From contig JAFGXR010000121.1 in the NCBI GenBank assembly GCA_016936555.1, positions 1 through 64,000 on the forward strand: 64,000 nt of DNA, written 5' to 3'. A program made the translations under genes and the position numbers. Positions 1 through 64,000 of the stretch are shown here, one piece after another (position 1 is the stretch's first letter; each line of letters begins with the position of its first letter). The notes under the pieces were generated by a model. That model saw only the letters and a list, made by a program, of their open reading frames with translations, was not told the origin of the DNA and did not search any database. Origin of the DNA: Spirochaetales bacterium (GTDB lineage: Bacteria > Spirochaetota > Spirochaetia > DSM-2461).

Positions 1-176
1 AGAGTGAGCCTTCCCGTAATATTGAGCAGTGAGTCGCTGTTCTGTTCAAATGAAACTTCTTTCAGGTGACTGTGTAGAACCGTGACTTTTTCCTCCTGTA
101 TGACAGCAGAAACTTCCACGAAGAGAAGTCCCTGGCCGATACAGATCAGGATGACAATGAGAAGGCGTTTAGCCAT
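1..176 (-). CDS. Secreted protein, N-terminal part only
   Basis: The leftward frame begins with ATG at 176 and runs off the left edge of the window. The 58 visible residues start with MAKRLLIVILICIGQGLLF, a basic tip followed by a hydrophobic stretch, which looks like a signal peptide; the mature part begins near EEKVTVLHSH. Its start overlaps the stop of the upstream diguanylate cyclase by one base (TAATG), so the two are probably translationally coupled. A periplasmic sensor or binding protein partnering the cyclase would fit, but too little is visible to name a family. Confidence 0.6.
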   Translation of the reverse strand, partial: MAKRLLIVILICIGQGLLFVEVSAVIQEEKVTVLHSHLKEVSFEQNSDSLLNITGRLT

Positions 177-1516
177 TAATTGACCCTCCGGTCTATTCTG
201 TAGGCCGATCCCTCGATGCCCTTGACCACTTTCTTCATTTCCGCGGCATAGTGGGCAAGCTGTCCGTAGGAGTCTATTTTTTTATAGTGATTGCTCACGA
301 CGGCGATTGATAGGCTCACAAAGGGAAATTTCTGTTTCTTTCCTTTCCGATCCACTGACTCGATGTAACCTCTGGTTCTGTCTTCTTCGCTGTAGAACTC
401 TTTGATACGGCTGTCGAACTCATCAATGGAAAGAGCTGCGATTTTTTCCCAGTCGTAGTAATCGCAGATTATGACGAAATCGTCTCCCCCTTCATGTCCG
501 AAAAAGCAGTTGCGGGCATGGCTCCGGTTTATGCTCTTTTCAATAACATCGCGTGTATAGAGGATAATTTCGTCGCCTCTCGAGAAACCGTAGGCATCGT
601 TATAGGCTTTGAATTGATCCAGGTCGCAATAGAGCACACAGAAAGCATTGCCGGTCTGCAGGCGCTTCTGGATCTCCCGCTCCAGGGCGATATTGCCGGG
701 CAGGCCTGAAAGGGGATTGGCGTTTCTGGCTTCGCTGTGTACCGTAGATATGGATCCGGCCATCTGCTCTATCTTCTTTGTTATGAGACCGAACTCGTCG
801 CTCCGGTGTTTCGGGAAAGTGATATCGTAGTTGCCGTTGCTGATTTCCGTAAGGAGAGTCAGAACTTTTCTCAGAGGTGATATCAGAGCGTTATAGGTAA
901 AAAAGGCGAAGAGAAGATGGATGAGGGTGACGATAACCGTCATCAGGCCGCTCTGGCGGAAAAGATAGCTCATCCTCCTGTCCATTTCCTCAATGGATAT
1001 ACCGGCTATGACAATAAAAGTTCCTTCGGGCCCGGGAATGTAGAGATCGATCAGGCGCTTTTCAAAGATCAGTTCATGGTGAAAGCCCGAGTTCTCAAAA
1101 TCCCGCTTGGTCAGCGATTTCTGTATGGACCGGATAAGATCCGGCGCAGCCGGTGTCGGGGCGATATTGTCCGAAGTTGCCAGAAGCAGGCTCTGTTCGT
1201 TGTATATCTTAATGTATTCTATGTTGAGGTGTTTTTTTGACTCCAGTTCTTTAATGAGTCCGCCATAACCGGTTTTCTCTTCCATGATGGCATTGATTTC
1301 CCTTCCTATGGATAAGGTCCGGAGGAGAGCGTTTTCTCCGATGAGGTCCACCTGGTTTTCAAAAACCAGCAGGGTAAAGCTCATGATTAGCAGTACGGCC
1401 GTCAGAAGATAGGCGATAATGAATTTCATGGTGATGGACGCGCCGTAACCTTTTCCTTTCTGTTTCATCTGTTTCATTCCATTATTATGATAGTATGATT
1501 TTCGGCACATATCCAC
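176..1516 (-). CDS. Membrane-bound GGDEF protein (diguanylate cyclase) with HAMP
   Basis: Probable diguanylate cyclase making c-di-GMP from two GTP at the inner membrane. Layout: first membrane helix about residues 30-50, a periplasmic stretch of about 135 residues, second helix about 190-212, a HAMP-like linker (ISPLRKVLTLLTEISNG), then a GGDEF domain from about 265 to the end. The active-site loop reads GHEGGDDF, with Asp where the canonical motif has Glu, so activity is likely but not certain. The 446-residue form starts at a GTG without a clear ribosome site; Met14, Met17 and Met30 are alternatives. It lies divergent from the sigma54 activator and overlaps the secreted partner at 176 by one base. 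Confidence 0.85.
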   Translation of the reverse strand: MDMCRKSYYHNNGMKQMKQKGKGYGASITMKFIIAYLLTAVLLIMSFTLLVFENQVDLIGENALLRTLSIGREINAIMEEKTGYGGLIKELESKKHLNIEYIKIYNEQSLLLATSDNIAPTPAAPDLIRSIQKSLTKRDFENSGFHHELIFEKRLIDLYIPGPEGTFIVIAGISIEEMDRRMSYLFRQSGLMTVIVTLIHLLFAFFTYNALISPLRKVLTLLTEISNGNYDITFPKHRSDEFGLITKKIEQMAGSISTVHSEARNANPLSGLPGNIALEREIQKRLQTGNAFCVLYCDLDQFKAYNDAYGFSRGDEIILYTRDVIEKSINRSHARNCFFGHEGGDDFVIICDYYDWEKIAALSIDEFDSRIKEFYSEEDRTRGYIESVDRKGKKQKFPFVSLSIAVVSNHYKKIDSYGQLAHYAAEMKKVVKGIEGSAYRIDRRVN

Positions 1517-1563
1517 AAAAGCGTTGAATATTGGCAGGGGAAGATACTAAAATTGTAATAGTC

Positions 1564-3009
1564 ATGGTCGAACTCAATATAATCATTCTGGAAGACGATA
1601 TTGTTCAGAATACCTGGTATAAGGCTTTTTTCAACAACCTCTCCTTTCCTCCCTGCCGAGTGACCACGACTGAAAATTTCACTCTTTTCAAAACGGAGTT
1701 CAGAGAGAATTTCTACAATTTCGCCATAATTGACTATTACCTTCCCGATACGAACGGCCGTGAAGTCCTCGCATATATAAAAGCGAACAATCCCGCCTGC
1801 GAAGTCATAATTGTTTCATCGACGCAAGAGATTTCCGCCGTTGTGGATCTTATGAAAACGGGGGCTTTTGATTTTCTGAAAAAGCCTCTGGATCCCAAGC
1901 GGCTTCAGGGGCTGACGATGCAGGTCTGGGAGAGCCAGACCATAGTCAAAGAGAGGGAAGTCAACCGTCCGGCGCGGGAGAGAAAAGGATTTTCCCAGGA
2001 AATCATCTACAAAAGCCACAAGATTGAAAAAATCCTCGATACGGCCTCCCGTTGCGCCAGCGTCGATTCCACAGTCCTTATCAGAGGGGAAAGCGGAACC
2101 GGCAAAGAACTCATTGCCAACTCCATTTATTCCATGAGCCGACGGACCAAAGCGCCTTTTGTCGTTCTCAATATAGCCTCCCTTCCGGAAACCCTTGTGG
2201 AAAGCGAACTTTTCGGACATAAGAAGGGCGCGTTTACAGGCGCCGCAACCGACCGGATCGGCCGTTTTGAAGAAGCCGACGGCGGGACGCTCTTCATAGA
2301 TGAAATCGGGGATATCTCCATGGCCGTTCAGGTAAAGCTTCTGCGCGCCATCCAATTCAAGACCTTTCAGAAACTAGGTGATAACGAAACATACAAATCG
2401 GACGTCCGGATAATCGCCGCCACGAGCCGGAACCTTGAGGAAATGATAAAAAACAGGGAATTCCGCGAGGACCTCTATTACCGGCTCAGCGTTATTACCA
2501 TCCGCATTCCCCCGTTGCGGGAGAGAAAAGAGGATATAAAGCCGCTTGTGGAATACTTTCTGGAAAATAAATGCCGTTTTTACGGAAAGAGCATTCCCCG
2601 TCTCACCGATAAGGTGACCCATGCACTCATACAGCACGATTATCCCGGGAACGTCAGGGAACTGGAAAATGTAGTGGAGCATGCCGTCGTTATGAACAGA
2701 GCCGAGATTCTCCTTTCGGAGGATCTGCCGGAGCAGATGAGAATCTACGTCTCCGATGATCCGGTGGCCGATGGCGATAGTGTTGAACCTGAGGAAGAGG
2801 GCGATGACGGATTTCTCTCATTCGGCGATGACGATCTCGATCTGGAGACGCTTCTTATGAGTCTGGAGAAGAAAATCATCAGCAGGGCTCTTGAAAAATG
2901 CGGAGGAAACCAGAGCGCCGCCGCGCGAGTGCTGAAAATTTCCGAGAGGAAGATGAGATTCCGCATGGAGAAACTCAATCTTGAAAATGTATACAGGACT
3001 GTACGATGA
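1564..3009 (+). CDS. NtrC-type sigma54-dependent response regulator
   Basis: Activator of sigma54 RNA polymerase. I chose ATG 1564 (481 residues) because the receiver begins directly after it ([11 protein letters not shown]); the open frame extends to 1531. Domains: receiver about 1-120 with phospho-acceptor Asp57 in AIIDYYLPD and Lys in FLKKP; AAA+ domain with Walker A GESGTGKE at about 175-182, an intact sigma54-contacting GAFTGA loop at about 222-227 and Walker B GGTLFIDE at about 240-247; C-terminal Fis-type helix-turn-helix ([13 protein letters not shown]). No histidine kinase is adjacent. The stop overlaps the start of the next gene (ATGA), which suggests one functional unit. A sigma54-type promoter lies 4 kb downstream at 7071-7086. 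Confidence 0.93.
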
Positions 3010-5057
3010 ACGATTTGACGAACACTGACATATTTCTTCCTCTCATATATGCCTGTTTTACCTTACCCAGTCTGTACATACTTTTCAGGTATTATCTGCT
3101 TGACCGCAGAAAGGAATTCCATTCGCTCCTGCTTATGGTTCTCGTTTTCAATTTTTTCCTGATCGCAGAAGGCAGCTCGCGGATTTTTATGAACTTTTAC
3201 GGGAATCTGCTGCTGGCCACCCAGTTCTCGCGGCTTCAGGAAGCATCACTTCTATTTCTCTATATTCTGGTACCCTATGTTATAGGTTCCAATTTTCCGC
3301 TTATGGACCGTTGGAAGAGAATAAACCGTTTCTTCCTCCTCATCGGGGTGGTCATTTCCGTCTATATGCTTTTTTTCGTCCTTTTCAAGCCGGAGACCTT
3401 TATAGATGTAAAGAAGTTCATGTCCGACAGCTTCATTCCCGGGAGCAAACCGGGGCGGGGAGCTACGGGTTATCTCTTTCAGCTCCGCGATGTTTTTCTC
3501 GTCGTTTATTTTATTTACGGACTGACCGCCGTGTTGGTCAACAAGAAGGATCACCACCTCGATCCCGTCCAATCCTCTATTCTTATCGGTGTCGCAATAG
3601 TATTCGCAATGAGTATAGGCGACCTGATAGCGGATATCAGCGGTAACAGGGTCGCTCATTTTTCAGAAATAATCCGCTTCGAACTGGGAGTGACGATTTT
3701 TTCTCTATTCGTTTTCTCCCGCTCCATTATTTATTTCCTGCGCAAAGGCCTGCTTCTCGAAGATACCAGGCGTCAACTGGAAGAAAATCAGAAACTCCTC
3801 GAATTTCAGGCAATCCACCGCAGGGAAAGCGGCCTTCTCAACCGGAAAGCTTTCCACGATGCCGTAAGGGACTACTTCAGCGGGGAAGATCACGGCACAG
3901 GCCGGGACGGTCTTCTCTATGTCCGAATAGAGAATTACCGTCAGCTTTATGAATCCTTCGGCAGCATCAGGACCAGGGATATCATGAGACAGGTCTCCTT
4001 CCGTCTGGAAAATGTCCAGACCGAATTATCCGTACTTTATCATACGGAACCGGGGGAGTTTGTCGTTTTTGTCAAAAAAGCCGATTCGGAGGATTATATC
4101 CGGCGGTATGCCGGCGTCCTCCGTTCGGTACTCCTCCAGCGGATTCTCATCGGCGAAGATTCCTATTACGTCAGATCTCTCATTGGAGTCATGTTCCTTC
4201 CCGAAGACGGCGCATCGCTCGATGAAGTCCAGCGGAACTCCTACAATACGCTGAACAATGCTTCCCTCTCCCCCGACAGAATTCTCTATTTTGATGAGAA
4301 TATCAGAAAGGAAAGCCTGAACCGGTATTCTCTTATAAATAATTTACAGACCGCCATGCGTCAGAACGGGTTTTCCTTCCGTTATCTTCCCCTGCTCACT
4401 CACAAGGGCGACAGAGCAGGGCTTATCCTAAGGCTTCACTGGGATCAGCCCTATGATTTCCTGGAACTGACCGCTTATGCGGAAAAATCCGGCCTGATTC
4501 ACGATATGCAGAGAATGTCCACTCAGATGTTCTATAACGATGTGAGAATTCTCAGAAACCACGGTGTGGAAGGCAGGATTTACGGTGTAATCAACACCTC
4601 CCTCCTGCAGTCGGAGGGCTTCGCCGATAAAGTCATTAACACCCTTGAGTCGGGGAATTTCACTGTAAACGATATCGGTTTCGTCATATATGACAATTAT
4701 CATTTTAATATGAAGAGTTTTATTGTTCAAAATATCGCGATTCTGAAGGATTACGGTTTCGATTTTATTCTCGACGAGTCGCGAAGCACCAATAACTCGC
4801 TCGATACGCTATTAACTGTTCCCATTGACAAGATTATCCTGAAAAGGGAGATCCTTAAGGGGCTGGAGCGCGATGAGAAAAAAAGAATCTATATTCACAA
4901 TATTCTCAAGATGATGAATGAACTGGATTATACGACCATTGCCGACGGGGTTGAATCAGCGGAGACTCTCAGCTATCTCAAAAAAGAAGGCATTTCCCTT
5001 TTTCTTGAAACCCCGTCCAACAAACCTGTTTCCCTGGAAGAATTGATTCAGGGATGA
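3006..5057 (+). CDS. Membrane protein with degenerate GGDEF and EAL domains
   Basis: A 683-residue protein. The N-terminal 240 residues contain about seven hydrophobic helices. A GGDEF-like domain follows (about 275-430), starting at ESGLLNRKAFHDAV, but its signature loop reads TEPGEF instead of GGDEF. The EAL-like domain (about 440-683) has GLILRL where EALLR is expected and lacks the metal-binding DDFGTG motif (FILDESRSTN instead). Both catalytic activities are therefore probably lost; such proteins often act as c-di-GMP or GTP receptors or as protein-interaction modules. The ATGA overlap with the sigma54 activator suggests that it senses a signal for that regulator in place of a kinase, which is inference. 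Its 3' end overlaps the convergent SCP2-like gene by 10 bases. Confidence 0.85.
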   Translation: MNDLTNTDIFLPLIYACFTLPSLYILFRYYLLDRRKEFHSLLLMVLVFNFFLIAEGSSRIFMNFYGNLLLATQFSRLQEASLLFLYILVPYVIGSNFPLMDRWKRINRFFLLIGVVISVYMLFFVLFKPETFIDVKKFMSDSFIPGSKPGRGATGYLFQLRDVFLVVYFIYGLTAVLVNKKDHHLDPVQSSILIGVAIVFAMSIGDLIADISGNRVAHFSEIIRFELGVTIFSLFVFSRSIIYFLRKGLLLEDTRRQLEENQKLLEFQAIHRRESGLLNRKAFHDAVRDYFSGEDHGTGRDGLLYVRIENYRQLYESFGSIRTRDIMRQVSFRLENVQTELSVLYHTEPGEFVVFVKKADSEDYIRRYAGVLRSVLLQRILIGEDSYYVRSLIGVMFLPEDGASLDEVQRNSYNTLNNASLSPDRILYFDENIRKESLNRYSLINNLQTAMRQNGFSFRYLPLLTHKGDRAGLILRLHWDQPYDFLELTAYAEKSGLIHDMQRMSTQMFYNDVRILRNHGVEGRIYGVINTSLLQSEGFADKVINTLESGNFTVNDIGFVIYDNYHFNMKSFIVQNIAILKDYGFDFILDESRSTNNSLDTLLTVPIDKIILKREILKGLERDEKKRIYIHNILKMMNELDYTTIADGVESAETLSYLKKEGISLFLETPSNKPVSLEELIQG

Positions 5058-6016
5058 TCACTCGAATTGTAGAATCCGTGAATGGCAAAAATATTCAAAA
5101 GAATGACACCGCAGAACAGCAGAGATATAAAGGTCAGAAAAGTATCTGAGATATATTTCCAGAGAGCTGTGTTCATACTCATATAGAGGAGGAAGATTAC
5201 GGCAAACCAGATTTCACTCCAGAGAACAAGAGCCCGCCGCTGTTTTCTCATGATTTCCGGTGTATAGATTTCCTGGCCGTTATTGTGTACCGAATTGTAC
5301 TCGGAAAGGACATTCCTTATGGGGCTGTAAAGCGAGCCGATGAAGAACAGGGGTATGGTCAGAAGAAAATAAATATGATAGTAAAATCTGTAATGGGGCG
5401 AATCGAGAAAAAAAAGAACTGTACTTATACCCAGATACACCAGAAGGAAAATCTCTATCCGCGTCAGCCTGTCGGTTTTATAGTAATAGATTGAAAATGC
5501 GGAGAACAGGATGAACAAGGATAAAAAGGACCCGGCCGTATTCACCGAGAAAACCCACCCCATCCATATCTGAAGAAAGGCCAGAGAAACCAATATGAAA
5601 CTGAACTCCCGGGGGAGGCCGAAGGGGCCTCTTCTTATTTTGCCCGGCAGGGAGTCCGGTTCCCGGAGGGTCGCTTTGTGAAAATGGAAAAACCTGCTCA
5701 TTTCAAAGAAAAACATACGGTCCCCGGAAATGTAATATTCTCCTTTGCCATAACCGTGATAGGGATCTGTCTCACTTCGAAGCAGGGCGAGAAAAGTTTC
5801 AATCGATCCCTGGTATTCCACATCCTGCATACGGCTCAGACCGTCGTTCAGGTAGGCTTCCTCTTTATTGATAACCATATGGTACTGGGAATAGGGAAAA
5901 ACCAGGTTGAGGATCCGCGGTTCCCCACGGTAGTCCTCCACGGCGAACTGACGGCATATATGGGACAGAATCATATGTTCGCTTTCGTATTTGTCTGCCG
6001 GACCGATATTCAGCAT
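5048..6016 (-). CDS. SCP2-like domain fused to multi-span membrane domain (copy 2)
   Basis: The longer open frame would start at 6154, but ATG 6016 is preferred: it gives MLNIGPADKYES and a 7-base overlap with the upstream paralogue. Residues 1 to about 115 match the sterol-carrier (SCP2) pattern in its C-terminal half: a YQGSIETFLALL stretch, then SETDPYHGYGKGEYYISGD, the typical 'TDP ... G ... I.GD' ending. About seven hydrophobic helices follow to residue 322. The SCP2 fold holds lipids or acyl chains in a hydrophobic tunnel, so a role in membrane-lipid sensing or handling is possible. The fusion to a polytopic membrane domain is one I do not recognise. Paralogous to the gene at 6010-6939. 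Confidence 0.75.
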   Translation of the reverse strand: MLNIGPADKYESEHMILSHICRQFAVEDYRGEPRILNLVFPYSQYHMVINKEEAYLNDGLSRMQDVEYQGSIETFLALLRSETDPYHGYGKGEYYISGDRMFFFEMSRFFHFHKATLREPDSLPGKIRRGPFGLPREFSFILVSLAFLQIWMGWVFSVNTAGSFLSLFILFSAFSIYYYKTDRLTRIEIFLLVYLGISTVLFFLDSPHYRFYYHIYFLLTIPLFFIGSLYSPIRNVLSEYNSVHNNGQEIYTPEIMRKQRRALVLWSEIWFAVIFLLYMSMNTALWKYISDTFLTFISLLFCGVILLNIFAIHGFYNSSDHP

Positions 6017-6939
6017 GAGCCCAGCTCCAGAAAGGAATAGACCCCGTTCAGAACAAAGAGGAGCAGGTACAGATTGCCGGCCAGTATCTGGTAAATGCCT
6101 CTGCCCCAGGGAATCATGGAAACGGCCACCCCGGCGCAGAAAAGAAGAATCCACAGGATGGTTATATTGGACTGGTGATTATTGATAATGCAGTCGGTGT
6201 ACTCTCTGTTGTTGATGCTAATAGAATTGTAAAGGCTCACTATTGTCCGATCGAAGAAAAAGCTGCCTGTAAAAATTATGATCATATAAATATTGTAGAG
6301 AAAGAAAATATTGCCGCTTACCGGAATGAAGTTCCAAATCAGGGCAATGGCAAAAGCCGGGTATATGAGGTAGAGAAACAGTTCCCTGAGATGCACTTTG
6401 TCGGTTAAAAACAGATATCCGATCAAACCCGTGAAGATTGAGGCAGGCAGAAAAATAAAATTATCGGTGAGATGCATCAATTGCGTAATCTGGAGCAGCA
6501 AGCCGGAAAACATCATCACAGCGAAGACCGAGCGGCCCGATAGCCTGAGCGGTCCCCGGTAGACAGAAGGCGTCTCATCGAATTTTTTCTCTTTCCGGTC
6601 CGTGTCGACCAGAGAGAAATTATTTCTGAGATGAAGGAAAAAGGCTATATCTCCTTCCACATCTATCTGACAGTCGAGAATACTTTTCAGCGGGTCGGTT
6701 TTTTTCCGGAGTATATCTATGAACGTTTCGATCGGACCCTTATATGTCACTGTGGCGCGGGGATGGCTCCCCCAGTTTACCGAACAGTGCCCCGCGGCAA
6801 AAGAGAGGTAATAGCTCTCTCCGCTGCTGCTTTGAATATTGAGAATGGGATCGTATTCAGGATCGACAGGAGTTTGGCGATAGGTTTCTGATATCACTTC
6901 CAGTAGATCCTGGTATTTGCCTGACTGATCGAATACCAT
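6010..6939 (-). CDS. SCP2-like domain fused to multi-span membrane domain (copy 1)
   Basis: A 309-residue protein. Residues 20-110 follow the SCP2 fold pattern closely: a beta-rich start (YYLSFAAGHCSVNWG), then ATVTYKGPIETFIDILR, KKTDPLKSI and IDVEGD. From about residue 130 there are about seven hydrophobic segments (for example SVFAVMMFSGLLLQI and LFLYLIYPAFAIALIW). It is the first gene of a leftward pair; its stop overlaps the start of its paralogue. ATG 6939 is the only possible start, because TGA is in frame just upstream. It has no good Shine-Dalgarno and sits at the predicted transcription start of a promoter-like sequence, suggesting a leaderless message. Function unknown; lipid binding at the membrane is inferred from the fold only. 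Confidence 0.78.
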   Translation of the reverse strand: MVFDQSGKYQDLLEVISETYRQTPVDPEYDPILNIQSSSGESYYLSFAAGHCSVNWGSHPRATVTYKGPIETFIDILRKKTDPLKSILDCQIDVEGDIAFFLHLRNNFSLVDTDRKEKKFDETPSVYRGPLRLSGRSVFAVMMFSGLLLQITQLMHLTDNFIFLPASIFTGLIGYLFLTDKVHLRELFLYLIYPAFAIALIWNFIPVSGNIFFLYNIYMIIIFTGSFFFDRTIVSLYNSISINNREYTDCIINNHQSNITILWILLFCAGVAVSMIPWGRGIYQILAGNLYLLLFVLNGVYSFLELGSC

Positions 6940-6945
6940 AATTCA

Positions 6946-6973
6946 ATATTAATCCAAACTCACCTCTTTTCAA
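6946..6973 (-). promoter_or_regulatory. Sigma70-type promoter for the leftward SCP2-like pair
   Basis: On the minus strand there is TTGAAA at 6973-6968, a 16-base spacer and TAATAT at 6951-6946. The expected transcription start falls on or beside the ATG at 6939, so the message would have almost no leader. AGAGGTGAG lies inside the spacer, too far from the ATG to serve it. Confidence 0.5.
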
Positions 6974-7070
6974 GCCGCTTTCTTCCCTTTTCGTCGAATT
7001 GCCTGTGATCCGTAGCATTCTTCGACGGAAAAGGCCTTAAAATGGACAGTATTTCCGATTTTCACTCACT

Positions 7071-7086
7071 TGGCATGGTTTTGGCA
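7071..7086 (+). promoter_or_regulatory. Sigma54 (-24/-12) promoter
   Basis: The sequence TGGCATG-GTTT-TGGCA has the invariant GG (7072-7073) and GC (7084-7085) separated by exactly ten bases and matches the consensus TGGCACG-N4-TTGCA at most positions. The expected start lies near 7096, just ahead of the ribosome site AGGGGAGG (7098-7105) and ATG 7116. A sigma54 activator is encoded at 1564-3009, so a local regulatory circuit is plausible. Confidence 0.65.
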
Positions 7087-7115
7087 TGATTGTAGGCAGG
7101 GGAGGATATAGCAGT

Positions 7116-7484
7116 ATGTCAGGTAATTATTTTTCAGCAGAATATTTTCATTTCAATTATTCCACTCATCTGGACAGATTTCTCGACAGGCTTGAATATC
7201 CCACGTCTTACGAGTTTCATATGGTGCTCAATGTCCGGACTGAAAGGGGCGAGCGCATTCAGAAGTTTCACCTGAACAGCCGGTTCCGAAATGAGGAGAA
7301 CCGGTTTGTCCCTCTTGTTCTTCTCAAGGCCGGCGACGCCACATTCCGGAAGCTTTTCTCCGGGATCGCGGAAATCTCCGACCTTTACAAAGATGGCGAC
7401 CTGGCGGCGTCGGGAGAAGTTTATTTAATCGGAGCTCTTTCGCAAGCGCTGAAACAGTATTACAGAAACGGCGGTGTTTCATGA
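7116..7484 (+). CDS. Small SCP2-like protein (first of pair)
   Basis: ATG 7116 is chosen over the in-frame ATG at 7086 because AGGGGAGG lies ten bases before it and the earlier ATG overlaps the -12 box of the sigma54 promoter. The 122-residue product has no signal peptide or membrane helix. Its second half (PLVLLKAGDATFRKLFSG ... LYKDGDLAASGEVYLIGAL) resembles the end of an SCP2 domain: a beta strand, a helix, then an acidic-glycine loop before 'SGE'. The likeness is weaker than in the leftward fusion genes. The stop overlaps the next start (ATGA). A soluble lipid- or acyl-binding protein is a reasonable guess. Confidence 0.6.
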   Translation: MSGNYFSAEYFHFNYSTHLDRFLDRLEYPTSYEFHMVLNVRTERGERIQKFHLNSRFRNEENRFVPLVLLKAGDATFRKLFSGIAEISDLYKDGDLAASGEVYLIGALSQALKQYYRNGGVS

Positions 7485-7831
7485 CTCTGTTCAAGGAACT
7501 GGCCGCCTTTATGGAAGAACTGAATTTTAAAATCAATGACGGGATTGAACGATCGATCAATATCATCACGGAAAATGAAAGCTTTACCGTTACGATCAGA
7601 ACCGGGAATGGGTTTCTGAGCAACAACTTTTGCGATGAGCCTCATCTGGCTATCCGGATCAATGAATATCATCTGCGCGGCCTGATGGATTGCCGTTGTG
7701 AGATACTCGAACTCTACTTAAAAGGCAGAATGAAGGCCGGAGGCAATCTGCCCCTGCTACTCTCTTTTGTCATGGCTGTGGGGCATTATCAGGAAAAACA
7801 TAAAAGCGAAAGGCTCCGATTCTGTGTTTAG
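7481..7831 (+). CDS. Small SCP2-like protein (second of pair)
   Basis: A 116-residue soluble protein whose ATG overlaps the stop of the preceding gene, so the two are translationally coupled and probably form a pair. Residues 25-95 repeat the same architecture: strands (SFTVTIRTGNGFLSNN), PHLAIRINEYHLRGLMDC, then LYLKGRMKAGGNLPLLLSF in the position of the SCP2 'G.l...G' ending. The sequence match to SCP2 is marginal and rests partly on its neighbours. It is presumably driven by the sigma54-type promoter at 7071-7086. No catalytic motif is visible. Confidence 0.55.
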   Translation: MTLFKELAAFMEELNFKINDGIERSINIITENESFTVTIRTGNGFLSNNFCDEPHLAIRINEYHLRGLMDCRCEILELYLKGRMKAGGNLPLLLSFVMAVGHYQEKHKSERLRFCV

Positions 7832-7923
7832 TCCGATGAAACCGGCCAGTTTTCGACTTTTCAGGCAACTTATTTCTTAATGAATTTAAAAACTTTTTTT
7901 GTGTAGAAAGTAGAGGAGAATCT

Positions 7924-9405
7924 GTGAAAAGGAATCAATTGTATTACTATTACATGATAATTATTTTTTTCGGACTGATCGGGGATTTTCTCCTCGGCGG
8001 ACCTTATTTCAGCCCATTCCTGACTCTGCTACTCTGCGTTTTTCTCATCAGGGAGAGGGGAAGAGGCTGCACGATGAGAACCTGGGATCTCTCTTCCCCT
8101 TTCGAAAACTGGTATAATCTCTCCGAGAGGGACATCGTTCAGTCCTATCTCTCTTCTCTGGAACTGAATGGGGAGCGGAAAGCGCTGGCTGTGCTGATCC
8201 GGACGGAAATCCCCGAATCCTATTATTCCCCTGCGGGGAACCGGTATCCCCTTATCGCCGTCCGGGAAGAGATCGCCTCCCGTCTGAATAAACTGATCAG
8301 AAAAGTGGATTTCATCGGGAAAAAAGGAGGGGCTGAATTCCTGGTCATTCTGGAAGCCATCGATGGACAGAATACGGCCGGCATACTTGCCAGAAGGTTA
8401 ATAAAAACCCTGGCCGGAGATTTTCACTACAAGGGCAATACCTATCCCGTCAATGTTAACCTGGGTATCACTTCTGTGGAAAAAGGGAACCAGTCATCTG
8501 AAGTCATGAGCAGATGCCGTACCGCCCTTACCGATGCGGCCGGTCTGGGAGTCAACACCTTTGTCATCTCCGGAATGCACGACAGCGATGATCAGAACAG
8601 GGGGTCGAAGCTGGAAATGGCGCTGAAAGAAGCTTTGAACAACGATGAGATGGAGGTTTTTCTCCAGCCTAAATGTTCGGCGGGGACCGGGGAGCTTGTC
8701 AGCATGGAAGCCCTTTTGAGATGGAATCACCCTGTTCTGGGCCATATATCTCCCCAGGAGTTCATACCTGTAGCGGAGAACAGCGGGATGATAGGGTCAA
8801 TCAGCCGTTTTGTTTATTACCGTGCTTTTCAAATGCTCGAGGAGTTATCCCGGCTGGGATATTCCCGCTTGCGGCTGTCCCTCAACGTCTCTCCTCTTGA
8901 AATACATGACGGCTCGCTGGTAGGCAATCTGACGAACGGATTGCTTTTCACGGGAGTTGATCCCCGCAAAGTAGAACTGGAAATAACGGAAGGCTCTCTG
9001 CTTATTAACAGCGAGACAGCGCGGAACATTCTCGATGAGGTGAGAAGTCTGGGGTTCCAGATTTCCATAGATGATTTCGGAACGGGGTATTCCACTTTCC
9101 TGTATCTGAAGAACTTCCGGTTCGACACTCTGAAAATCGATAAAAGCTTCATTGATCATATCGAGAGGGATAACAGCTCCAGGGCCATCGTACAGGCCAT
9201 CATCGCTTTATCGAGATCTCTGAAACTGCAGACTGTTGCGGAAGGCGTGGAAAATTTCGAGCAATATGAAATCCTCAAAGAACTGGGTTGCGATGAACTG
9301 CAGGGGTATTATTTCGGGAGACCTATGGATTTTGATGATTTTCTCCTCTATCTGGAAGACCGAGCCGGGGATTCAATAAGCATATTGCCACTTTCAGCCA
9401 GGTAA
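7924..9405 (+). CDS. GGDEF-EAL protein, probable c-di-GMP phosphodiesterase
   Basis: A 493-residue protein starting at GTG 7924, with GAGGAG nine bases upstream. One or two N-terminal helices (about 8-45) anchor it. The GGDEF domain (about 75-215) has a modified loop, GKKGGAEF, and lacks the acidic signature, so it is probably regulatory. The EAL domain (about 225-480) looks fully active: EALLRWNHP, ELEITEGSLL, the metal-binding DDFGTGYS, KIDKSFI, AEGVEN and the QGYYFGRPM ending. Predicted to hydrolyse c-di-GMP to pGpG. It lies about 90 bases after the SCP2-like pair in the same direction and could be expressed with it. Confidence 0.9.
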   Translation: MKRNQLYYYYMIIIFFGLIGDFLLGGPYFSPFLTLLLCVFLIRERGRGCTMRTWDLSSPFENWYNLSERDIVQSYLSSLELNGERKALAVLIRTEIPESYYSPAGNRYPLIAVREEIASRLNKLIRKVDFIGKKGGAEFLVILEAIDGQNTAGILARRLIKTLAGDFHYKGNTYPVNVNLGITSVEKGNQSSEVMSRCRTALTDAAGLGVNTFVISGMHDSDDQNRGSKLEMALKEALNNDEMEVFLQPKCSAGTGELVSMEALLRWNHPVLGHISPQEFIPVAENSGMIGSISRFVYYRAFQMLEELSRLGYSRLRLSLNVSPLEIHDGSLVGNLTNGLLFTGVDPRKVELEITEGSLLINSETARNILDEVRSLGFQISIDDFGTGYSTFLYLKNFRFDTLKIDKSFIDHIERDNSSRAIVQAIIALSRSLKLQTVAEGVENFEQYEILKELGCDELQGYYFGRPMDFDDFLLYLEDRAGDSISILPLSAR

Positions 9406-9463
9406 TTGAGAACGGCTCTTTTATTCTACAGAGGCTTTGGAATCCGCCTACCCCTGAGGCTCC

Positions 9464-10046
9464 TCAGAGCGTGCCTCCGGGGTAGAGCGAAGAAGCGCTG
9501 ACCATCAGCTGAATGACATAGCCCGGATCATCGATTCTCGCCAGAAGAGCGCGGCAGCTTCTGTCTCCCAGTTCCTTCAGGTTCAGGTCCATGACTGATA
9601 AGGGCGGATCGGTGAGATCCGAAACGGGGTACCTGTCAAAGCTTATCAGCGATATGTCACGGGGAACCGATATCCCCCGGGAGTTTAAACCGGAGAGCAA
9701 TCCCGAGGCGCAAAGAGAACCGGAACAGATCAGGGCATCCCAGGGCAGTTCCCCTTTTTTCAAAGCCGAAGCGAACTCCCTTCCTCCGGCCGGTCCGTTT
9801 CCGACAGATTTTACAGCAAGGCTTATCTCTTCGGAGCCCTTGCCATTCAGAAAGTCTCTGACCCCGTCGAGACGTTTTGCGCCGATCAGTCTATCCTTTT
9901 TCTCTTTCAGAAAGAGAAATCTTCTTCTGCCCCGCAGGTAAAGTTCCTTTGCCGCCTGAAATCCGGCTGCTTCCGTTCAGAACCTTGGACACAGTAGAAA
10001 TGGAGACTCCCGCTTTTTCTGCCACATCTTTGATAGTGATCTTCAA
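9464..10046 (-). pseudogene. LacI-family regulator, internally deleted and frameshifted
   Basis: The minus strand starts at TTG 10046 after AGGATAAA with a perfect LacI helix-turn-helix (KITIKDVAEKAGVSISTVSK). It runs only to about NGSSRIS (near 9960) before the frame changes. The continuing frame begins AAKELYLRGRRRFLFLKEKK, normally about residue 150 of the family, and goes on to a normal C-terminus (VPRDISLISFDRYP ... LYPGGTL). About 120 residues of the sugar-binding domain are missing and the two halves are out of frame by one. Either recent decay or an assembly error; the neighbouring permease is damaged too, which favours decay. Confidence 0.8.
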
Positions 10047-10061
10047 TTTATCCTCATTTGA

Positions 10062-10073
10062 GAAAACGATTTC
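10062..10073. promoter_or_regulatory. LacI-family operator
   Basis: GAAAACGATTTC is a near-palindrome around a central CG, the usual form of LacI/GalR operators (10 of 12 positions symmetric). It lies between the LacI-family pseudogene and the sugar-permease remnant, where an autoregulatory operator is expected. Confidence 0.5.
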
Positions 10074-10095
10074 GCAATATAAGGAATCATCGCTT

Positions 10096-10860
10096 ATGGA
10101 TCTGATTACCTCCAGCCTTTTTCAGATTACATGGACGGTTCTGCTGTTTTTCTCCGGAATAGCTTTGTCGGAAGTCCTTGTCTATCTCTTTGTCAGAAAG
10201 ATTCTCCGGCGAAGAAGCGCTCTGATCCCCATGCTGCTTGCCCCGGCCCTTCTGGGGATGGCCTGTCTCGTTTTCTACCCTCTGATCTATTCGATAATTC
10301 TCAGCTTCAGCAATATGAACCTCCGCCATTTCCGGAATCCCGATTTCAGTGCCGCACTCGGCTGGAGAAATCTCATGAGGCTCTTTACCGAGCCGGTCCT
10401 GAGGGAAGTGAGAATCTACACTCTCTTTTTCCGGACCGCTCTCTGGAGTTTTATTCAGATTGCCCTGCAGGCTGTGCTGGCCATCAAAGTCTGGGCTTTC
10501 GAGTTCAATTACACATTCTGTGCCGTAAATCTTCTTTTGAGGGAATTGCTCGGGGTGCGGGCTATGATTCACTGGATGTCCAGCCCCTTCTGGAACTACA
10601 CCGCCATGACCATAGTCAATCAGTGGCTCGGCTTTCCCTCCCTTATGGTTATAATTTCCAGCGCCATGAAGAGCATTCCCCCCGAAATGTACGAGGCGTC
10701 GGAACTGGAAGGCGCATCAGCTTCTGTAAGGGTTTTCTCCAATCAGATCCCGCTTCTCTGATTCTCGTCATTCCCGTCGTCCTGCTTTTTCTGTTCTCGT
10801 CGCGCCGTCTCCTGTCGGGATTAACGCTGGGAGCTGTTGAAGGATTGGATCTGCCGTACT
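10096..10860 (+). pseudogene. Sugar ABC permease remnants (MalF-like joined to MalG-like end)
   Basis: From ATG 10096 the frame encodes a MalF-type start: an anchor helix, then APALLGMACLVFYPLIYSI and WRNLMRLFTEP. After about residue 150 the order is disrupted. A recognisable binding-protein-dependent transport loop (PPEMYEASELEGAS) appears soon after and the frame ends at 10761. In another frame, 10767-10860 encodes the last helix and tail of a MalG-type permease (VVLLFLFSSRRLLSGLTLGAVEG). So two permease genes have collapsed into one stretch by deletion. Together with the broken regulator this is a dead sugar-uptake operon; no ATPase or binding protein remains here. Confidence 0.75.
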
Positions 10861-10871
10861 ACAATGGATTT

Positions 10872-11300
10872 ATGAGATTATGGTCACTTGATCCCCGATA
10901 CCTCGACGCCAAAGGAATTGTAGCGCTCTGGCGCGAAGCTCTGCTCGCCCAGAAAGTGCTGGCGGGACAGACAAAAGGCTACAAAAACCACCCTCAGCTC
11001 ATCCGCTTCCGCGGGACATCCGACCCTCTCGGCGCTATCGCCGAATACCTTAGTTCCGTCTGCGATGAAGCGGACCGCCGGGGCTACCATTTCGACAGGA
11101 CAAAAATCCTTCCCGACCGGCTGGGCGTCAAAATCAATGTCACGGAAGGGCAGGTGGCTTATGAAATGGAACATCTGAAAAAAAAGCTGAAGGTCCGTGA
11201 TCCTTCAGCTCTAGAAAAAATACTTAAACTCGATAAGCCCGTCCTTCATCCCCTGTTCACTGTCGTGGCCGGGGATGTGGAGGACTGGGAAATCAAATAG
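10872..11300 (+). CDS. Pyrimidine-dimer DNA glycosylase family protein
   Basis: ATG 10872 begins MRLWSLDPRYLDAKGIVALWREALLAQ, the typical start of the bacterial pyrimidine-dimer glycosylase / endonuclease V family (Pyr_excise). GYKNHPQLIRF follows, with a family-typical length of 142 residues. The open frame extends upstream through permease debris, but homology begins exactly at this Met. Such enzymes excise UV photodimers through an N-terminal amine and a conserved Glu. No strong ribosome site is visible, and the upstream deletion may have brought it under the old sugar-operon promoter. Its last 8 bases overlap the convergent thioredoxin reductase gene. Confidence 0.75.
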   Translation: MRLWSLDPRYLDAKGIVALWREALLAQKVLAGQTKGYKNHPQLIRFRGTSDPLGAIAEYLSSVCDEADRRGYHFDRTKILPDRLGVKINVTEGQVAYEMEHLKKKLKVRDPSALEKILKLDKPVLHPLFTVVAGDVEDWEIK

Positions 11301-12234
11301 GGTTTTCCACTATGAATTTTTCCGCGTCCAGCGCTGCCATACAGCCCGTACCGGCTGAAGTGATGGCCTGACGGTATACTTTGTCCTGAACGTCTCCCGC
11401 TGCGAAGACGCCGGGGATGTTGGTTCTGGTGGAACCTTTTTCCGTAAGGATATAACCGTCTTCATCTGTGTTGAGTACGCCATTCAGGAAGTCCGTATTG
11501 GGTTTGTGCCCTATGGCGTAAAAAAGACCTTTCGCCTCCTGTTTGAATTCCTCGCCGGTTTTCACATTTTTCAGAATGACGTGGTCGAGTGTTTTGTCTC
11601 CCCCCACATCGACGAGGACCGTGTTCCAGAGTACTTCGATCTTTTCATTGGCCAGCACTCTCTCCTGCATGGCTTTGGAGGCTCTCAGCTCATCTCTTCT
11701 GTGGACGATATACACTTTGGATCCGAATTTGGAGAGGTGCATGGCCTCTTCCATGGCTGTGTCTCCTCCTCCGATCACGACCAGAGGCTGGTTCCGGAAA
11801 ATGGGCAGGGCGCCGTCGCAGACCGCACAGGCGGAAATCCCTTTCTGCCAGAAATCCTCTTCATGGGGAACATGCATTCTCTTAGCCGTCGCACCGGTGG
11901 CGATAATAACCGCCTGAGCTTCCTCCTCCCGGGAAGAGGTTTTTACTTTGAAGGGTCTGCTGGAAAAATCAACAGATTCGACAGTTTCCATCAGGAACTC
12001 GACGTTTTGTCCTTCCGCCTGTTTTTTCATATTGGCCATAAGCTGGGGGCCTGTAATGACCTGAGGAAATCCGGGAAAGTTCTCGATTTCATTCGTTGTC
12101 GTCAACTGACCGCCCGGGGCGACACCGCCGGCCATCCACCCTTCGAAAAGCAGAGTGCTCAGACCGGCTCTGGCAGAATATATGGATGCTGTGTGACCGG
12201 CCGGTCCCGATCCGATGATTATAATGTCTTTCAT
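11293..12234 (-). CDS. trxB: Thioredoxin reductase
   Basis: NADPH-dependent flavoprotein that reduces thioredoxin; cytosolic. At 313 residues it has the usual length. The FAD-binding GSGPAGHTASIYSARAG is at residues 7-23, the redox disulfide CAVC at about 136-139, the NADPH-binding GGGDTAMEEA at about 155-165 and the C-terminal FAD motif GVFAAGDVQD at about 275-285. A ribosome site GAGGAG precedes ATG 12234. No thioredoxin gene is adjacent; the nearest thioredoxin-fold proteins are at 55915-56603. Its 3' end overlaps the convergent glycosylase gene by 8 bases. Confidence 0.95.
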   Translation of the reverse strand: MKDIIIIGSGPAGHTASIYSARAGLSTLLFEGWMAGGVAPGGQLTTTNEIENFPGFPQVITGPQLMANMKKQAEGQNVEFLMETVESVDFSSRPFKVKTSSREEEAQAVIIATGATAKRMHVPHEEDFWQKGISACAVCDGALPIFRNQPLVVIGGGDTAMEEAMHLSKFGSKVYIVHRRDELRASKAMQERVLANEKIEVLWNTVLVDVGGDKTLDHVILKNVKTGEEFKQEAKGLFYAIGHKPNTDFLNGVLNTDEDGYILTEKGSTRTNIPGVFAAGDVQDKVYRQAITSAGTGCMAALDAEKFIVENPI

Positions 12235-12327
12235 ACAATGAGTTCTCCTCTTACAGAAAATAAAATAATGAATTTTTATCGAATAAGCAACTATATATTA
12301 AAAAATATATATAGAGATTTGAATGTA

Positions 12328-12912
12328 CTATAGTTTTGACAGCTTTTTCAACAGGTGGGCCTTATTTTCCGCCACATACTCTTTCAGCTCTTCGAAATCT
12401 TCGGCTGTTTCCGTCGCACTTCCCGAGAGGATTAAAACTCTGTTAACCCATTTATACCAGAGATAGTGTTTCATAAGAACGGGCCTGTAGCCCATGGCAT
12501 TGAGGCGGGCATCAATGGTCGCATCGAGATCCAGGTGGTTGCCCGTTCCCGTCGTGTAGAGGACATCGCCGTCCATCATGATATAAATGACGCAGCGGCT
12601 GAATCCCCGGGCCAGGCAGTCGTCGTTACGGAAGCCTTCCAGTTTGAGATCCAGGGAGCCCAGCTTCAGGTTGTAACCCTGGAGACGGAGTGCTTTTCTC
12701 AATTCCGCCAATTCCTTGCGCACATCGCTGATGATCTGCATATCGCCGCGGTTCATCTCGAGCAGACGTCTCCACTCCCTTAAAGAGTTTTCATAATGGG
12801 GAAACAGTTTCGGATGATTGGAAAGCCAGATCGTCGTGTCGGAAAGCAGGATCCATGCCGAAGAGAAATGCTCATTTATATCATTGATAATTTTTTCAAG
12901 TCGCTGTCTCAT
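12328..12912 (-). CDS. Conserved-looking protein of unknown function
   Basis: I do not recognise this 194-residue soluble protein. The first 80 residues look helical (RQRLEKIINDINEHF, then an Arg/Glu-rich helix RKELAELRKALR). The second half mixes strands and helices with a distinctive DGDVLYTTGTGNHLDLDATIDARL stretch, followed by an aromatic, basic segment (HYLWYKWVNRVLIL) and an acidic helical tail. It has no signal peptide or membrane helix. It is divergent from the phosphoesterase gene, and a 16-base inverted repeat lies in the shared 46-base control region. Confidence 0.7.
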   Translation of the reverse strand: MRQRLEKIINDINEHFSSAWILLSDTTIWLSNHPKLFPHYENSLREWRRLLEMNRGDMQIISDVRKELAELRKALRLQGYNLKLGSLDLKLEGFRNDDCLARGFSRCVIYIMMDGDVLYTTGTGNHLDLDATIDARLNAMGYRPVLMKHYLWYKWVNRVLILSGSATETAEDFEELKEYVAENKAHLLKKLSKL

Positions 12913-12928
12913 CTCTCCGCCTAATTTA

Positions 12929-12944
12929 TACTATATTTATAGTA
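12929..12944. promoter_or_regulatory. Inverted repeat in divergent promoter region
   Basis: TACTAT-ATTT-ATAGTA is a perfect 6-base inverted repeat lying between divergent starts at 12912 and 12959. It overlaps where the -10 boxes of both genes would be, so it could be an operator or simply an AT-rich double promoter. Confidence 0.35.
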
Positions 12945-12958
12945 CAGGGGAGTTTTTT

Positions 12959-13687
12959 TTGAAAGTTCTATTATTATCGGATATACACGGAAACAGCGTG
13001 GCGCTGGAAGCCGTTCTGGCCGAACCCGAAGCCCGGGCATGCCGCGAAATCTGGGTCCTCGGAGACCTGGCAGGCTACGGTCCCGAACCGGACCGCTGCT
13101 ACAGTATGCTCCGGGACAGGAAAGCTTTGTTAATTCCGGGAAATCACGATCTGTATTACGGCGGTAAAATGAGAAGCGATTTTTTTTCCGCGGAAGCGGC
13201 GCGCGCTCTTGTTCTCTCCAATCCCAGGGTTAGCAAAGAGTTCCGGGAGGTCATGAAACACAGTCCGTTAAAAAAGAGGCGGAAAGGATACACGCTCGTC
13301 CACGGCAGTCTTCTCAATCCCTCCTCCGATTACATTCTGACCGCTGATGACGCCCTTCGGAATTTCAGGCTTCTCAAAGGCCATGGCCTTTTGTTCGGCC
13401 ATACCCATCGGCAGGGGTGCTTCACTTATGACCGTGGAGACATCCTCTGGACATCCCCCCGTCCCGGTGAAGTCTTCTCCTTCCGTGGAAAGAAGGCTCT
13501 TATCAATCCCGGGAGCGCCGGCCAGCCGAGAGACGGCGATCCCAGAGCCGCCTGGGCGGTTCTCGATACGGCTGCCAGAACAATCACCTTCTACCGTTCC
13601 GAATACGACATCCCCGCTTATCAGGAGAAAATGAAAGATATGGGCGCTTCCGATTTCCTTCTCACCCGTGTGGAAAAAGGTCTCTAG
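12959..13687 (+). CDS. Metallophosphoesterase (calcineurin-like)
   Basis: Start TTG 12959 is chosen because AGGGGAG lies six bases upstream and the protein then begins at the first catalytic strand, KVLLLSDIHGN. The metal-binding motifs follow in order: DIHGN, GDLAGYGPEP, GNHD, a lone His in LVHGS, and GHTHRQ; then NPGSAGQPRDGDPRAAW near the end. At 242 residues this is the YfcE/YmdB-like class of two-metal phosphodiesterases, which can act on cyclic nucleotides, nucleotides or phosphodiester model substrates. The natural substrate cannot be told from sequence. It probably stands as a single gene. Confidence 0.88.
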   Translation: MKVLLLSDIHGNSVALEAVLAEPEARACREIWVLGDLAGYGPEPDRCYSMLRDRKALLIPGNHDLYYGGKMRSDFFSAEAARALVLSNPRVSKEFREVMKHSPLKKRRKGYTLVHGSLLNPSSDYILTADDALRNFRLLKGHGLLFGHTHRQGCFTYDRGDILWTSPRPGEVFSFRGKKALINPGSAGQPRDGDPRAAWAVLDTAARTITFYRSEYDIPAYQEKMKDMGASDFLLTRVEKGL

Positions 13688-13742
13688 ATTACCTGCTAAA
13701 AGACGGCGGAATAGAGTCCTCTTTCTCCGGTGAGTAAATGAT

Positions 13743-13771
13743 TTGTTATCTCCTTTACATGAGCTTATATT
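13743..13771 (+). promoter_or_regulatory. Sigma70-type promoter
   Basis: TTGTTA (13743-13748), a 17-base spacer and TATATT (13766-13771) lie 25 bases ahead of the small membrane protein at 13796, whose ribosome site (GGAGAAGGAGAG) follows directly. Confidence 0.55.
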
Positions 13772-13795
13772 GGTATTGCGGAGAAGGAGAGAACA

Positions 13796-14143
13796 ATGAA
13801 CTGGAAAAAGATTATGTTTATCGCAGGAACTGTCGCGCTGATTATTGGTGCTGTCGATCCTCTCGAAGGATCGGTGGTTATTCTGGCGGGCTCCCTTCTT
13901 GTTTTTATCAGTGCCCGGCTGGCCGGTGATCCCTTCAGGAAGCAGTTTCTCATTGCCATGATCATGATATCCGCAGGTGTATTTCTCATGTTCCTTTTCT
14001 CATGGCTGGGGGGATTGGGAGGAGACGATTCCATTCTTCCCTGGTGGATGATATTCCTGATTATTCCCTATCCGGCCGGATGGATCATGACTCTGGTCGT
14101 TCTAATCATCAGGACGGTCAAAAAAAGAAAAGGGACTCTTTAA
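13796..14143 (+). CDS. Small membrane protein, four helices, unknown function
   Basis: A 115-residue very hydrophobic protein with four predicted helices: about 6-20, 25-42, 50-70 and 83-107. It has a glycine-rich loop (WLGGLGGDDS) and a basic tail (RTVKKRKGTL). A strong ribosome site (GGAGAAGGAGAG) precedes ATG 13796, with a good promoter further upstream. It is monocistronic. Its last codons overlap the convergent acyltransferase-like gene by 4 bases and carry that gene's terminator on the other strand. No family is recognised. Confidence 0.75.
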   Translation: MNWKKIMFIAGTVALIIGAVDPLEGSVVILAGSLLVFISARLAGDPFRKQFLIAMIMISAGVFLMFLFSWLGGLGGDDSILPWWMIFLIIPYPAGWIMTLVVLIIRTVKKRKGTL

Positions 14144-14150
14144 AGTCCCT
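14119..14150 (-). terminator. Intrinsic terminator of the acyltransferase-like gene
   Basis: On the minus strand, AGGGACT-TTAAAG-AGTCCCT (14150-14131) forms a 7-pair hairpin followed by TTTTCTTTTTTT. It lies inside the last codons of the convergent membrane-protein gene, so the two gene ends share the same bases. Confidence 0.7.
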
Positions 14151-14982
14151 CTTCCAGAAGCGACGGATTCTCCACCAGTTGGCGGAACCGTTTAACCACA
14201 CGGGAATAGTAATATCCTTCGGATATCCTCTCATCAATGGAAAAACAGACATTCATGACATCCTGAACCGAGAGATTGCCCATCCTGTCGGCAACCTGTT
14301 CCTTTCTGATGCGGCTGGTTGTGATAAACAGCGAACAATTGCCCCATTCGAAGAGATGATGGGCAGGAGAGTCATTTATACCGATACTTCCCAGATTGGC
14401 AATAAAAACAGAGACATGTAGAGCGTCGATGTCTGTCATCGAAAGAGGCAGCCAGCCTCTTCTGTCCATCCATTTTACAGCTCCTGTCACAATATTGACG
14501 ATTCCGGTAGGGAGTTTGAACAGAAGGCCCATTGCTTTGTCCTGCTCATCCTCCTCGGCTGTTTTACTGAATTCCACAGCATCCCTGATTCTTTTTGAAA
14601 TCGTCTCCAGCGAATCTCCCGGAGAAAACTTGACTATGACATTGCGCTCGGGATCTTCAACGGAAAACCTGGTTTTGATGACGAAAGCGCAACTCATTTC
14701 ATGGCGCTGATAGTAGTGCCCCCCCATGATAAACCGGTTCATATGGGGGAATTCATTAATCGTCTTCATGACGGCGGCAATGAGGATCTCGAAATAGTTG
14801 TAACGCTTCTGTCCGTTTCCATCGCGGTTTTCGCTGATATATTTCAGCGTGCCGGTCATTATCAGGGATTCACTGAGCGTTATCATCGACTCATTGCGGC
14901 CTCTCATCAGATAGGGGATCATCCTGTTGAAGATGGGGATCTCTTTGTCGATGAGTTGTCCGTCTTTACGTCTGTAAAACAT
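14140..14982 (-). CDS. 2-oxoacid dehydrogenase acyltransferase-like protein, catalytic His missing
   Basis: A 280-residue protein with the chloramphenicol/lipoyl-acyltransferase (E2 catalytic) fold: an N-terminal region, the FEILIAAVMKTINEFPHMNR stretch where E2 enzymes have 'A....L...P..N', and the VFIANLGSIGINDSPAH equivalent of 'SN.G..G'. At the catalytic site, DHRVIDG of the family is replaced by DERISEG: His to Glu and Asp to Glu. There is no lipoyl domain and no dehydrogenase gene nearby. It is probably not a normal CoA acyltransferase; a scaffold or different chemistry is possible. Monocistronic, with its own terminator. Confidence 0.75.
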   Translation of the reverse strand: MFYRRKDGQLIDKEIPIFNRMIPYLMRGRNESMITLSESLIMTGTLKYISENRDGNGQKRYNYFEILIAAVMKTINEFPHMNRFIMGGHYYQRHEMSCAFVIKTRFSVEDPERNVIVKFSPGDSLETISKRIRDAVEFSKTAEEDEQDKAMGLLFKLPTGIVNIVTGAVKWMDRRGWLPLSMTDIDALHVSVFIANLGSIGINDSPAHHLFEWGNCSLFITTSRIRKEQVADRMGNLSVQDVMNVCFSIDERISEGYYYSRVVKRFRQLVENPSLLEEGL

Positions 14983-15000
14983 GAGAAAGGTCCTTATTAA

Positions 15001-16827
15001 TTATTTTTTTGTTTTTATAATCAGAACAACCAGAGCCGATGTCAGCACCGCTATGACAGCCAGCAGGGCTATGATCAGACTGGAGCGGCGATTATTCTTC
15101 GCAAACAATTCCATCAGCTCGTCGTCGCTGTAAATAGCTTTCAGATCGGGCGGATTGTCCTTGTCAATCATGGCCTGGGCCCAGTCGGCCGGGTAGCCGT
15201 AAAAGCTCAGAACGGAAGAGGCCATTCCGCGGGCCACAGTGTCAAAAACGCCGTTATGCTCGGTCCGCATCTCCCCGTCCTTGTGTTTTATAAGGAGGAA
15301 ATGGAACAGTTCGAGCCAGCGGTCCATCATGATATTTCCCATCTCTTCCGACCGGGCGGTCAGATAAGCCGAAACATCGCCGTTCTTTTGCCCGGCCATT
15401 CGCTCAGCTTCTTCCTCCATCATTTTCTGACGGTCTTTGAAGAGATCTTCCAGTTCCTTCTGCACTTTCCTTATGTCGATGATAATCGCCTTATAGCGGA
15501 GAGCCGAAAAATTGGAAACCATATTGAAGAGCCAGTAGGCTGAATTGTCTGTGACTTCTGTCGGACGGTTGTTCTCCTCCCGCAGGCAGGCCGGGAGGGA
15601 TGACACGCCGCTGTAAACCGGCAGATATACTGTCATGTAGGTATCGTCGACACCGAACCAGTTGATCCCTCCGATTGAATCGGGAACCTTTTGGCGGGAC
15701 TGGGAGATAAAGGAGTAACCGGTATACTGAACGGATACGGGGCGGTCGTGGCTGTAATAGTATTCTCTGGCGACAGCATTATCGGGCCTCAGCCTGTAGG
15801 GATAGCCGAAAGCTCCGGCCCAGATTCCCCTGGTCATATTCATATCGGTGCCTTCAAAATGGTCGCGCATCAGATCCATCAGGTCTGAAGGGGAGAGGGT
15901 GGCATCGGCTTTAACCCAGAGGGGCAGCCTGTTGGCTATGATGCCGTTCGCCGTTCCTTTAGCCGGAAATTGTCTTTTTACATCGCCGTTCAGAATATAA
16001 TCCTTCCAATCCGAAGTCCCGCGGTTCACTTTCCGGTAGATATTCCACAGGCGTCCTTCGGTCTGGCGGATATCCGTTACATTCATAACCGTATAGACAT
16101 CGGCAAAGCTGAAGTCCTCATCCTCTCCGTCCCATAAACCGTTTTCCCGGGCGAAGGAAATAACATCATCGGAATAGAGGCAGTTCTCACTGTCGTCGAG
16201 AGGAAACGTCGTAATGCGGCTCGAATCGGCATGACCGCTCACATATCCGTCGGGAACTCTCATGGCGACCCAGACCGATCCGGTTCCCCGGGGGCCTTTG
16301 CTTATCATCTCCATGATCCAGGCTTCCTCTTTGTCGGCAATGGAAAAGCTTTTGCCCGGACCGTAGAATCCGTATTCCTCCGTCAGGGAATCTATGAGCT
16401 TTATGGCTTCCCTGGCCGTGGTGGCCTTTTTCAGAGTTATGGTCGTCAGTAAACCGGTATCCATTTTCCCATCGTAAAAATAGGCGGCGTCGCCGAGCAT
16501 GGGTGTAAAAGAGGAGTCCCCGATAACCAGTTGTTTTTCATTCATATGCCCGGTTATTTTATAATTGATTCCCGAGAGATCGACATTGGCTGTGACGGGC
16601 CTTTCCTCCCAATTACTGCGCAGGGTTTCCATTGACCCCGATGCCTTTTCCTCTCCGGGGGAAAAAGCCATATACCCGCCGGTGAGATTGCTGTCGCGGC
16701 TGTAGGAAACCATGACAGAGCCGTCTGCCGAGGCTCCGGCCGTAACAATTATGCTCGTATTGGCGGAAAGAAAGGGCGAGGTAATGAACAGGAATAAAAG
16801 GGCGCTAAGTATAGTAATTCTCTGCAT
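15001..16827 (-). CDS. C69 (dipeptidase)-family protein with Cys-to-Asn change, membrane-anchored
   Basis: A 608-residue exported protein. A signal peptide (ITILSALLFLFITSPFLSA) is followed by ANTSIIVTAGASADGSVMVS, which aligns with the N-terminal-nucleophile start of peptidase family C69/U34 (normally A-C-T). The Cys nucleophile is replaced by Asn, while the next residue, Thr, is kept. The rest keeps family features (GPGKSFSIADKEEAWIMEM, SGHADSSRITTFPL, RLPLWVKADATLS). A C-terminal helix (about 582-603) with a basic tail anchors it in the membrane. Either inactive, or using Thr after cleavage one residue later. Divergent from the permease pair at 16882. Confidence 0.8.
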   Translation of the reverse strand: MQRITILSALLFLFITSPFLSANTSIIVTAGASADGSVMVSYSRDSNLTGGYMAFSPGEEKASGSMETLRSNWEERPVTANVDLSGINYKITGHMNEKQLVIGDSSFTPMLGDAAYFYDGKMDTGLLTTITLKKATTAREAIKLIDSLTEEYGFYGPGKSFSIADKEEAWIMEMISKGPRGTGSVWVAMRVPDGYVSGHADSSRITTFPLDDSENCLYSDDVISFARENGLWDGEDEDFSFADVYTVMNVTDIRQTEGRLWNIYRKVNRGTSDWKDYILNGDVKRQFPAKGTANGIIANRLPLWVKADATLSPSDLMDLMRDHFEGTDMNMTRGIWAGAFGYPYRLRPDNAVAREYYYSHDRPVSVQYTGYSFISQSRQKVPDSIGGINWFGVDDTYMTVYLPVYSGVSSLPACLREENNRPTEVTDNSAYWLFNMVSNFSALRYKAIIIDIRKVQKELEDLFKDRQKMMEEEAERMAGQKNGDVSAYLTARSEEMGNIMMDRWLELFHFLLIKHKDGEMRTEHNGVFDTVARGMASSVLSFYGYPADWAQAMIDKDNPPDLKAIYSDDELMELFAKNNRRSSLIIALLAVIAVLTSALVVLIIKTKK

Positions 16828-16881
16828 ATGCTAAAAATATCCTTTGACAACTTTTCACATTATGTACTACTTTGCTTAAAT

Positions 16882-17811
16882 ATGAAACTGATAAAGTTTG
16901 TCTGGGCTGTTCTTCTCACCCTTGCGGTTCTGACCATCCTCGTCATACTCCCGGCCGTTCTCGTTCCTGCCGAAGAGGGAATCAGACTGGATTTGATGTC
17001 GATCCGCCGTCAGTTCATTGTACTGGGGAATTCCCTGATTTCGGGAGATTTTTTTATCTACAGAAGCGGCCGATATCTCCGGAATCTTCTGGAATCCCTC
17101 CCTGCTTATACCTATACGACCTTTTATTACGCTCTTTTCGGGTCCATCGTCAGTCTGTTTCTGGGGCTGTTTATGGGGATGTTTCTCCTCCGTTCCAACC
17201 GGACAAGGCTTATTGAAACCGCCGGTTTTATCAGCCTCGTCCCCGATTTTATGATCGCAACGCTGCTGCAGCTTTTCGTTATTAAACTGACCGGCCTGAC
17301 AGGGCTTAACCTCGTCCGGATCGGATCGACGGGAAGCGACAGAAAGGCGGTTCTTCTCCCTATTATCACCATGGCCGTTACGGCGGGATTTTATCTGACC
17401 AGAAGCATATACAGCCATTCCTACAAGGAACTGGGGGAGGATTTCGTCCTCTTCGCCAAAGCGAAGGGAATCGACAGGAGAAGCATTTATCTCCGTCATA
17501 TCTTTCCCTCTGTTGTCAAAAATCTGCGAAGCGATCTGAAAAAATATCTTACGCTGATCATTTCCAATCTTTTCATTATCGAAAGGATTTTCAACATACC
17601 CGGGATCTCCCGGCTCTTTTTCACCTTCGCCTACTCTGTGGGCTGGCAGTATACGGGCGCCGCGGGGAAAGGGCGGTTTACAGCCCTCATCTCTACACAG
17701 ATAAACGTCGCCCTTATCTCGCTTATCGCCTTGATCGGCATCTATTTCGCCGTTTACTGGATCCTCTATGGAATCTTGCGGATTCTTCTAAAGGCGGTCT
17801 CCGGTGAGTAA
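16882..17811 (+). CDS. Peptide-type ABC permease (DppB/OppB-like)
   Basis: Start ATG 16882 gives MKLIKFVWAVLLTLAV and the first helix; the open frame reaches back to 16828 without support. The 309-residue protein has six helices and the loop that contacts the ATPase (LGEDFVLFAKAKGIDRRSIYLRHIFP), typical of the DppB/OppB family. RIFNIPGISRLFFTFAY is the usual penultimate family signature. It overlaps the second permease by 8 bases. There is no binding protein or ATPase in the cluster, so the pair must share partners encoded elsewhere. Confidence 0.88.
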   Translation: MKLIKFVWAVLLTLAVLTILVILPAVLVPAEEGIRLDLMSIRRQFIVLGNSLISGDFFIYRSGRYLRNLLESLPAYTYTTFYYALFGSIVSLFLGLFMGMFLLRSNRTRLIETAGFISLVPDFMIATLLQLFVIKLTGLTGLNLVRIGSTGSDRKAVLLPIITMAVTAGFYLTRSIYSHSYKELGEDFVLFAKAKGIDRRSIYLRHIFPSVVKNLRSDLKKYLTLIISNLFIIERIFNIPGISRLFFTFAYSVGWQYTGAAGKGRFTALISTQINVALISLIALIGIYFAVYWILYGILRILLKAVSGE

Positions 17812-18709
17812 ACTCAATAAAACCCTGATTCTGGGCATGACAATGCTTATCTTTCTCATTCTGGTCGCCATCGCCGGACCTTCCATTGCCCCTTATCCCG
17901 ATGACTGGGACGATAAGATCCACACTTCCGAAGAGGAGACCTCCGCCTCGCCTTTTCCTCCCTCGGAAGGGCATCTGATGGGAACCGATTTCTACGGATA
18001 CGATATGTTCTCCATGATTCTCAGGGGCGCCAGATACACCCTCTTTTTCTGTCTCGCTGTTTCACTGGTCCGGGTGGTTCTCGGAACAGTCGCGGCGCTT
18101 TTCATCGGCTGGCGCTCCCGGGAAATAAAAAGCAGTCCGGTTCTGGGGGGACTGGCTGCGGTCCCGATTGTTATTTTTCTCTATCTGCTGTTTGCGGGGG
18201 TAAGCTATAACTCTCCGGTTCCCCCCTGGATTCTCGCCATATTCCAGGGAATCGTCATCATGCTCTTCGGTCTTCCGGGGGTTATCGGCGTTCTGGAGGA
18301 AAAAGTTGCCGACCAGAGGGAGAAGTCCTATGTGGAAGCGGCTGTTTCGTCGGGAGCCGGTCCTGTCCGCATCCTTTTCAAACATATTCTCCCCTTTCTG
18401 ATTGAACCGATTCTTATCATCTTTTCCCATGAAACCATTTCGGTTCTGACCATTATCGGCCAGCTGGGAATTCTTAATATGTTTATCGGCGGTGCGAGAA
18501 TTCAATTTGATCCTGTCATCTTTCTATCCAATTCTCATGAGTGGGCGGGACTGATCGGTAATTATAAGGGTTATATCTCCAGCGCTTCAAACTGGCTGAT
18601 CCTTTTTCCCCTTATGGCGTATTTTCTGGTCCTCGTCGCGTTGTATTTGTTTTCGAGAGGCCTGGAAAAGTATTTTCACAGGAAATACGGGAACGCGCCC
18701 CATGTTTAG
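17804..18709 (+). CDS. Peptide-type ABC permease (DppC/OppC-like)
   Basis: Starts at GTG 17804, overlapping the first permease by 8 bases. The 301 residues contain an N-terminal helix, then the family's HLMGTDFYGYDMFSMILRGARYTL motif (normally GTD..GRD..SR...G.R.SL). The ATPase-contact loop is EKSYVEAAVSSGAGPVRILFKHILP. About six helices. It forms a heterodimeric channel with the preceding protein. Near its end it meets the convergent flavodoxin-like gene, overlapping by 4 bases. Confidence 0.88.
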   Translation: MSKLNKTLILGMTMLIFLILVAIAGPSIAPYPDDWDDKIHTSEEETSASPFPPSEGHLMGTDFYGYDMFSMILRGARYTLFFCLAVSLVRVVLGTVAALFIGWRSREIKSSPVLGGLAAVPIVIFLYLLFAGVSYNSPVPPWILAIFQGIVIMLFGLPGVIGVLEEKVADQREKSYVEAAVSSGAGPVRILFKHILPFLIEPILIIFSHETISVLTIIGQLGILNMFIGGARIQFDPVIFLSNSHEWAGLIGNYKGYISSASNWLILFPLMAYFLVLVALYLFSRGLEKYFHRKYGNAPHV

Positions 18710-19185
18710 GGAATGGCGGCTACGGCTTTTGCCGCCAATTCCGATTTCTGTTCATCCGTCAGATCTTTTGTCGCCGAAGAAATAACATCGACGGTTTCCG
18801 CTCCGTTTTTTTCGAGGCGGGTTTGCAGCTGTCCCGTGTATTTATCCAGAAACCAGCGGTTGGCCGTGACGAAAAGAGATACTTTTCTGTCTGCAATATC
18901 CGGCCCGGAGTCTAGCCAGTCCCTGACCGGTTCTTTGAACGTGAAAGCCATAACGGCTCCGTACAGGAAAATCGCGCCGTACGGGGATAGGTCGGCACCG
19001 GCAAGCTCTGATGCGGATTTCTCTTCAAAGGCTATTGAGCGGGAGTCTAAATCCGAGCGGAGCCGTTCCAGCCAGGGATCGATGTTTTCGTTGCTCTCTT
19101 CGTATATGAAAAGAACCGGGCTCTCGGGGTAAGCCATGGTCAGCGCCAAAGCTCCCATTATGATTGTAAGAATGACTTTTTTCAT
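18706..19185 (-). CDS. Exported flavodoxin-like domain protein
   Basis: A 159-residue protein. The signal peptide is VILTIIMGALALTMAYP, followed by an alternating strand-helix pattern (SPVLFIYEES, then GAIFLYGAVMAFTFKEPVRDWL, then KVSLFVTANRWFLDKYTGQL) like a flavodoxin fold. The phosphate loop that binds FMN is not evident, so flavin binding is doubtful. It is the last gene after the SAM hydrolase/GNAT genes, 35 bases downstream, and may belong to that operon. Confidence 0.6.
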   Translation of the reverse strand: MKKVILTIIMGALALTMAYPESPVLFIYEESNENIDPWLERLRSDLDSRSIAFEEKSASELAGADLSPYGAIFLYGAVMAFTFKEPVRDWLDSGPDIADRKVSLFVTANRWFLDKYTGQLQTRLEKNGAETVDVISSATKDLTDEQKSELAAKAVAAIP

Positions 19186-19220
19186 AATAAAACTATAGCA
19201 CCGATTCCATGAGTGAAATA

Positions 19221-19784
19221 TTAATTTTCTGTAAACACCAGCTCCCAGTGGACCATCTTACGGGACTCCTGGCCGGCCATATAGCGGTGGTCCCTCTGTC
19301 CTTTCATTGAAAAGCCTAGTTTTTCCGCTATACGGGCCGCCGTGTCATTTTCCGGTCTGTGGTCCAGGGTCACGCCCCTGAAACCGAGATGGTTGCGTCC
19401 CATTTCGATCAGAAGCTTCGAAGCCCTGGTCATGATGCCTTTATTCCAGTATCCGCGGTTCAGAACGAATCCGATTCCACCGGTATTGTTTTCCTGATCG
19501 ACAGAATGGAAGTCGCATGTGCCGATCATTTTTCCGTTTTCCTTCCATACAATGGCATAAGCCGGAGGAAGCCCCTTTTCCGGACGTTTCAGAAAGAACT
19601 CCTCAATACCGGACTCAACTTCCTCCAGGGAGCGGTAGGGCCCCCAGGGGAGGTATTGTACAACCACTTCATCGCTTCCGTACTCGAACATATCTTCCGC
19701 ATCGGAGAGCCGGACAGGTCTCATTATGAACTGATCGTCTGCCAGCTGAGGAATATTGCGGAGTTTTTCCGGAGAAATCATCAT
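19221..19784 (-). CDS. GNAT acetyltransferase (RimJ-like)
   Basis: A 187-residue GNAT-fold enzyme that transfers acetyl from acetyl-CoA to an amine, probably on a protein N-terminus or small molecule. It has the RimJ/RimL layout: FIMRPVRLSDAEDMFEYG at the start, IGTCDFHSVDQENNTGGIGFVLN in the core, RGYWNKGIMTRA as the CoA pyrophosphate loop region, and VTLDHRPENDTAARIAEKLGF near the end. Its start overlaps the stop of the SAM hydrolase (TGATG), so the two are translationally coupled. The target is unknown. Confidence 0.85.
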   Translation of the reverse strand: MMISPEKLRNIPQLADDQFIMRPVRLSDAEDMFEYGSDEVVVQYLPWGPYRSLEEVESGIEEFFLKRPEKGLPPAYAIVWKENGKMIGTCDFHSVDQENNTGGIGFVLNRGYWNKGIMTRASKLLIEMGRNHLGFRGVTLDHRPENDTAARIAEKLGFSMKGQRDHRYMAGQESRKMVHWELVFTEN

Positions 19785-20626
19785 CAGGCCTTCTTAAAAG
19801 TGACTTTCCAGTCATTCCCCGTACCGATACGGAACTTTTCGACAAAGCTGCCCAGGTTGGTGGCAATGGCGAAGTTCCCGATTTCATTGTTATAGATGAG
19901 CTCGCTGTCTTTCTCCACATCGGAGAAGGTCCGGCAGTAGGGGAGGGTGGTTCTGTATTTGCTCTCGCCGTTGCAGGTGATTTCCGTTTCCACTTTGTCG
20001 CCGAACTGAATCTCCATTTTCTCGAAGAAGTCTATGGGAATATTGGTCCAGACCATTCCGAAGTGGGGGTCTTCTATATCGAGGACTCCGGTCAGCACAT
20101 CTCCCTTCAGTTCCGGGTCGATGATTTCGTGCATGACAATCTCTTCAACCGGGAATTCCGGCCCGACTCCTTCAAAATCAATCACTCCCGCAGCCAGGCG
20201 GGCTCCCGTGTAGGCATAGACATCCCTGCCGTGAAAGACATGGGATTTTTCGCTTCCCTTTACGCGGTTGACGCTTTCATCTATTTCCCTGACCGCGACA
20301 ATGCCGACATGCTTTTTCAAATGTGTCAGAGACCCGTTGTCCGGTGTTACGATATAGTGCCCGTCCGCCGTTTTCGCCACGACGCTCTTTCTTCCCGAAC
20401 CGACGCCGGGATCGATAACCGAAACAAATACGGTTTCCTCCGGCCAGGCGTGGCAGGTCTGGTAGAGAGAATAAGAGGCTTCCCATGTGTTGAATCGGGG
20501 AATCATATGGGTGAGATCGAACATGCGCAGCGAAGGATCGACTTTTGCCGAAATGCCGTGCATCTGCGACACGGTTCCCTCGAGAATCCCGAAATCGCTC
20601 TGAAATACTATCAGTTTATCTTTCAT
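19784..20626 (-). CDS. SAM hydrolase (DUF62 family), copy 2
   Basis: Family of S-adenosyl-L-methionine hydrolases that split SAM into adenosine and methionine, related to fluorinase/chlorinase enzymes. Start ATG 20626 (280 residues) overlaps the upstream paralogue's stop by ATGA; a longer frame reaches 20653. Conserved features seen: QSDFG near residue 8, DLTHMIPRF, SVIDPGVGSGRKS, the nucleoside-binding TPDNGSLTH and FHGRDVYAYTGARLA. These include the Asp/Arg/His set that activates water in this family. It does not carry the insert that marks halogenating members as far as I can judge. Soluble, tandem with a paralogue of equal length. Confidence 0.9.
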   Translation of the reverse strand: MKDKLIVFQSDFGILEGTVSQMHGISAKVDPSLRMFDLTHMIPRFNTWEASYSLYQTCHAWPEETVFVSVIDPGVGSGRKSVVAKTADGHYIVTPDNGSLTHLKKHVGIVAVREIDESVNRVKGSEKSHVFHGRDVYAYTGARLAAGVIDFEGVGPEFPVEEIVMHEIIDPELKGDVLTGVLDIEDPHFGMVWTNIPIDFFEKMEIQFGDKVETEITCNGESKYRTTLPYCRTFSDVEKDSELIYNNEIGNFAIATNLGSFVEKFRIGTGNDWKVTFKKA

Positions 20627-21465
20627 TTTATTTTCCTTAAGGTTATCTTCCACTCGGGGCCGGCCCCGATTTTATAGGTGGCGGAGAAGTCCCCCTGGTG
20701 GAGAGCCACAGCGGCCATAAGCATGGAGTTTACATAAATTAGCGGCTCGAGCATACCCACATTGCCGAAAGAACGAACATAGGGAACGATGCTCCGGTAT
20801 CGTCTTTCCCCTTTATAGGTGACAAGAACTTCAAGCTCGTCGTTGAGTTTGAAACCGGCTTCATCGAGCATTTCTCCGTTGATATTGGTCCAGAGATGGC
20901 CGAAACGTATATCCAGGACTTCAACCGTTCCGTCTATCCGGCCTTCGGAAATAAGGGCCTGCTCGATATCCATTTCGATAATGTCATCAACTTTCAATTC
21001 CGGACCGACGCCTTCGTAGTCTATAACGCCGGAAGCCAGTCTGGCTCCCGTGTAGGCATAGACATCCCGTCCGTGGAAAGTGTGTGAATTTTCCGAACCT
21101 TTGAGCCTGTTGACCGATTCGTCGATTTCTCTCAATGATTCAATTCCGAATTTCTGTTTCATATGTGTCAGGGTCCCGTTATCGGGAGTGACGATATAAT
21201 GTCCCGTCGTGGTTTTCGCGACAACGGATTTTCTCGTCGTGCCCACGCCCGGGTCGACGACGGAGACAAATACAGTGCCTTCCGGCCAGAACTGCACTGT
21301 CTGAAAAAGCCTGTATGAACCTTCCAGTATCTGAAAGGGGGTGATGCCATGAGTCAGATCGTGAATCTCCAGATCTTTGGAGACTCCTTTCGCGACACCG
21401 TACATGGCGCTGACGGCGCCGTCGTTCAGGCCGAAGTCACTCTGCAAAACCAGTAAGTTATTCAT
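20623..21465 (-). CDS. SAM hydrolase (DUF62 family), copy 1
   Basis: A 280-residue paralogue of the next gene with the same motifs: LQSDFGLNDGAV, DLTHGITPF, SVVDPGVGTTRKS, TPDNGTLTHM and FHGRDVYAYTGARLA. Predicted product: adenosine plus methionine from SAM. Many genomes have one such gene; two side by side could form a heterotrimeric enzyme or differ in substrate. It lies 27 bases downstream of the ECF transporter T subunit, which suggests that the transporter and the hydrolases serve one salvage pathway around SAM, methionine or a nucleoside. Confidence 0.9.
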   Translation of the reverse strand: MNNLLVLQSDFGLNDGAVSAMYGVAKGVSKDLEIHDLTHGITPFQILEGSYRLFQTVQFWPEGTVFVSVVDPGVGTTRKSVVAKTTTGHYIVTPDNGTLTHMKQKFGIESLREIDESVNRLKGSENSHTFHGRDVYAYTGARLASGVIDYEGVGPELKVDDIIEMDIEQALISEGRIDGTVEVLDIRFGHLWTNINGEMLDEAGFKLNDELEVLVTYKGERRYRSIVPYVRSFGNVGMLEPLIYVNSMLMAAVALHQGDFSATYKIGAGPEWKITLRKIK

Positions 21466-21492
21466 TCAATACTCCTTATCCGATTTACTTAT

Positions 21493-22323
21493 TTAAATGA
21501 ATGGATTCCAGAAACGTCCGTGATTTATGAAAATCGTCACGGCGACGGATCCGGCGAATATAGTTACGGTAAAAATAATAACCATTATATCGTCGCGGCT
21601 GAGCTTTCTCGTATGATACCAGGTCCGCTTGTTGTGCTTGGCGAATCCCCTCAGATCCATGGCGTCGGATATGTTGTTGATCCGGTCCAGGGAGGACATA
21701 ATCAGGGGGAAAATCATCTTGAAATATTCTTTGATTCTTTTGCCTAATTTCTGTTTCTTCGACATCTCCAGACCTCTCGCCTGCTGCGCTTTGGATATGA
21801 TCTGGTACTCCGAATAGATATCCGGCAGATAGCGCAATGTCAGGCTCACCGTATAGGCGACCTTATAGTGGAGGCCGATGCGGTTCATGCTGGCGGCGAA
21901 CTCGCTGGGGTGGGTGGTCAGGAAAAACAGCAGTCCGAAGGGGATCGTCGCGGCGTATTTGGAGATCTTTGTCAGCTGATAGAAAAGCTGTTCCTCTGTC
22001 ATGGTGTACCTTTCGGTAATGGCGAACAGAACATGCTCTGTTCCGTAGAGCCGGACACCGTAGCCGGGATCGAAGATGAAGGTCATGATAAAGTTCAGCG
22101 TAACAAAGAAAGAGATGTAATAGAGGACGACTTTCAGATCGCGGAGCTTTATGCCCGATACCCGGAAGGTGAGGACAGCCAGAACCATTACGACACCTAT
22201 GACTCTTACGTCGAAGGTGAGCATGACAGTGAATGTCATGGCCAGAAATCCGATGAGCTTACTCACACCACAGAGATTGTGAACAAATGAATCCGCCTCG
22301 TTGTAATTGAAGAGCTTTTTCAT
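21493..22323 (-). CDS. ecfT: ECF transporter T component (EcfT)
   Basis: A 276-residue membrane protein, the transmembrane coupling subunit of an energy-coupling-factor vitamin/metabolite importer. It has several helices (about 23-60, 70-90, 115-140 and a last one at about 248-268). The two coupling helices contain the Ala-Arg-Gly type motif (KAQQARGLEMS, MDLRGFAKHN) that contacts the ATPases. The start overlaps the ATPase stop (ATGA). With 22320-24038 and 24226-24768 it forms a complete dedicated ECF system. Confidence 0.88.
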   Translation of the reverse strand: MKKLFNYNEADSFVHNLCGVSKLIGFLAMTFTVMLTFDVRVIGVVMVLAVLTFRVSGIKLRDLKVVLYYISFFVTLNFIMTFIFDPGYGVRLYGTEHVLFAITERYTMTEEQLFYQLTKISKYAATIPFGLLFFLTTHPSEFAASMNRIGLHYKVAYTVSLTLRYLPDIYSEYQIISKAQQARGLEMSKKQKLGKRIKEYFKMIFPLIMSSLDRINNISDAMDLRGFAKHNKRTWYHTRKLSRDDIMVIIFTVTIFAGSVAVTIFINHGRFWNPFI

Positions 22324-24038
22324 TTATCCCTCCTTAATGAGGCTTCATGGCTGATAAACCTGTCAACCAGTGATTTGGGGTTCTCAATGCCTATATGCCG
22401 GGCGATATGATAGATCGATGTTTCCTTGAGCGATCCTTTTTCGACGATATCCACATTGGTGAGGACATCGCTCGAGTCGGTATCGGCGATCAGTTCCCCT
22501 TCGCTGAGCACGATGGAGCGTTTGGTGTACTCCATCATAAGGTGCATGTCGTGGGTGATGAGGATGATGGTTATTCCCAGTTCTCTGTTCAGTTCCTTCA
22601 GAAATTCCATTATCTCAGTGTAATGACGGTAGTCCTGTCCGGCCGTCGGTTCATCGAGAATGAGAATTTCCGGTTCCAGTACCAGGATGGAGGCGATGGT
22701 AACCCTTTTTTTCTGACCGTAGCTGAGGGCGCTGATCGGCCACTTCATAAAGCGCTCGAGGCCGCAGATTCTCATGGTCTTTTCAACCCGTTCCGCAATT
22801 TCCTCATCTCCGATGCCCCTGAGCCTGAGGCCGAGGGCGATTTCATCGAAAATCCGGTGTTCCGTAATCATATGGTTGGGATTCTGCATCACGTAGCCCA
22901 CGACGGTGGCTCTTTCGGCTATACTCCGGCTTCCGGCGTTTTCTCCATTGAAAAGAATCTCCCCGCTGTGACCTTTTTCAAAGCCGCAGATCAGTTTGGA
23001 CAAAGTGGATTTTCCCGCACCGTTACGGCCTACAATGGCCAGCATTTCCCCTTTTTTTATACTGAAATTGATATCCTTCAGAATTTTCCGGCTCGTATAG
23101 GCGAAGGTGAGGTTCTTAACGCCCAGGGTTTCATCTCCCTTCGCTTCGGGAAGATCAATTTCCTCGGCTCTGTACCAGCGTAAAATCTCTTCTTTATGGG
23201 AATCGATATCGATGCTGCTCATATAGGCGGGATTCATCTCCGGAGTGATATTTATCCCGGCGTATTTGAGAAGAGTCACATAGAGCGGTTCCCGTATGCC
23301 GAACCGGAAAAAAAGATCGGAGGCAATCATGTCGTGGGGAGCCATATCGGCGACGATTTCCCCCTCATGCATCAGGACTATACGGTCCACATCTCTGTGA
23401 AGAACATCTTCGATCCTGTGCTCTATGATGATAACGGTTTTCCCCGATTTTCTGTGAATATCATCGATCAGCTCCATGGCTTTTTTTCCTGTTGCCGGAT
23501 CGAGGTTCGCGAGCGGCTCGTCAAAGAGCAGGATATCTACATCGTCAACCAGAACACCTCCCAGCGAGGTCCGCTGCTTCTGACCTCCCGAGACTTCCTG
23601 GGGAGAGTTCTTCAGAACGCTGCCGAGGCCGACAAGTTCCGCGACTTCCGCGGCCCTCCGCTTTAATTCCGGTGTAGGGACAAGATCGTTTTCCAGGGCG
23701 AAAACAATATCCTCCACAACGGAAAGCCCGACGAACTGGCCGTCCGTATCCTGCAGCACGGTTCCGATGGATTTGGATAAATCGGATATTTTAAGAGCCG
23801 ACGGATTTTTACCGGCTACCAGGAGCGACCCCTCTATCTTTCCTTTATAGGAATGGGGAATGAGTCCGTTAATGCAGTTTCCCAGAGTGCTTTTCCCGCT
23901 GCCGCTCGGTCCGATAATGAGGATCTTTTCGCCTTTATTAATAGTAAGATTGATATTTTTTAAAGTCGGTTTGGATTGGGCGAAATACTTGAAGGTAAAA
24001 TCACTGAACCCGACTGCCGGTTCCTGTTTCATTGTCAA
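22320..24038 (-). CDS. ECF transporter double ATPase (fused EcfA1-EcfA2)
   Basis: A 572-residue protein with two ABC ATPase domains in one chain. Domain 1: Walker A GPSGSGKST at about 43-51, signature VSGGQKQR, Walker B ILLFDEPLANLD, His-switch IIIEHR. Domain 2 (from about 300): Walker A GRNGAGKST, signature LSYGQKKR, Walker B ILILDEPTAGQD, ITHDMH. It energises the T and S components. Other ECF systems use two separate ATPases; the fused form is also common. Translationally coupled to EcfT downstream; an 188-base gap with a repeat element separates it from the S component upstream. Confidence 0.93.
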   Translation of the reverse strand: MTMKQEPAVGFSDFTFKYFAQSKPTLKNINLTINKGEKILIIGPSGSGKSTLGNCINGLIPHSYKGKIEGSLLVAGKNPSALKISDLSKSIGTVLQDTDGQFVGLSVVEDIVFALENDLVPTPELKRRAAEVAELVGLGSVLKNSPQEVSGGQKQRTSLGGVLVDDVDILLFDEPLANLDPATGKKAMELIDDIHRKSGKTVIIIEHRIEDVLHRDVDRIVLMHEGEIVADMAPHDMIASDLFFRFGIREPLYVTLLKYAGINITPEMNPAYMSSIDIDSHKEEILRWYRAEEIDLPEAKGDETLGVKNLTFAYTSRKILKDINFSIKKGEMLAIVGRNGAGKSTLSKLICGFEKGHSGEILFNGENAGSRSIAERATVVGYVMQNPNHMITEHRIFDEIALGLRLRGIGDEEIAERVEKTMRICGLERFMKWPISALSYGQKKRVTIASILVLEPEILILDEPTAGQDYRHYTEIMEFLKELNRELGITIILITHDMHLMMEYTKRSIVLSEGELIADTDSSDVLTNVDIVEKGSLKETSIYHIARHIGIENPKSLVDRFISHEASLRRDK

Positions 24039-24114
24039 CTCTGATAATGGATTTTGGGATGAACTTTATTCGAACCATATCTCCCGGGGTGTGCCGCAAA
24101 AGTCTATTGGGAAA

Positions 24115-24208
24115 CCCTCACCCCCGGCCCTCTCCCAAAAGGAGAGGGAGTAAGGATCATATTTTGTTCAATTTTTCCTTCTCCTTTCGGAGAAGGTCAG
24201 GATGAGGG
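24115..24208. repeat. REP/BIME-like palindromic element (paired hairpins)
   Basis: Two hairpins, CCCTCTCC/GGAGAGGG (24128-24148) and CCTTCTCC/GGAGAAGG (24177-24196), are flanked by outer ends CCCTCA (24115-24120) and TGAGGG (24203-24208) in inverted orientation. A related single unit is at 40031-40077. It sits between the ECF S and ATPase genes, where it may stabilise or attenuate the message. Confidence 0.65.
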
Positions 24209-24225
24209 TTGTAAGATGAAATACT

Positions 24226-24768
24226 CTATTCAAGACTTCCTTCTTTCGTTCTGGTCTTGGAGTAGGCCAGCAGAAGGAGAGTTCCGAATACACCGGTAGC
24301 TATGGCGCTGCTGATAAAAGCGACAAAACCCTGAGCGAACACCAGATTCACCGGCTCGGAATAGATCAGGATATCCAGAAGAGGAGCGACGATGACCCAG
24401 GCGATGAGATGAGAAACAGCCTGTACAGCGTTAAAGATAAGAATTTCCTTCAGCCCGAATACTCCCGATTCGCTGTCAATCCATTTTTTAGCCAAACCGA
24501 AAAGAAATCCCGCGACGCCGCTGGCGATAACCCAGCTCCACCAGGCTGAACCCCAGAGAAACGTATCACTGAGCGCATGACCGATAAAGGCGATGAGAAA
24601 TCCCGAAATGGGCCCGAAAACCACGGCAAAGAAACTTCCGATGGCATAAGCCGTATGGAATTCTGTATTTGCCACGGGAGAGGGGATTTTCACATACATG
24701 AAAAGAACCGTAAAAAGAGCCGCGCCGATAGCTGTCGCTACCAGAGTCCGAGTGTTGAATTTGAACAC
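24226..24768 (-). CDS. ECF transporter substrate-binding S component (UPF0397-like)
   Basis: A 180-residue membrane protein with about five or six helices, starting at GTG 24768 six bases after AGGAAGG. The order TRTLVATAIGAALFTVLF, then IPSPVANTEFHTAYAIG, then FFAVVFGPISGFLIAFIGHALSD is characteristic of UPF0397-type ECF S subunits. It determines substrate specificity. The substrate cannot be read from sequence; the downstream SAM hydrolases suggest a compound in the methionine/adenosine/SAM circle. It is the first gene of the leftward operon. Confidence 0.85.
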   Translation of the reverse strand: MFKFNTRTLVATAIGAALFTVLFMYVKIPSPVANTEFHTAYAIGSFFAVVFGPISGFLIAFIGHALSDTFLWGSAWWSWVIASGVAGFLFGLAKKWIDSESGVFGLKEILIFNAVQAVSHLIAWVIVAPLLDILIYSEPVNLVFAQGFVAFISSAIATGVFGTLLLLAYSKTRTKEGSLE

Positions 24769-24793
24769 GCTGTACCTTCCTTTGATAATTTTT

Positions 24794-24825
24794 ACTATAC
24801 TTAAACGCTTATATAGTTATGTCAA
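24794..24825 (-). promoter_or_regulatory. Promoter region with inverted repeat before the ECF operon
   Basis: On the minus strand a perfect TTGACA (24825-24820) precedes AAGTAT at 17-base spacing or TATAGT (24799-24794) at 20. The inverted repeat ACTATA-N12-TATAGT (24794-24817) overlaps the spacer and -10, so a repressor bound here would block transcription. No riboswitch was recognised in the short leader. Confidence 0.4.
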
Positions 24826-24898
24826 GTTTTATTTTACACTCTGTAATAAAATAACGGAAGAACTGGTTATTTATGCACAGGAATGTTAAAATTTTCCC

Positions 24899-25837
24899 AT
24901 GGGTTACATTCTAAGCGAACTGATGCTGATATTCCACTTTTCTCTTATTTTTTCTCTGACTGTGCTTTGCTCCATACTCTATTTCAGAACGCGGGATAAA
25001 GTCATTTTCCGCTTTTTCACCCTGCTGTCTCCTCTGTTTCTCTATCTGCTGGTGACTTTGATTTATTATTTGTACGGGGAGGAGCTGAATCTCTTTTTCG
25101 GATCGGCGACTCAGGGAATCTCTCTTTTCTCGCTAGTCTTTGTCAGTTTTCTCATCCCCTTCGTCATATACGGTACGACCGGCTATATGCTTTCCCTGCT
25201 GGAAATAGGGAGCCGCGAAAGAAAAATCGGACTTGCCATTACCAGGATCTGTTCTGTCATTCTCTTTCTCATCAGCCTCTTTATCATTATATATCTGAAC
25301 GGGAGCAACTGGAGGGGCGCCCTGACGAGGGGACTCAACGAGCTTTTTCTCTACAGCAGTCTATTTCTGATTCTGCCGGCTATTGTGGCAACTGTTTTCC
25401 TCAAGCGGAGCAGCGGGAGGGATAATCGCCGTCTACTGACCGATATCATGGTCTCCTTCTATCCCATGCCGGCCTATTTCGCCGTGGATATTTTCTTTTT
25501 CAGGAATCTCCCCTATAAAATGGTTTATCTCTCCTATTCCATTTTTTCTCTGATGATTTACTTTTATATCTCAAAGCATTTCTTCCTGAGCTACGAACCG
25601 GCGCCCGATGACAGACCTCTCGACCTCAACAGCTTTTTCCGGGAAAAAAACATAAGCGAAAGGGAACAGGAGATTATTGAACTGCTGGTTCAGGGGGTGT
25701 CAAACCGGGAAATGGGCGAGACCCTCTACATCTCTTACAATACAGTTAAAACCCATGTGAGAAACATATACAGGAAACTGGACGTGTCCAATAAACTGCA
25801 GCTTCTCTATCTACTCCGCCATCATCGGGAATCATGA
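24899..25837 (+). CDS. Seven-helix membrane LuxR-type transcription regulator (copy 1)
   Basis: A 312-residue protein. Residues 1-235 form about seven hydrophobic helices without a large soluble loop. Residues about 250-312 are a LuxR/GerE helix-turn-helix (NISEREQEIIELLVQGVSNREMGETLYISYNTVKTHVRNIYRKLDVSNK). It thus looks like a one-component membrane-bound regulator that binds DNA from the membrane. A similar protein is encoded at 51970-52911. No target promoter is evident next to it; it is divergent from the ECF operon, which is a possible target. Confidence 0.85.
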   Translation: MGYILSELMLIFHFSLIFSLTVLCSILYFRTRDKVIFRFFTLLSPLFLYLLVTLIYYLYGEELNLFFGSATQGISLFSLVFVSFLIPFVIYGTTGYMLSLLEIGSRERKIGLAITRICSVILFLISLFIIIYLNGSNWRGALTRGLNELFLYSSLFLILPAIVATVFLKRSSGRDNRRLLTDIMVSFYPMPAYFAVDIFFFRNLPYKMVYLSYSIFSLMIYFYISKHFFLSYEPAPDDRPLDLNSFFREKNISEREQEIIELLVQGVSNREMGETLYISYNTVKTHVRNIYRKLDVSNKLQLLYLLRHHRES

Positions 25838-25854
25838 GCTTTCAGGCGGAGTGA

Positions 25855-25995
25855 TCAGGAATCGCACCCGCCGATGGCCATCAGAAGCCCGACGGGGAAT
25901 TGATCGACGGGACGCCGGGAAATAATGGTCCATCCTCCGGAAAGATTAGCCTCAAATACCGCTCCGGGATGAAGAGAATCATTCCCCTGGACGAT
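25855..25995 (-). pseudogene. C-terminal fragment of an unidentified protein
   Basis: The minus-strand frame, closed by TAA at 25996-25998, encodes 46 residues: LHPGAVFEANLSGGWTII, RRPVDQFPVGLLMAIGGC, then stop at 25855. It has no plausible start codon and reads like the folded end of a protein rather than random frame. I do not recognise the family. Probably the leftover of a deleted gene. Confidence 0.3.
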
Positions 25996-26029
25996 TTAAC
26001 AGACAGGCTGATATCCTTATCTTTTAGGC

Positions 26030-27466
26030 ATGAAGTACGAAAAAACCGTTTTTATGACAGGAGCCGCCGGCCATATGGGTTACGAGGGATTGAAGCTCCT
26101 GGCGGAGAACAAGTCCATCAGATTGAAACTGCTCTCCCTTGGCGACCGGAGAAGCCGGACTGTTCTGGCTCCCTACAGCGCTTATGAAAATGTGGAAATC
26201 ATCGAAGGAGACCTGACGGTTTACGACGATGTCTACCGCGGCGTCAGAGGAGCGGATTATGTCCTTCATGTCGGGGCGATCATTCCCCCGGCAGCCGATC
26301 GTTTTCCCGATCTGGCCGACCGGGTCAACTTCGGGGGAACACTCAATATCATCCGGGCCGTCCGGGAGCAGGATGATGCTGACCGGATAAAACTGGTCTA
26401 TATCAGCACTGTAGCGGCGATGGGGGACCGGATGCCTCCCATCCACTGGGTCCAAACCGGAGACCCTATCAAGGTGAGCCGTTTCGACTACTACGGAGCC
26501 AGTAAGGTAAAGGCGGAAAGAGCCGTTATGGAATCGGAACTCCCCTACTGGGTCGTGCTGCGCCAGTCGGGCATGCTGCACCGCGATCTTCTGAAGATCA
26601 TGGATCCCATCATGTTTCACCAGCCCTTGAACAACCGCATGGAGTGGTCTTCCGCCGAGGATTCGGGCCGGATACTCCACAACATCTGCACAATGGATCT
26701 GCCCGGGCCTTTCTGGCGCCAGGTTTATAATATCGGGGGAGGCGAGGAGTACAGGAAGACCAATTTCCAGTTTATGTCCGAAGCCTTTCAGGCCATGGGT
26801 TTTCCCGACTTCCGCAAAATTCTGACGCCGAGGTTTTTCACCTCGGGGAATTTTCACGGATGCTGGTACCTCGACTCGGACCGCCTCGATCAATGGCTCC
26901 ACTTCCGCAAAACTCCATACCGGGTCTTCTTTAAAAAACTGAAGGATGCTCTTCCCTCCATTTATAAAATGAACAGGCTCATACCGGCGGGCCTTATAAA
27001 GAACTGGGTTATGAAGCCTCTGGCCATGAAGGAACAGGGGCCGCTCAACTGGATTAAAAAAAACCGGACCGACCGAATCGAAGCTTTCTGGGGAAGCCGT
27101 CAGGAGTGGGAGAAAATGCCCGAGCGGTGGGATGATTTTGAGACGGCGCAGAATCCCGTTCCGGTAAAAATAGATCAGGGATACGATTTCGGGAAGGATG
27201 ACCGGCAGCTCCGGCTTCGTGATTGCCGGGCCGCAGCGGCTTTCCGCGGGGGGCTCTGCCTGAGTTCCGGAATGAGCCGGGGAGACCTCTATTCGCCTCT
27301 GAAATGGAAATGTTCCTGCGGAAAAGAGTTTTACGCCACGGCCTTTGCCGTTTTGAGAGGGGGGCACTGGTGCCCCGAATGCGATCTCGACACTGAAAAT
27401 TACCGGCGCAGAGCGGTGGAAAATCCCTTTTTCGCCCAGGTTTACAGGAAAATCGCTGAGGTTTGA
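26030..27466 (+). CDS. Extended SDR (NAD-dependent epimerase/dehydratase) with C-terminal zinc ribbon
   Basis: A 478-residue protein. An N-terminal Rossmann fold starts MTGAAGHMGYEG, the NAD(P)-binding loop; DYVLHVGAIIPP follows, then the catalytic Ser-Tyr-Lys set with ISTVAAMGD and FDYYGASKVKAE. This is the extended SDR class acting on sugars or related alcohols. After about residue 340 a distinct C-terminal part ends with a zinc-ribbon-like CSCGKEF ... GGHWCPEC (residues about 427-455). Such a fusion is unusual for an SDR. It stands alone between the LuxR regulator and the toxin-antitoxin remnant. Confidence 0.85.
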   Translation: MKYEKTVFMTGAAGHMGYEGLKLLAENKSIRLKLLSLGDRRSRTVLAPYSAYENVEIIEGDLTVYDDVYRGVRGADYVLHVGAIIPPAADRFPDLADRVNFGGTLNIIRAVREQDDADRIKLVYISTVAAMGDRMPPIHWVQTGDPIKVSRFDYYGASKVKAERAVMESELPYWVVLRQSGMLHRDLLKIMDPIMFHQPLNNRMEWSSAEDSGRILHNICTMDLPGPFWRQVYNIGGGEEYRKTNFQFMSEAFQAMGFPDFRKILTPRFFTSGNFHGCWYLDSDRLDQWLHFRKTPYRVFFKKLKDALPSIYKMNRLIPAGLIKNWVMKPLAMKEQGPLNWIKKNRTDRIEAFWGSRQEWEKMPERWDDFETAQNPVPVKIDQGYDFGKDDRQLRLRDCRAAAAFRGGLCLSSGMSRGDLYSPLKWKCSCGKEFYATAFAVLRGGHWCPECDLDTENYRRRAVENPFFAQVYRKIAEV

Positions 27467-27473
27467 TACGGAG

Positions 27474-27516
27474 ACGTACGCTTGTGGTTGGTATACGTAC
27501 GTTTGTGTGTTATCAT
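27474..27516 (+). promoter_or_regulatory. Promoter with two phased operator repeats (old toxin-antitoxin locus)
   Basis: ACGTACGCTTGTG (27474-27486) and ACGTACGTTTGTG (27495-27507) are direct repeats exactly 21 bases apart, two helical turns. A promoter TTGGTA-N17-TATCAT (27488-27516) is interleaved: one repeat lies just before the -35 box and one in the spacer. This is a typical autorepression layout for an antitoxin. GAAGGAG at 27524-27530 is the ribosome site. Confidence 0.5.
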
Positions 27517-27539
27517 AGATAGTGAAGGAGATTCCGTCT

Positions 27540-27699
27540 ATGGTCTATACTGCTACGGCCTTGCGAAAGGGCATGTAAATTGAAATGGACCCGCGATCCC
27601 TTTGACAGAATCATTACAGCCCAGGCCGATTTCCATCAGTCCGGGCTGATTACAAAAGACAGGACAATCCTGGAGAACTATCCCAGAGCCCTCTGGTAG
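27540..27699 (+). pseudogene. Collapsed antitoxin/PIN-toxin (VapBC-like) module
   Basis: ATG 27540 encodes MVYTATALRKGM then stop; this resembles the start of Phd/YefM-type antitoxins (T-A-x-x-L-R-K). In another frame, 27583-27699 encodes 38 residues with RDPFDRIITAQA and GLITKDRTILENYP, the C-terminal part of PIN-domain toxins (DPFDR.IAAQA ... TKD). About 70 antitoxin residues and 90 toxin residues appear deleted between them. Promoter, operators and ribosome site look intact, so a 12-residue peptide may still be made. The last 22 bases overlap the convergent peptidase gene. Confidence 0.65.
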
Positions 27700-29165
27700 A
27701 AGGCTTTCATATCTTCAAATAATGCTACACGACTCGCAGCTCTTCCATAGAACATATGCCCTCCCGGGTAGTGCTTCACGGTCAGTTTCTTCTTCTGATC
27801 CTCTGTCAGTTTCATCTGGGCGGCCAGCCTGTCTGTAGAAAAATGGGGAGTAACCAGATCGTAGAGCCCGTGGGTGATATACACTTCCATATGGCTGTTC
27901 AGGCTGATACCGTAGCGCAGATCATCGGTGGCTCCCGTCAAACCCTCAAGGGAGTGACCCCTTGTATCATCCTTCCATTTTTCATTGACTTCCATGCTGA
28001 GCAGTTCGTAATCGCGATCCGTCTTAAGGCCGATCTGTTCCCTCAGCTGGCTGTTGATTCCCGCTGTGAAAACCCGGGAGATGGTGTGGAGTGTCGGGTC
28101 CGGTCCACCCAGTTCGTCGCGGTCCGGGAAGGGATCGTCCTGAATCTGGCTGATATCGTAGAGTCCCAGGAGCTTTTTCTTTTCCCGGAGCAGGTTTTTC
28201 ACAAAATAGTCGATGGAAATCCGGCCGCTTTTCGCCTTTACTATGGTCCGGGGGAGACCTATGAAATCGGCGGCTGACGATAGAACTCTGTTTCTGATTG
28301 ATTCCGGGTACAGCTCTCCCGCCGCCAGAACGGGCAGGAGTTCTTTCAGGGCGAATTGAGCGACCCTTTCGCGATAAGCCTCCCGGGATTCATCCCTCCC
28401 GATTTTCCGCGACAGACCGTGGATTGTCGCGGCCTCGGCCATGGTCGGAAATGTATCGACCCAGGGGAGGGCGTCGTAATCGGAGCTGTTAAGCAGGCTG
28501 AACTCCAGAGCCGGCGAGATCAATACGACTCCGGCCAATCCGATCCCGTAGTCTTTCTGGGCCATTTTAGCCAGTTTGGCGACGCGGAATCCCCCGTAAC
28601 TCTCTCCGGCCAGGAAGACCGGGCTTTCCCAGCGGTGGAACTGCGAGAGGAATTTGGACATGAACTCGCCCAGCGATTCCAGGTCCCCTTTCACCTGCCA
28701 GTATTGAATATCCTCTTTATTTTTCTCTTCATCTTTCCCGGTTTTTTCATCGATCATCCGGCTGAAACCGGTGCCTATCGGATCGATAAAGACAAGATCG
28801 GAAAAGGCGAGCCAGCTCTCGGCGTTATCTTTCAGAGCATAGGGGGGAGCTGCGGGCATCCCGTCTTCGGTAAAATCCATTCTCCGGGGACCGATGGCAC
28901 CCATATGCAGATAGGCGGACGAGGCTCCCGGGCCTCCGTTGAAAACGAATGTAACGGGGCGGGGAGATCCGCTCTCCCCGGTGAGAAAATAGCGGACATA
29001 AAACATTTCCGCCTTCGGTTTTTCCTCTTTTCTCAGAATGATCCAGTCGGCTTGTGCTTCATAATCAAATGATTTGCCGTCGGCTCTATATGTAAAAAGA
29101 TTCCGGGAACCTTCCGGTTTGGCGTAATCATCTTTCGATGTAGGGTTTTTGGTATCTTCAGTCAT
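27678..29165 (-). CDS. Serine carboxypeptidase family (S10) protein, probably cytosolic
   Basis: Start ATG 29165 follows AAGGAG at good spacing and gives 495 residues; the frame extends to 29294 without support. Features of peptidase S10: FVFNGGPGASSAYLHMG (oxyanion region), nucleophile Ser in AGESYGG, Asp in HGLYDLVTP and His in YPGGHMFY. The family normally removes C-terminal residues and is secreted or vacuolar, but this protein starts MTEDTKNPTSKDD without a signal peptide. Monocistronic; its 3' end overlaps the toxin remnant. Confidence 0.88.
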   Translation of the reverse strand: MTEDTKNPTSKDDYAKPEGSRNLFTYRADGKSFDYEAQADWIILRKEEKPKAEMFYVRYFLTGESGSPRPVTFVFNGGPGASSAYLHMGAIGPRRMDFTEDGMPAAPPYALKDNAESWLAFSDLVFIDPIGTGFSRMIDEKTGKDEEKNKEDIQYWQVKGDLESLGEFMSKFLSQFHRWESPVFLAGESYGGFRVAKLAKMAQKDYGIGLAGVVLISPALEFSLLNSSDYDALPWVDTFPTMAEAATIHGLSRKIGRDESREAYRERVAQFALKELLPVLAAGELYPESIRNRVLSSAADFIGLPRTIVKAKSGRISIDYFVKNLLREKKKLLGLYDISQIQDDPFPDRDELGGPDPTLHTISRVFTAGINSQLREQIGLKTDRDYELLSMEVNEKWKDDTRGHSLEGLTGATDDLRYGISLNSHMEVYITHGLYDLVTPHFSTDRLAAQMKLTEDQKKKLTVKHYPGGHMFYGRAASRVALFEDMKAFYQRALG

Positions 29166-29418
29166 GACGAACTCCTTAATGTCGCATTTACATAAAACTA
29201 ATCCCATCGGCTGCCGGGGGCAAGGAAAACCTGTTCCCCCTGAAGTGTTTGAATTGGCTGATGCCGCTTCCATAACTGGTTCGGCCTGGATCACGCTATG
29301 GACACGGGGCAGGAAATAGCCGATTTTCCCGGTATCGCCTTTTCTCTGGAGTAACGGTTACTTCATTTCCGGAGAAACTTTCTAGGTAAAGGATGAAAGT
29401 CATATTACACTGTATGAT

Positions 29419-31086
29419 ATGAAAAACGGACCCAAGGGCGACTGGTGGAAGGAAACGACAATTTACCAGATCTATCCCCGCTCATTTCAGGACAGCAACG
29501 GAGACGGGATCGGCGATCTGCCGGGAATCATATCCCGCCTCGATTACATTAAAGATCTGGGATTTGAAACCATCTGGATTTCCCCTTTTTTCGCCAGTCC
29601 CCAGAAGGACTTCGGCTACGATATCGCCGATTATAAAGCCATAGCACCTGAATACGGGACCATGGAGGACTGCGACAGACTCATCGATGAAGTTCATCGC
29701 CGCGACATGAAAATCGTTTTCGATATGGTGCTCAACCACACGAGCGACGAACACCCCTGGTTTATCGAATCGGCTTCATCGAAAGACAATCCCAAACGGG
29801 ACTGGTATGTGTGGCATGATGGGAAAGGACCGGGAAAACCGCCCAATAACTGGCTCTCCCAGGTAGGAGGCAGCGGATGGCATTACAGCGAAAAGACCGA
29901 TCAGTGGTACTGGGCTGCCTTTCTTCCCTTTCAGCCCGACCTTAACTACCGGAACCCCGAAGTAAAGCAAACCATGTTCGATATGCTCCGGTTCTGGCTC
30001 GATAAAGGGGTGGACGGTTTCCGCCTCGATATCATCGGCGCCATTTATGAAGACGGGCAGTTCCGGGACAATCCCTTTTCCTTCAGGCTGCTGCCGGGAC
30101 CGGAGAGTGGAGACAAGTTTTTCCGGTCCGTGGAGATGATCGAAAATCTTCCCGAAACGATTGCCTTCGCCCGTGAACTGCGGGCTGTTCTCGATGAATA
30201 CGAAGGACGGTTTCTCCTGGGAGAGACTTTCGGGTCGCTCAAGGCATTGAGAGAGTTTACAGGTCGGGATCAACCGGAGGGACTGCACAGCACCTTCGTG
30301 TTCAAAAGCATGATGACTCCGATGAAGGCACCAGCCATGAGGAAGCTGATCCACGAACAGGAGGAAACATTCCCCGAACCATGGATAACGACATGGGTCT
30401 ATGCCAACCACGACAGCATGCGCCGGATAAGCTGGTACAAGGGGGATGAGAGGCTTCTCCGTCTGCAGGTTCTTCTTCAGCACACGGCCCGGGGAATCCC
30501 CGTAACGTACCAGGGGGAGGAGATTGCCATGTCTCAGGCTCCGATCAGTCACCGCAAATCTCTTGATCCTGTCGCCCGGGCTTATGGATGGATGCCCGTT
30601 TTTCTTTTCAACTTTTTCAACCGCATGACCCGGGGCGCCATGAACCGCGACGGCTGCCGGACCCCGATGCAGTGGGACGGAAGTCCGAACAGCGGTTTTT
30701 CACCTCCCGGCTCTGAGACATGGCTTCCGGTCAATGAGGATTACAGGTTTTGCAATACGGAGCTTCAGCAGAATGACAGCGAATCACTGCTGAATTTCTA
30801 TAAGAGGCTGCTCTCGCTCCGCAGAGGGGAAGAGGGACTTCGTTCCGGGGCAATGGTTGTTCCTCCTCAGGAGAACGGTCCTGTGCTGCTGGTTTATGAC
30901 AGAATCGGAAAGGGGAACGTTTTCAGAATCTATATGAATTTTTCCCCTAAGCCGCAAAAAATCTCCGGCGTGGAAGGGGAAATCCCGGTTCTCTCTACTG
31001 AATACAGCGAACCGGGGAATTGCAATTCAGCGCTTCTGTCCCCTTATGAAGGACGGATTTTCATCGGGGAAAAACATCGGATATAG
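29419..31086 (+). CDS. Alpha-glucosidase / oligo-1,6-glucosidase (GH13)
   Basis: A 555-residue cytosolic glycosidase of family GH13 (subfamily of oligo-1,6-glucosidases and sucrose/trehalose-phosphate hydrolases). The four conserved regions are seen in order: DMVLNHTSDEHPWF, GFRLDIIGA with the nucleophile Asp, LLGETFGS with the acid/base Glu, and YANHDSMRR. The start of the TIM barrel (YQIYPRSFQDSNGDGIGDLPGI) is at residues 14-34. The 254-base upstream gap contains the palindrome GTAACGGTTAC at 29351-29361, which might be an operator. No sugar transporter lies beside it. Confidence 0.92.
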   Translation: MKNGPKGDWWKETTIYQIYPRSFQDSNGDGIGDLPGIISRLDYIKDLGFETIWISPFFASPQKDFGYDIADYKAIAPEYGTMEDCDRLIDEVHRRDMKIVFDMVLNHTSDEHPWFIESASSKDNPKRDWYVWHDGKGPGKPPNNWLSQVGGSGWHYSEKTDQWYWAAFLPFQPDLNYRNPEVKQTMFDMLRFWLDKGVDGFRLDIIGAIYEDGQFRDNPFSFRLLPGPESGDKFFRSVEMIENLPETIAFARELRAVLDEYEGRFLLGETFGSLKALREFTGRDQPEGLHSTFVFKSMMTPMKAPAMRKLIHEQEETFPEPWITTWVYANHDSMRRISWYKGDERLLRLQVLLQHTARGIPVTYQGEEIAMSQAPISHRKSLDPVARAYGWMPVFLFNFFNRMTRGAMNRDGCRTPMQWDGSPNSGFSPPGSETWLPVNEDYRFCNTELQQNDSESLLNFYKRLLSLRRGEEGLRSGAMVVPPQENGPVLLVYDRIGKGNVFRIYMNFSPKPQKISGVEGEIPVLSTEYSEPGNCNSALLSPYEGRIFIGEKHRI

Positions 31087-31186
31087 TCGAATTCTGCTAC
31101 TGTACCGGTGACACACAATGAAAGGAACGGGCCGTAAGAAGCAGTTCAGGCTGCTTCGGAAGGCCTTTCAGAGGAAGGATTGAATT

Positions 31187-31978
31187 ATGAAACCGAAAAA
31201 CATACTCATTACGGGAACCACGATCGGAGGCATCGGTTTCGAGGCGGCTCTGGAGCTGGCCCCAAGAGGGCATAAGCTTTATATTACAACCCGATCCCTC
31301 CAGAGAGCCGAAGCTGCTGCAGACCGGATAGATCAGGAGATTAAAAAGCTGAGGCCTGAGCCCTATGCACTCGATATTTCCGATTCCGCTTCCATAAACG
31401 AGCTAGCCACGAAGATTAAAGATGGGGGTATAAAACTCGATGTTCTCATAAACAATGCGGGGATTCTCAAGCTCGGCCGTCATTACACGGCGGAGGGGAT
31501 CGAGCTGACTAGGGCCGTCAACTATCACGGAACAAGAGACCTGACCGAAGCGCTTCTTCCTGCAATCAACGATGGCGGCAGAATTATCAATGTCTCTTCC
31601 ATCGTCTCGGCTTACGGCCAGAAGGAGAGGGAGAATTCTTCCGGTTTCAAAGCTTATTGCGATTCGAAACAGGCCTTGAATCTCTACACACAGGAACTGG
31701 CTCTCCGGTTGTCCGGCCGCCGTATCTCCGTCAATGCTCTTCATCCCGGCAGTTACATTTCCAATATCTGGAAGGGGATCTGGCCGGAAAGCCGGATCAT
31801 GACCGCATTAATCGGGCTTGTGGAAAAATCGGGAATGCTTTCGGTCAGAAAAGGGGCTGTTACCATGGTGTATCTTGCCGATTCGCAAGATGTTGAAAAG
31901 GTGACAGGGGAATACTTCAAAAACCGGCGTTCCATTCCCTGGCCCAGGAACTGCCGGTATGAAGGAGGCACGGTTTGA
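31187..31978 (+). CDS. Short-chain dehydrogenase/reductase
   Basis: A 263-residue classical SDR. The cofactor loop is TGTTIGGIGFEAALELA (TGx3-4GxG form), NNAG is at about residue 87, Ser in NVSSIVSAYG, and the active Tyr/Lys in FKAYCDSKQALN (YxxxK). The length and the PG motif (LHPGSYISNIW) after the active site match. The substrate is unknown. Its stop overlaps the start of the flavodoxin-ferredoxin gene, so both proteins are probably made together and may share an electron or redox role. Confidence 0.9.
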   Translation: MKPKNILITGTTIGGIGFEAALELAPRGHKLYITTRSLQRAEAAADRIDQEIKKLRPEPYALDISDSASINELATKIKDGGIKLDVLINNAGILKLGRHYTAEGIELTRAVNYHGTRDLTEALLPAINDGGRIINVSSIVSAYGQKERENSSGFKAYCDSKQALNLYTQELALRLSGRRISVNALHPGSYISNIWKGIWPESRIMTALIGLVEKSGMLSVRKGAVTMVYLADSQDVEKVTGEYFKNRRSIPWPRNCRYEGGTV

Positions 31979-32751
31979 AGGGAATAAAGGGTGTTTTCTT
32001 TTCTCCCACTGGTACATCCGAGAGGGTTCTCAACGCGGTTATCGAAGGATCGGGCCGTTCATGCCCATCCCTGGTGAACCTGACTTATGAAGAGAGTTTT
32101 TGTGATTTTAAAAAGGAGGATGTCGTCCTCTTCACCTTTCCCGTATACGCCGGGAGAATCCCCCTGACAGCACTGGACAGAATGAGAAATCTGAGAGGAG
32201 AGGGGACCCGGGCGGTCGTGATTGTCGTTTATGGAAACAGGGCTTTCGATGACGCGCTTCTGGAATTGGCCGATGTCGTCGAGTCTCAAGGCTTTGTCGT
32301 AATATCGGCGGCCGCTTTTATCGGGGAGCACTCCTATTCGAATGAGATCTATCCCATCGCATCCGGACGGCCTGATACAAGGGACCTGGAAAAAGCCCGT
32401 CAATACGGAGGGAATCTGGCGGATCTTCTGAACGGGGCGATCGAAACGGCGAAGCCACCTGTTCCGGGAAACCGGCCCTATCGGGAGAGAGTTCCTGATA
32501 ACCCTGTCCATCCCATAACCGACGAGGATCTCTGCACGCTCTGTATGGACTGTGCCGATGTCTGTCCGACGGGAGCCATCGACAAAGCATCACCCTCGGA
32601 AACAGACGGGAGGAAATGCATCAAATGCTGTGCCTGTATAAAAGTATGCAGGGCCGGAGCAAGAACCTTTCAGGATCCGGGAATCCAGGCTATAACAGAG
32701 AAACTGTTTAATCATTTCGGCGAAAGGCAGGAGCCGGAATTTTTCTTCTGA
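31975..32751 (+). CDS. Flavodoxin-like plus two [4Fe-4S] domain protein (EFR1-type)
   Basis: A 258-residue protein starting at TTG 31975, overlapping the SDR stop. Residues 1-165 form a flavodoxin-like domain with the FMN phosphate loop SPTGTSERVL near the start and FTFPVYAGRIP. The C-terminal part has two ferredoxin-type clusters: CTLCMDCADVCPTGAI and CIKCCACIKVCRAGA. This is the EFRO/EFR1 family of electron-transfer proteins found in anaerobes. Probably passes electrons between a flavin and a partner enzyme, perhaps the coupled SDR. Confidence 0.88.
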   Translation: MKGIKGVFFSPTGTSERVLNAVIEGSGRSCPSLVNLTYEESFCDFKKEDVVLFTFPVYAGRIPLTALDRMRNLRGEGTRAVVIVVYGNRAFDDALLELADVVESQGFVVISAAAFIGEHSYSNEIYPIASGRPDTRDLEKARQYGGNLADLLNGAIETAKPPVPGNRPYRERVPDNPVHPITDEDLCTLCMDCADVCPTGAIDKASPSETDGRKCIKCCACIKVCRAGARTFQDPGIQAITEKLFNHFGERQEPEFFF

Positions 32752-32757
32752 TTCTTC

Positions 32758-33558
32758 TCACCCCCCGGCGGAACGGTAGAATCTCAGGGCGAATCTCCAG
32801 AACATGAGAGCGCCCCCCAGAAACAGGACACCGGCGATCGGGGAGACATATCCTGTCAGAGCCGCACTACCTCCAGGATCGGCCTTATCGAGGATCAGCA
32901 GGACCGGATAGTAATTGACCGCGGCGAGGGGGATTATATAGGTGAAGAAAAAGCGGAAAGGTGCGCTGTATATGGATACGGGATACCGGCCGGTCTCCTG
33001 TCCTCCATAGGTGAGTGTGTTCATCAGTTCGAGCGATTCGATCGTCCAGATGGATACCCCCGCCTGAATCATCATCAACCCGCAGAAAAGAGCCATGGAA
33101 CCGGTGATCGCCCACAGAGCCACTGTGATTTTAAGAAAGGAAGGTTCCCATCGGAGCAGCCACAGCCCGTAGAACAGAACAGCCCCACCAACGAGCAGCC
33201 GCCCGGTCCGTCTGAGGGAAAACTCTAAGCCTAAAAGCTGGAGCACCGTCGAGCGGGGACGGAGAAGAATCCGATCGAGTTCACCGGTCCTGATAAGCTG
33301 TCCGGCTTTTTCAAAGCCTCCTGTAATCATCTGGCTCAAGGCGAAGCCGATTGAAATCATACCGTAAAAGACAGATGCCTCTCCCAGATTCCAGCCTTTT
33401 ATATTGCCGAACCGGTGGAAAAGAGACCAGACGCCGGCAAATTCCGAACCTATTATAAGGATCTGTCCCAATGCCTGCAGGAGAAAGGATCTTCTGTATT
33501 CCATTTGGGATTTCAGTGATTGCGAAGCATATTGGCGCCATACATATATCGAATCCAT
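32758..33558 (-). CDS. ABC-2 type permease (COG3694-like)
   Basis: A 266-residue membrane protein with six helices; third gene of a leftward ABC exporter operon. It begins with an N-terminal cytosolic stretch (SIYVWRQYASQSLKSQMEYRR), then GELDRILLRPRSTVLQLLG, a motif typical of this permease family (LLRP). It pairs with the next permease and the ATPase at 34372-35361. The substrate is unknown; relatives are annotated as daunorubicin- or viologen-type exporters only by analogy. One base separates it from the upstream permease. Confidence 0.85.
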   Translation of the reverse strand: MDSIYVWRQYASQSLKSQMEYRRSFLLQALGQILIIGSEFAGVWSLFHRFGNIKGWNLGEASVFYGMISIGFALSQMITGGFEKAGQLIRTGELDRILLRPRSTVLQLLGLEFSLRRTGRLLVGGAVLFYGLWLLRWEPSFLKITVALWAITGSMALFCGLMMIQAGVSIWTIESLELMNTLTYGGQETGRYPVSIYSAPFRFFFTYIIPLAAVNYYPVLLILDKADPGGSAALTGYVSPIAGVLFLGGALMFWRFALRFYRSAGG

Positions 33559-33559
33559 A

Positions 33560-34375
33560 TCACCCCCCCTGTATGATCAGGCGCTGCAAGCCGCGTTTGA
33601 GCATGATCCTGCCGAGGAGAACAAGCGCCACTATCCAGAAGAACTGAACGGCCATCGATTCAAGGACCGCCGGTCCCGCCAGGCCGCCGTTATAGATCCT
33701 GAAGGGGATATCGAGCAACCCCCGGAAGGGGAGGAATCGGAATACAATCTGAAGGCTCTCGGGAAAAAAGGGGAGGGGGATAATGATTCCTGAAAATATC
33801 CAGATTAAGGAGGGCAGGAACTGATCCACTCCCTCTGTTGAAATGGTCCAGAGAGCGGTGATGGACATGAGCACCGAGAGCGATGCCGCCAGGAAGAAGG
33901 CGCCCCATAGAGACAGTGTGAAGAGAAGAAATACCTCTAAAGAGGGAGGCGGTTTGAGGGCTATGTTTTCCAGCCCTATAAGGGGGAATAGAAAAACGGT
34001 AAAAACTATCATGGGCAGGGCCCGCAGAAATACCGAACCGAGGCGGACCGCGAGAGCCCTGAAATACCAGAACAGATAAAGATCTACGGGACGGCTCAGT
34101 TCATAAGCCAGATTTCCCGTTCTGATAAGCCCGGTGATTTCCCGGTCGACGCGGAAGGGCAGAATCAGGAGGAGGGCCTGGCCCAGCCAGAGATAGTCTA
34201 TGACCTGACTGAAATCCATGGGCTGATGGCGGACCGATGATTGAAAGAACCCTGTAAAAATCATGACCTTGATGAATCCGAAAAACAGCTGGGTCCCTAT
34301 TCCGGCCCAGGCTGCCGCTCTGTACTGAAGCTGCACCTGGAAATTGGCTTTTAGAACAGCGCTGTAGGGGCTCAT
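33560..34375 (-). CDS. ABC-2 type permease (COG4587-like)
   Basis: A 271-residue membrane protein with six helices, second gene of the exporter operon. It shares the ABC-2 family loop (REITGLIRTGNLAYELSRPVDLY), matching 'R.G.l...L..P.d' of this class. Overlaps the ATPase stop by ATGA. With the neighbouring permease it forms the heterodimeric membrane part. Confidence 0.85.
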   Translation of the reverse strand: MSPYSAVLKANFQVQLQYRAAAWAGIGTQLFFGFIKVMIFTGFFQSSVRHQPMDFSQVIDYLWLGQALLLILPFRVDREITGLIRTGNLAYELSRPVDLYLFWYFRALAVRLGSVFLRALPMIVFTVFLFPLIGLENIALKPPPSLEVFLLFTLSLWGAFFLAASLSVLMSITALWTISTEGVDQFLPSLIWIFSGIIIPLPFFPESLQIVFRFLPFRGLLDIPFRIYNGGLAGPAVLESMAVQFFWIVALVLLGRIMLKRGLQRLIIQGG

Positions 34376-35361
34376 GGAGACACCTCTCCTACTTCTTTAT
34401 AGAGCTGGGCGACTATCTCCTCTATCGGTATATTTTCGATGTAGATATCTTTTACCGGATAGCTGTCCATCAGTTCCCGTACCAGATCGGCGGGGGAAAT
34501 GATTTCCGGATCGAACTCCAGTTCCCGGCGGTTGCCTTTTACAGAGATGACTTCGGCCAGGTCGTGGTGCAGTTCTGCTCCGTCTTCAGTTTCAATGAGA
34601 AGGCGCCTCCGTCTGGTCAGTTTTTTTCTCAGGTCGGCGATTGTCCCGTCCAGGTAAATCTCTCCTTCGCCTATGACAATGACGCGGGAGCAAAGCGCTT
34701 CTATATCATCCATATCATGTGTCGTCAAAAGGACCGTAACCCCTCTTTCCCGGTTTATCTGACGTATAAATTCCCTTATGGCCAGTTTGGACAGGGCATC
34801 CAGCCCGATAGTCGGTTCATCGAGGAATAATATGGGCGGACTGTGAAGAAGGGAGGCGGCTATTTCGCAGCGCATTCTCTGGCCCAGGCTCAGCTGCCTG
34901 ACCGGAATGGAGAGCAACTGGTCCAGTTTGAGAAGCTCCGTCAGTTCTGAAATATTGCGGTTGTACGTTCCATCGGGAATCCTGTACACCGCTTTAAGCA
35001 GTCTGAAGGATTCTCCCACGGCCAGATCCCACCATAACTGGGTTCTCTGGCCGAATACGACTCCGATTCCCGAGACGTGGGCGATCCTCTCTTTCCAGGG
35101 TGTTCTCCCCTCAACAAGGCATTCTCCCGAGTCGGGAGTCAGTATTCCCGAGAGTATCTTGATCGTCGTGGATTTCCCGGCTCCGTTCGGGCCGATATAA
35201 CCGATCATCTCTCCTTTCTCTATGGAGAAGGAGACGCCGCACAGGGCTTTGATCTCTTTTTTCTTTCCCGAAAACAGACCTTTGAAAGCCCCTTTCAAGC
35301 CTTCAGACTTTTCGCTGAGGTAAAAACTTTTCCGTAGATTTCTGACTTCGATCTGAGGCAT
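34372..35361 (-). CDS. ABC transporter ATP-binding protein (COG4586-like)
   Basis: A 329-residue ATPase that leads the three-gene exporter operon. Walker A GPNGAGKSTT at about residues 61-70, Q-loop VFGQRTQLWWDL (typical of the COG4586 class), signature LSLGQRMR, Walker B ILFLDEPTIGLD, switch His in TTHDMDD. The N-terminal extension (RNLRKSFYLSEKSEGLKGAFKGLF) is also family-typical. The export cargo is not evident from context. Confidence 0.93.
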   Translation of the reverse strand: MPQIEVRNLRKSFYLSEKSEGLKGAFKGLFSGKKKEIKALCGVSFSIEKGEMIGYIGPNGAGKSTTIKILSGILTPDSGECLVEGRTPWKERIAHVSGIGVVFGQRTQLWWDLAVGESFRLLKAVYRIPDGTYNRNISELTELLKLDQLLSIPVRQLSLGQRMRCEIAASLLHSPPILFLDEPTIGLDALSKLAIREFIRQINRERGVTVLLTTHDMDDIEALCSRVIVIGEGEIYLDGTIADLRKKLTRRRRLLIETEDGAELHHDLAEVISVKGNRRELEFDPEIISPADLVRELMDSYPVKDIYIENIPIEEIVAQLYKEVGEVSP

Positions 35362-35548
35362 CTTTTCTCCCCGATAAGGAATCGCTTCCCGGGCAATAGG
35401 CTAAGCAACATGATCCTCAGAGGGGAAACAGTGGTTGCGCTGAATGTGAGGTGAAGAGAATTGTAAAGGAATAGGGTAAACAGCGCAAGAACTTATCTGA
35501 TGTCTGTACTATCGGCTTCCTTAATATTCCGGAGGATATGTATTCGAT

Positions 35549-35577
35549 TTGAAAATTCAAGATAATCTCACGATAAT
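35549..35577 (+). promoter_or_regulatory. Promoter of the chemotaxis operon
   Basis: TTGAAA (35549-35554), a 17-base spacer and GATAAT (35572-35577). The same stretch also fits a flagellar sigma28 promoter: TGAAAATT, 11 bases, then CACGATAA (consensus TAAAGTTT-N11-GCCGATAA, 11 of 16 matches). The second reading would fit a chemoreceptor gene. Transcription would start near 35584. Confidence 0.5.
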
Positions 35578-35617
35578 ATAGATACAAATGCATTAAAACT
35601 TATATCGAGGATGCTAT

Positions 35618-37399
35618 ATGAAAATATCAATAAAAGCAAAAATATCAGTTATTACCATTCTAATCGTATTGTCTATCTTATTATTCAGCGGTTATTTATT
35701 CCTGCGGACAAGCGATTCTTTCAGTCTCCTGGGCGGAGCTGTTCTGTCGGTAATCGTTGTTCTGGAGGGTATTTTTAATATAAGGCTAATCAGCAGGCCG
35801 ATGAAAAAAGTCACTGAATCGATGGAGAATCTCGTCTCGAGCCAGGGAAATCTCACTGTGACGCTCGATTTGAAAAACCGCGATGAAATCGGAGAAATGG
35901 CAGCCCAGTTCAATCTGTTCCTGGGGAAAATCCGGGAGATGATGATCGCCATTACCGAGATCGTAAATAAAAACAATAAACTGGGATCCCACTTGTCCGA
36001 TGCCTCCAAGCAGACGGCGAAATCCGTTTCGGGTATTGTGGAAAGTATATCCGGTATCCGTTCCAACAGCGAGAGCCTGGACCGGTCGATTCAGCAGGCA
36101 TCGGCGGCCATCGAGGAGATCCGCCAATCCATTTCCAGCCTCAACCATCAGGTTGAACAGCAGTTTTCCGCTATCGAGCAGTCCAGTTCTTCAACGGAAC
36201 AGATTATGGCCTCGGTTACCAATGTGGCCACTATCGCTAAAAACCGGCTGGCCTCCATGGATTCCATTGTCTCTCTCATTCAGAAAGGCGGTGAAAAAGT
36301 CGAATTCACAAGCGAGATCATCCAGGAAATTCAGAAGAACGCCGACGATATGCTCGATATGATCGATATCATCAACAATATCTCCAGCCAGACAAACCTC
36401 CTGGCCATGAACGCCTCCATCGAAGCGGCCCATGCCGGAGATGCGGGGCGTGGATTTGCCGTCGTTGCCGATGAGATCCGCAAACTGGCCGAAGATACGG
36501 GAGAACATGCGGGCCGAATCGGCGAGAGTCTGAAGTCCACGACAGAAAAGATCGCCGAAGCGACCAGAGCCGGCGAGGAAAGCGAGGAAGCCCTGAATGT
36601 TATCAACAGCGAAGTCGGCCTGTTTTCCAATGCCCTGCGGGAAGTCTCCGCTTCGATGAACGAGCTGTCCGTGGCGAGCAACGAGATTCTCCATTCCGTC
36701 GAGACCCTTATGGATACGAGCGGCGTGGTGCGCAATGCCTCGAAGGAGATGGATCTGGGGGCATCGGATTCCCTGACATCCATTCTTGAAATCAAGGAGA
36801 TTTCAGCCCAGTCGCTCCAGAGAATCGCCGAAGTCTCCGTACAGACCGAGCACCTCAATTCCGTATCTCTTCAGGTGGCTTCTTTCGGGAATCAGAACAA
36901 ATACAACAACACGCTCTTAAGCAACGAGCTCTCCCATCTGGAAACCGGTTATGTCGCCGATCAGAATGCCGAGGTTCAGGTAGGGATCGACTGGTCGGAC
37001 CTGCTTTCCGTGGGAATCCATAAAATGGACGATGAGCACAAGGAACTCTTTGTCAGGATCAACTCTCTGCTCAAAGCCCTGATATCCCGGTCCGGCGACT
37101 ACAATATCGCCGAGCTGGTGGGATTTATCAACGAGTATATCGATTTCCATTTCCGCGATGAAGAGAGAATGCTGGCATCGGTGAAATTCCCTCACCTCGA
37201 TGCCCATAAGAAGCTCCACAAGATTTATGAAGATGAGTTTAACCTCATTGAGCAGAAGCTGAGATCCGGCCAGTTCGATGCGACTCTGCTCATAGAAATT
37301 CAGGATAAGGTCGTCAACTGGCTTCTGGACCATATAGCGAAGGTCGACAAGAAGTACGGTGAGTATATCGCGGAAAAGGGGCTTGAGCCGAAACTCTGA
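35618..37399 (+). CDS. Methyl-accepting chemotaxis protein with C-terminal hemerythrin
   Basis: A 593-residue receptor. Two N-terminal helices (about 8-27 and 33-52) are separated by almost no periplasmic loop; HAMP follows (about 53-105), then the signalling hairpin (tip [40 protein letters not shown], residues about 250-290). At about 455-585 is a complete bacteriohemerythrin: [24 protein letters not shown] and HIAKVD, which give the His/Glu/Asp set for an oxo-bridged di-iron site. It probably senses O2 (or NO) inside the cell and signals to CheA. First gene of an operon with CheY and CheD. Confidence 0.93.
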
Positions 37400-37424
37400 A
37401 ATCGCATCCCGTAGGAGACAGGAT

Positions 37425-37793
37425 ATGAAGAATATATACGCCGTCGATGATTCAGCATCGATCAGGCTTTATATGGATAAATCACTCTCGAAGATGGGTT
37501 ACCGTGTCGAACTCGCTGAAGACGGGGATGCGGCGCTGGAGGGGCTGAAAGAACACAGCGGCACCATCGATGTTTTTGTCATTGATGTTGTTATGAGGAG
37601 AATGGACGGAATCACCCTTATTAAGCATATAAGAAAGATAGATCGGTTTAAGAATACGCCCGTAATTGTATTAACCAATCTGGATGATCAGTCCATGATC
37701 GAAACAGCTAAAGCCGCGGGAGCCAATTGCTGGATTTCCAAACCCTTCGAAGCGGAAAAAGTTGCCGAAGTCATAGAGTCTCTGGTGCAGTAG
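37425..37793 (+). CDS. CheY-like response regulator
   Basis: Start ATG 37425 after AGGAGACAGG, giving a single 122-residue receiver domain. The acidic pair is DD in YAVDDS, phospho-acceptor Asp in FVIDVVM, Thr in VLTNLD and Lys in WISKPF. Stand-alone receivers of this kind switch the flagellar motor or feed other chemotaxis proteins. It sits between a hemerythrin receptor and CheD, only 25 and 6 bases away, so it is very likely dedicated to this receptor. Confidence 0.92.
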   Translation: MKNIYAVDDSASIRLYMDKSLSKMGYRVELAEDGDAALEGLKEHSGTIDVFVIDVVMRRMDGITLIKHIRKIDRFKNTPVIVLTNLDDQSMIETAKAAGANCWISKPFEAEKVAEVIESLVQ

Positions 37794-37799
37794 GAGCCT

Positions 37800-38372
37800 A
37801 TGCAGAAGATTTTTAACAGCCAGTATGGTAGGGACGTCATGACCATCATGCCGGGCGAGTATTATATCAGCACTGAAAAAGAGCTTATATCCACCTTGCT
37901 CGGTTCCTGTATCGCCGTATGTCTTTACGAGAACAAAGCGGGAATAGGAGGAATGAATCATTTCCTTCTTCCCGAATACTCGGGGAAAAGCGGAGACCTC
38001 TACTCTTCGGCCAGGTATGGCGTTTCCGCAATGGAAATCCTCATAATGAAGATGCAGCTGAAAGGAGCCGACAGAGACAGGATACAGGCGAAGGTCTTCG
38101 GCGGAGGCAATGTCCTTTCCCTCAGTCAGAGTCCCGACAGAGTCGGGGAGCGGAATATTCGTTTTATTCACGATTATCTGAAGACCGAAAGTATAAAAAT
38201 CGTTAGCGAAGATACGGGGGATTATTTTTCCCGGAAAGTTCTTTTCAATACGGAGGATTTCTCGGTGCGCCTCAGCAAAGTCCCTGTCGATTCGACAGTC
38301 GTGCACAGCGAAGAAGATTATTTCAAGAGAATTACCAGGATGCAGGAAAAGACGGAGATCGTATATTTCTGA
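37800..38372 (+). CDS. cheD: CheD chemoreceptor glutamine deamidase
   Basis: A 190-residue enzyme that deamidates glutamines on chemoreceptors and binds CheC. The catalytic Cys is in TLLGSCIAVCLYE and the catalytic His in GGMNHFLLP; KVFGGGNVL is the third family motif. Length and motif spacing are standard. Its operon partner is the hemerythrin receptor; the CheC-like phosphatase that would normally pair with CheD is encoded at 45148-45795. Confidence 0.92.
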   Translation: MQKIFNSQYGRDVMTIMPGEYYISTEKELISTLLGSCIAVCLYENKAGIGGMNHFLLPEYSGKSGDLYSSARYGVSAMEILIMKMQLKGADRDRIQAKVFGGGNVLSLSQSPDRVGERNIRFIHDYLKTESIKIVSEDTGDYFSRKVLFNTEDFSVRLSKVPVDSTVVHSEEDYFKRITRMQEKTEIVYF

Positions 38373-38420
38373 AATTAATAATTATTGATGTATTTATATG
38401 ATGTATGATAGCTTTATTCC

Positions 38421-38804
38421 ATGAAACTGAAATATCCTATGCTGATCCTGATTTTTACGACTCTTTTCATATCCTGCGATTTATTCGGTCCTCCCTACGA
38501 TCTGATTATTGATCTGGAAGAAGTTTCCGATGATGATCTGGGCGAACTTGACGGAACTCTGGTCTACGAATTTACTATTGCCACGTCCTACATCGCCCTG
38601 TCAGATTACTATTCTTTTACGGTATCGGAATCCGGTTCCTATATTCTGGAACGGAAATCCGATGAAAGGTGGGGGGATATGACTGTTCTGGATTTACCGG
38701 ACGAAAGCGCTTCTTATCCGCTGGAAGCCGGCACCGTTTACTATCTTCATGTCGAGCAGGGGTATTTATATGGAGAAAATATCACATACTATTTTTACAA
38801 GTAA
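38421..38804 (+). CDS. Small lipoprotein of unknown function
   Basis: A 127-residue protein with a type II signal peptide (PMLILIFTTLFISC, lipobox ending at Cys18), so it is attached to a membrane on the outer face. The mature part is acidic and strand-rich with repeated Tyr (YLHVEQGYLYGENITYYFYK at the C-terminus), reminiscent of a small beta-sandwich such as pre-peptidase C-terminal domains (YSFTVSESGSYIL). It lacks a recognised family and an adjacent partner. Confidence 0.75.
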   Translation: MKLKYPMLILIFTTLFISCDLFGPPYDLIIDLEEVSDDDLGELDGTLVYEFTIATSYIALSDYYSFTVSESGSYILERKSDERWGDMTVLDLPDESASYPLEAGTVYYLHVEQGYLYGENITYYFYK

Positions 38805-38865
38805 TCAGGGTCCTTTCCCGGATATCAGGATACTTAGCAGGATTGTCAGAATCATCGCAATCTGA

Positions 38866-39501
38866 TCACGTTTCACCGAGACAGGACAAGTCCTCGATTA
38901 TTCTCGCATAACCTTCATCGACAAAATCATCCATTTCCTTTTCAGTCAAATAGGCGAAATCCCGATTGAGCTTTCTATCTCTCGATTCATAGAATTCAGT
39001 TATAAACTTTATCTTTGAACTGAAGGCATTTTCGGAATAAAAATCCAGATATCTGTTCTTGAATTCCTTTATCTGTATAAACTCATTATAAGCGGGCAGG
39101 TTATTTTCATTCAGGAACTTTTTATCCAGATCATACCAGTCCTCTTTCATCGTCCAGATAAAATTCCTGTCCGCCTTGAGTTCCTTTTCATACTGTCGTC
39201 TTTTCCGTTGATATACGATTTCCGCCCAGAGAAAATCAGTTAAAAGATGGACATAATAGCCTAAGTAAAAATCGGACGTTCTATTAATACAATGCTCTTT
39301 GTAAAAGGCTTTGTAATCGATTGCTTTGTCTACCAGCCGCCAATGGGACACCTCTCCCGGAGGGTCGAACCGGCTCCAGTCTTCATTGGGAACGCCGCAA
39401 TCCGGTCCGATATTCCCGACGATAAATTCAATATCATTTTTTATCGGCATGGAATTCAATAATCTGTCTGCAATTCTCAAGTGCGTGATCCACGTTGCCA
39501 T
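38866..39501 (-). CDS. Zinc-dependent phospholipase C-like / phosphohydrolase-like protein
   Basis: A 211-residue soluble protein that begins ATWITHLRIADRLL with a His near the start, then FIVGNIGPDCG, EVSHWR and the GYYVHLLTDFLW helix. This His/Asp pattern is that of the zinc-dependent phospholipase C fold (Zn_dep_PLPC). Such cytosolic members have no proven activity. It stands alone, facing the lipoprotein gene. Confidence 0.7.
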   Translation of the reverse strand: MATWITHLRIADRLLNSMPIKNDIEFIVGNIGPDCGVPNEDWSRFDPPGEVSHWRLVDKAIDYKAFYKEHCINRTSDFYLGYYVHLLTDFLWAEIVYQRKRRQYEKELKADRNFIWTMKEDWYDLDKKFLNENNLPAYNEFIQIKEFKNRYLDFYSENAFSSKIKFITEFYESRDRKLNRDFAYLTEKEMDDFVDEGYARIIEDLSCLGET

Positions 39502-39590
39502 TATATTACTCCTTTTCAGATAGCTATTCAGTCAAAATCAAGTGCCATGAATGCGGCGGAAACCATTTCGGAACTCAGAGTTTTCATAGT

Positions 39591-39884
39591 TCAACTATTT
39601 TCTGAATGGCCGACTAAAGTAAATTTCGGAAGCTTTAAGTACTCTCTAAGTATTTCCAGATCCTCTGTAAAATCTTCCCAGCTGATCTCATTACCGGTCG
39701 AAGTGGATCGACCGGTATTTCTTGAGTCAAAATAAACAACTTCAGCGAACTGCTCCAGAGGTTTGAAAGTCTCTCTGTATAATTGACTTCCATGTACAGG
39801 GTGGGATTGGACGACAACGGCCGGCCCCTGACCGGTAATGTCATACCATAATCGAATATTATCGCTCTCAATGATCAAATCCAT
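39591..39884 (-). pseudogene. Alpha/beta hydrolase, truncated after nucleophile region
   Basis: From ATG 39884 the frame encodes MDLIIESDNIRLWYDITGQG, then YFDSRNTGRSTST and FTLVGHSENS followed by a stop. This is the first 97 residues of an alpha/beta hydrolase of about 250-280 residues, ending exactly at the nucleophile elbow (normally GHSxGG). No continuation was found in the other frames in the 90 bases that remain before the next gene. It is therefore a 5' fragment and presumably non-functional. Confidence 0.75.
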
Positions 39885-40030
39885 CCTCCGGCATATTGTC
39901 ATAAAAAAACAGTTTAAAAATATAATAGCCTATTTCGGAGAGATGATCATGTATAAAAATAACATCACTGATTTATGCTGATTGAAGAGCAGGAAGGTCT
40001 TGCCTGTTACAGATTGCGAAGTCAGGAGCG

Positions 40031-40077
40031 GCCCTCATCCCCCGGCCCCTTCTCCCATAAGGAGAAGGGGAGAGGGC
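40031..40077. repeat. REP-like palindrome at the end of potABCD
   Basis: An outer stem GCCCTC/GAGGGC (40031-40036, 40072-40077) encloses a 10-base stem CCCCTTCTCC/GGAGAAGGGG (40046-40055, 40061-40070). It is related to the paired element at 24115-24208. It lies just after the potD stop and may protect the transcript end; no T-run follows. Confidence 0.65.
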
Positions 40078-40084
40078 CCGGTTC

Positions 40085-41119
40085 TTACTGGCCTATTTTG
40101 ATGACCTCTTCCCAGGGGCGGGTGTAGAGGGCGACATTCTCATAGAGCGGCATTTTGATTTCGCGGTTCGAAAGATCATCGGAACTGTAGAAGGGCTTGC
40201 TCGTTCTCAGGGCGTTTGCCTTCGACGATATTCCCGGATATCCGAATTCGTCGCAGATTCTGGCCAGATTCTCCGGCTTCAGAATGAAGTTGATAAACTT
40301 GTGGGCATTCTCGGCATTTTTGGCATTTTTGAGAATGACCATATTATCGAGGTACGCTATGCCGCCTTCTTTCGGAAGGAAGAAGCCCGCCTGTTCGGCA
40401 ATTGCCGGATCCACTTCGGCGAGGATGTTCTCGGGGTAGTTCATGGCCACCCAGATTTCCTTGCTGGCGAAAAGAGTCGCCATCTGTTCGTTATCGAATT
40501 TCAGGGCGTTTGCTTTCCATTTGAGAATGACTTCTGTCGCGGCTGACAGTTCATCCTTGTAGATCGAGTTCCCCGAATATCCCAGAGAGGCCAGGGCCGG
40601 TCCGAAGACTTCGCGGACATCGTCCATTATGGCTATCTTGCCTTTCAGTTCCGGTCGGGTCAGAATGCTGTAGGAACGATCGGGATTGGGGATTTTGTCC
40701 TTCCAGTAGACGATTCCCGTGGTCCCGATGTTGTAGGGGATCGAGTATTCGTTCCCTTTGTCGAATGCCTGGGAGAGCTTGATGACGACCGGATCGATGC
40801 TCGACAGGTTGGGGATAAGCGCGTGATCGATTTTCTGAAGCATGCCTTCGGAAATCATGGCAGGGACGAAATCCCCTCCCGGGAAAGCCACATCATACCG
40901 GGCTCCGGCTTTGAGTTTGGCCATCATGGTTTCGTTGGAATCGTATTCCTCGTAATTGAGTTTGATTCCCGTCTCTTCTGTGAATTCCGCCCGGATATCT
41001 TCCGGAAGATAGGTAATCCAGTTGAAAACATTCACTTCGTTGGCTGGCTCTTTTGAACCGCAGGAAACCAGTGATAATAGGACTGCGGCGGCCAGTACAA
41101 ACCAAAGTATTCTCTTCAT
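40085..41119 (-). CDS. potD: Spermidine/putrescine-binding lipoprotein (PotD-like)
   Basis: A 344-residue lipoprotein (lipobox LLSLVSC) that binds polyamines outside the membrane for the PotABC importer. It shows the family pattern: EVNVFNWITYLPEDI, FEEETGIKLNYEEYDSNE-like start region, YDVAFPGGDFV, IPYNIGTTGIVYW, YPENILAE and PEN at the end of the domain. Last gene of the leftward pot operon, 41 bases after potC. Whether it prefers putrescine or spermidine cannot be told. Confidence 0.92.
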   Translation of the reverse strand: MKRILWFVLAAAVLLSLVSCGSKEPANEVNVFNWITYLPEDIRAEFTEETGIKLNYEEYDSNETMMAKLKAGARYDVAFPGGDFVPAMISEGMLQKIDHALIPNLSSIDPVVIKLSQAFDKGNEYSIPYNIGTTGIVYWKDKIPNPDRSYSILTRPELKGKIAIMDDVREVFGPALASLGYSGNSIYKDELSAATEVILKWKANALKFDNEQMATLFASKEIWVAMNYPENILAEVDPAIAEQAGFFLPKEGGIAYLDNMVILKNAKNAENAHKFINFILKPENLARICDEFGYPGISSKANALRTSKPFYSSDDLSNREIKMPLYENVALYTRPWEEVIKIGQ

Positions 41120-41160
41120 TTTTACTCCTGTTGTCCCTGGGACATTAAAAAAGATGAATT

Positions 41161-42015
41161 TCAGCTTTTGACTATGTATTTAATGAGATTTTTAACTGAG
41201 AAAATCAGAACAACCGTCGAGAGGATGATGAATACCGAAAGGGCATTCACTTCCGGCGGAACGCCCCGCTTCACGGCGCTGTAAATGTATAGGGGCAGGG
41301 TTGTCGAATTTGATCCCTGGACGAACATGGTCACGACGAAATCCTCCAGAGACAGGGTCACGGCTGTGAGAAATCCCGCGAAAATGCCGGGCAGGGATAC
41401 GGGGATGATGACCTGCAGGAGGATTTCAATTTCCCGGGCCCCGAGATCTCTCGCCGCCTCGATGATTGTGTAGTCGAACTCCTCCAGACGGGAGAGCACG
41501 ATCAGGATGACGAAGGGGAGGCAGAAGGATATATGGGCCAGAAGTATGGTTACCAGGCTCAGCTCCATTTTCAGAATGGAGGAAAAGAAGATGAGGAGAC
41601 TGACGCCTGTTATAATCTCCGGCAGAAGAAGAGGAACGAAGCTGATGCCCTGAAGCAGCTTCTTATAGGAGAATTTGTACCAGTTCAGCCCTATGGCTCC
41701 CAGGGTCCCGATCACCGTCGATATGGCTCCGGTCGAAAGGGCGATCATCATGCTGTTTCCCAGGGCTCGCCAGATATTCTCCGATTTTATAATGATCTGC
41801 GTAATATCTTTTTCCGAATAACCGGGAAAAATGGACCGGAGTTTTTCCGGATCGATCCATTGTGCGAAGAGGCCGAAGTACCATTTCAATGAGAATCCCG
41901 TAAAGGTGAAGGACCGGCTGCTGTTGAAGGAATAAACCATAAGCACAATGAGGGGGATAAAGAGAAAACTGATGGTGAACCAGTAGATGATTCTGGAAAA
42001 GGTCAGTTTTTTCAT
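41161..42015 (-). CDS. potC: Spermidine/putrescine ABC permease (PotC-like)
   Basis: A 284-residue permease with six helices. It includes FSNTSS-like YSFNSSRSFTFTGFSLKWY near the start, typical of PotC, and the ATPase-contact loop DYTIIEAARDLGAREIEILLQVIIP. It overlaps PotB by 4 bases and precedes potD. It pairs with PotB to form the channel of the polyamine importer. Confidence 0.92.
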   Translation of the reverse strand: MKKLTFSRIIYWFTISFLFIPLIVLMVYSFNSSRSFTFTGFSLKWYFGLFAQWIDPEKLRSIFPGYSEKDITQIIIKSENIWRALGNSMMIALSTGAISTVIGTLGAIGLNWYKFSYKKLLQGISFVPLLLPEIITGVSLLIFFSSILKMELSLVTILLAHISFCLPFVILIVLSRLEEFDYTIIEAARDLGAREIEILLQVIIPVSLPGIFAGFLTAVTLSLEDFVVTMFVQGSNSTTLPLYIYSAVKRGVPPEVNALSVFIILSTVVLIFSVKNLIKYIVKS

Positions 42016-42869
42016 GCTTCGCTCTCCTGAAGGGCGACTTTGGAAGGGGCCCTGTTGAAAAGAAAGTAGACCAGAAGTCCGAGGCTTGTGAGAATGGTCA
42101 GCACGAGGGATATGGCCGACGCCAGAGGCCAGTTGTTGGCTGTTCTCAGGTTGTAGGCGATAACGTTCCCGAGCATATAGGTCTCCGGTCCGCCTACGAG
42201 GTCCGGTATGGCGAAGGAGCCCAGCGTGGGGATAAAGGTAAACAGAACGGCCGTTATGATTCCCCCCCTGATATTGGGGAGCATGATTCTCATGATCGCC
42301 CCGCGCTGGCTGGCTCCGAGATCCTGAGCGGCTTCCAGAAGACCGAAGTCGAATTTTTCTATCGTCGAGAAAAGGGGCAGAATCATATAGGGCAGATAGG
42401 TGTAGACATGAACGATGACCACAGACCAGAAATTGAAAAGGAACTGAATGGGCTCGGTTATGATCCCCAGCTTCAGCAGCATGTCATTGAGAAAGCCCTC
42501 CCGGCCCAGAATCGCGATCCAGGCGTAGACCCTGATCAGGAAATTGACCCAGAAGGGGATGACGACCAGCAGGACCAGTGTCGTATTATTCTGTGTCCTG
42601 GCCAGGAAATAGGAAACCGGCAGGGCGATCAGGATCGTTATCAGGGTGGAAATAATGGCAATGACGAAAGTGGTCATCGTCACTTTCAGAAAGGAGAGGC
42701 TCATCAGGGTTCTGAAGGCATGAAGGCTGAATTTCCAGACAACGCCGCCGTAAAGCCCTTTCGTCAGAATCGAATAGATGAGAACTATGGCTATGGGGAC
42801 GATGAAGAAGATACTTGTCCAGACGAAGAGGGGCAGGGTATACCAGACGCCGTATCGCTCTTTCATCAC
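42012..42869 (-). CDS. potB: Spermidine/putrescine ABC permease (PotB-like)
   Basis: A 285-residue permease with six helices. The contact loop is DFGLLEAAQDLGASQRGAIMRIMLP, followed by FTFIPTLGSFAIPDLVGG, the PotB-type signature. It overlaps the ATPase PotA and PotC by 4 bases each, so all three are translationally coupled. Confidence 0.93.
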   Translation of the reverse strand: MMKERYGVWYTLPLFVWTSIFFIVPIAIVLIYSILTKGLYGGVVWKFSLHAFRTLMSLSFLKVTMTTFVIAIISTLITILIALPVSYFLARTQNNTTLVLLVVIPFWVNFLIRVYAWIAILGREGFLNDMLLKLGIITEPIQFLFNFWSVVIVHVYTYLPYMILPLFSTIEKFDFGLLEAAQDLGASQRGAIMRIMLPNIRGGIITAVLFTFIPTLGSFAIPDLVGGPETYMLGNVIAYNLRTANNWPLASAISLVLTILTSLGLLVYFLFNRAPSKVALQESEA

Positions 42870-43978
42870 TCTACCGCCTCGACGATATAGCCGTCATCGG
42901 CATCCCAGGACAGGTAGATCGGATCGTTCCATCCGATTTCCGGCCCCCTTTCCAGAAAGCTTTCGTGCTGTTTGAAAACTTTGAAGGACAGATCGGTCTG
43001 GCCGTCGGGATGAACGAAAAACTTTGACTGGAAACCCGAGTAGATGGATTCGTATGTCATGCCGTGGAAAACGTTATATGTGGGCGGCAGATTGGCCGGC
43101 CTGTCCTTGGTGATGGAGATTTTTTCCGGGCGTATGGCGTGGATCACCTTTGATCCTGTTTTCCATTCCCGTTCCGAGGTAATCTGAATCGGCCCCAGGC
43201 CGCCTGTATTGACCGTGTAGAGAATTCCGTCGCGGCTGACGACTTCCCCTTCCATGATATTGCTCTCTCCGATGAATTTCGCGACGAACAGGTCAGCGGG
43301 CTTCTCGTAAATTTCATAGGGAGTGCCGATCTGAAGGACATCGCCTTCGCTGAAAACAGCCACCCGGTCCGAAACGGACAGCGCTTCCGACTGGTCGTGG
43401 GTCACATAGATGAAGGTTATGCCGATCTGGTCGTGAATGAAGTCCAGTTCCATAAGCAGGGACTGACGGAGTTTCGCGTCAAGGGCCGACAGCGGCTCGT
43501 CGAGGAGCAGAACGCTCGGCTCGTTGATCAGGGCTCTGGCAATGGCTACGCGCTGTTTCATTCCGCCGGACAGCTGGGCGGGTTTTTTGTGTTCATGGCC
43601 GATGAGATGGACGAGAGAGAGATACTTCTTCACCTTTTCCTGAATGGTCTTTTTATCGACTTTCTTCAGTTTCAGAGGGAATGCCACGTTGTCATAAACC
43701 GAGAGATGGGGGAAAAGGGCGTAGTTCTGAAATACCGTGTTGATCTGTCTTTTGTTGGGCGGAACGGGAATCACGTCCTTCCCGTCGAGATAGACAATTC
43801 CCGAAGTGGGATCTTCAAGACCGGCAATGATCCTGAGAAGCGTCGTCTTTCCGCAGCCCGACGGACCGAGAAGGGAAAAAAATTCTCCTGCTTTTATTGT
43901 CAGACTGACATTGTTCAGTGCCTGGAAATCCCCGAATGCTTTTGCCACATTTTCAATGCGGACCTCGCTACCTTTCAA
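42866..43978 (-). CDS. potA: Spermidine/putrescine ABC transporter ATPase (PotA-like)
   Basis: A 370-residue ATPase. Walker A GPSGCGKTT at about residues 38-46, signature LSGGMKQR, Walker B VLLLDEPLSALD, switch His in THDQSEAL. The C-terminal 130 residues form the TOBE regulatory domain (IRPEKISI). It drives polyamine uptake and leads the potABCD operon. The 234-base region upstream holds no clear promoter and no gene. Confidence 0.93.
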   Translation of the reverse strand: MKGSEVRIENVAKAFGDFQALNNVSLTIKAGEFFSLLGPSGCGKTTLLRIIAGLEDPTSGIVYLDGKDVIPVPPNKRQINTVFQNYALFPHLSVYDNVAFPLKLKKVDKKTIQEKVKKYLSLVHLIGHEHKKPAQLSGGMKQRVAIARALINEPSVLLLDEPLSALDAKLRQSLLMELDFIHDQIGITFIYVTHDQSEALSVSDRVAVFSEGDVLQIGTPYEIYEKPADLFVAKFIGESNIMEGEVVSRDGILYTVNTGGLGPIQITSEREWKTGSKVIHAIRPEKISITKDRPANLPPTYNVFHGMTYESIYSGFQSKFFVHPDGQTDLSFKVFKQHESFLERGPEIGWNDPIYLSWDADDGYIVEAVE

Positions 43979-44212
43979 TCACAATCCTTTTCCGAACCTG
44001 CCGGATACAAAAGATTGGTATAACGGAGCCTCTTAAAACGCCCCGCGGTTGAGGATGCAGATCCTGTCGGACAGGCATTTCTGCACTTCATCAATTAATC
44101 GAATAATAAGAAAAGGGAAAAGCGATGTCAATCATAAATCGAAATTATTACAGATTGCCTCCCCCGAATAAATCAGCCGGTATGGTTCCTGCTCTAGAAT
44201 GGCGTAGTCCGT

Positions 44213-45148
44213 CTATTTCTGACTGAACAGGATCATTCTGTTTCGGCCTTCTTTTTTAGCTCTGTAAAGAGCTACATCCGCACTATGGATGAATTCGAGA
44301 TCATCCTTGATCAGCCCGTTGAATTCCGCGATACCGAAACTGGCTGATATTTTCACGCTTCCCTCCCGTGTTTCAACATTTCCGGAAAATATACGGCTTC
44401 TGACTCCATCAATCCAGGAAAGTACGTCGTCGAGAGTCCCTCCCTGCAGAATAATCATGAACTCTTCACCCCCGTAACGGCCGAAAAGCATATCTTTCGT
44501 CATCGACGAAGAAACTGTCTGCGAGACGTATTTCAGGACTCTATCCCCGACGATATGGCCGTATGTATCGTTTATGCTCTTGAAATGATCCAGATCAAAC
44601 ATGCATAGATAGAGAGGCTCGGAGTTTTCCCTCGCTTCATTCATTTTGTCCTTGAGCGCCTGCAGAATGGATCTTCTGTTGAAAATCTCCGTTAGGGCAT
44701 CGATGTTGGTTATTTCTTCAAGGCTTTTATTAATTTTAATTAATTCATTGAGCTCCATTTTGTTTTTAGCCGGATCCGACACGTCTTTAATGATAATGCA
44801 GATATAGACTTCATCAGTTCCGGGATTGTTGACGGGAATGAAATCGCAATCCTGGAGCATCGTTCCACCCGAGGGAAAATCAAAGAGAACCGGTCTCTGC
44901 TCCCACGATACCTTTGATATGTTACGAAGCTGCCTGACTCCTCTGAATTTTACATTGAGCCAGGTGCGGGGCAGGTTCGGGAAAACCTCAAACAAGTCTA
45001 CCCCTCTGACAGAAGCCGGATCTTTCTGGTAATGCCTTGATACAAAATCGTTCCAGATAACTATTTTATCGTTATTGTCGATCAGTATCATCCCGAAATC
45101 GATCCTGTTGAATATTTCGGATATGAGTCCGAATCCTATCTGAGACAT
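44213..45148 (-). CDS. PAS-GGDEF diguanylate cyclase, soluble
   Basis: Start ATG 45148 overlaps the stop of the CheC-like gene by one base (TAATG), giving 311 residues; a longer frame to 45232 is not supported. A PAS domain (about 10-120: RIDFGMILIDNNDKIVIWND) is followed by a GGDEF domain with intact RYGGEEF loop and CLFDLDHFKSINDTYGH. The upstream inhibitory RxxD site is not evident. No membrane helix. Predicted to make c-di-GMP in response to a cytosolic cue. Last gene of the response regulator / CheC / cyclase operon. Confidence 0.9.
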   Translation of the reverse strand: MSQIGFGLISEIFNRIDFGMILIDNNDKIVIWNDFVSRHYQKDPASVRGVDLFEVFPNLPRTWLNVKFRGVRQLRNISKVSWEQRPVLFDFPSGGTMLQDCDFIPVNNPGTDEVYICIIIKDVSDPAKNKMELNELIKINKSLEEITNIDALTEIFNRRSILQALKDKMNEARENSEPLYLCMFDLDHFKSINDTYGHIVGDRVLKYVSQTVSSSMTKDMLFGRYGGEEFMIILQGGTLDDVLSWIDGVRSRIFSGNVETREGSVKISASFGIAEFNGLIKDDLEFIHSADVALYRAKKEGRNRMILFSQK

Positions 45149-45795
45149 TATAAATTCTCTTCCAGCACTTTCCTGAGAGCAATTCTCAGATTGGGCAGAG
45201 ATGCCGGATCGAAGAGAATGAACATGTCGCACTGGAAATTGACTTTATCAATGACGAAATCGATTTTCGAACAGAGAATGTCCTCGTAGTAGCTGTCAGC
45301 GGTTTCCAACGCCCTGTAGGCGAATTTTCTCAGTGGCTCATCGGAGGCGATTATTTCCAGGGGATCGAAGGATGTTGGGCTGGGGAAAAACTGTTTCAGG
45401 AGATTGGAAAGGCAGGATCCCATCAATTGGCCTGAAAGTTCCAGGAGAAAATCGGATATCATTTCCGAATCGGCATCCTCCTCTGAGAGCCGGAGTAGCG
45501 GCAGAACCGATTCCCTGGTTTTCCTATTGAGAAGTATAATTCCCTCTCCTTTGATAATGCCGTTATTGTTGAACAGCTGCCTGATGGCTATGATTTCCTC
45601 GTCCTCGGGAAAAATGCTGTTTTTCAAAATGGTCTCCGGCAGTTCCTCGACCGATTCGATATTGATGACCGGAACCTTGATCTTTACAAAATAACTGAAA
45701 AGGGAAGCCAGTTCGGAAGCGGACAGGCCCATGGCGACATTGACCAGTTCCCGGAGGAGATCCAGTTCTTCGGAAGGCAGTTTCGAGTCATTCAT
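45148..45795 (-). CDS. CheC-like chemotaxis phosphatase
   Basis: A 215-residue protein resembling CheC, which dephosphorylates CheY-P. The first active-site helix appears as LLRELVNVAMGLSASELASL (E-x2-N). The second (LLELSGQLMGSCLSNLL) keeps Glu but has Gly/Gln where the Asn is expected, so only one of the two sites may work. VPVINIESVEELPETI follows the family's mid-domain. It is coupled to a single-domain response regulator (4-base overlap upstream) and a diguanylate cyclase (1-base overlap downstream). Confidence 0.78.
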   Translation of the reverse strand: MNDSKLPSEELDLLRELVNVAMGLSASELASLFSYFVKIKVPVINIESVEELPETILKNSIFPEDEEIIAIRQLFNNNGIIKGEGIILLNRKTRESVLPLLRLSEEDADSEMISDFLLELSGQLMGSCLSNLLKQFFPSPTSFDPLEIIASDEPLRKFAYRALETADSYYEDILCSKIDFVIDKVNFQCDMFILFDPASLPNLRIALRKVLEENL

Positions 45796-46166
45796 ATTAT
45801 TTTTAACTCCTCCATCAGGGCATTCAGATTTTCCGCGCTCACCGGTTTTCTGATAAAATCCAGCACGCCTCTGTCTTTTACTTTTCTGACGGCTTCGCTC
45901 TGGATATCCGCGGAAATGACTATGATCGGGAAATGCTTTCCCTGTTTTTCCAGTTCATCGAGAAGTTCGTACCCGTCCATCTCCGGCATGGTCAGGTCGA
46001 GAAACATCAAATCGGGTATGCCGTTTTTAAGAGTACTGAGGGCTTCCTTTCCATTACCCGCCTGTCTGATTTCGACTTCTTTATCCTTAAGATAGGAGTT
46101 CAGAGATTTGATCAGAACCTTTCTGGCGAATTCTGAATCATCCACAATGAGAATTTTTGCTGCCAT
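45792..46166 (-). CDS. CheY-like response regulator
   Basis: Start ATG 46166 follows AGAGGTAATC; the protein is a lone receiver of 124 residues. Acidic pair DD in LIVDDSE, phospho-acceptor Asp in LMFLDLTMPEMDG, Ser in VISADI, Lys in FIRKPV. First gene of a three-gene unit with CheC-like phosphatase and PAS-GGDEF cyclase. The phosphorylated receiver may control the cyclase or the motor; no kinase lies nearby. Confidence 0.92.
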   Translation of the reverse strand: MAAKILIVDDSEFARKVLIKSLNSYLKDKEVEIRQAGNGKEALSTLKNGIPDLMFLDLTMPEMDGYELLDELEKQGKHFPIIVISADIQSEAVRKVKDRGVLDFIRKPVSAENLNALMEELKII

Positions 46167-46260
46167 GATTACCTCTTTTCCGTCTACCGATATCTTAATT
46201 ATAGTATGACCGTGCAGGAGTTCAATATACAATCGGTTTTAGTGGACCATCGGCGAAGAG

Positions 46261-46345
46261 GGGCTGTAGCAATAGTCCATTTCCACAACCCTCAGCCCCA
46301 GGGGTTGAGGGGTGGAATAGAATTAACCGACTTTTGCAACAGCCC
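46261..46345. repeat. 85-base palindromic, MITE-like element
   Basis: Ends GGGCTGTAGCAA (46261-46272) and TTGCAACAGCCC (46334-46345) are inverted repeats with one mismatch. In the middle a strong hairpin pairs TTCCAC with GTGGAA and CCCTCAGCCCC with GGGGTTGAGGG. It lies between a response-regulator operon start and the DUF4340 gene end. No clear target-site duplication is visible. Confidence 0.5.
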
Positions 46346-46360
46346 TATTAAGTTTTAAAA

Positions 46361-47233
46361 TTACAATTCCAGTATCATATCCCCGATATAAAAGGGAATG
46401 AGAAAGGGATCGTCCACATAGGAGGATCGGGCCGCATACCCCTTGTCCTGCTTCTCATAGACTTCCAGCCTGTGAATACCCCCGGGCGTCGTGATTTTCA
46501 CCGTTGCCTGAGGTTCCCCCGCCGGTTCCTCTTCCAGGAATCCCGTGCTTTTCAGCATTCCCAGAGTCTTCATATGGTTGTCCATTTCCTCGCTGTTTTC
46601 CAGAGACTCGCCATCGCGGCTCCAGCCCGGAGTTTCCGTAACGGCGGTTCTGGTAAACAGAACCGTTTCTCCTCCTTTAGCCAGTTCTACGGAAGCGGCT
46701 TCATCGGCATTGAAATTGAGTACCTGCCGGTCCCGGAGTTTCTCCGTATCCGGAGAGAATACCGACTTGAGATTGCCCCGCACAGAATAGATCCCTTTGC
46801 GGTCAGGCAGCCGGATGTAGGTGTAAACCGAAGTCGAGGAGGTTTTCCCTATCATAAAATCCCGGACTTTTCCCTCGATCGTGGCGACCTGGACCGATAT
46901 GGCATTATCGCTGTCAAGCTCGTAGCGGCTGTAGTCATCTCTCGGGCTGATCAGATCGACGATGGCCAGATTCACCGCTTCGGAAACCAACCGGTTCGCC
47001 TCACTGACAGAGGCTCTGTATCCCTGAGGGGACATCCTCCACTGATCTCCCTCTTTCTTCAATTCGATCGAACCTTCCTGTCCGGTCATAATGATGGAAA
47101 CAACAGCATCTCTTTCAACTTCCGAGAACTCGGGGATTTCGTAGTTCACCCTTGAATCGCTGCGGAAAACCAGGTAGAGAACAGATAGTACAATTATGAC
47201 CGCTGCTGCGATATATTCCTTTTTTATCTTCAT
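46361..47233 (-). CDS. DUF4340 domain protein, membrane-anchored
   Basis: A 290-residue protein starting at ATG 47233, two bases after the upstream gene's stop (a longer frame to 47296 overlaps that gene). An N-terminal helix (KEYIAAAVIIVLSVLYLVF) anchors an extracytosolic DUF4340 domain of beta-rich repeats (VSIIMTGQEGSIELKKEGDQWRM, then DDYSRYELDSDNAISV, then RLPDRKGIYSVRGNLKSVF). It is the last gene of a Gld-like ABC operon, and DUF4340 genes commonly follow gldG-like genes. Exact role unknown. Confidence 0.85.
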   Translation of the reverse strand: MKIKKEYIAAAVIIVLSVLYLVFRSDSRVNYEIPEFSEVERDAVVSIIMTGQEGSIELKKEGDQWRMSPQGYRASVSEANRLVSEAVNLAIVDLISPRDDYSRYELDSDNAISVQVATIEGKVRDFMIGKTSSTSVYTYIRLPDRKGIYSVRGNLKSVFSPDTEKLRDRQVLNFNADEAASVELAKGGETVLFTRTAVTETPGWSRDGESLENSEEMDNHMKTLGMLKSTGFLEEEPAGEPQATVKITTPGGIHRLEVYEKQDKGYAARSSYVDDPFLIPFYIGDMILEL

Positions 47234-47235
47234 CC

Positions 47236-49365
47236 TCAGGCCTCCTCGCTGAACATCGCCGCAATTTTGCGCTTCCGTCCGTTCCATTGGAACCACATGA
47301 TCAGCCCTGCGAGAATAACCAGCACGGGCAGGAAGACAATGTTGAGTCCCTTGAGGAATGTCTTGGTGGCGTTATCCACTTCCTCAAGAGGATTGTATCC
47401 CTGACCCTTGGACCGCATAATCGCGTAATCTTCCCGGCCGTTAAGGTAATCCACTATATTCTGAATCATCATGGAGTTGGGAGAGGCTCCTGAAGAGTCT
47501 ATGACATTGTCGGCCAGCAGTGCGGAGCTTCCGGCGACAAATAGCCGGCCCTTTTGAGTCGAGGGAACAAATCCCTGCTCTCCCGTCAGATCAGAGCTGC
47601 CGAGGGAAAGAGCGGGGCTGCTTTCCTCTTCCCCTTCTTCCGGCACGGGTGGTGCGGGAAGGGGTTTCCCGTCGTAATAACTGGTCAGACTTCCTTCGAG
47701 AAGCACTGCCAGATCGGACTGCTTCCGGTCACTCATGGCCGGAGGATAGATGGTCGTGGGATTGTATAGATTGATATTCTCGCTCACATTCCACGCTTTC
47801 TCCGATGAGGAGAAGAGGACCGTGGCGGCGGTGCCCTTTCCTTCTTCCATGGTTATTTTAAGCGGAGAGACCCCCAGGACAATAAGCCCCTTGATGTTTT
47901 TCATAAAGGGCAGGTTGTTGTTGATATTTTCCATGGCGATTTTCGGAGCGAAGTAGATCGGTGTTTCCTGAACCCCTCCGAAATTATCGCGCTGCTGCTG
48001 AACGAAGCAGTTCTCGTCCATGACATAGGATTTTTCAACTTCCACGCCGTAGTGGCCGATAAGCTTTTCCAGTCCCGTTTCGAGGGGGATGTATTGGGGC
48101 ATCTGCCCGTACATCATCTCCTGCTGTGAGGGGATAATCTCATTGTGGCTGTCCACGAAAAAAGCGACGGAACCGCCTTTCATGATAAACTGGTCCAGCT
48201 GGAAGAGTTCCCAGTCGCTGAAGTTCTCTTTCGGCCCGTTGATGATCAGAGTTTTAACATCGGCGGGAATGCTGTCGAGGGTGACGCTTTTGACCGTGTA
48301 ATCCCCTGATACGAGCTGGTTGAAATTGGCTGCCGCCGCGACCTGCTGCTGGGCATAGGGGTTGGAGTAGAGAGCCGCTGTTCCGTGATCGCTCAGGTAG
48401 CCTATGCTCTGGTTGACGCCGATCAGTCTCTCGACGATGCCGTTTATCGAATCCTCCAGATCGTCCACTGCCTTCATGGAATAACCGAAAAGGCTCTGGT
48501 TGAGAAGATTGATGCCCGCCGCCTCGCTGCCGTAGCGGACGACGACTCCGGCATAGGCCTTTGTCACAGTCGGTGAGTCCTGACTGCCCGATCTGAGGCT
48601 GATGGTGTTCAGTCCGTACCCTTTCAGCTCTCCCGCCGGAAGTCTGGAGGGATCGGTTTCGCTGAACTCGAGCCGCCCGAAATTCTCGCTGTTCATCCGG
48701 TTCACCAGGCTTTTCAGCTGGTCGCCGTAACTTTCCAGATCGCCGCTCAGGCCCAGAAGAGCCGGCGAGAGGAGAAGATCGATTTTCACATTTTCACTCA
48801 TGCTCAGCATGGTGCTGGTTTTCCGGCTGATTTTATTGATGATAGATGTGATTCTGTATTCCAGATTGGTTTCTCTGGCCAGGGCGGGGATGGTTTCCAC
48901 CAGGTCTCCCTGGACCAGAACCATGCCCATATAGGCCGTCTGGAGTTTCACTTCGTCCTGCTCCACATTCTGTATCTGTATGGCCGGAATATTGTAATCC
49001 TCGGCCATGGCTCTCAGGTTCTGACCTTTCTCGTTGACGGCAGTTCCCTCCTGATCGAGCAGGTAGAGGCTGTAGTTGAAGTTTCTGTTTCCCTCCAGAG
49101 CGTATTCCTCCAGAAGATCGCGCATCTGCTGTTCCAGATTGTTGTAGGGCTGGGGCAGATTTTCCGAAAGGAAGACTCTGATGGTAAGCGGTTCCTCAAG
49201 GGAGGCTACCAGGTTTTTGCTGGCGGCCGAAAGGGAATAGGTCTTGTTTTCCGTCAGGTCCAGCCGGAAGAAAAGGGTTCCCGAAACCAGGTTCACCAGA
49301 ACCAGAACCGCTGTGAATAAAAGAAATCTGAACCATTTTTCTCTGTTTCCGTATTTCATGCTCAT
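47236..49365 (-). CDS. GldG-like ABC-associated membrane protein
   Basis: A 709-residue protein with an N-terminal helix (FLLFTAVLVLVNLVSGTLFF) and a C-terminal helix (IVFLPVLVILAGLIMWF) around a large extracytosolic domain. It begins RLDLTENKTYSLSAASKNLV, the characteristic start of the GldG family of 'ABC-type auxiliary' proteins. The long middle part (SIGYLSDHGTAALYS, TLIINGPKENFSDWELFQLDQF) resembles the ABC-type uncharacterised transport domain (DUF4350-like). In gliding bacteria GldAFG forms an ABC system for motility; in spirochaetes the role is unknown. ATG 49365 or 49359 are both possible starts. Confidence 0.88.
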   Translation of the reverse strand: MSMKYGNREKWFRFLLFTAVLVLVNLVSGTLFFRLDLTENKTYSLSAASKNLVASLEEPLTIRVFLSENLPQPYNNLEQQMRDLLEEYALEGNRNFNYSLYLLDQEGTAVNEKGQNLRAMAEDYNIPAIQIQNVEQDEVKLQTAYMGMVLVQGDLVETIPALARETNLEYRITSIINKISRKTSTMLSMSENVKIDLLLSPALLGLSGDLESYGDQLKSLVNRMNSENFGRLEFSETDPSRLPAGELKGYGLNTISLRSGSQDSPTVTKAYAGVVVRYGSEAAGINLLNQSLFGYSMKAVDDLEDSINGIVERLIGVNQSIGYLSDHGTAALYSNPYAQQQVAAAANFNQLVSGDYTVKSVTLDSIPADVKTLIINGPKENFSDWELFQLDQFIMKGGSVAFFVDSHNEIIPSQQEMMYGQMPQYIPLETGLEKLIGHYGVEVEKSYVMDENCFVQQQRDNFGGVQETPIYFAPKIAMENINNNLPFMKNIKGLIVLGVSPLKITMEEGKGTAATVLFSSSEKAWNVSENINLYNPTTIYPPAMSDRKQSDLAVLLEGSLTSYYDGKPLPAPPVPEEGEEESSPALSLGSSDLTGEQGFVPSTQKGRLFVAGSSALLADNVIDSSGASPNSMMIQNIVDYLNGREDYAIMRSKGQGYNPLEEVDNATKTFLKGLNIVFLPVLVILAGLIMWFQWNGRKRKIAAMFSEEA

Positions 49366-49368
49366 CTC

Positions 49369-50079
49369 CTACTTTTTCTCCATGTTGACCAGATAGCTGC
49401 TGTAGAGCGCTATGAAAATCACCGACAGGAAGTAAATGATATCCCGCGAATCGATAACGCCTTTGGCGATTGATCCGAAGTGATATCCCGTGCCCAGAAA
49501 CTGGAAGAATCCGACAAGAAATCCGGGGATGAGTATCAGCATATTATCGATAACCGTCAGAAAGAAACTGATCGAGACGCTTATGATAAAGGCGACGATC
49601 TGGTTGTGGGTGAGCGAGGAGGCGAATATCCCGATAGCCGTAAAGGCTCCGGACAGAAGAATCGCGCCAAGATACCCGCCGATAACAGGGCCCCAGTCCA
49701 GGGAGCCGATCGTGCTTATGGAAATGGCGTAGATGAGAGTCGGCGCAATCATCAGGAGCGTGAGAGCATGGGCGGCGAAGAATTTACCGGCGACTATCTC
49801 TTTTTTATCGAGAGGCAGCGTTGCCAGTATCTCGAAGGACCCGCTCCGGTACTCCTCGGCGAAGACCCGCATGGTAACAGCAGGTATTGTAAAAGCGAAG
49901 ATCAGAGGGAGGAGGTTGAAGAAATCCCTCATGTCCGCCCGGCCCGCCAGAAAAAAGGTGGAAAAGAAAAACCACCCGGTGATAACCAGGAAAATGGTCA
50001 TGATGATATAGGCAATGGGAGAAAAGAAGTAGGACCGGAACTCCCTTTTGAAAACAGTGAGAATCGATTTTACCGACAT
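49369..50079 (-). CDS. ABC-2 permease, GldF-like
   Basis: A 236-residue membrane protein with six helices (first FFSPIAYIIMTIFLVITGWFFFSTFF). The cytosolic loop FAEEYRSGSFEILATLPLDKKEIVAGKFFA is typical of GldF/NosY-like ABC-2 permeases. It shares one base with the ATPase stop upstream and precedes the GldG-like protein by 3 bases. Confidence 0.88.
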   Translation of the reverse strand: MSVKSILTVFKREFRSYFFSPIAYIIMTIFLVITGWFFFSTFFLAGRADMRDFFNLLPLIFAFTIPAVTMRVFAEEYRSGSFEILATLPLDKKEIVAGKFFAAHALTLLMIAPTLIYAISISTIGSLDWGPVIGGYLGAILLSGAFTAIGIFASSLTHNQIVAFIISVSISFFLTVIDNMLILIPGFLVGFFQFLGTGYHFGSIAKGVIDSRDIIYFLSVIFIALYSSYLVNMEKK

Positions 50080-51008
50080 TATTTCCCCTCCGAAGTGAGT
50101 ATTCTGAAGATATTTTCCAGGGATTTCTTCTCCTGGAGAAGTTCCAGCATAATCCAGTCCCGTTTTTTCACTGTCTGGAAGACTTCGGCACGCAGATCGC
50201 GGACCGCATCCAGGCTGAAGTCGAGCTGACCCTCTTTTTCCGTGCAGTTTACGGCCGTGACCCCGTCTATTCCGGCGAGGACTTTTTCCGCTTCATCTCT
50301 TCCGGCGTCGCGAAGGGACAGACTGATTTTCTGATCGGCTCTGGCCGAGGATTTCAGTTCATCCATGGTTCCGTCGGCGGCGATTTTTCCCTTGTTGACA
50401 ATGACGATCCTGTCACAGGTCGCTTCGGCTTCCGAGAGTATGTGTGTGGAGAAAATAACTGTTTTTTCTTTCCCGATCTCTTTGATGATGGACCGGATCT
50501 CGGCGATCTGGTTCGGGTCCAGTCCCGATGTCGGCTCGTCGAGGACGAGGATCCGGGGGTCGCTCATCATGGCCAGGGCCAGGCCGACCCTCTGCTTGTA
50601 TCCTTTGGACAGACTGGAAACCGGTTTGTGCATGACCTCGCGGATGCCGCAGAGACCCGCCAGATCCTTCAGCCTTTTTGTTTTGACGCTTTTGTCGATT
50701 CCCCGGACCTGGGCAATGTAATCCAGATAGTCGTAAACGAGCATATCCGGATAGATGGGGGATGATTCGGGTAGATAACCGATCAGTTTTTTCGCTTCGA
50801 TCGGATCTTTGCGGACATCGAGCCCGTTTACAAAGATGGTGCCTTCAGAGGGGGGCAGATATCCCGTCAGGATCCGCAGCGTCGTGGATTTTCCCGCGCC
50901 GTTGGGACCCAGAAGGCCCATAATCTGCCCCTCGGGTATATCGAGAGACATGTTGTTGACAGCACAGACATCGTCGTAATACTTGGTCAGTTCCTGAATG
51001 CTGATCAT
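50079..51008 (-). CDS. ABC transporter ATPase, GldA-like
   Basis: A 309-residue ATPase, first gene of the leftward Gld-like operon. Walker A GPNGAGKSTT at about residues 34-43, Q-loop YLPESSPIYPDM (typical of GldA/NatA-class), signature SLSKGYKQR, Walker B ILVLDEPTSGLD, His in STHILSEAEAT. It is probably an exporter ATPase for the GldF/GldG pair. The 135-base gap upstream contains the near-inverted repeat CGCGAGCCC/GGGCTCACG (51039-51047 and 51076-51084). Confidence 0.9.
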   Translation of the reverse strand: MISIQELTKYYDDVCAVNNMSLDIPEGQIMGLLGPNGAGKSTTLRILTGYLPPSEGTIFVNGLDVRKDPIEAKKLIGYLPESSPIYPDMLVYDYLDYIAQVRGIDKSVKTKRLKDLAGLCGIREVMHKPVSSLSKGYKQRVGLALAMMSDPRILVLDEPTSGLDPNQIAEIRSIIKEIGKEKTVIFSTHILSEAEATCDRIVIVNKGKIAADGTMDELKSSARADQKISLSLRDAGRDEAEKVLAGIDGVTAVNCTEKEGQLDFSLDAVRDLRAEVFQTVKKRDWIMLELLQEKKSLENIFRILTSEGK

Positions 51009-51143
51009 GGGTTCTCCTTTTATATTCCGCGAGCCCTTTTCTCTCCGTCCTCAGATAAAGGTTCCGGAAGAGCAGGGCTCACGTTGTTCAGGTGATTTTT
51101 CATTATGATAACAAAAAAAATAGGGGATTGTTACAAAAAAAAC

Positions 51144-51902
51144 TCAGTCCTTTAAAAAACGGGAGTAAATGCTGTCAATAGTTCCCCAGGTTCTCAACCG
51201 GTTCAGGGAGTCATTCAAATCATCTATGAGGCTGTCGGGTGTGGATATATTCAGAGCGATGTAGCCGGCTTCCGATTCAACCGCCTCCAGAGCGACTTCA
51301 AAGTCCGCCATGTTGAGCCCTGTGCCATCCAGCAGCCGGGGCAGGGTGTATTCTGTATTGAGGATCAGGTCGATTCGTCCCAGAATCAGCTTGCTGATAT
51401 TTTGTTCAGGATTTGTAACGGCTTCCATGTTTACCCCTTCTGAAAAATCCTGTTGAAGAAGGTAGTCGTGATTAGCCACCCCTCTTACAACTCCGACAAC
51501 AAATTTTTTGGCATCCTCTATATTCGACAGCTGAATATCTTCTCTTTTTTTCAGCTTATAGAAACTGGTTTTAACCGGGGCGACTATTGGCCCGACCCAT
51601 TTAAACTGGTTTTCCCGCTCTGTTGTGCGGTAGAGGATGTACATGAAGGTTCCCGCTTCATCATGAACTGTTTTCATGGCTCTGGGCCAGGGAACCGCTT
51701 CAATCGAGACGTATATATTGCATCCTCTGAACACCTCCCTGGCTATTTCCGTCGCTATTCCCGTAACCCTTCCCTGATCGACATACATGAAGGGGGGCCA
51801 TGAATCAATCGTGTATCCCAGAAAGATTTCAGCTCCCAGGGGAGCGGTGAGGGAGAGCAGGAGGACCAGGATACCTATCTTTGCTTTCCGATGCAGCTCC
51901 AT
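51144..51902 (-). CDS. Periplasmic amino-acid-type binding protein (family 3)
   Basis: A 252-residue exported protein: signal peptide KIGILVLLLSLTAPLGA, then FLGYTIDSWPPFMYVDQGRVTGIATEIAREVF, the standard start of extracellular solute-binding protein family 3 (binding cleft Trp-Pro-Pro-F). Also KFVVGVVRGVANHDYL and DLILNTEYTLPRL. No permease is adjacent, so it could be a signalling receptor rather than a transporter part. It is divergent from the second LuxR regulator, with only 67 bases between likely starts, and so may be its regulatory partner. Confidence 0.85.
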   Translation of the reverse strand: MELHRKAKIGILVLLLSLTAPLGAEIFLGYTIDSWPPFMYVDQGRVTGIATEIAREVFRGCNIYVSIEAVPWPRAMKTVHDEAGTFMYILYRTTERENQFKWVGPIVAPVKTSFYKLKKREDIQLSNIEDAKKFVVGVVRGVANHDYLLQQDFSEGVNMEAVTNPEQNISKLILGRIDLILNTEYTLPRLLDGTGLNMADFEVALEAVESEAGYIALNISTPDSLIDDLNDSLNRLRTWGTIDSIYSRFLKD

Positions 51903-51969
51903 ATAATGATTTTAGTTCATGGGCTTAATAAAAATCCATAATCCGGTGTATAATTCCCGGGAGGTCTTT

Positions 51970-52911
51970 GTGGCGATATTGATGTGGGTTCTCAATCTTT
52001 TTTCTCTCTTCTCCTGTTTCGGCGCTCTTGTCGTGCTGATTTTTCTGGTGGTTAAGAGCCGGAATGCTCTGTACTGGAAACTGCTGGCCATCATTGTCAT
52101 CTTCGTGCTCAGTTACGCATCGGGTATGGCATCCTTCATACTCCGATACGGTTTTACCATTCCGGAAGTTCTCATAGAAGATATCATTCCCGCGGATCCT
52201 TCCTGGATGTATTATGCAGGAAATCTGCTCAATCTGATTCAGGCAATCCTTATCATCTCCCTGACGGGACAGATCCTTTCTGTACCTGTGAAGCGGACTT
52301 TTGTGTTTTTTATTCTCTTTTCGCTCCCCGCCTATTTTGTCCCCGATGCGATTCTTCTCTTCAATCCTCTTTTTGTCGCCGCTAAGGGGAATCTGTTCAT
52401 CGTCATCAGGCTTCTCTTCGGATACGGACTTATGGAGTATGCCCTTCTAACCGGGATAAGCAGGCATAAGGTCTGGCGGAAATCCCGATCGAACTGGCTG
52501 TTCGTCATGCTTGTTCTCTTCGCATTCCCTTTGGTGCCCGCCATGCTTTTCGAAGATCTGATGCTCCTTTTCGGCGGCATGCTCGTCTATAATATTATAG
52601 AAGCGCTCGGATTTTTTCTGCTCATGTCCACAATCATGATCGCAGGAATCCAGGGACTGTCCTCCCGCTCCGGGACGGCCGGCGGCGCGGTCTCACTCCT
52701 GGAAATTTCCCGGGAATACGGGCTCACCGAAAGGGAGATGGATGTGCTGAGAGAACTGGTCGCTTCATCGAGTGCCAGCTATAAGGATATTGCTGCCAAA
52801 CTGAATATTTCTCCGGAAACGGTGAAAACCCATGTCTCGAGAATTTACAGGAAGCTCGGAGTCTCGGCAAAGCAGGAATTGAAGTACAAAATCAACGGAA
52901 TTCAGCTATAA
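51970..52911 (+). CDS. Seven-helix membrane LuxR-type transcription regulator (copy 2)
   Basis: GTG 51970 is preferred: GGGAGG lies five bases upstream and the protein begins AILMWVLNLFSLFSCF, the first helix. The frame extends to ATG 51919, which lacks a ribosome site. About seven hydrophobic helices fill residues 1-225; a LuxR/GerE helix-turn-helix occupies about 245-313 (GLTEREMDVLRELVASSSASYKDIAAKLNISPETVKTHVSRIYRKLGVS). It is a sequence and layout sibling of 24899-25837. It may regulate the beta-lactamase-fold gene downstream, whose promoter region carries TCCCCCG repeats. Confidence 0.83.
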   Translation: MAILMWVLNLFSLFSCFGALVVLIFLVVKSRNALYWKLLAIIVIFVLSYASGMASFILRYGFTIPEVLIEDIIPADPSWMYYAGNLLNLIQAILIISLTGQILSVPVKRTFVFFILFSLPAYFVPDAILLFNPLFVAAKGNLFIVIRLLFGYGLMEYALLTGISRHKVWRKSRSNWLFVMLVLFAFPLVPAMLFEDLMLLFGGMLVYNIIEALGFFLLMSTIMIAGIQGLSSRSGTAGGAVSLLEISREYGLTEREMDVLRELVASSSASYKDIAAKLNISPETVKTHVSRIYRKLGVSAKQELKYKINGIQL

Positions 52912-52921
52912 AACCTCTCTG

Positions 52922-52962
52922 TCCCCCGAAAATCCCCCGTAAAAACAGCTCAATATCCCCCG
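52922..52962. repeat. Three helically phased TCCCCCG repeats
   Basis: TCCCCCG occurs at 52922-52928, 52933-52939 and 52956-52962, with starts 11 and 23 bases apart, that is, about one and two helical turns. They lie 69 bases upstream of the serine hydrolase start, a place where an activator could bind. No homologue of the motif was seen elsewhere in the window. Confidence 0.45.
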
Positions 52963-53030
52963 TCAGGTGATTTTCCGCTTTCCCGTTCACACCTATCTTT
53001 TCTGTATCGATATCCCGAAAGGAGTGAAAA

Positions 53031-54767
53031 ATGAAGAAAGCTTCAATTACTGTATTATCGGCTGCGCTGACAGTCATATTGTCTATTTCCTGCGGCAATG
53101 AAAAGCTGCCCGAAGGATTGTCCATGAGCGAGTGGACCGCTGTCTATCTGGAGCAGACTGTCAGGGAAAAGAAAATGAGAGGCGGCATCAGCGCCATGAT
53201 CTATAAGGAAGGAGAAATCCTCTTCTGTGAAGGTTCGGGATGGGCGGATAGCGCCACGGGCTGGACGGTGGACGGCCGGACCCCCATGCCGGTCGGTTCC
53301 ATTTCCAAAATCTTCACCTCTGTCGCCTTGATGAAACTGGTGGAGGAGGGCCGTGTCGATCTGGATAGTCCTGTGGGAATCTATCTGCCCCGTCTTAAAC
53401 TGGAAGAGGGGAGAGAAATGGATTTCACTGTCCGCGACCTTTTGACCCATCACAGCGGCATTCCCGGAGATCTTTTCGCCGACTGGTTCGACCAGCCTAT
53501 CGATCATCTTTACGAATTGCTGAACGGACGGCCCCTTATGGCGGAACCGGGAACGCTGTTCTCCTACGCCAATACGGGATTTACCCTGCTGGGACTCATT
53601 ATCGAAGAGGTAACGGGACAGTCTTTTGAACATTATGTAGGGAAGACCGTATTCGAGCCGGCGGGAATGGCGCACAGTTATGTTCACAGTTCTGATGCCG
53701 ATGCCGCCGGAGAGGAACTTCCCATCGGCTATTTCGAAAAAAGCGAAATTCCCGTTCCGAATCTACGGGATTATCCCGCCGGCGGATTTATTGTTCCGGC
53801 TGACGATATGGGAAGATTTATCACCGCTTTGTACCGGGATCACAGCATACTGAACAGGGAAACGCTTTCCCTGATGCTTACCGTGCAGAATGAATCCAAT
53901 CCTGTGGACCGCGATTTCCAGATCGGGCTGGCATTCTGGCTTATCGATCCTTTTGGAACCGGCGAATTGACGGCGTCCCACGGCGGAGATCTCCCTCCCT
54001 ACCATGCTCTCCTCATAACAATTCCGGAAAAGGAACTGGCTGTTTATGTGGCGACCAACGACAACGGCGGCGGCGGAACTATCGCAATGGAAACGGGAGT
54101 GGCTATTGCAAAAGAGCTTATCTCCAGAGAAGGATTATACGGTCATGATATGCATCCTTCTGAAACTATTGCACTTACAGGAGAGGAAATGGCTCCCTAT
54201 GAAGGCGTATACGGCACGATGGCAGGGCTGATTGAATTGAAGCCGGCCAAGGATTATTTGAAAATGAAACTGGGGAAAATCCCCCTTGTCCTCAGAAAGC
54301 TGAAGACCGGCCGCTACAGCGCACAGCTGCGGCCCTTTAATCTCTTTACCCTTCCCGTACCCCAGCTGTCGGGGCTTGAGATAGATCTCTTTGAGGCGGA
54401 AGGAAAACAGTGGATGGGATTATGGATGCAGGGCGTGTATATGGGGGCCGGTAGCAGGCTGGACCCGGTTTCCTACAGCGAAGAGTATCAACAGCTGGTT
54501 GGTGATTATGCCGACCCTCGGGGTGCCAATATTCTCGAAGACGGCTCTTATGCCATAAGCGGCATTTCCATTATTGAAAGGGGAGGCCGGTACATAATGA
54601 AGGTAACCCTTCTGGGGCAGAACATTGAAATGGCTTTAAGGCCCGACGGGGATGGGCGGGCCGTGACCGACGGAGCGGGAAGGGGAATGGGAGACCTTGT
54701 TCTCTACCGCTTCGATAATGAGGGACAGCCCGTTCTCTCCTGGAGCGGTTTTGAACTGAAACGTTGA
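53031..54767 (+). CDS. Class C beta-lactamase-fold serine hydrolase, lipoprotein
   Basis: A 578-residue lipoprotein (signal peptide and lipobox LSISC at Cys22) on the outer face of a membrane. The beta-lactamase/D-aminopeptidase domain covers about residues 30-375: SxxK in GSISKIFTS, Tyr-x-Asn in YANTGF and HGG in SHGGDLPPYH. A C-terminal beta-rich domain (about 390-578, LTGEEMAPYEGVYGTMAGLIELKPAKDYL) resembles DUF3471-type extensions. Probably a peptidase, esterase or D-amino-acid amidase rather than an antibiotic lactamase. AAGGAG precedes ATG 53031. Confidence 0.9.
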   Translation: MKKASITVLSAALTVILSISCGNEKLPEGLSMSEWTAVYLEQTVREKKMRGGISAMIYKEGEILFCEGSGWADSATGWTVDGRTPMPVGSISKIFTSVALMKLVEEGRVDLDSPVGIYLPRLKLEEGREMDFTVRDLLTHHSGIPGDLFADWFDQPIDHLYELLNGRPLMAEPGTLFSYANTGFTLLGLIIEEVTGQSFEHYVGKTVFEPAGMAHSYVHSSDADAAGEELPIGYFEKSEIPVPNLRDYPAGGFIVPADDMGRFITALYRDHSILNRETLSLMLTVQNESNPVDRDFQIGLAFWLIDPFGTGELTASHGGDLPPYHALLITIPEKELAVYVATNDNGGGGTIAMETGVAIAKELISREGLYGHDMHPSETIALTGEEMAPYEGVYGTMAGLIELKPAKDYLKMKLGKIPLVLRKLKTGRYSAQLRPFNLFTLPVPQLSGLEIDLFEAEGKQWMGLWMQGVYMGAGSRLDPVSYSEEYQQLVGDYADPRGANILEDGSYAISGISIIERGGRYIMKVTLLGQNIEMALRPDGDGRAVTDGAGRGMGDLVLYRFDNEGQPVLSWSGFELKR

Positions 54768-54775
54768 TTTCATGA

Positions 54776-54811
54776 AAACCGGCTTCTATACTTGCTTATA
54801 GAGGCCGGTTT
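54776..54811 (+). promoter_or_regulatory. 15-pair hairpin abutting a start codon
   Basis: AAACCGGCTTCTATA (54776-54790) pairs with TATAGAGGCCGGTTT (54797-54811), one G-T pair, loop CTTGCT. The stem ends at the base before ATG 54812 and includes AGAGG, the likely ribosome site of the cyclase gene, so translation could be gated. It may also serve as a weak terminator for the upstream hydrolase gene. Confidence 0.55.
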
Positions 54812-55924
54812 ATGAAAATAACCCAGTTTCTCGATATGTTTATTCCCGAGAAACTCAAAATCGATCTGATCTCCTATTCCAGAGCCCGCATTTCGCTGGT
54901 TATTCTTCTTTTGAATATCATCCTTATGTTTTTCGTTTTTCTCTTTCATCTGCTGCTCAAAAGCATACCCCTGGGCAGGATCGGTATCAGCACCTATATT
55001 CTGCTATTCATGATACTCGCTTTTTCCCTGCTTCTCCTCCTGATGAAGAAAAAAGGGTGGATCCGCTTCATTGTCAATTTCTATCTTTTTCAGAGTTTTT
55101 CAGCCATCACAGCTGTTTTTCTGATTTACCAGGACAGGAATTTGAAATTCCTGCTTATTCTGCTTCCGGCGCTGGCCATTCTCTCCTTTACTCTGGCGGG
55201 GTTCCGAAACGGATTGATCTGGGCCGCGATAATAGCTTTTACACATATCGGGCTTCTGACATACGGGATGGGTCATGATTTCATCGGAAATTACGATCAA
55301 CCCATGATCCTGTTAACTACATATTTTATAATCCTTATCGCAGCCTCCACTTATGAGTACATCACATTCAAACTGATGGTTCAGCTCGATTTCGAACGGA
55401 ATCTCTACAAAGACAAGGCACATCTGGATAAACTGACGCAAATTCCCAACCGCTACCGCTTCGATCACTTTCTCGATAATGCCATAATCCGCGCCTATAA
55501 CTGCGATGAGACATTCGCCCTCGTGTATATCGATCTCAACGGGTTCAAGCCGATTAATGATAGATATGGCCATAATGCGGGAGATCTTGTTCTCATAGCC
55601 ATTGCGGACCGCCTCAGGAAAACCATCCGACATTCCGACCTGGCGGCCAGGCTCGGCGGCGATGAGTTTGCCGTAGTCTTTCAGAATCTCACGGAGAAAA
55701 AAAATATGGAAACCGCTGTCGACCACATCCGCCGGGCAATCGAAAGACCGATTGAAATCGAAGAGGGAATAACTGTTTCAGTTTCGGGAGCCATGGGGAT
55801 ACTCTTATACAGACCGGAAATGGGAGACCGGGAAAATCTGATCAGCCTGGTGGACAGCCTGATGTACAAGGCAAAAAAATCGGGACGTCCAGCCCTGTAT
55901 CACGATGAAGAGGATCAGCTGTAA
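54812..55924 (+). CDS. Membrane diguanylate cyclase (six helices plus GGDEF)
   Basis: A 370-residue protein. About six helices in residues 25-190 with short loops, then a GGDEF domain (about 205-365) that starts DKLTQIPNRYRFDHFLDNAI. The active loop is canonical (ARLGGDEFAVVF), with YIDLNGFKPINDRYGHNAGD ahead. A RxxD-like inhibitory site is not obvious (RHSDLAARLGGDEF). Predicted to make c-di-GMP. Its translation start is covered by a strong hairpin. Its 3' end overlaps the convergent thioredoxin-fold gene by 10 bases. Confidence 0.92.
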   Translation: MKITQFLDMFIPEKLKIDLISYSRARISLVILLLNIILMFFVFLFHLLLKSIPLGRIGISTYILLFMILAFSLLLLLMKKKGWIRFIVNFYLFQSFSAITAVFLIYQDRNLKFLLILLPALAILSFTLAGFRNGLIWAAIIAFTHIGLLTYGMGHDFIGNYDQPMILLTTYFIILIAASTYEYITFKLMVQLDFERNLYKDKAHLDKLTQIPNRYRFDHFLDNAIIRAYNCDETFALVYIDLNGFKPINDRYGHNAGDLVLIAIADRLRKTIRHSDLAARLGGDEFAVVFQNLTEKKNMETAVDHIRRAIERPIEIEEGITVSVSGAMGILLYRPEMGDRENLISLVDSLMYKAKKSGRPALYHDEEDQL

Positions 55925-56250
55925 ATCATATTGTAGAAGCGGTCGATCTTTCCTTCCAGCTCTTCGATGGAAACATAGCGGGCTTCGCGGATCGATTCCT
56001 TCCCATCGATATAGAGAATGATGCCCGGTATGGTGAAGATGGAGAATTCCCCCGCCGATTCGGGGATGATATCCATATTGACATAGGTCCCCTCAAGTTC
56101 CGGGTATTTGCCGATGATATCCAGCACTTTCATTTTAATGACCGTGCAGACGCCGCAGGAAGGGCGGGAGAGATAGACTATTCTCATTCTTCCGGAGTTT
56201 ATGAATTCCTTCACTTCCTGTAATGTTTTATACTCGTGAAAACTGTTCAC
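55915..56250 (-). CDS. Thioredoxin-fold protein with CGVC motif
   Basis: A 111-residue cytosolic protein. A strand (RIVYLSRPSCGVC) leads to the redox motif CGVC at about residues 33-36, then VNMDIIPESAGEFSIFTIPGIILYIDGKE with the cis-Pro (TIPG) typical of the thioredoxin fold. It differs from classic thioredoxin (CGPC) and is likely a thiol-disulfide protein with a different partner. ATGA overlap with the upstream gene, which has a single-Cys variant of the same fold. Confidence 0.85.
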   Translation of the reverse strand: MNSFHEYKTLQEVKEFINSGRMRIVYLSRPSCGVCTVIKMKVLDIIGKYPELEGTYVNMDIIPESAGEFSIFTIPGIILYIDGKESIREARYVSIEELEGKIDRFYNMIYS

Positions 56251-56603
56251 ACTCTGGCCCCCTCGCGGAAATTGGACAGAAAGAGCTCGCGGCTCACATA
56301 GTTGGAATCCCCGGCAAAAGTCCCGTTTACATAGTAGCGCACATAAGGCACCTGGTCGTTGCCGAACACCGATTCCTTCACTTCCATAAAATCACTGAAA
56401 TAAGGTTTTCTGTTATAGGATAAATAGTAAACCTTTACACCTTCATTTTCCATATCCACAAGCCATCTCTTCATAAAGAGCCACTGTGGACACCAGTCCT
56501 GGGTGAGGACTACGGCTACAAATCGGCTGCTGCTGAGAATTTCCTGCGGAATGTCTTTATTCTGTATGAGGCGCATGGCCTGGGAATCGCTGATTTCTGT
56601 CAT
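56247..56603 (-). CDS. Thioredoxin-fold protein with single Cys (WCPQW)
   Basis: A 118-residue protein with the thioredoxin-fold order: strand FVAVVLTQDWCPQW, helix MKRWLVDMEN, strand VKVYYLSY, then VPYVRYYVNG in the place of the cis-Pro loop. The active motif is CPQW, with Trp in place of the second Cys, so it cannot form an internal disulfide. The gene starts at ATG 56603, within the inverted repeat shared with the divergent GNAT gene, and its stop overlaps the CGVC protein start. The two may act as a pair. Confidence 0.78.
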   Translation of the reverse strand: MTEISDSQAMRLIQNKDIPQEILSSSRFVAVVLTQDWCPQWLFMKRWLVDMENEGVKVYYLSYNRKPYFSDFMEVKESVFGNDQVPYVRYYVNGTFAGDSNYVSRELFLSNFREGARV

Positions 56604-56668
56604 ATGCCGTTAATATAATCACTATATATTGTAAATGCAATAAAGTACTTGTAAAATAACGGCATATG
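56601..56668. repeat. Inverted repeat holding both divergent start codons
   Basis: CATATGCCGTTA (56601-56612) and TAACGGCATATG (56657-56668) are a perfect 12-base inverted repeat separated by 44 AT-rich bases. Each arm ends with the ATG of one of two divergent genes (56603 leftward, 56666 rightward). Neither gene has a clear Shine-Dalgarno; the arm supplies the leader of both. Confidence 0.6.
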
Positions 56669-57214
56669 AATAATCCACTGCTTTCGACAGAGAGAACGGA
56701 AGTCCACATCCAGAACCGCTCCTTACTGGAGCCTGTGATGGACTACTACAGAATCAATTCTGCGCATCTCTCTCCATGGGAACCGGAGAGGGATCAATCC
56801 TATTTCTCCCGGGAGGCTTTTCAGGAGAGGCTGGAACTCTCCGAACGGAACTTTCGAGGGGGGCAGTCTGTCCAGCTGGCCGCAATAGACAGGGCAACGG
56901 GGCAGCTCGCCGGAATCGCCAATTTCACAGGCATAATCAGAGGTCCTTTCCAGGCCTGTTTTCTCGGGTATTCTCTGGGCGAATCCTTTCAGGGAAAAGG
57001 GTATATGTCTGAGATTCTCGACAAGGCCATTCAATATATGTTCAAGGAACAGAAACTTCATAGAATCATGGCCAATTACATGCCCCGCAACAAGCGGAGC
57101 GGCAGCCTTCTCGAGAGACTGGGCTTTGAAAAAGAGGGTCTGGCCAGGGATTATCTTCAGATCGACGGGAAGTGGGAGGATCACATCCTCACATCGAAGA
57201 TCAGGTCCGAATGA
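56666..57214 (+). CDS. GNAT acetyltransferase (RimJ/RimL-like)
   Basis: A 182-residue GNAT enzyme, probably protein N-terminal or small-molecule acetyltransferase. VHIQNRSLLEPVMDYYRIN at the start; the core is ANFTGIIRGPFQACFLGYSLGESFQGKGYMSEIL with QGKGYM as the acetyl-CoA pyrophosphate loop. MANYMPRNKRSGSLLERLGF is the typical C-terminal motif of the RimJ group. It is divergent from the thioredoxin-fold pair. Another GNAT protein of the same group is at 19221-19784. Confidence 0.9.
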   Translation: MNNPLLSTERTEVHIQNRSLLEPVMDYYRINSAHLSPWEPERDQSYFSREAFQERLELSERNFRGGQSVQLAAIDRATGQLAGIANFTGIIRGPFQACFLGYSLGESFQGKGYMSEILDKAIQYMFKEQKLHRIMANYMPRNKRSGSLLERLGFEKEGLARDYLQIDGKWEDHILTSKIRSE

Positions 57215-57238
57215 CTGAAACGGTGATATTTCCACCCC

Positions 57239-58495
57239 TCAGCTCTGTACGTTCGAAAAACCTTTAGGAACGACCCGGATTCCCGAGTCAGGGTCTATGT
57301 GAATTCCCGCGGAGCGGTCGGCATCATCATTAAAACCTATTTCCATATCATTCAAAACGACATGTTTGTCGATGATGGCTCTCTGAATGCGGCAATTGGT
57401 AATTTTCGTATCGTTAAAGACGATAACCTCCGACAAAGTGGACCTTTCAATAAAAACCAGTGAAGAAATCACCAGATTGCTTCCCGTCACATCGGAGAGA
57501 AATGACCCTTCGCAGATCACGGCGCTCTCGACACTGCTGCTATTACAGGGATTTATGATTTTTGCCGGGCCGTAATTGTTGTTAATGGAAAAGAAAGGCC
57601 ATTCCCGGCCGTAGAGGTTGAACCTGGGGGTTATGGAAACGAGATCCATATTCGCTTCAAAATACTCGCCGATCGTACCGACATCGCGCCAGTACCGGGA
57701 ATCGGGACTGGAGTCGACAAAATCCTCGAACATTCTGTTCCCGTCCCTTTTTATTATAATCTCGGGTATATGATTGTTGTGGTAGTAGTCGTAACCCAGT
57801 ATTTTGTTTTTCTTCAGTATTTTGGGAATGATGTCTCTTCCGAAGAGATTCCCTTCCCCTTCGATGACGCGATTGAGAAAAGATGTTTTAAAGGCATAAA
57901 TGCCCATGGACGCGTAAAAAGTGTCATCGCTTGTCGCTCTGAGGGGAGTATCTTTGTCTTTTTCCCGGAATTCGGTGATTCTGTAATTTTCTCCAATGCC
58001 TATTGAGCCGAAGCTGGAGGCTTTTTGAAGGGGCTGGGGGATAATGCTTATAGCCGCGTCCCCTCCGTTCTCAATAAGAAAATCGGTGAAGTTCCTGTAA
58101 TCCATTTTAACCAGATGGTCTCCCGGTACGACGAGAACGATTTCGGGGTTGTAATAGTTGATTTCATTAATGGCGTGTCGGACCGCATCGGCATCGCCGT
58201 TATCGAAAGCGCCGATCTGTTGGGGGCTGATAAAATTGATGAAACTGTCTGATTTCTCATCGGAAGCCCAGGCGTCCTTGATATGCCTGGTCAGAGATTT
58301 ATCCATCCCCTGGGCCAGAACAAGGATCTTTCTGAATTCAGAATGATAGGCATTGCTCAGAGGGATATCGATTAGCCGGAATTTTCCGCCGACGAGAACG
58401 GCCGGTTTCAGCCTTGTTGCCGTTAAGGGCATAAGGCGCGTTCCCAATCCGCCGGTGAGAATTATGACAAGAACTTCGGTTTTCCTGCGTTTCAT
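57239..58495 (-). CDS. glgC: Glucose-1-phosphate adenylyltransferase
   Basis: A 418-residue enzyme that makes ADP-glucose for glycogen synthesis. Motifs: nucleotide-binding ILTGGLGTRLMPLTATRLKPAV near the start (usually GGRGTRL, here GGLGTRL), IDIPLSNAYHSEF, and VVPGDHLVKMDYR with its catalytic Asp. A C-terminal left-handed helix (from about 300) shows short hexapeptide-like stretches. It is monocistronic; no glycogen synthase or branching enzyme is adjacent. Confidence 0.92.
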   Translation of the reverse strand: MKRRKTEVLVIILTGGLGTRLMPLTATRLKPAVLVGGKFRLIDIPLSNAYHSEFRKILVLAQGMDKSLTRHIKDAWASDEKSDSFINFISPQQIGAFDNGDADAVRHAINEINYYNPEIVLVVPGDHLVKMDYRNFTDFLIENGGDAAISIIPQPLQKASSFGSIGIGENYRITEFREKDKDTPLRATSDDTFYASMGIYAFKTSFLNRVIEGEGNLFGRDIIPKILKKNKILGYDYYHNNHIPEIIIKRDGNRMFEDFVDSSPDSRYWRDVGTIGEYFEANMDLVSITPRFNLYGREWPFFSINNNYGPAKIINPCNSSSVESAVICEGSFLSDVTGSNLVISSLVFIERSTLSEVIVFNDTKITNCRIQRAIIDKHVVLNDMEIGFNDDADRSAGIHIDPDSGIRVVPKGFSNVQS

Positions 58496-58570
58496 CAGTA
58501 TAATTGTAATATTCTAAACTTTAAATACAAGAGAAATGAGCCGAATATTATGAAATTACAATCTATCGGG

Positions 58571-58987
58571 TCAGCCGGCCTGCGAAACCGCTGCGGGCCT
58601 GAGCGCCTGTTCCAGTGTCGTGTAGAGCTCTTTTAGGGAAAAAGGTTTTTTCAGATAGGACACCGCTCCCGCCTGTACAGCCTTCTCTCCGATTCTCCCG
58701 CCGCCCATACCGGTTGTCAGGACAACCGGTATAGGCCTTGTTCTCTCGTCTTCGGCCAGCATCCTGCATACTTCCAGTCCGTCGGGAGCCGGCATGATAA
58801 CATCCATCAGGATGAGCTCGGGCGGCGGATTCTGCCTGGCTATTCTCAAAGCCTGGTTGCCGTTGAAAGCACTGAGTATCTCGTATTTATCTATTAACAT
58901 TTCGGTCAGCATATCCTGCTGTTCCATCGAATCGTCGACAATTAAGATGCGGGGGAGTCTGTTTCTCACAATTCCCAATGATAACAC
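58571..58987 (-). CDS. Stand-alone response regulator receiver
   Basis: A 138-residue receiver domain with no output domain, starting at GTG 58987. Acidic pair DD in LIVDDSMEQQ, phospho-acceptor Asp in LILMDVIMPAPDG, Thr in VLTTGMGG and Lys in LKKPFS. It is not adjacent to a kinase or chemotaxis gene; its partner is unknown. It may relay phosphate to another protein. Confidence 0.9.
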   Translation of the reverse strand: MLSLGIVRNRLPRILIVDDSMEQQDMLTEMLIDKYEILSAFNGNQALRIARQNPPPELILMDVIMPAPDGLEVCRMLAEDERTRPIPVVLTTGMGGGRIGEKAVQAGAVSYLKKPFSLKELYTTLEQALRPAAVSQAG

Positions 58988-59100
58988 ATCGGATGAACTT
59001 TTTCATTTTTTTCTTTTTACTTCGGAGCAACATTATATTACCTTTAAAATATGGCCATTAAACTCATGGTCATGAACATTGAATTAAAGAGGTACGCATA

Positions 59101-59484
59101 ATGTCTAAAAGAGAAAGACTGGAAATTTATCGCTGCGAAGTCTGTGGAAATATTGTTGAAGTAACTCACGGATCTGCGGGAACGCTTACCTGCTGTAATC
59201 AGCCCATGACTCTTCAGGAAGAGCATACTGCTGATTTTTCCACGGAAAAGCACGTTCCTATTATCGAAGCAACTGATAAGGGTGTAAAAGTAACAGTCGG
59301 ATCGACACTCCATCCCATGGCGGAAGATCATTATATCCAGTGGATCGAAGTGATCAATGGCGATTATATCCAGAGAAAATACCTGAAGCCCGGCGATCAG
59401 CCTGTTGCCGAGTTCTTTGTTCCCTACAGCGATAAGCTGGTGGCGAGAGAATACTGCAACAAACACGGAAACTGGAGAAGCTGA
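59101..59484 (+). CDS. dfx: Desulfoferrodoxin (superoxide reductase)
   Basis: A 127-residue enzyme that reduces superoxide to peroxide without making oxygen, protecting anaerobes. The N-terminal centre I has all four Cys (CEVC, TCC at residues about 11-14 and 30-31) for Fe(SCys)4. Centre II: His in KHVPII, His pair in [12 protein letters not shown] and Cys/His in CNKHG at the end give Fe(Cys)(His)4. So it is the two-iron class. AGAGGT precedes ATG 59101. A strong terminator follows. Confidence 0.95.
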
Positions 59485-59515
59485 TTTCCCTGTTTCTGTG
59501 ATTAAATATTGATAG

Positions 59516-59542
59516 AGCGCTTCCGTCGGAGGCGCTTTTTTT
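59516..59542 (+). terminator. Intrinsic terminator of the desulfoferrodoxin gene
   Basis: AGCGCTTCC pairs with GGAGGCGCT (nine pairs with one G-T, loop GTC), followed by TTTTTT at 59537-59542. Confidence 0.85.
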
Positions 59543-61094
59543 AATCCCTGTAGACAGTAATCCGGTTTCTCCCGGATTCCTTGGACTCATAGAGAGCCGC
59601 GTCGGCGTTTTCAATGAGCAGATCGAGATTATTCTCCCGGTTCGGGAAGGCGGACGCTATACCTATGCTCACCGTTACATGACCGGATACTTCCGAACTT
59701 CTGTGTTCCAGGGATTTTTTCTGAAGGAGGTCCTGTACCTTATTGGCAATTATCAAGCCTCCCTCCAATGCTGTCGCGGGAAGAATGAGAAGGAACTCCT
59801 CGCCGCCGTAGCGGATAATCATATCGGTCGATCTTTTTATCGATGACTTGAGAATAAATCCCAATTCTTTCAGGCACTTGTCTCCCGCCTGATGGCCGTA
59901 AGTATCGTTGTACTTTTTGAAAAAGTCTATATCCAGAAGAATGATGGTAATCTCGGAGCGGTCCCGGGACATGATGTTCCATATTCCCGGGATGAGCGAG
60001 TCCATCAGATGTCTGTTGTGTAATCCGGTCAGAGAATCGGTCGTGGCCATATCCTGCAGTTCCCGGGAAAAACTGTTTATGCCACGGGACAGAGTTCCTA
60101 TCTCATCGACCCTTTCCGTCTCCAGGCCGACGGGAGAACCGCTCTCTTTTTTCCATGACCGTAGGAAGTCTGTAATTTTATGAAGGGGATTGATAAAAAT
60201 GAACCGGATGAGGATGAGAATGACAAGGGTGAAGAGCCCTATAATCACCAGAATGAGGTCGATGAAAAGGGTTGTCACTTTTTTCCCGTATCGCCAGATA
60301 TTTCTATCCGTCACCGATTCCAGAACAAGAGTCTTCCGCCCTTCCATGTCTTCCAGTGCTCTGTAGAGGTGTATTGTGTTCTCCTCTTTTTCCATTTTGA
60401 AGGATGAGCCGCTTATGTTCAGCTCATGGAGTACATCATCGCGGTTTCCGGTGTAAAGGGAGAACTCGCCCTGAACCACTTCTTTCATTTTTTCAATAAA
60501 CGAGGCATCTATGACTTTGCCTATGATGAGAGTCCCTGCGGCGGGGCCGGAGCCGTCCGATTTGAATACGGGTCTCGCCGCCATGAAAAGAAGTCCCATG
60601 GACGTGTCGAGCAGTCCGGAGCGGCTGAAGTTCTCATCTCCATTGAATAAAAGGTCTCTCTGTTGTATGAATGTTGTGGAAAATCCTCCGCAGGGAATCT
60701 GTTCCCATTTTTCAAAATCGTAAAATTCTCCCCAGAGAAGATCGCCCGATCTGTTGTAGAAAAACATGAAATTCAGGGAGATGTTGTAAAGAGAATCGAT
60801 AGAGAGATTTGAATCGACATAATCCCGGTTTCCGCTTTGGAGGAAATGGTAGGTATCGTCCCATAGGCTCCAGTCCAGAAGCAGGCGGTCGATATAGGAA
60901 GAATCTCTCCCGATAACCTGAGTCAGGCGGTTCAGATTCTTAATACTCAGCTCTTCCTCGAGCTGTATATAGCTTTTTTTTAAGACGGCTTCCTGCAAGG
61001 CGTAAATCAAAACGATCGTTACGGCCGCTGTAAGAAGCATGATGAGAAGAATCTTGCCGTACAAAGTCTCCCTGAAAAAATTCCTGACCCTCAT
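59541..61094 (-). CDS. Diguanylate cyclase with CHASE4-type sensor
   Basis: The start at 61094 gives MRVRNFFRETLYGKILLIML (517 residues); the frame runs on to 61124, so two earlier Met codons are alternatives. Layout: helix about 12-34, extracytosolic CHASE4-like domain (about 40-265; IGRDSSYIDRLLLDWSLWDDTYHFL), helix about 270-300, HAMP-like linker, GGDEF domain (about 355-517) with IRYGGEEFLLIL and LDIDFFKKYNDTYGH. It is complete and likely active. It faces the desulfoferrodoxin gene, and its stop lies in that gene's terminator T-run. Confidence 0.9.
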   Translation of the reverse strand: MRVRNFFRETLYGKILLIMLLTAAVTIVLIYALQEAVLKKSYIQLEEELSIKNLNRLTQVIGRDSSYIDRLLLDWSLWDDTYHFLQSGNRDYVDSNLSIDSLYNISLNFMFFYNRSGDLLWGEFYDFEKWEQIPCGGFSTTFIQQRDLLFNGDENFSRSGLLDTSMGLLFMAARPVFKSDGSGPAAGTLIIGKVIDASFIEKMKEVVQGEFSLYTGNRDDVLHELNISGSSFKMEKEENTIHLYRALEDMEGRKTLVLESVTDRNIWRYGKKVTTLFIDLILVIIGLFTLVILILIRFIFINPLHKITDFLRSWKKESGSPVGLETERVDEIGTLSRGINSFSRELQDMATTDSLTGLHNRHLMDSLIPGIWNIMSRDRSEITIILLDIDFFKKYNDTYGHQAGDKCLKELGFILKSSIKRSTDMIIRYGGEEFLLILPATALEGGLIIANKVQDLLQKKSLEHRSSEVSGHVTVSIGIASAFPNRENNLDLLIENADAALYESKESGRNRITVYRD

Positions 61095-61162
61095 AGTTTC
61101 ATTATTGTACATCTTCAGAAGCAATTCTTGAAAATTCCTCCGAACCGTCGGAAACTGTTTAT

Positions 61163-62029
61163 ATGATAGACAAAATAGAATTCGGAAAAACAGGTCATTT
61201 GAGCAGCCGCACCATATTCGGGGCGGCCGCGCTGGGTTGGATCAGTCAGGAGGAGGCCGATCCCGCTCTGGATCTTCTTCTCAGTTACGATGTGAACCAT
61301 ATCGATGTGGCGGCCAGCTACGGCGAAGCGGAAGTGAGGCTCAAGCCCTGGCTCCGGAAACACCGGGACCGGTTCTTTCTCGCCACCAAAACGGAGAAGA
61401 GAACAAAAGACGGTGCCTGGCGGGAGCTGATGAGTTCTCTCGACAGGATGGGCGTCGACCATATTGATTTATGGCAGTTCCACTGTCTCATAGATGAAAA
61501 AGAATGGGATGCGGTTATGTCTGCCGGCGGGGCGCTGGAAGCAGCGATGGAAGCCCGGGAGAAAGGTATCATTGATTATATCGGAGTGACCGGTCATGAA
61601 TATATCGCACCGGTTATGCATAAAAGAAGCCTGGAGCGTTTTGATTTTGATTCGGTCCTTCTCCCCTTCAATTACTATATGATGCAGGATGAAACTTACA
61701 AAAAGGATTTTGAAGAACTCATGTCGCTCTGCGCAGAACGCGGCGTGGCCGTACAGACTATCAAGTCTCTGGCCCGCTCCTACTGGGCTGAAGGTGAAGC
61801 GAGAGGGAACACCTGGTACAAACCACTGACCGAAAAAAGCGATATTGAAAAAGCCGTTCACTGGGTCCTGGGGCAGGGGGATTATTTTCTCAACACATCT
61901 GCCGATGTGAATCTGCTTCCTTTGATTCTGGAAGCCGCTTCGGCTTTTGAGAAAGCACCATCTTCCGCAGAAATGGACAAATTGATTGCGGAACGGGATT
62001 TTTCAAAAATATTCCCTTTTCCTGCCTGA
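61163..62029 (+). CDS. Aldo/keto reductase
   Basis: A 288-residue NADPH-type oxidoreductase of the AKR superfamily with the (beta/alpha)8 barrel. The catalytic tetrad is seen: Asp and Tyr in HIDVAASYGEAE, Lys in FLATKTEKR and His in DLWQFHCL. The start is ATG 61163; the promoter lies in the gap from the cyclase. It is 14 bases ahead of the Cache-domain chemoreceptor and may share its transcript. Confidence 0.9.
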   Translation: MIDKIEFGKTGHLSSRTIFGAAALGWISQEEADPALDLLLSYDVNHIDVAASYGEAEVRLKPWLRKHRDRFFLATKTEKRTKDGAWRELMSSLDRMGVDHIDLWQFHCLIDEKEWDAVMSAGGALEAAMEAREKGIIDYIGVTGHEYIAPVMHKRSLERFDFDSVLLPFNYYMMQDETYKKDFEELMSLCAERGVAVQTIKSLARSYWAEGEARGNTWYKPLTEKSDIEKAVHWVLGQGDYFLNTSADVNLLPLILEAASAFEKAPSSAEMDKLIAERDFSKIFPFPA

Positions 62030-62043
62030 ATAGTGGAGAAAAC

Positions 62044-64000
62044 ATGAAAAAAAGAAAATTCATCAGTATGAGAGTCCGGATGTCCCTTTGGTTCAGTCTG
62101 GTCGCGCTGGTTCTCGTTACAGCATATGGAATTGTAAATCTTCTTCGGGAGAGAGATTCTGTAAGAAATAATCTCTCCCGGGAGCTGGCTTTGGAGACGG
62201 AGGTGACTGCCCAGAAAATCGACGGCTGGATCCGTCTGCGTATGGCGGCCCTTGAATCCCGTAAAACTCTGCTGGAAGAGGCCGGAGCCGTCGATGTGAT
62301 CCGGACAGGCGGTTATGCGAATAACGGTTTTCTGAACGGCGATGCGGCGAAATACGGAGCTGAGTTCATGTATCTGGGAACTCCGGACGGAGAATTCTAC
62401 TACGGAGGCGACTGGCTGGCTCCTCCTGAATTCGACCCGACAGCCCGTCCCTGGTATCTGGCCGCCGTTGCAAAGAGAGACACCATTTTCACCGATTATT
62501 ATATAGACGCCAATACGGGTCAGCTCAATATTTCCATAGCGACCCCTCTATATGGAAAAGGGAACACGCTTCTGGGCGTTCTGGGGATCGATCTCTACCT
62601 CGACGAGCTTCTTGGTCTGCTGGATTCCGGGGAAAGAGAGGGTAAATCTTCCGCTTTAGTCGATCAGAAGGGAATAACCGTTGCCCATCCCGTCGCCGAG
62701 CTGGTCGGGGGTAACGTTCTGGATCTGAAAGACGATTTCGGTGGATCGTTTATGAAGCCGGTCGTTCAGGAAAGCAAAGGAACACAGGAATATGTCTTCA
62801 ACGGTGAGATGAAAACCATGGTCTGGGAGGAAATCCCCAGTCTGGGATGGAAAAACGTAATGTTCGTCACCGAAGCGTATATGTATAATCCTGTCAAGCA
62901 GCTGATTTTTCTTTCGGCTGTCTTTATCAACGGAACCGTGCTGATCTTTATCATCATTACCATCCTCATATCATCAGCATTCGTAAAAAAAATAAAAGCA
63001 GTTTCCGATTCCCTTCAGGATGTTGCCGAAGGGGAGGGGGACCTCACCAGAGCACTGGAAACGACAACCCATGATGAACTGGCTGTATTAACTGAGAATT
63101 TCAACAGGTTTATCGATCTGATGCGGCGGATGATCTCCAGCATTAAAAGCAGCGCCGAGTCTACCATGGCGGCCAAGGACTCGCTCGTGGCGAATACGGA
63201 GGAAACCGCTGCGGCCATCAACCAGATCAGCGCCAATATGAATTCCATGGAAGGGCAGATTCAGCGGCTCGATGAAAGCATTTCCATCTCTTCCCGTTCC
63301 GTGGAGAGCATCGGCCGCTCCGTATCGGGGTTTAACAGCATAAGAGAGGAGCAGGCGGCCATTGTCGAGGAGACAGCGGCTTCCATAGCCGAGATGATCC
63401 ACTCCCTCGAACAGGTGGCGAAAATCAGCCGCGAAAAGAAAGAAGTCGCGTCGAATCTGACTGAAACGTCCCGCAAAGGCGGAGAGCAGCTCGAAACGCT
63501 CAGCCAGGCTTTTAACGAGAAGGTCGTAAGCCGGCTCAGCGCCATAGAGGACATGACCGATATCATCCGGGGCATAGCCAGCCAGATCAATCTGCTTTCC
63601 ATGAATGCCGCCATCGAAGCGGCTCATGCGGGAGACTCGGGAAAAGGATTTGCTGTTGTCGCCGATGAAATCCGCAAGCTTGCCGAAAGCTCGTCCAACA
63701 GTGTGAAAACCATCGATACGGTTATACGGGAAATCCGGGAAGGTGTTAACGAAACCGTTGAAAACACCGGTGAGACCGCTCAGATCTTCAGGGAAATGGA
63801 TATCGTCGTTACCGATTTTGTCGCGGCGCTCAATCAGATCGCCAATAATACCAACGAATTGATGACCGGCAGCCATGAGATCGGACAGACGGCTCAGCGG
63901 CTTAATGAAATCACAGTATCCATTAAAGACAGCGCCGACTCCATGAAAACAGGTACGGAAGAGCTGTCCAGGGAGATGCTCAATATTGAGGATGTTTCGC
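62044..64000 (+). CDS. Methyl-accepting chemotaxis protein with double Cache sensor (3' end cut off)
   Basis: The frame starts ATG 62044 and is still open at the right edge (652 codons seen). N-terminal helix RMSLWFSLVALVLVTAYGIVNLL, a periplasmic double Cache domain (residues about 40-290; typical FDPTARPWYLAAV and GVLGIDLYLDEL, with Asp contacting the ligand amine), second helix QLIFLSAVFINGTVLIFIIIT (about 290-315), HAMP, then the signalling domain whose tip ([36 protein letters not shown]) falls near 520-555. Amino-acid or small-metabolite sensing is the usual role of this sensor class. Follows the aldo/keto reductase. Confidence 0.93.
   Translation, partial: MKKRKFISMRVRMSLWFSLVALVLVTAYGIVNLLRERDSVRNNLSRELALETEVTAQKIDGWIRLRMAALESRKTLLEEAGAVDVIRTGGYANNGFLNGDAAKYGAEFMYLGTPDGEFYYGGDWLAPPEFDPTARPWYLAAVAKRDTIFTDYYIDANTGQLNISIATPLYGKGNTLLGVLGIDLYLDELLGLLDSGEREGKSSALVDQKGITVAHPVAELVGGNVLDLKDDFGGSFMKPVVQESKGTQEYVFNGEMKTMVWEEIPSLGWKNVMFVTEAYMYNPVKQLIFLSAVFINGTVLIFIIITILISSAFVKKIKAVSDSLQDVAEGEGDLTRALETTTHDELAVLTENFNRFIDLMRRMISSIKSSAESTMAAKDSLVANTEETAAAINQISANMNSMEGQIQRLDESISISSRSVESIGRSVSGFNSIREEQAAIVEETAASIAEMIHSLEQVAKISREKKEVASNLTETSRKGGEQLETLSQAFNEKVVSRLSAIEDMTDIIRGIASQINLLSMNAAIEAAHAGDSGKGFAVVADEIRKLAESSSNSVKTIDTVIREIREGVNETVENTGETAQIFREMDIVVTDFVAALNQIANNTNELMTGSHEIGQTAQRLNEITVSIKDSADSMKTGTEELSREMLNIEDVS

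Follow-up and report, generated by a model that had tools for sequence, protein, structure and literature searches.

A probable sigma54 promoter with a conserved upstream inverted repeat in a c-di-GMP/adhesin gene cluster of a Spirochaetales bacterium

Introduction

Control of the cell exterior by sigma54 is a known general theme (PMC3162934). In the Desulfovibrio sigma54 regulome, activators were assigned to their targets by co-localisation (PMC4641369). BerB and RpoN control berA in Burkholderia cenocepacia, in a manner linked to c-di-GMP (PMC5552954), and in Borrelia the protein PlzA (PilZN3-PilZ) is an example of a PilZN3 protein acting as a c-di-GMP reader (PMC8323883).

Here we describe a locus in a 64,000-nucleotide stretch of DNA from a Spirochaetales bacterium (assembly GCA_016936555.1, contig JAFGXR010000121.1, positions 1 to 64,000), referred to below as the window. 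The predicted promoter is of the ordinary, known sigma54 type and lies within a new c-di-GMP/adhesin cluster. In a limited comparison with the literature, the particular circuit appears to be undescribed.

Sigma54 site upstream of a gene pair

We identified a predicted sigma54 promoter, followed by a ribosome binding site and two small genes:

7070..7086, + strand: predicted sigma54 (-24/-12) promoter, TTGGCATGGTTTTGGCA; predicted +1 at about 7097
7098..7105, + strand: ribosome binding site AGGGGAGG, serving the ATG at 7116; the block 7100-7109 is 10/10 identical in the sister genome G002
7116..7484, + strand: putative target gene 1, 122 aa; no match in Pfam
7481..7831, + strand: putative target gene 2, 116 aa, with an ATGA overlap with gene 1; possible SCP2-like fold, sub-threshold

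The window sequence at 7071-7086 is TGGCATGGTTTTGGCA, with one mismatch to TGGCAYRN4TTGCW. As given in the preliminary description, GG (7072-73) and GC (7084-85) have exactly 10 bases between them. The same description considered this the sole convincing sigma54 promoter, and we found no other site with 0-1 mismatch on either strand of the 64 kb. Sites were scored with a matrix built from the same genome's own well-placed sigma54 sites (37 calibration sites). TGGCATGGTTTTGGCA scores 15.4 bits, about 5 bits above the window runner-up (10.5 bits) and slightly under the weakest calibration site (16.1 bits). The base at -14 is G (TGGC, not TTGC). All 37 calibration sites carry T at this position and none carries G; the G is likewise kept in G002.

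Transcription from sigma54 promoters is expected to start 11-12 nt after the GC. The predicted +1, at about 7097, falls just before the ribosome site at 7098-7105, which agrees with the earlier placement. This ribosome site is strong, and the sigma54 site lies 45 nt upstream of the ATG at 7116. The ATG at 7086, taken as the start in a mechanical list of open reading frames, falls within the -12 element, and the sister genome does not keep it.

Among the proteins encoded in the genome are RpoN, whose RpoN box (ARRTVAKYRKE) is intact, and about 16 sigma54 activators with a sigma54-interaction domain. Of 25 perfect sigma54 sites, 24 are followed at 36-73 nt by an ATG that has a ribosome site. Thus, the motif is used as a promoter in this genome, and the 45 nt spacing at 7071-7086 falls inside the same range. 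Sites with at most one mismatch occur 70 times genome-wide, compared to 80 times for a reversed control pattern. A single-mismatch match is therefore insignificant on sequence alone, and the significance of 7071-7086 derives from its placement, its conservation and the repeat upstream. A sigma54 site occurs within 2 kb of 10 of the 16 activator genes (about 1 expected by chance, P ~7e-9) and within 5 kb of 12 of the 16; the activator encoded in the window belongs to the 5-kb set.

Conservation of the site and of the repeat was judged from one sister genome, the congener G002. Gene order in G002 is the same from the window start to past the pair (7.8 kb, 83% identity). The block 7069-7086 is 16/18 identical to G002 L054:10099-10116 (nominal P 2e-4), compared to 46% for the neighbouring spacer. 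The G002 version of the site is TGGCACGATTTTGGCA. One of the two changes is at an N position of the consensus, and the other, at the Y position (T to C), gives G002 the full -24 consensus TTGGCACG. We conclude that 7071-7086 is very likely a real sigma54 promoter. The locus also shows that conservation between species is possible for a sigma54-like site whose -12 box reads TGGC.

Upstream inverted repeat

Two arms of an inverted repeat, a candidate upstream activator site (UAS), precede the promoter:

6988..6998, + strand: candidate UAS, distal arm TTTTCGTCGAA; begins 83 bp upstream of the -24 element
7021..7032, - strand: candidate UAS, proximal arm TTCGACGGAAAA, inverted; begins 50 bp upstream of the -24 element

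The block 6988-6999 is 12/12 identical in G002, again compared to 46% for the neighbouring spacer, and the block 7020-7031 is 11/12 identical; TTCGACGGAAAA has one extra G relative to the G002 arm TTCGACGAAAA. Together the arms are 23/24 identical (nominal P 2e-7). The distance from arm start to arm start is 33 bp in both genomes, and in G002 the arms lie 82 and 49 bp before the pair promoter, compared to 83 and 50 bp in the window. Counted from the predicted +1, the arms start about 109 and 76 bp upstream, inside the range of about 70-150 bp sought for a dyad. Sites for bEBPs usually lie at such distances upstream of sigma54 promoters.

G002 has only two matches to the looser pattern TTTTCGTC-N(22-26)-TTCGAC, one at the pair promoter and one at the promoter of a PilZN3 operon (see below). 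The window genome has one at the pair promoter and a single further one in coding sequence, on contig C33, with no sigma54 site near. The congeners G001 and G003, which have neither an ortholog of the activator nor the pair, contain zero matches. Raw counts of the pattern equal the level of the reversed control, and it is the location of the matches that is telling. The hexamer GTCGAA alone was considered as the activator site and rejected as unspecific, given that it is found at 6 of the 25 other perfect promoters (shuffle mean 2.6). Specificity lies in the two-arm repeat. We also rejected a function as terminator or hairpin, as the repeat lies between divergent genes and no terminator-like site was found.

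Activator gene and its paralog

An activator and a GGDEF-EAL protein are encoded upstream:

1531..3009, + strand: response-regulator sigma54 activator, with REC, AAA+ (GAFTGA and Walker A) and HTH_8
3006..5057, + strand: membrane GGDEF-EAL protein, with an ATGA overlap with the activator gene

A sigma54 activator had been placed about 4 kb from the promoter. The gene at 1531-3009 indeed sits 4.1 kb upstream, and its product has the REC-AAA+-HTH_8 architecture with GAFTGA present. Its ortholog, 91% identical, occurs in G002 only, the genome that shares the pair and the repeat. When named genomes were scanned with the activator, the relatives that appeared were all from other phyla and reached about 45% identity at best (54% over one short segment). 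The GGDEF-EAL gene is probably co-transcribed with the activator gene, as judged from the overlap.

A paralogous activator, 41% identical, is encoded on contig C131. It has a sigma54 promoter directly downstream in 4/4 congeners, and palindromes near TCGACA-N4-TGTCGA were identified upstream of these paralog-linked promoters (L010:2440-2660 on C131; L065, L066, L068). In the window genome, the gene downstream of the paralog encodes a small exported protein. The same 16-bp palindrome, with 0-1 mismatch, is found upstream of other perfect sigma54 sites (L028, L029 (C43:91112), L030, L035), which suggests a multi-target regulon of the paralog.

Second sigma54 promoter

On the opposite side of the activator gene, at a distance of 15.6 kb, G002 has the perfect sigma54 promoter TGGCACGGATATTGCA. 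This promoter carries TTTTCGTCGGAT...CTTCGACAAAAC at 80 and 48 bp. When the promoter region was shuffled, 1 of 5000 shuffles yielded such an arm pair at any position. The operon encodes a PilZN3 protein (E=4e-16; the window-genome copy has E=6e-17) and a lipoprotein-like adhesin of 1237 aa that has Ig-like and cadherin-like domains. The middle genes, read from their sequences without a family match, may encode a coiled-coil exported protein and an outer-membrane-like protein.

The PilZN3 promoter of the window genome (contig C46) has a diverged repeat, in which TTTTCGTC and ATCGATGAAAA lie at 61 and 39 bp, respectively. It also carries TCGTCATAAATGTCGA, which has one mismatch to the paralog's site. 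Contigs C46 and C49 (L132, L133) are collinear with the G002 stretch that lies just upstream of the window start. Thus, the PilZN3 operon very probably lies just upstream of the window in its own genome too, and the MCP/PilZN3/adhesin genes are probably located there. The window-genome assembly breaks around the adhesin genes.

G002 encodes a second Ig/cadherin-like adhesin of about 1.2 kaa (L054:10982-14629), located between the pair and the EAL-GGDEF gene and preceded by its own perfect sigma54 promoter (L054:10932-10947). The window genome lacks this adhesin at the corresponding place (7832-7923), and the EAL gene (7924-9405) is directly behind the pair.

The gene pair and the SCP2 domain

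The region upstream of the pair includes a divergent gene and its promoter:

6010..6939, - strand: divergent gene with an SCP2 domain and membrane segments; Pfam SCP2 E=3.5e-7, above cut-off
6945..6973, - strand: sigma70-like promoter TTGAAA-17-AATATT, which serves the divergent gene and ends 5 nt before its ATG; conserved

The ortholog of gene 1 (80% identical) is found only in G002 among 61 genomes, and a scan of the gene 1 alignment against named genomes found no relative. Gene 2 matches Pfam SCP2 (PF02036) below threshold, with E=0.049 and 14.4 bits against a cut-off of 21.3 over about 70 residues. Its best PDB match is sterol carrier protein 2, with a non-significant E=0.35. A gene 2 profile run against 395 genomes of the class found a convincing relative in G002 only. 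A match in G172 was discarded as a chance match inside the frame of a GntR-type regulator. Structure predictions for the two small proteins have pLDDT 45 and 40, and the models are unusable. When profiles were compared, the pair gave no match to the SCP2-membrane protein, and the two small proteins matched each other with a probability of 50 only.

The preliminary description proposed a circuit from the activator to lipid-domain genes. The link to the activator is supported, given the conserved repeat shared with the second promoter and the tendency of activators to adjoin sigma54 sites. The SCP2/lipid label is weak, because gene 1 has no Pfam match and gene 2 is below cut-off. For the pair itself, "lipid-domain genes" is a guess by neighbourhood.

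On the minus strand, the interval 5048-6939 encodes two tandem membrane proteins with SCP2-like N-terminal domains (E=0.31 for the one other than 6010-6939), an unusual combination. The divergent SCP2-membrane gene has no obvious ribosome site and is a candidate for a leaderless mRNA.

Proposed circuit and alternatives

RpoN polymerase alone cannot open a sigma54 promoter. We propose that it would read the two-gene operon 7116-7831 from 7070-7086, starting at about 7097, and that the activator 1531-3009 would bind the candidate inverted repeat TTTTCGTCGAA...TTCGACGGAAAA (6988-7032). Once its receiver domain is phosphorylated, the activator would reach the polymerase by looping and use ATP hydrolysis to open the promoter. 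It probably also drives the second sigma54 operon (PilZN3, outer-membrane protein and Ig/cadherin-like adhesin). Expression of the pair would then coincide with that of a surface adhesin, in a gene neighbourhood rich in c-di-GMP functions. The sequence itself shows the promoter match, its conservation, the shared repeat and the co-occurrence, whereas binding by this activator, phosphorylation, activity and the function of the pair are inferred. The repeat, taken with its co-occurrence with the activator, gives strong support to the promoter and moderate support to the circuit from activator to pair. The repeat could also be bound by another of the genome's activators. Because activators co-localise with sigma54 sites, we infer that the local one is its best assignment. 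As a whole, the explanation of 7070-7086 as a promoter driven by the local activator is likely.

The pair may instead be activated at the same sigma54 promoter by another protein, either the C131 paralog or an unlinked regulator. The choice is wide, with about 16 activators encoded, and the paralog's presumed site, TCGACA-N4-TGTCGA, shares a GTCGA core with the repeat and is fitted by the window genome's own PilZN3 promoter. We consider this unlikely, as the paralog is also present in G001 and G003, which have neither pair nor repeat, whereas the local activator co-occurs with both. The paralog's palindrome does not fit the window promoter either, where every match has at least 3 mismatches, and co-localisation, the rule used in PMC4641369, favours the local activator.

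Two further explanations dispense with sigma54 at this site. The sequence TTGGCATG-GTT-TTGGCATG, an exact 8-bp direct repeat with copies 11 bp apart (one helical turn), overlaps the site and may be the operator of some other regulator, acting on an unrecognised promoter. This would account for the atypical G at -14, and TTGGCA is kept twice, 11 bp apart, in G002. Nevertheless, no sigma70-like promoter was found on the + strand before the pair, the G002 -24 element is the full consensus, and the spacing to the upstream repeat is within 1-3 bp of that at the perfect sigma54 promoter in the same cluster, so that an operator is improbable. A chance match, with the pair transcribed from another promoter or by read-through, accords with sites of at most one mismatch being no commoner than the reversed control pattern. 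It is hard to reconcile with the placement, with conservation amid a diverged spacer and with the shared upstream repeat; read-through has no obvious source, since the gene upstream is divergent. We regard chance as the least credible of these explanations, and very improbable.

Returning to the circuit with the local activator, we tentatively suggest a small genus-specific regulon, a possibility that we rate somewhat below even. In it, one activator would act through the two-arm repeat TTTTCGTCG-N(22-24)-CTTCGACRAAA, and the adhesin operon and the pair would be co-expressed. The pair would possibly be lipid-binding and related to the SCP2-membrane neighbours, and the regulon might thereby couple adhesin display with c-di-GMP signalling and the handling of envelope lipids. 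The analysis turns a motif guess into a testable circuit, in which the promoter, activator site, activator and second target are named by coordinates. It also links proteins of unassigned family to a c-di-GMP/adhesin gene cluster.

Comparison with known systems

The pair is only partly comparable to SCP2 proteins (PF02036). Gene 2 resembles them weakly and 6010-6939 does so above cut-off, whereas gene 1 is unmatched and there is no structural support.

The predicted promoter resembles those of the Desulfovibrio regulome (PMC4641369) in its -24/-12 core, in which 10 bp separate GG from GC. There, as here, activator sites are mostly upstream near the promoter and activator genes are near their targets. 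Unlike the Desulfovibrio promoters, the window site has G, not T, at -14. The window repeat also differs from the site of the paralog in its own genome, in that its two arms are 33 bp apart, whereas the paralog apparently uses a compact 16-bp palindrome.

As for BerB (PMC5552954), the gene for an RpoN activator is near its target, in a surface/biofilm locus linked to c-di-GMP. BerB has no N-terminal input domain and is itself a c-di-GMP-binding protein, whereas the window activator has a REC domain. In contrast to BerB, c-di-GMP would enter the circuit via the neighbouring GGDEF/EAL and PilZN3 proteins.

The locus shares with the Borrelia Rrp2-RpoN/PlzA system (PMC8323883) a two-component RpoN activator and PilZN3 c-di-GMP readers. 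Unlike Rrp2-RpoN, no rpoS or BosR step is indicated in the window genome. Also in contrast to that system, the window has a predicted conserved upstream activator site, and the predicted targets are the gene pair and the adhesin operon.
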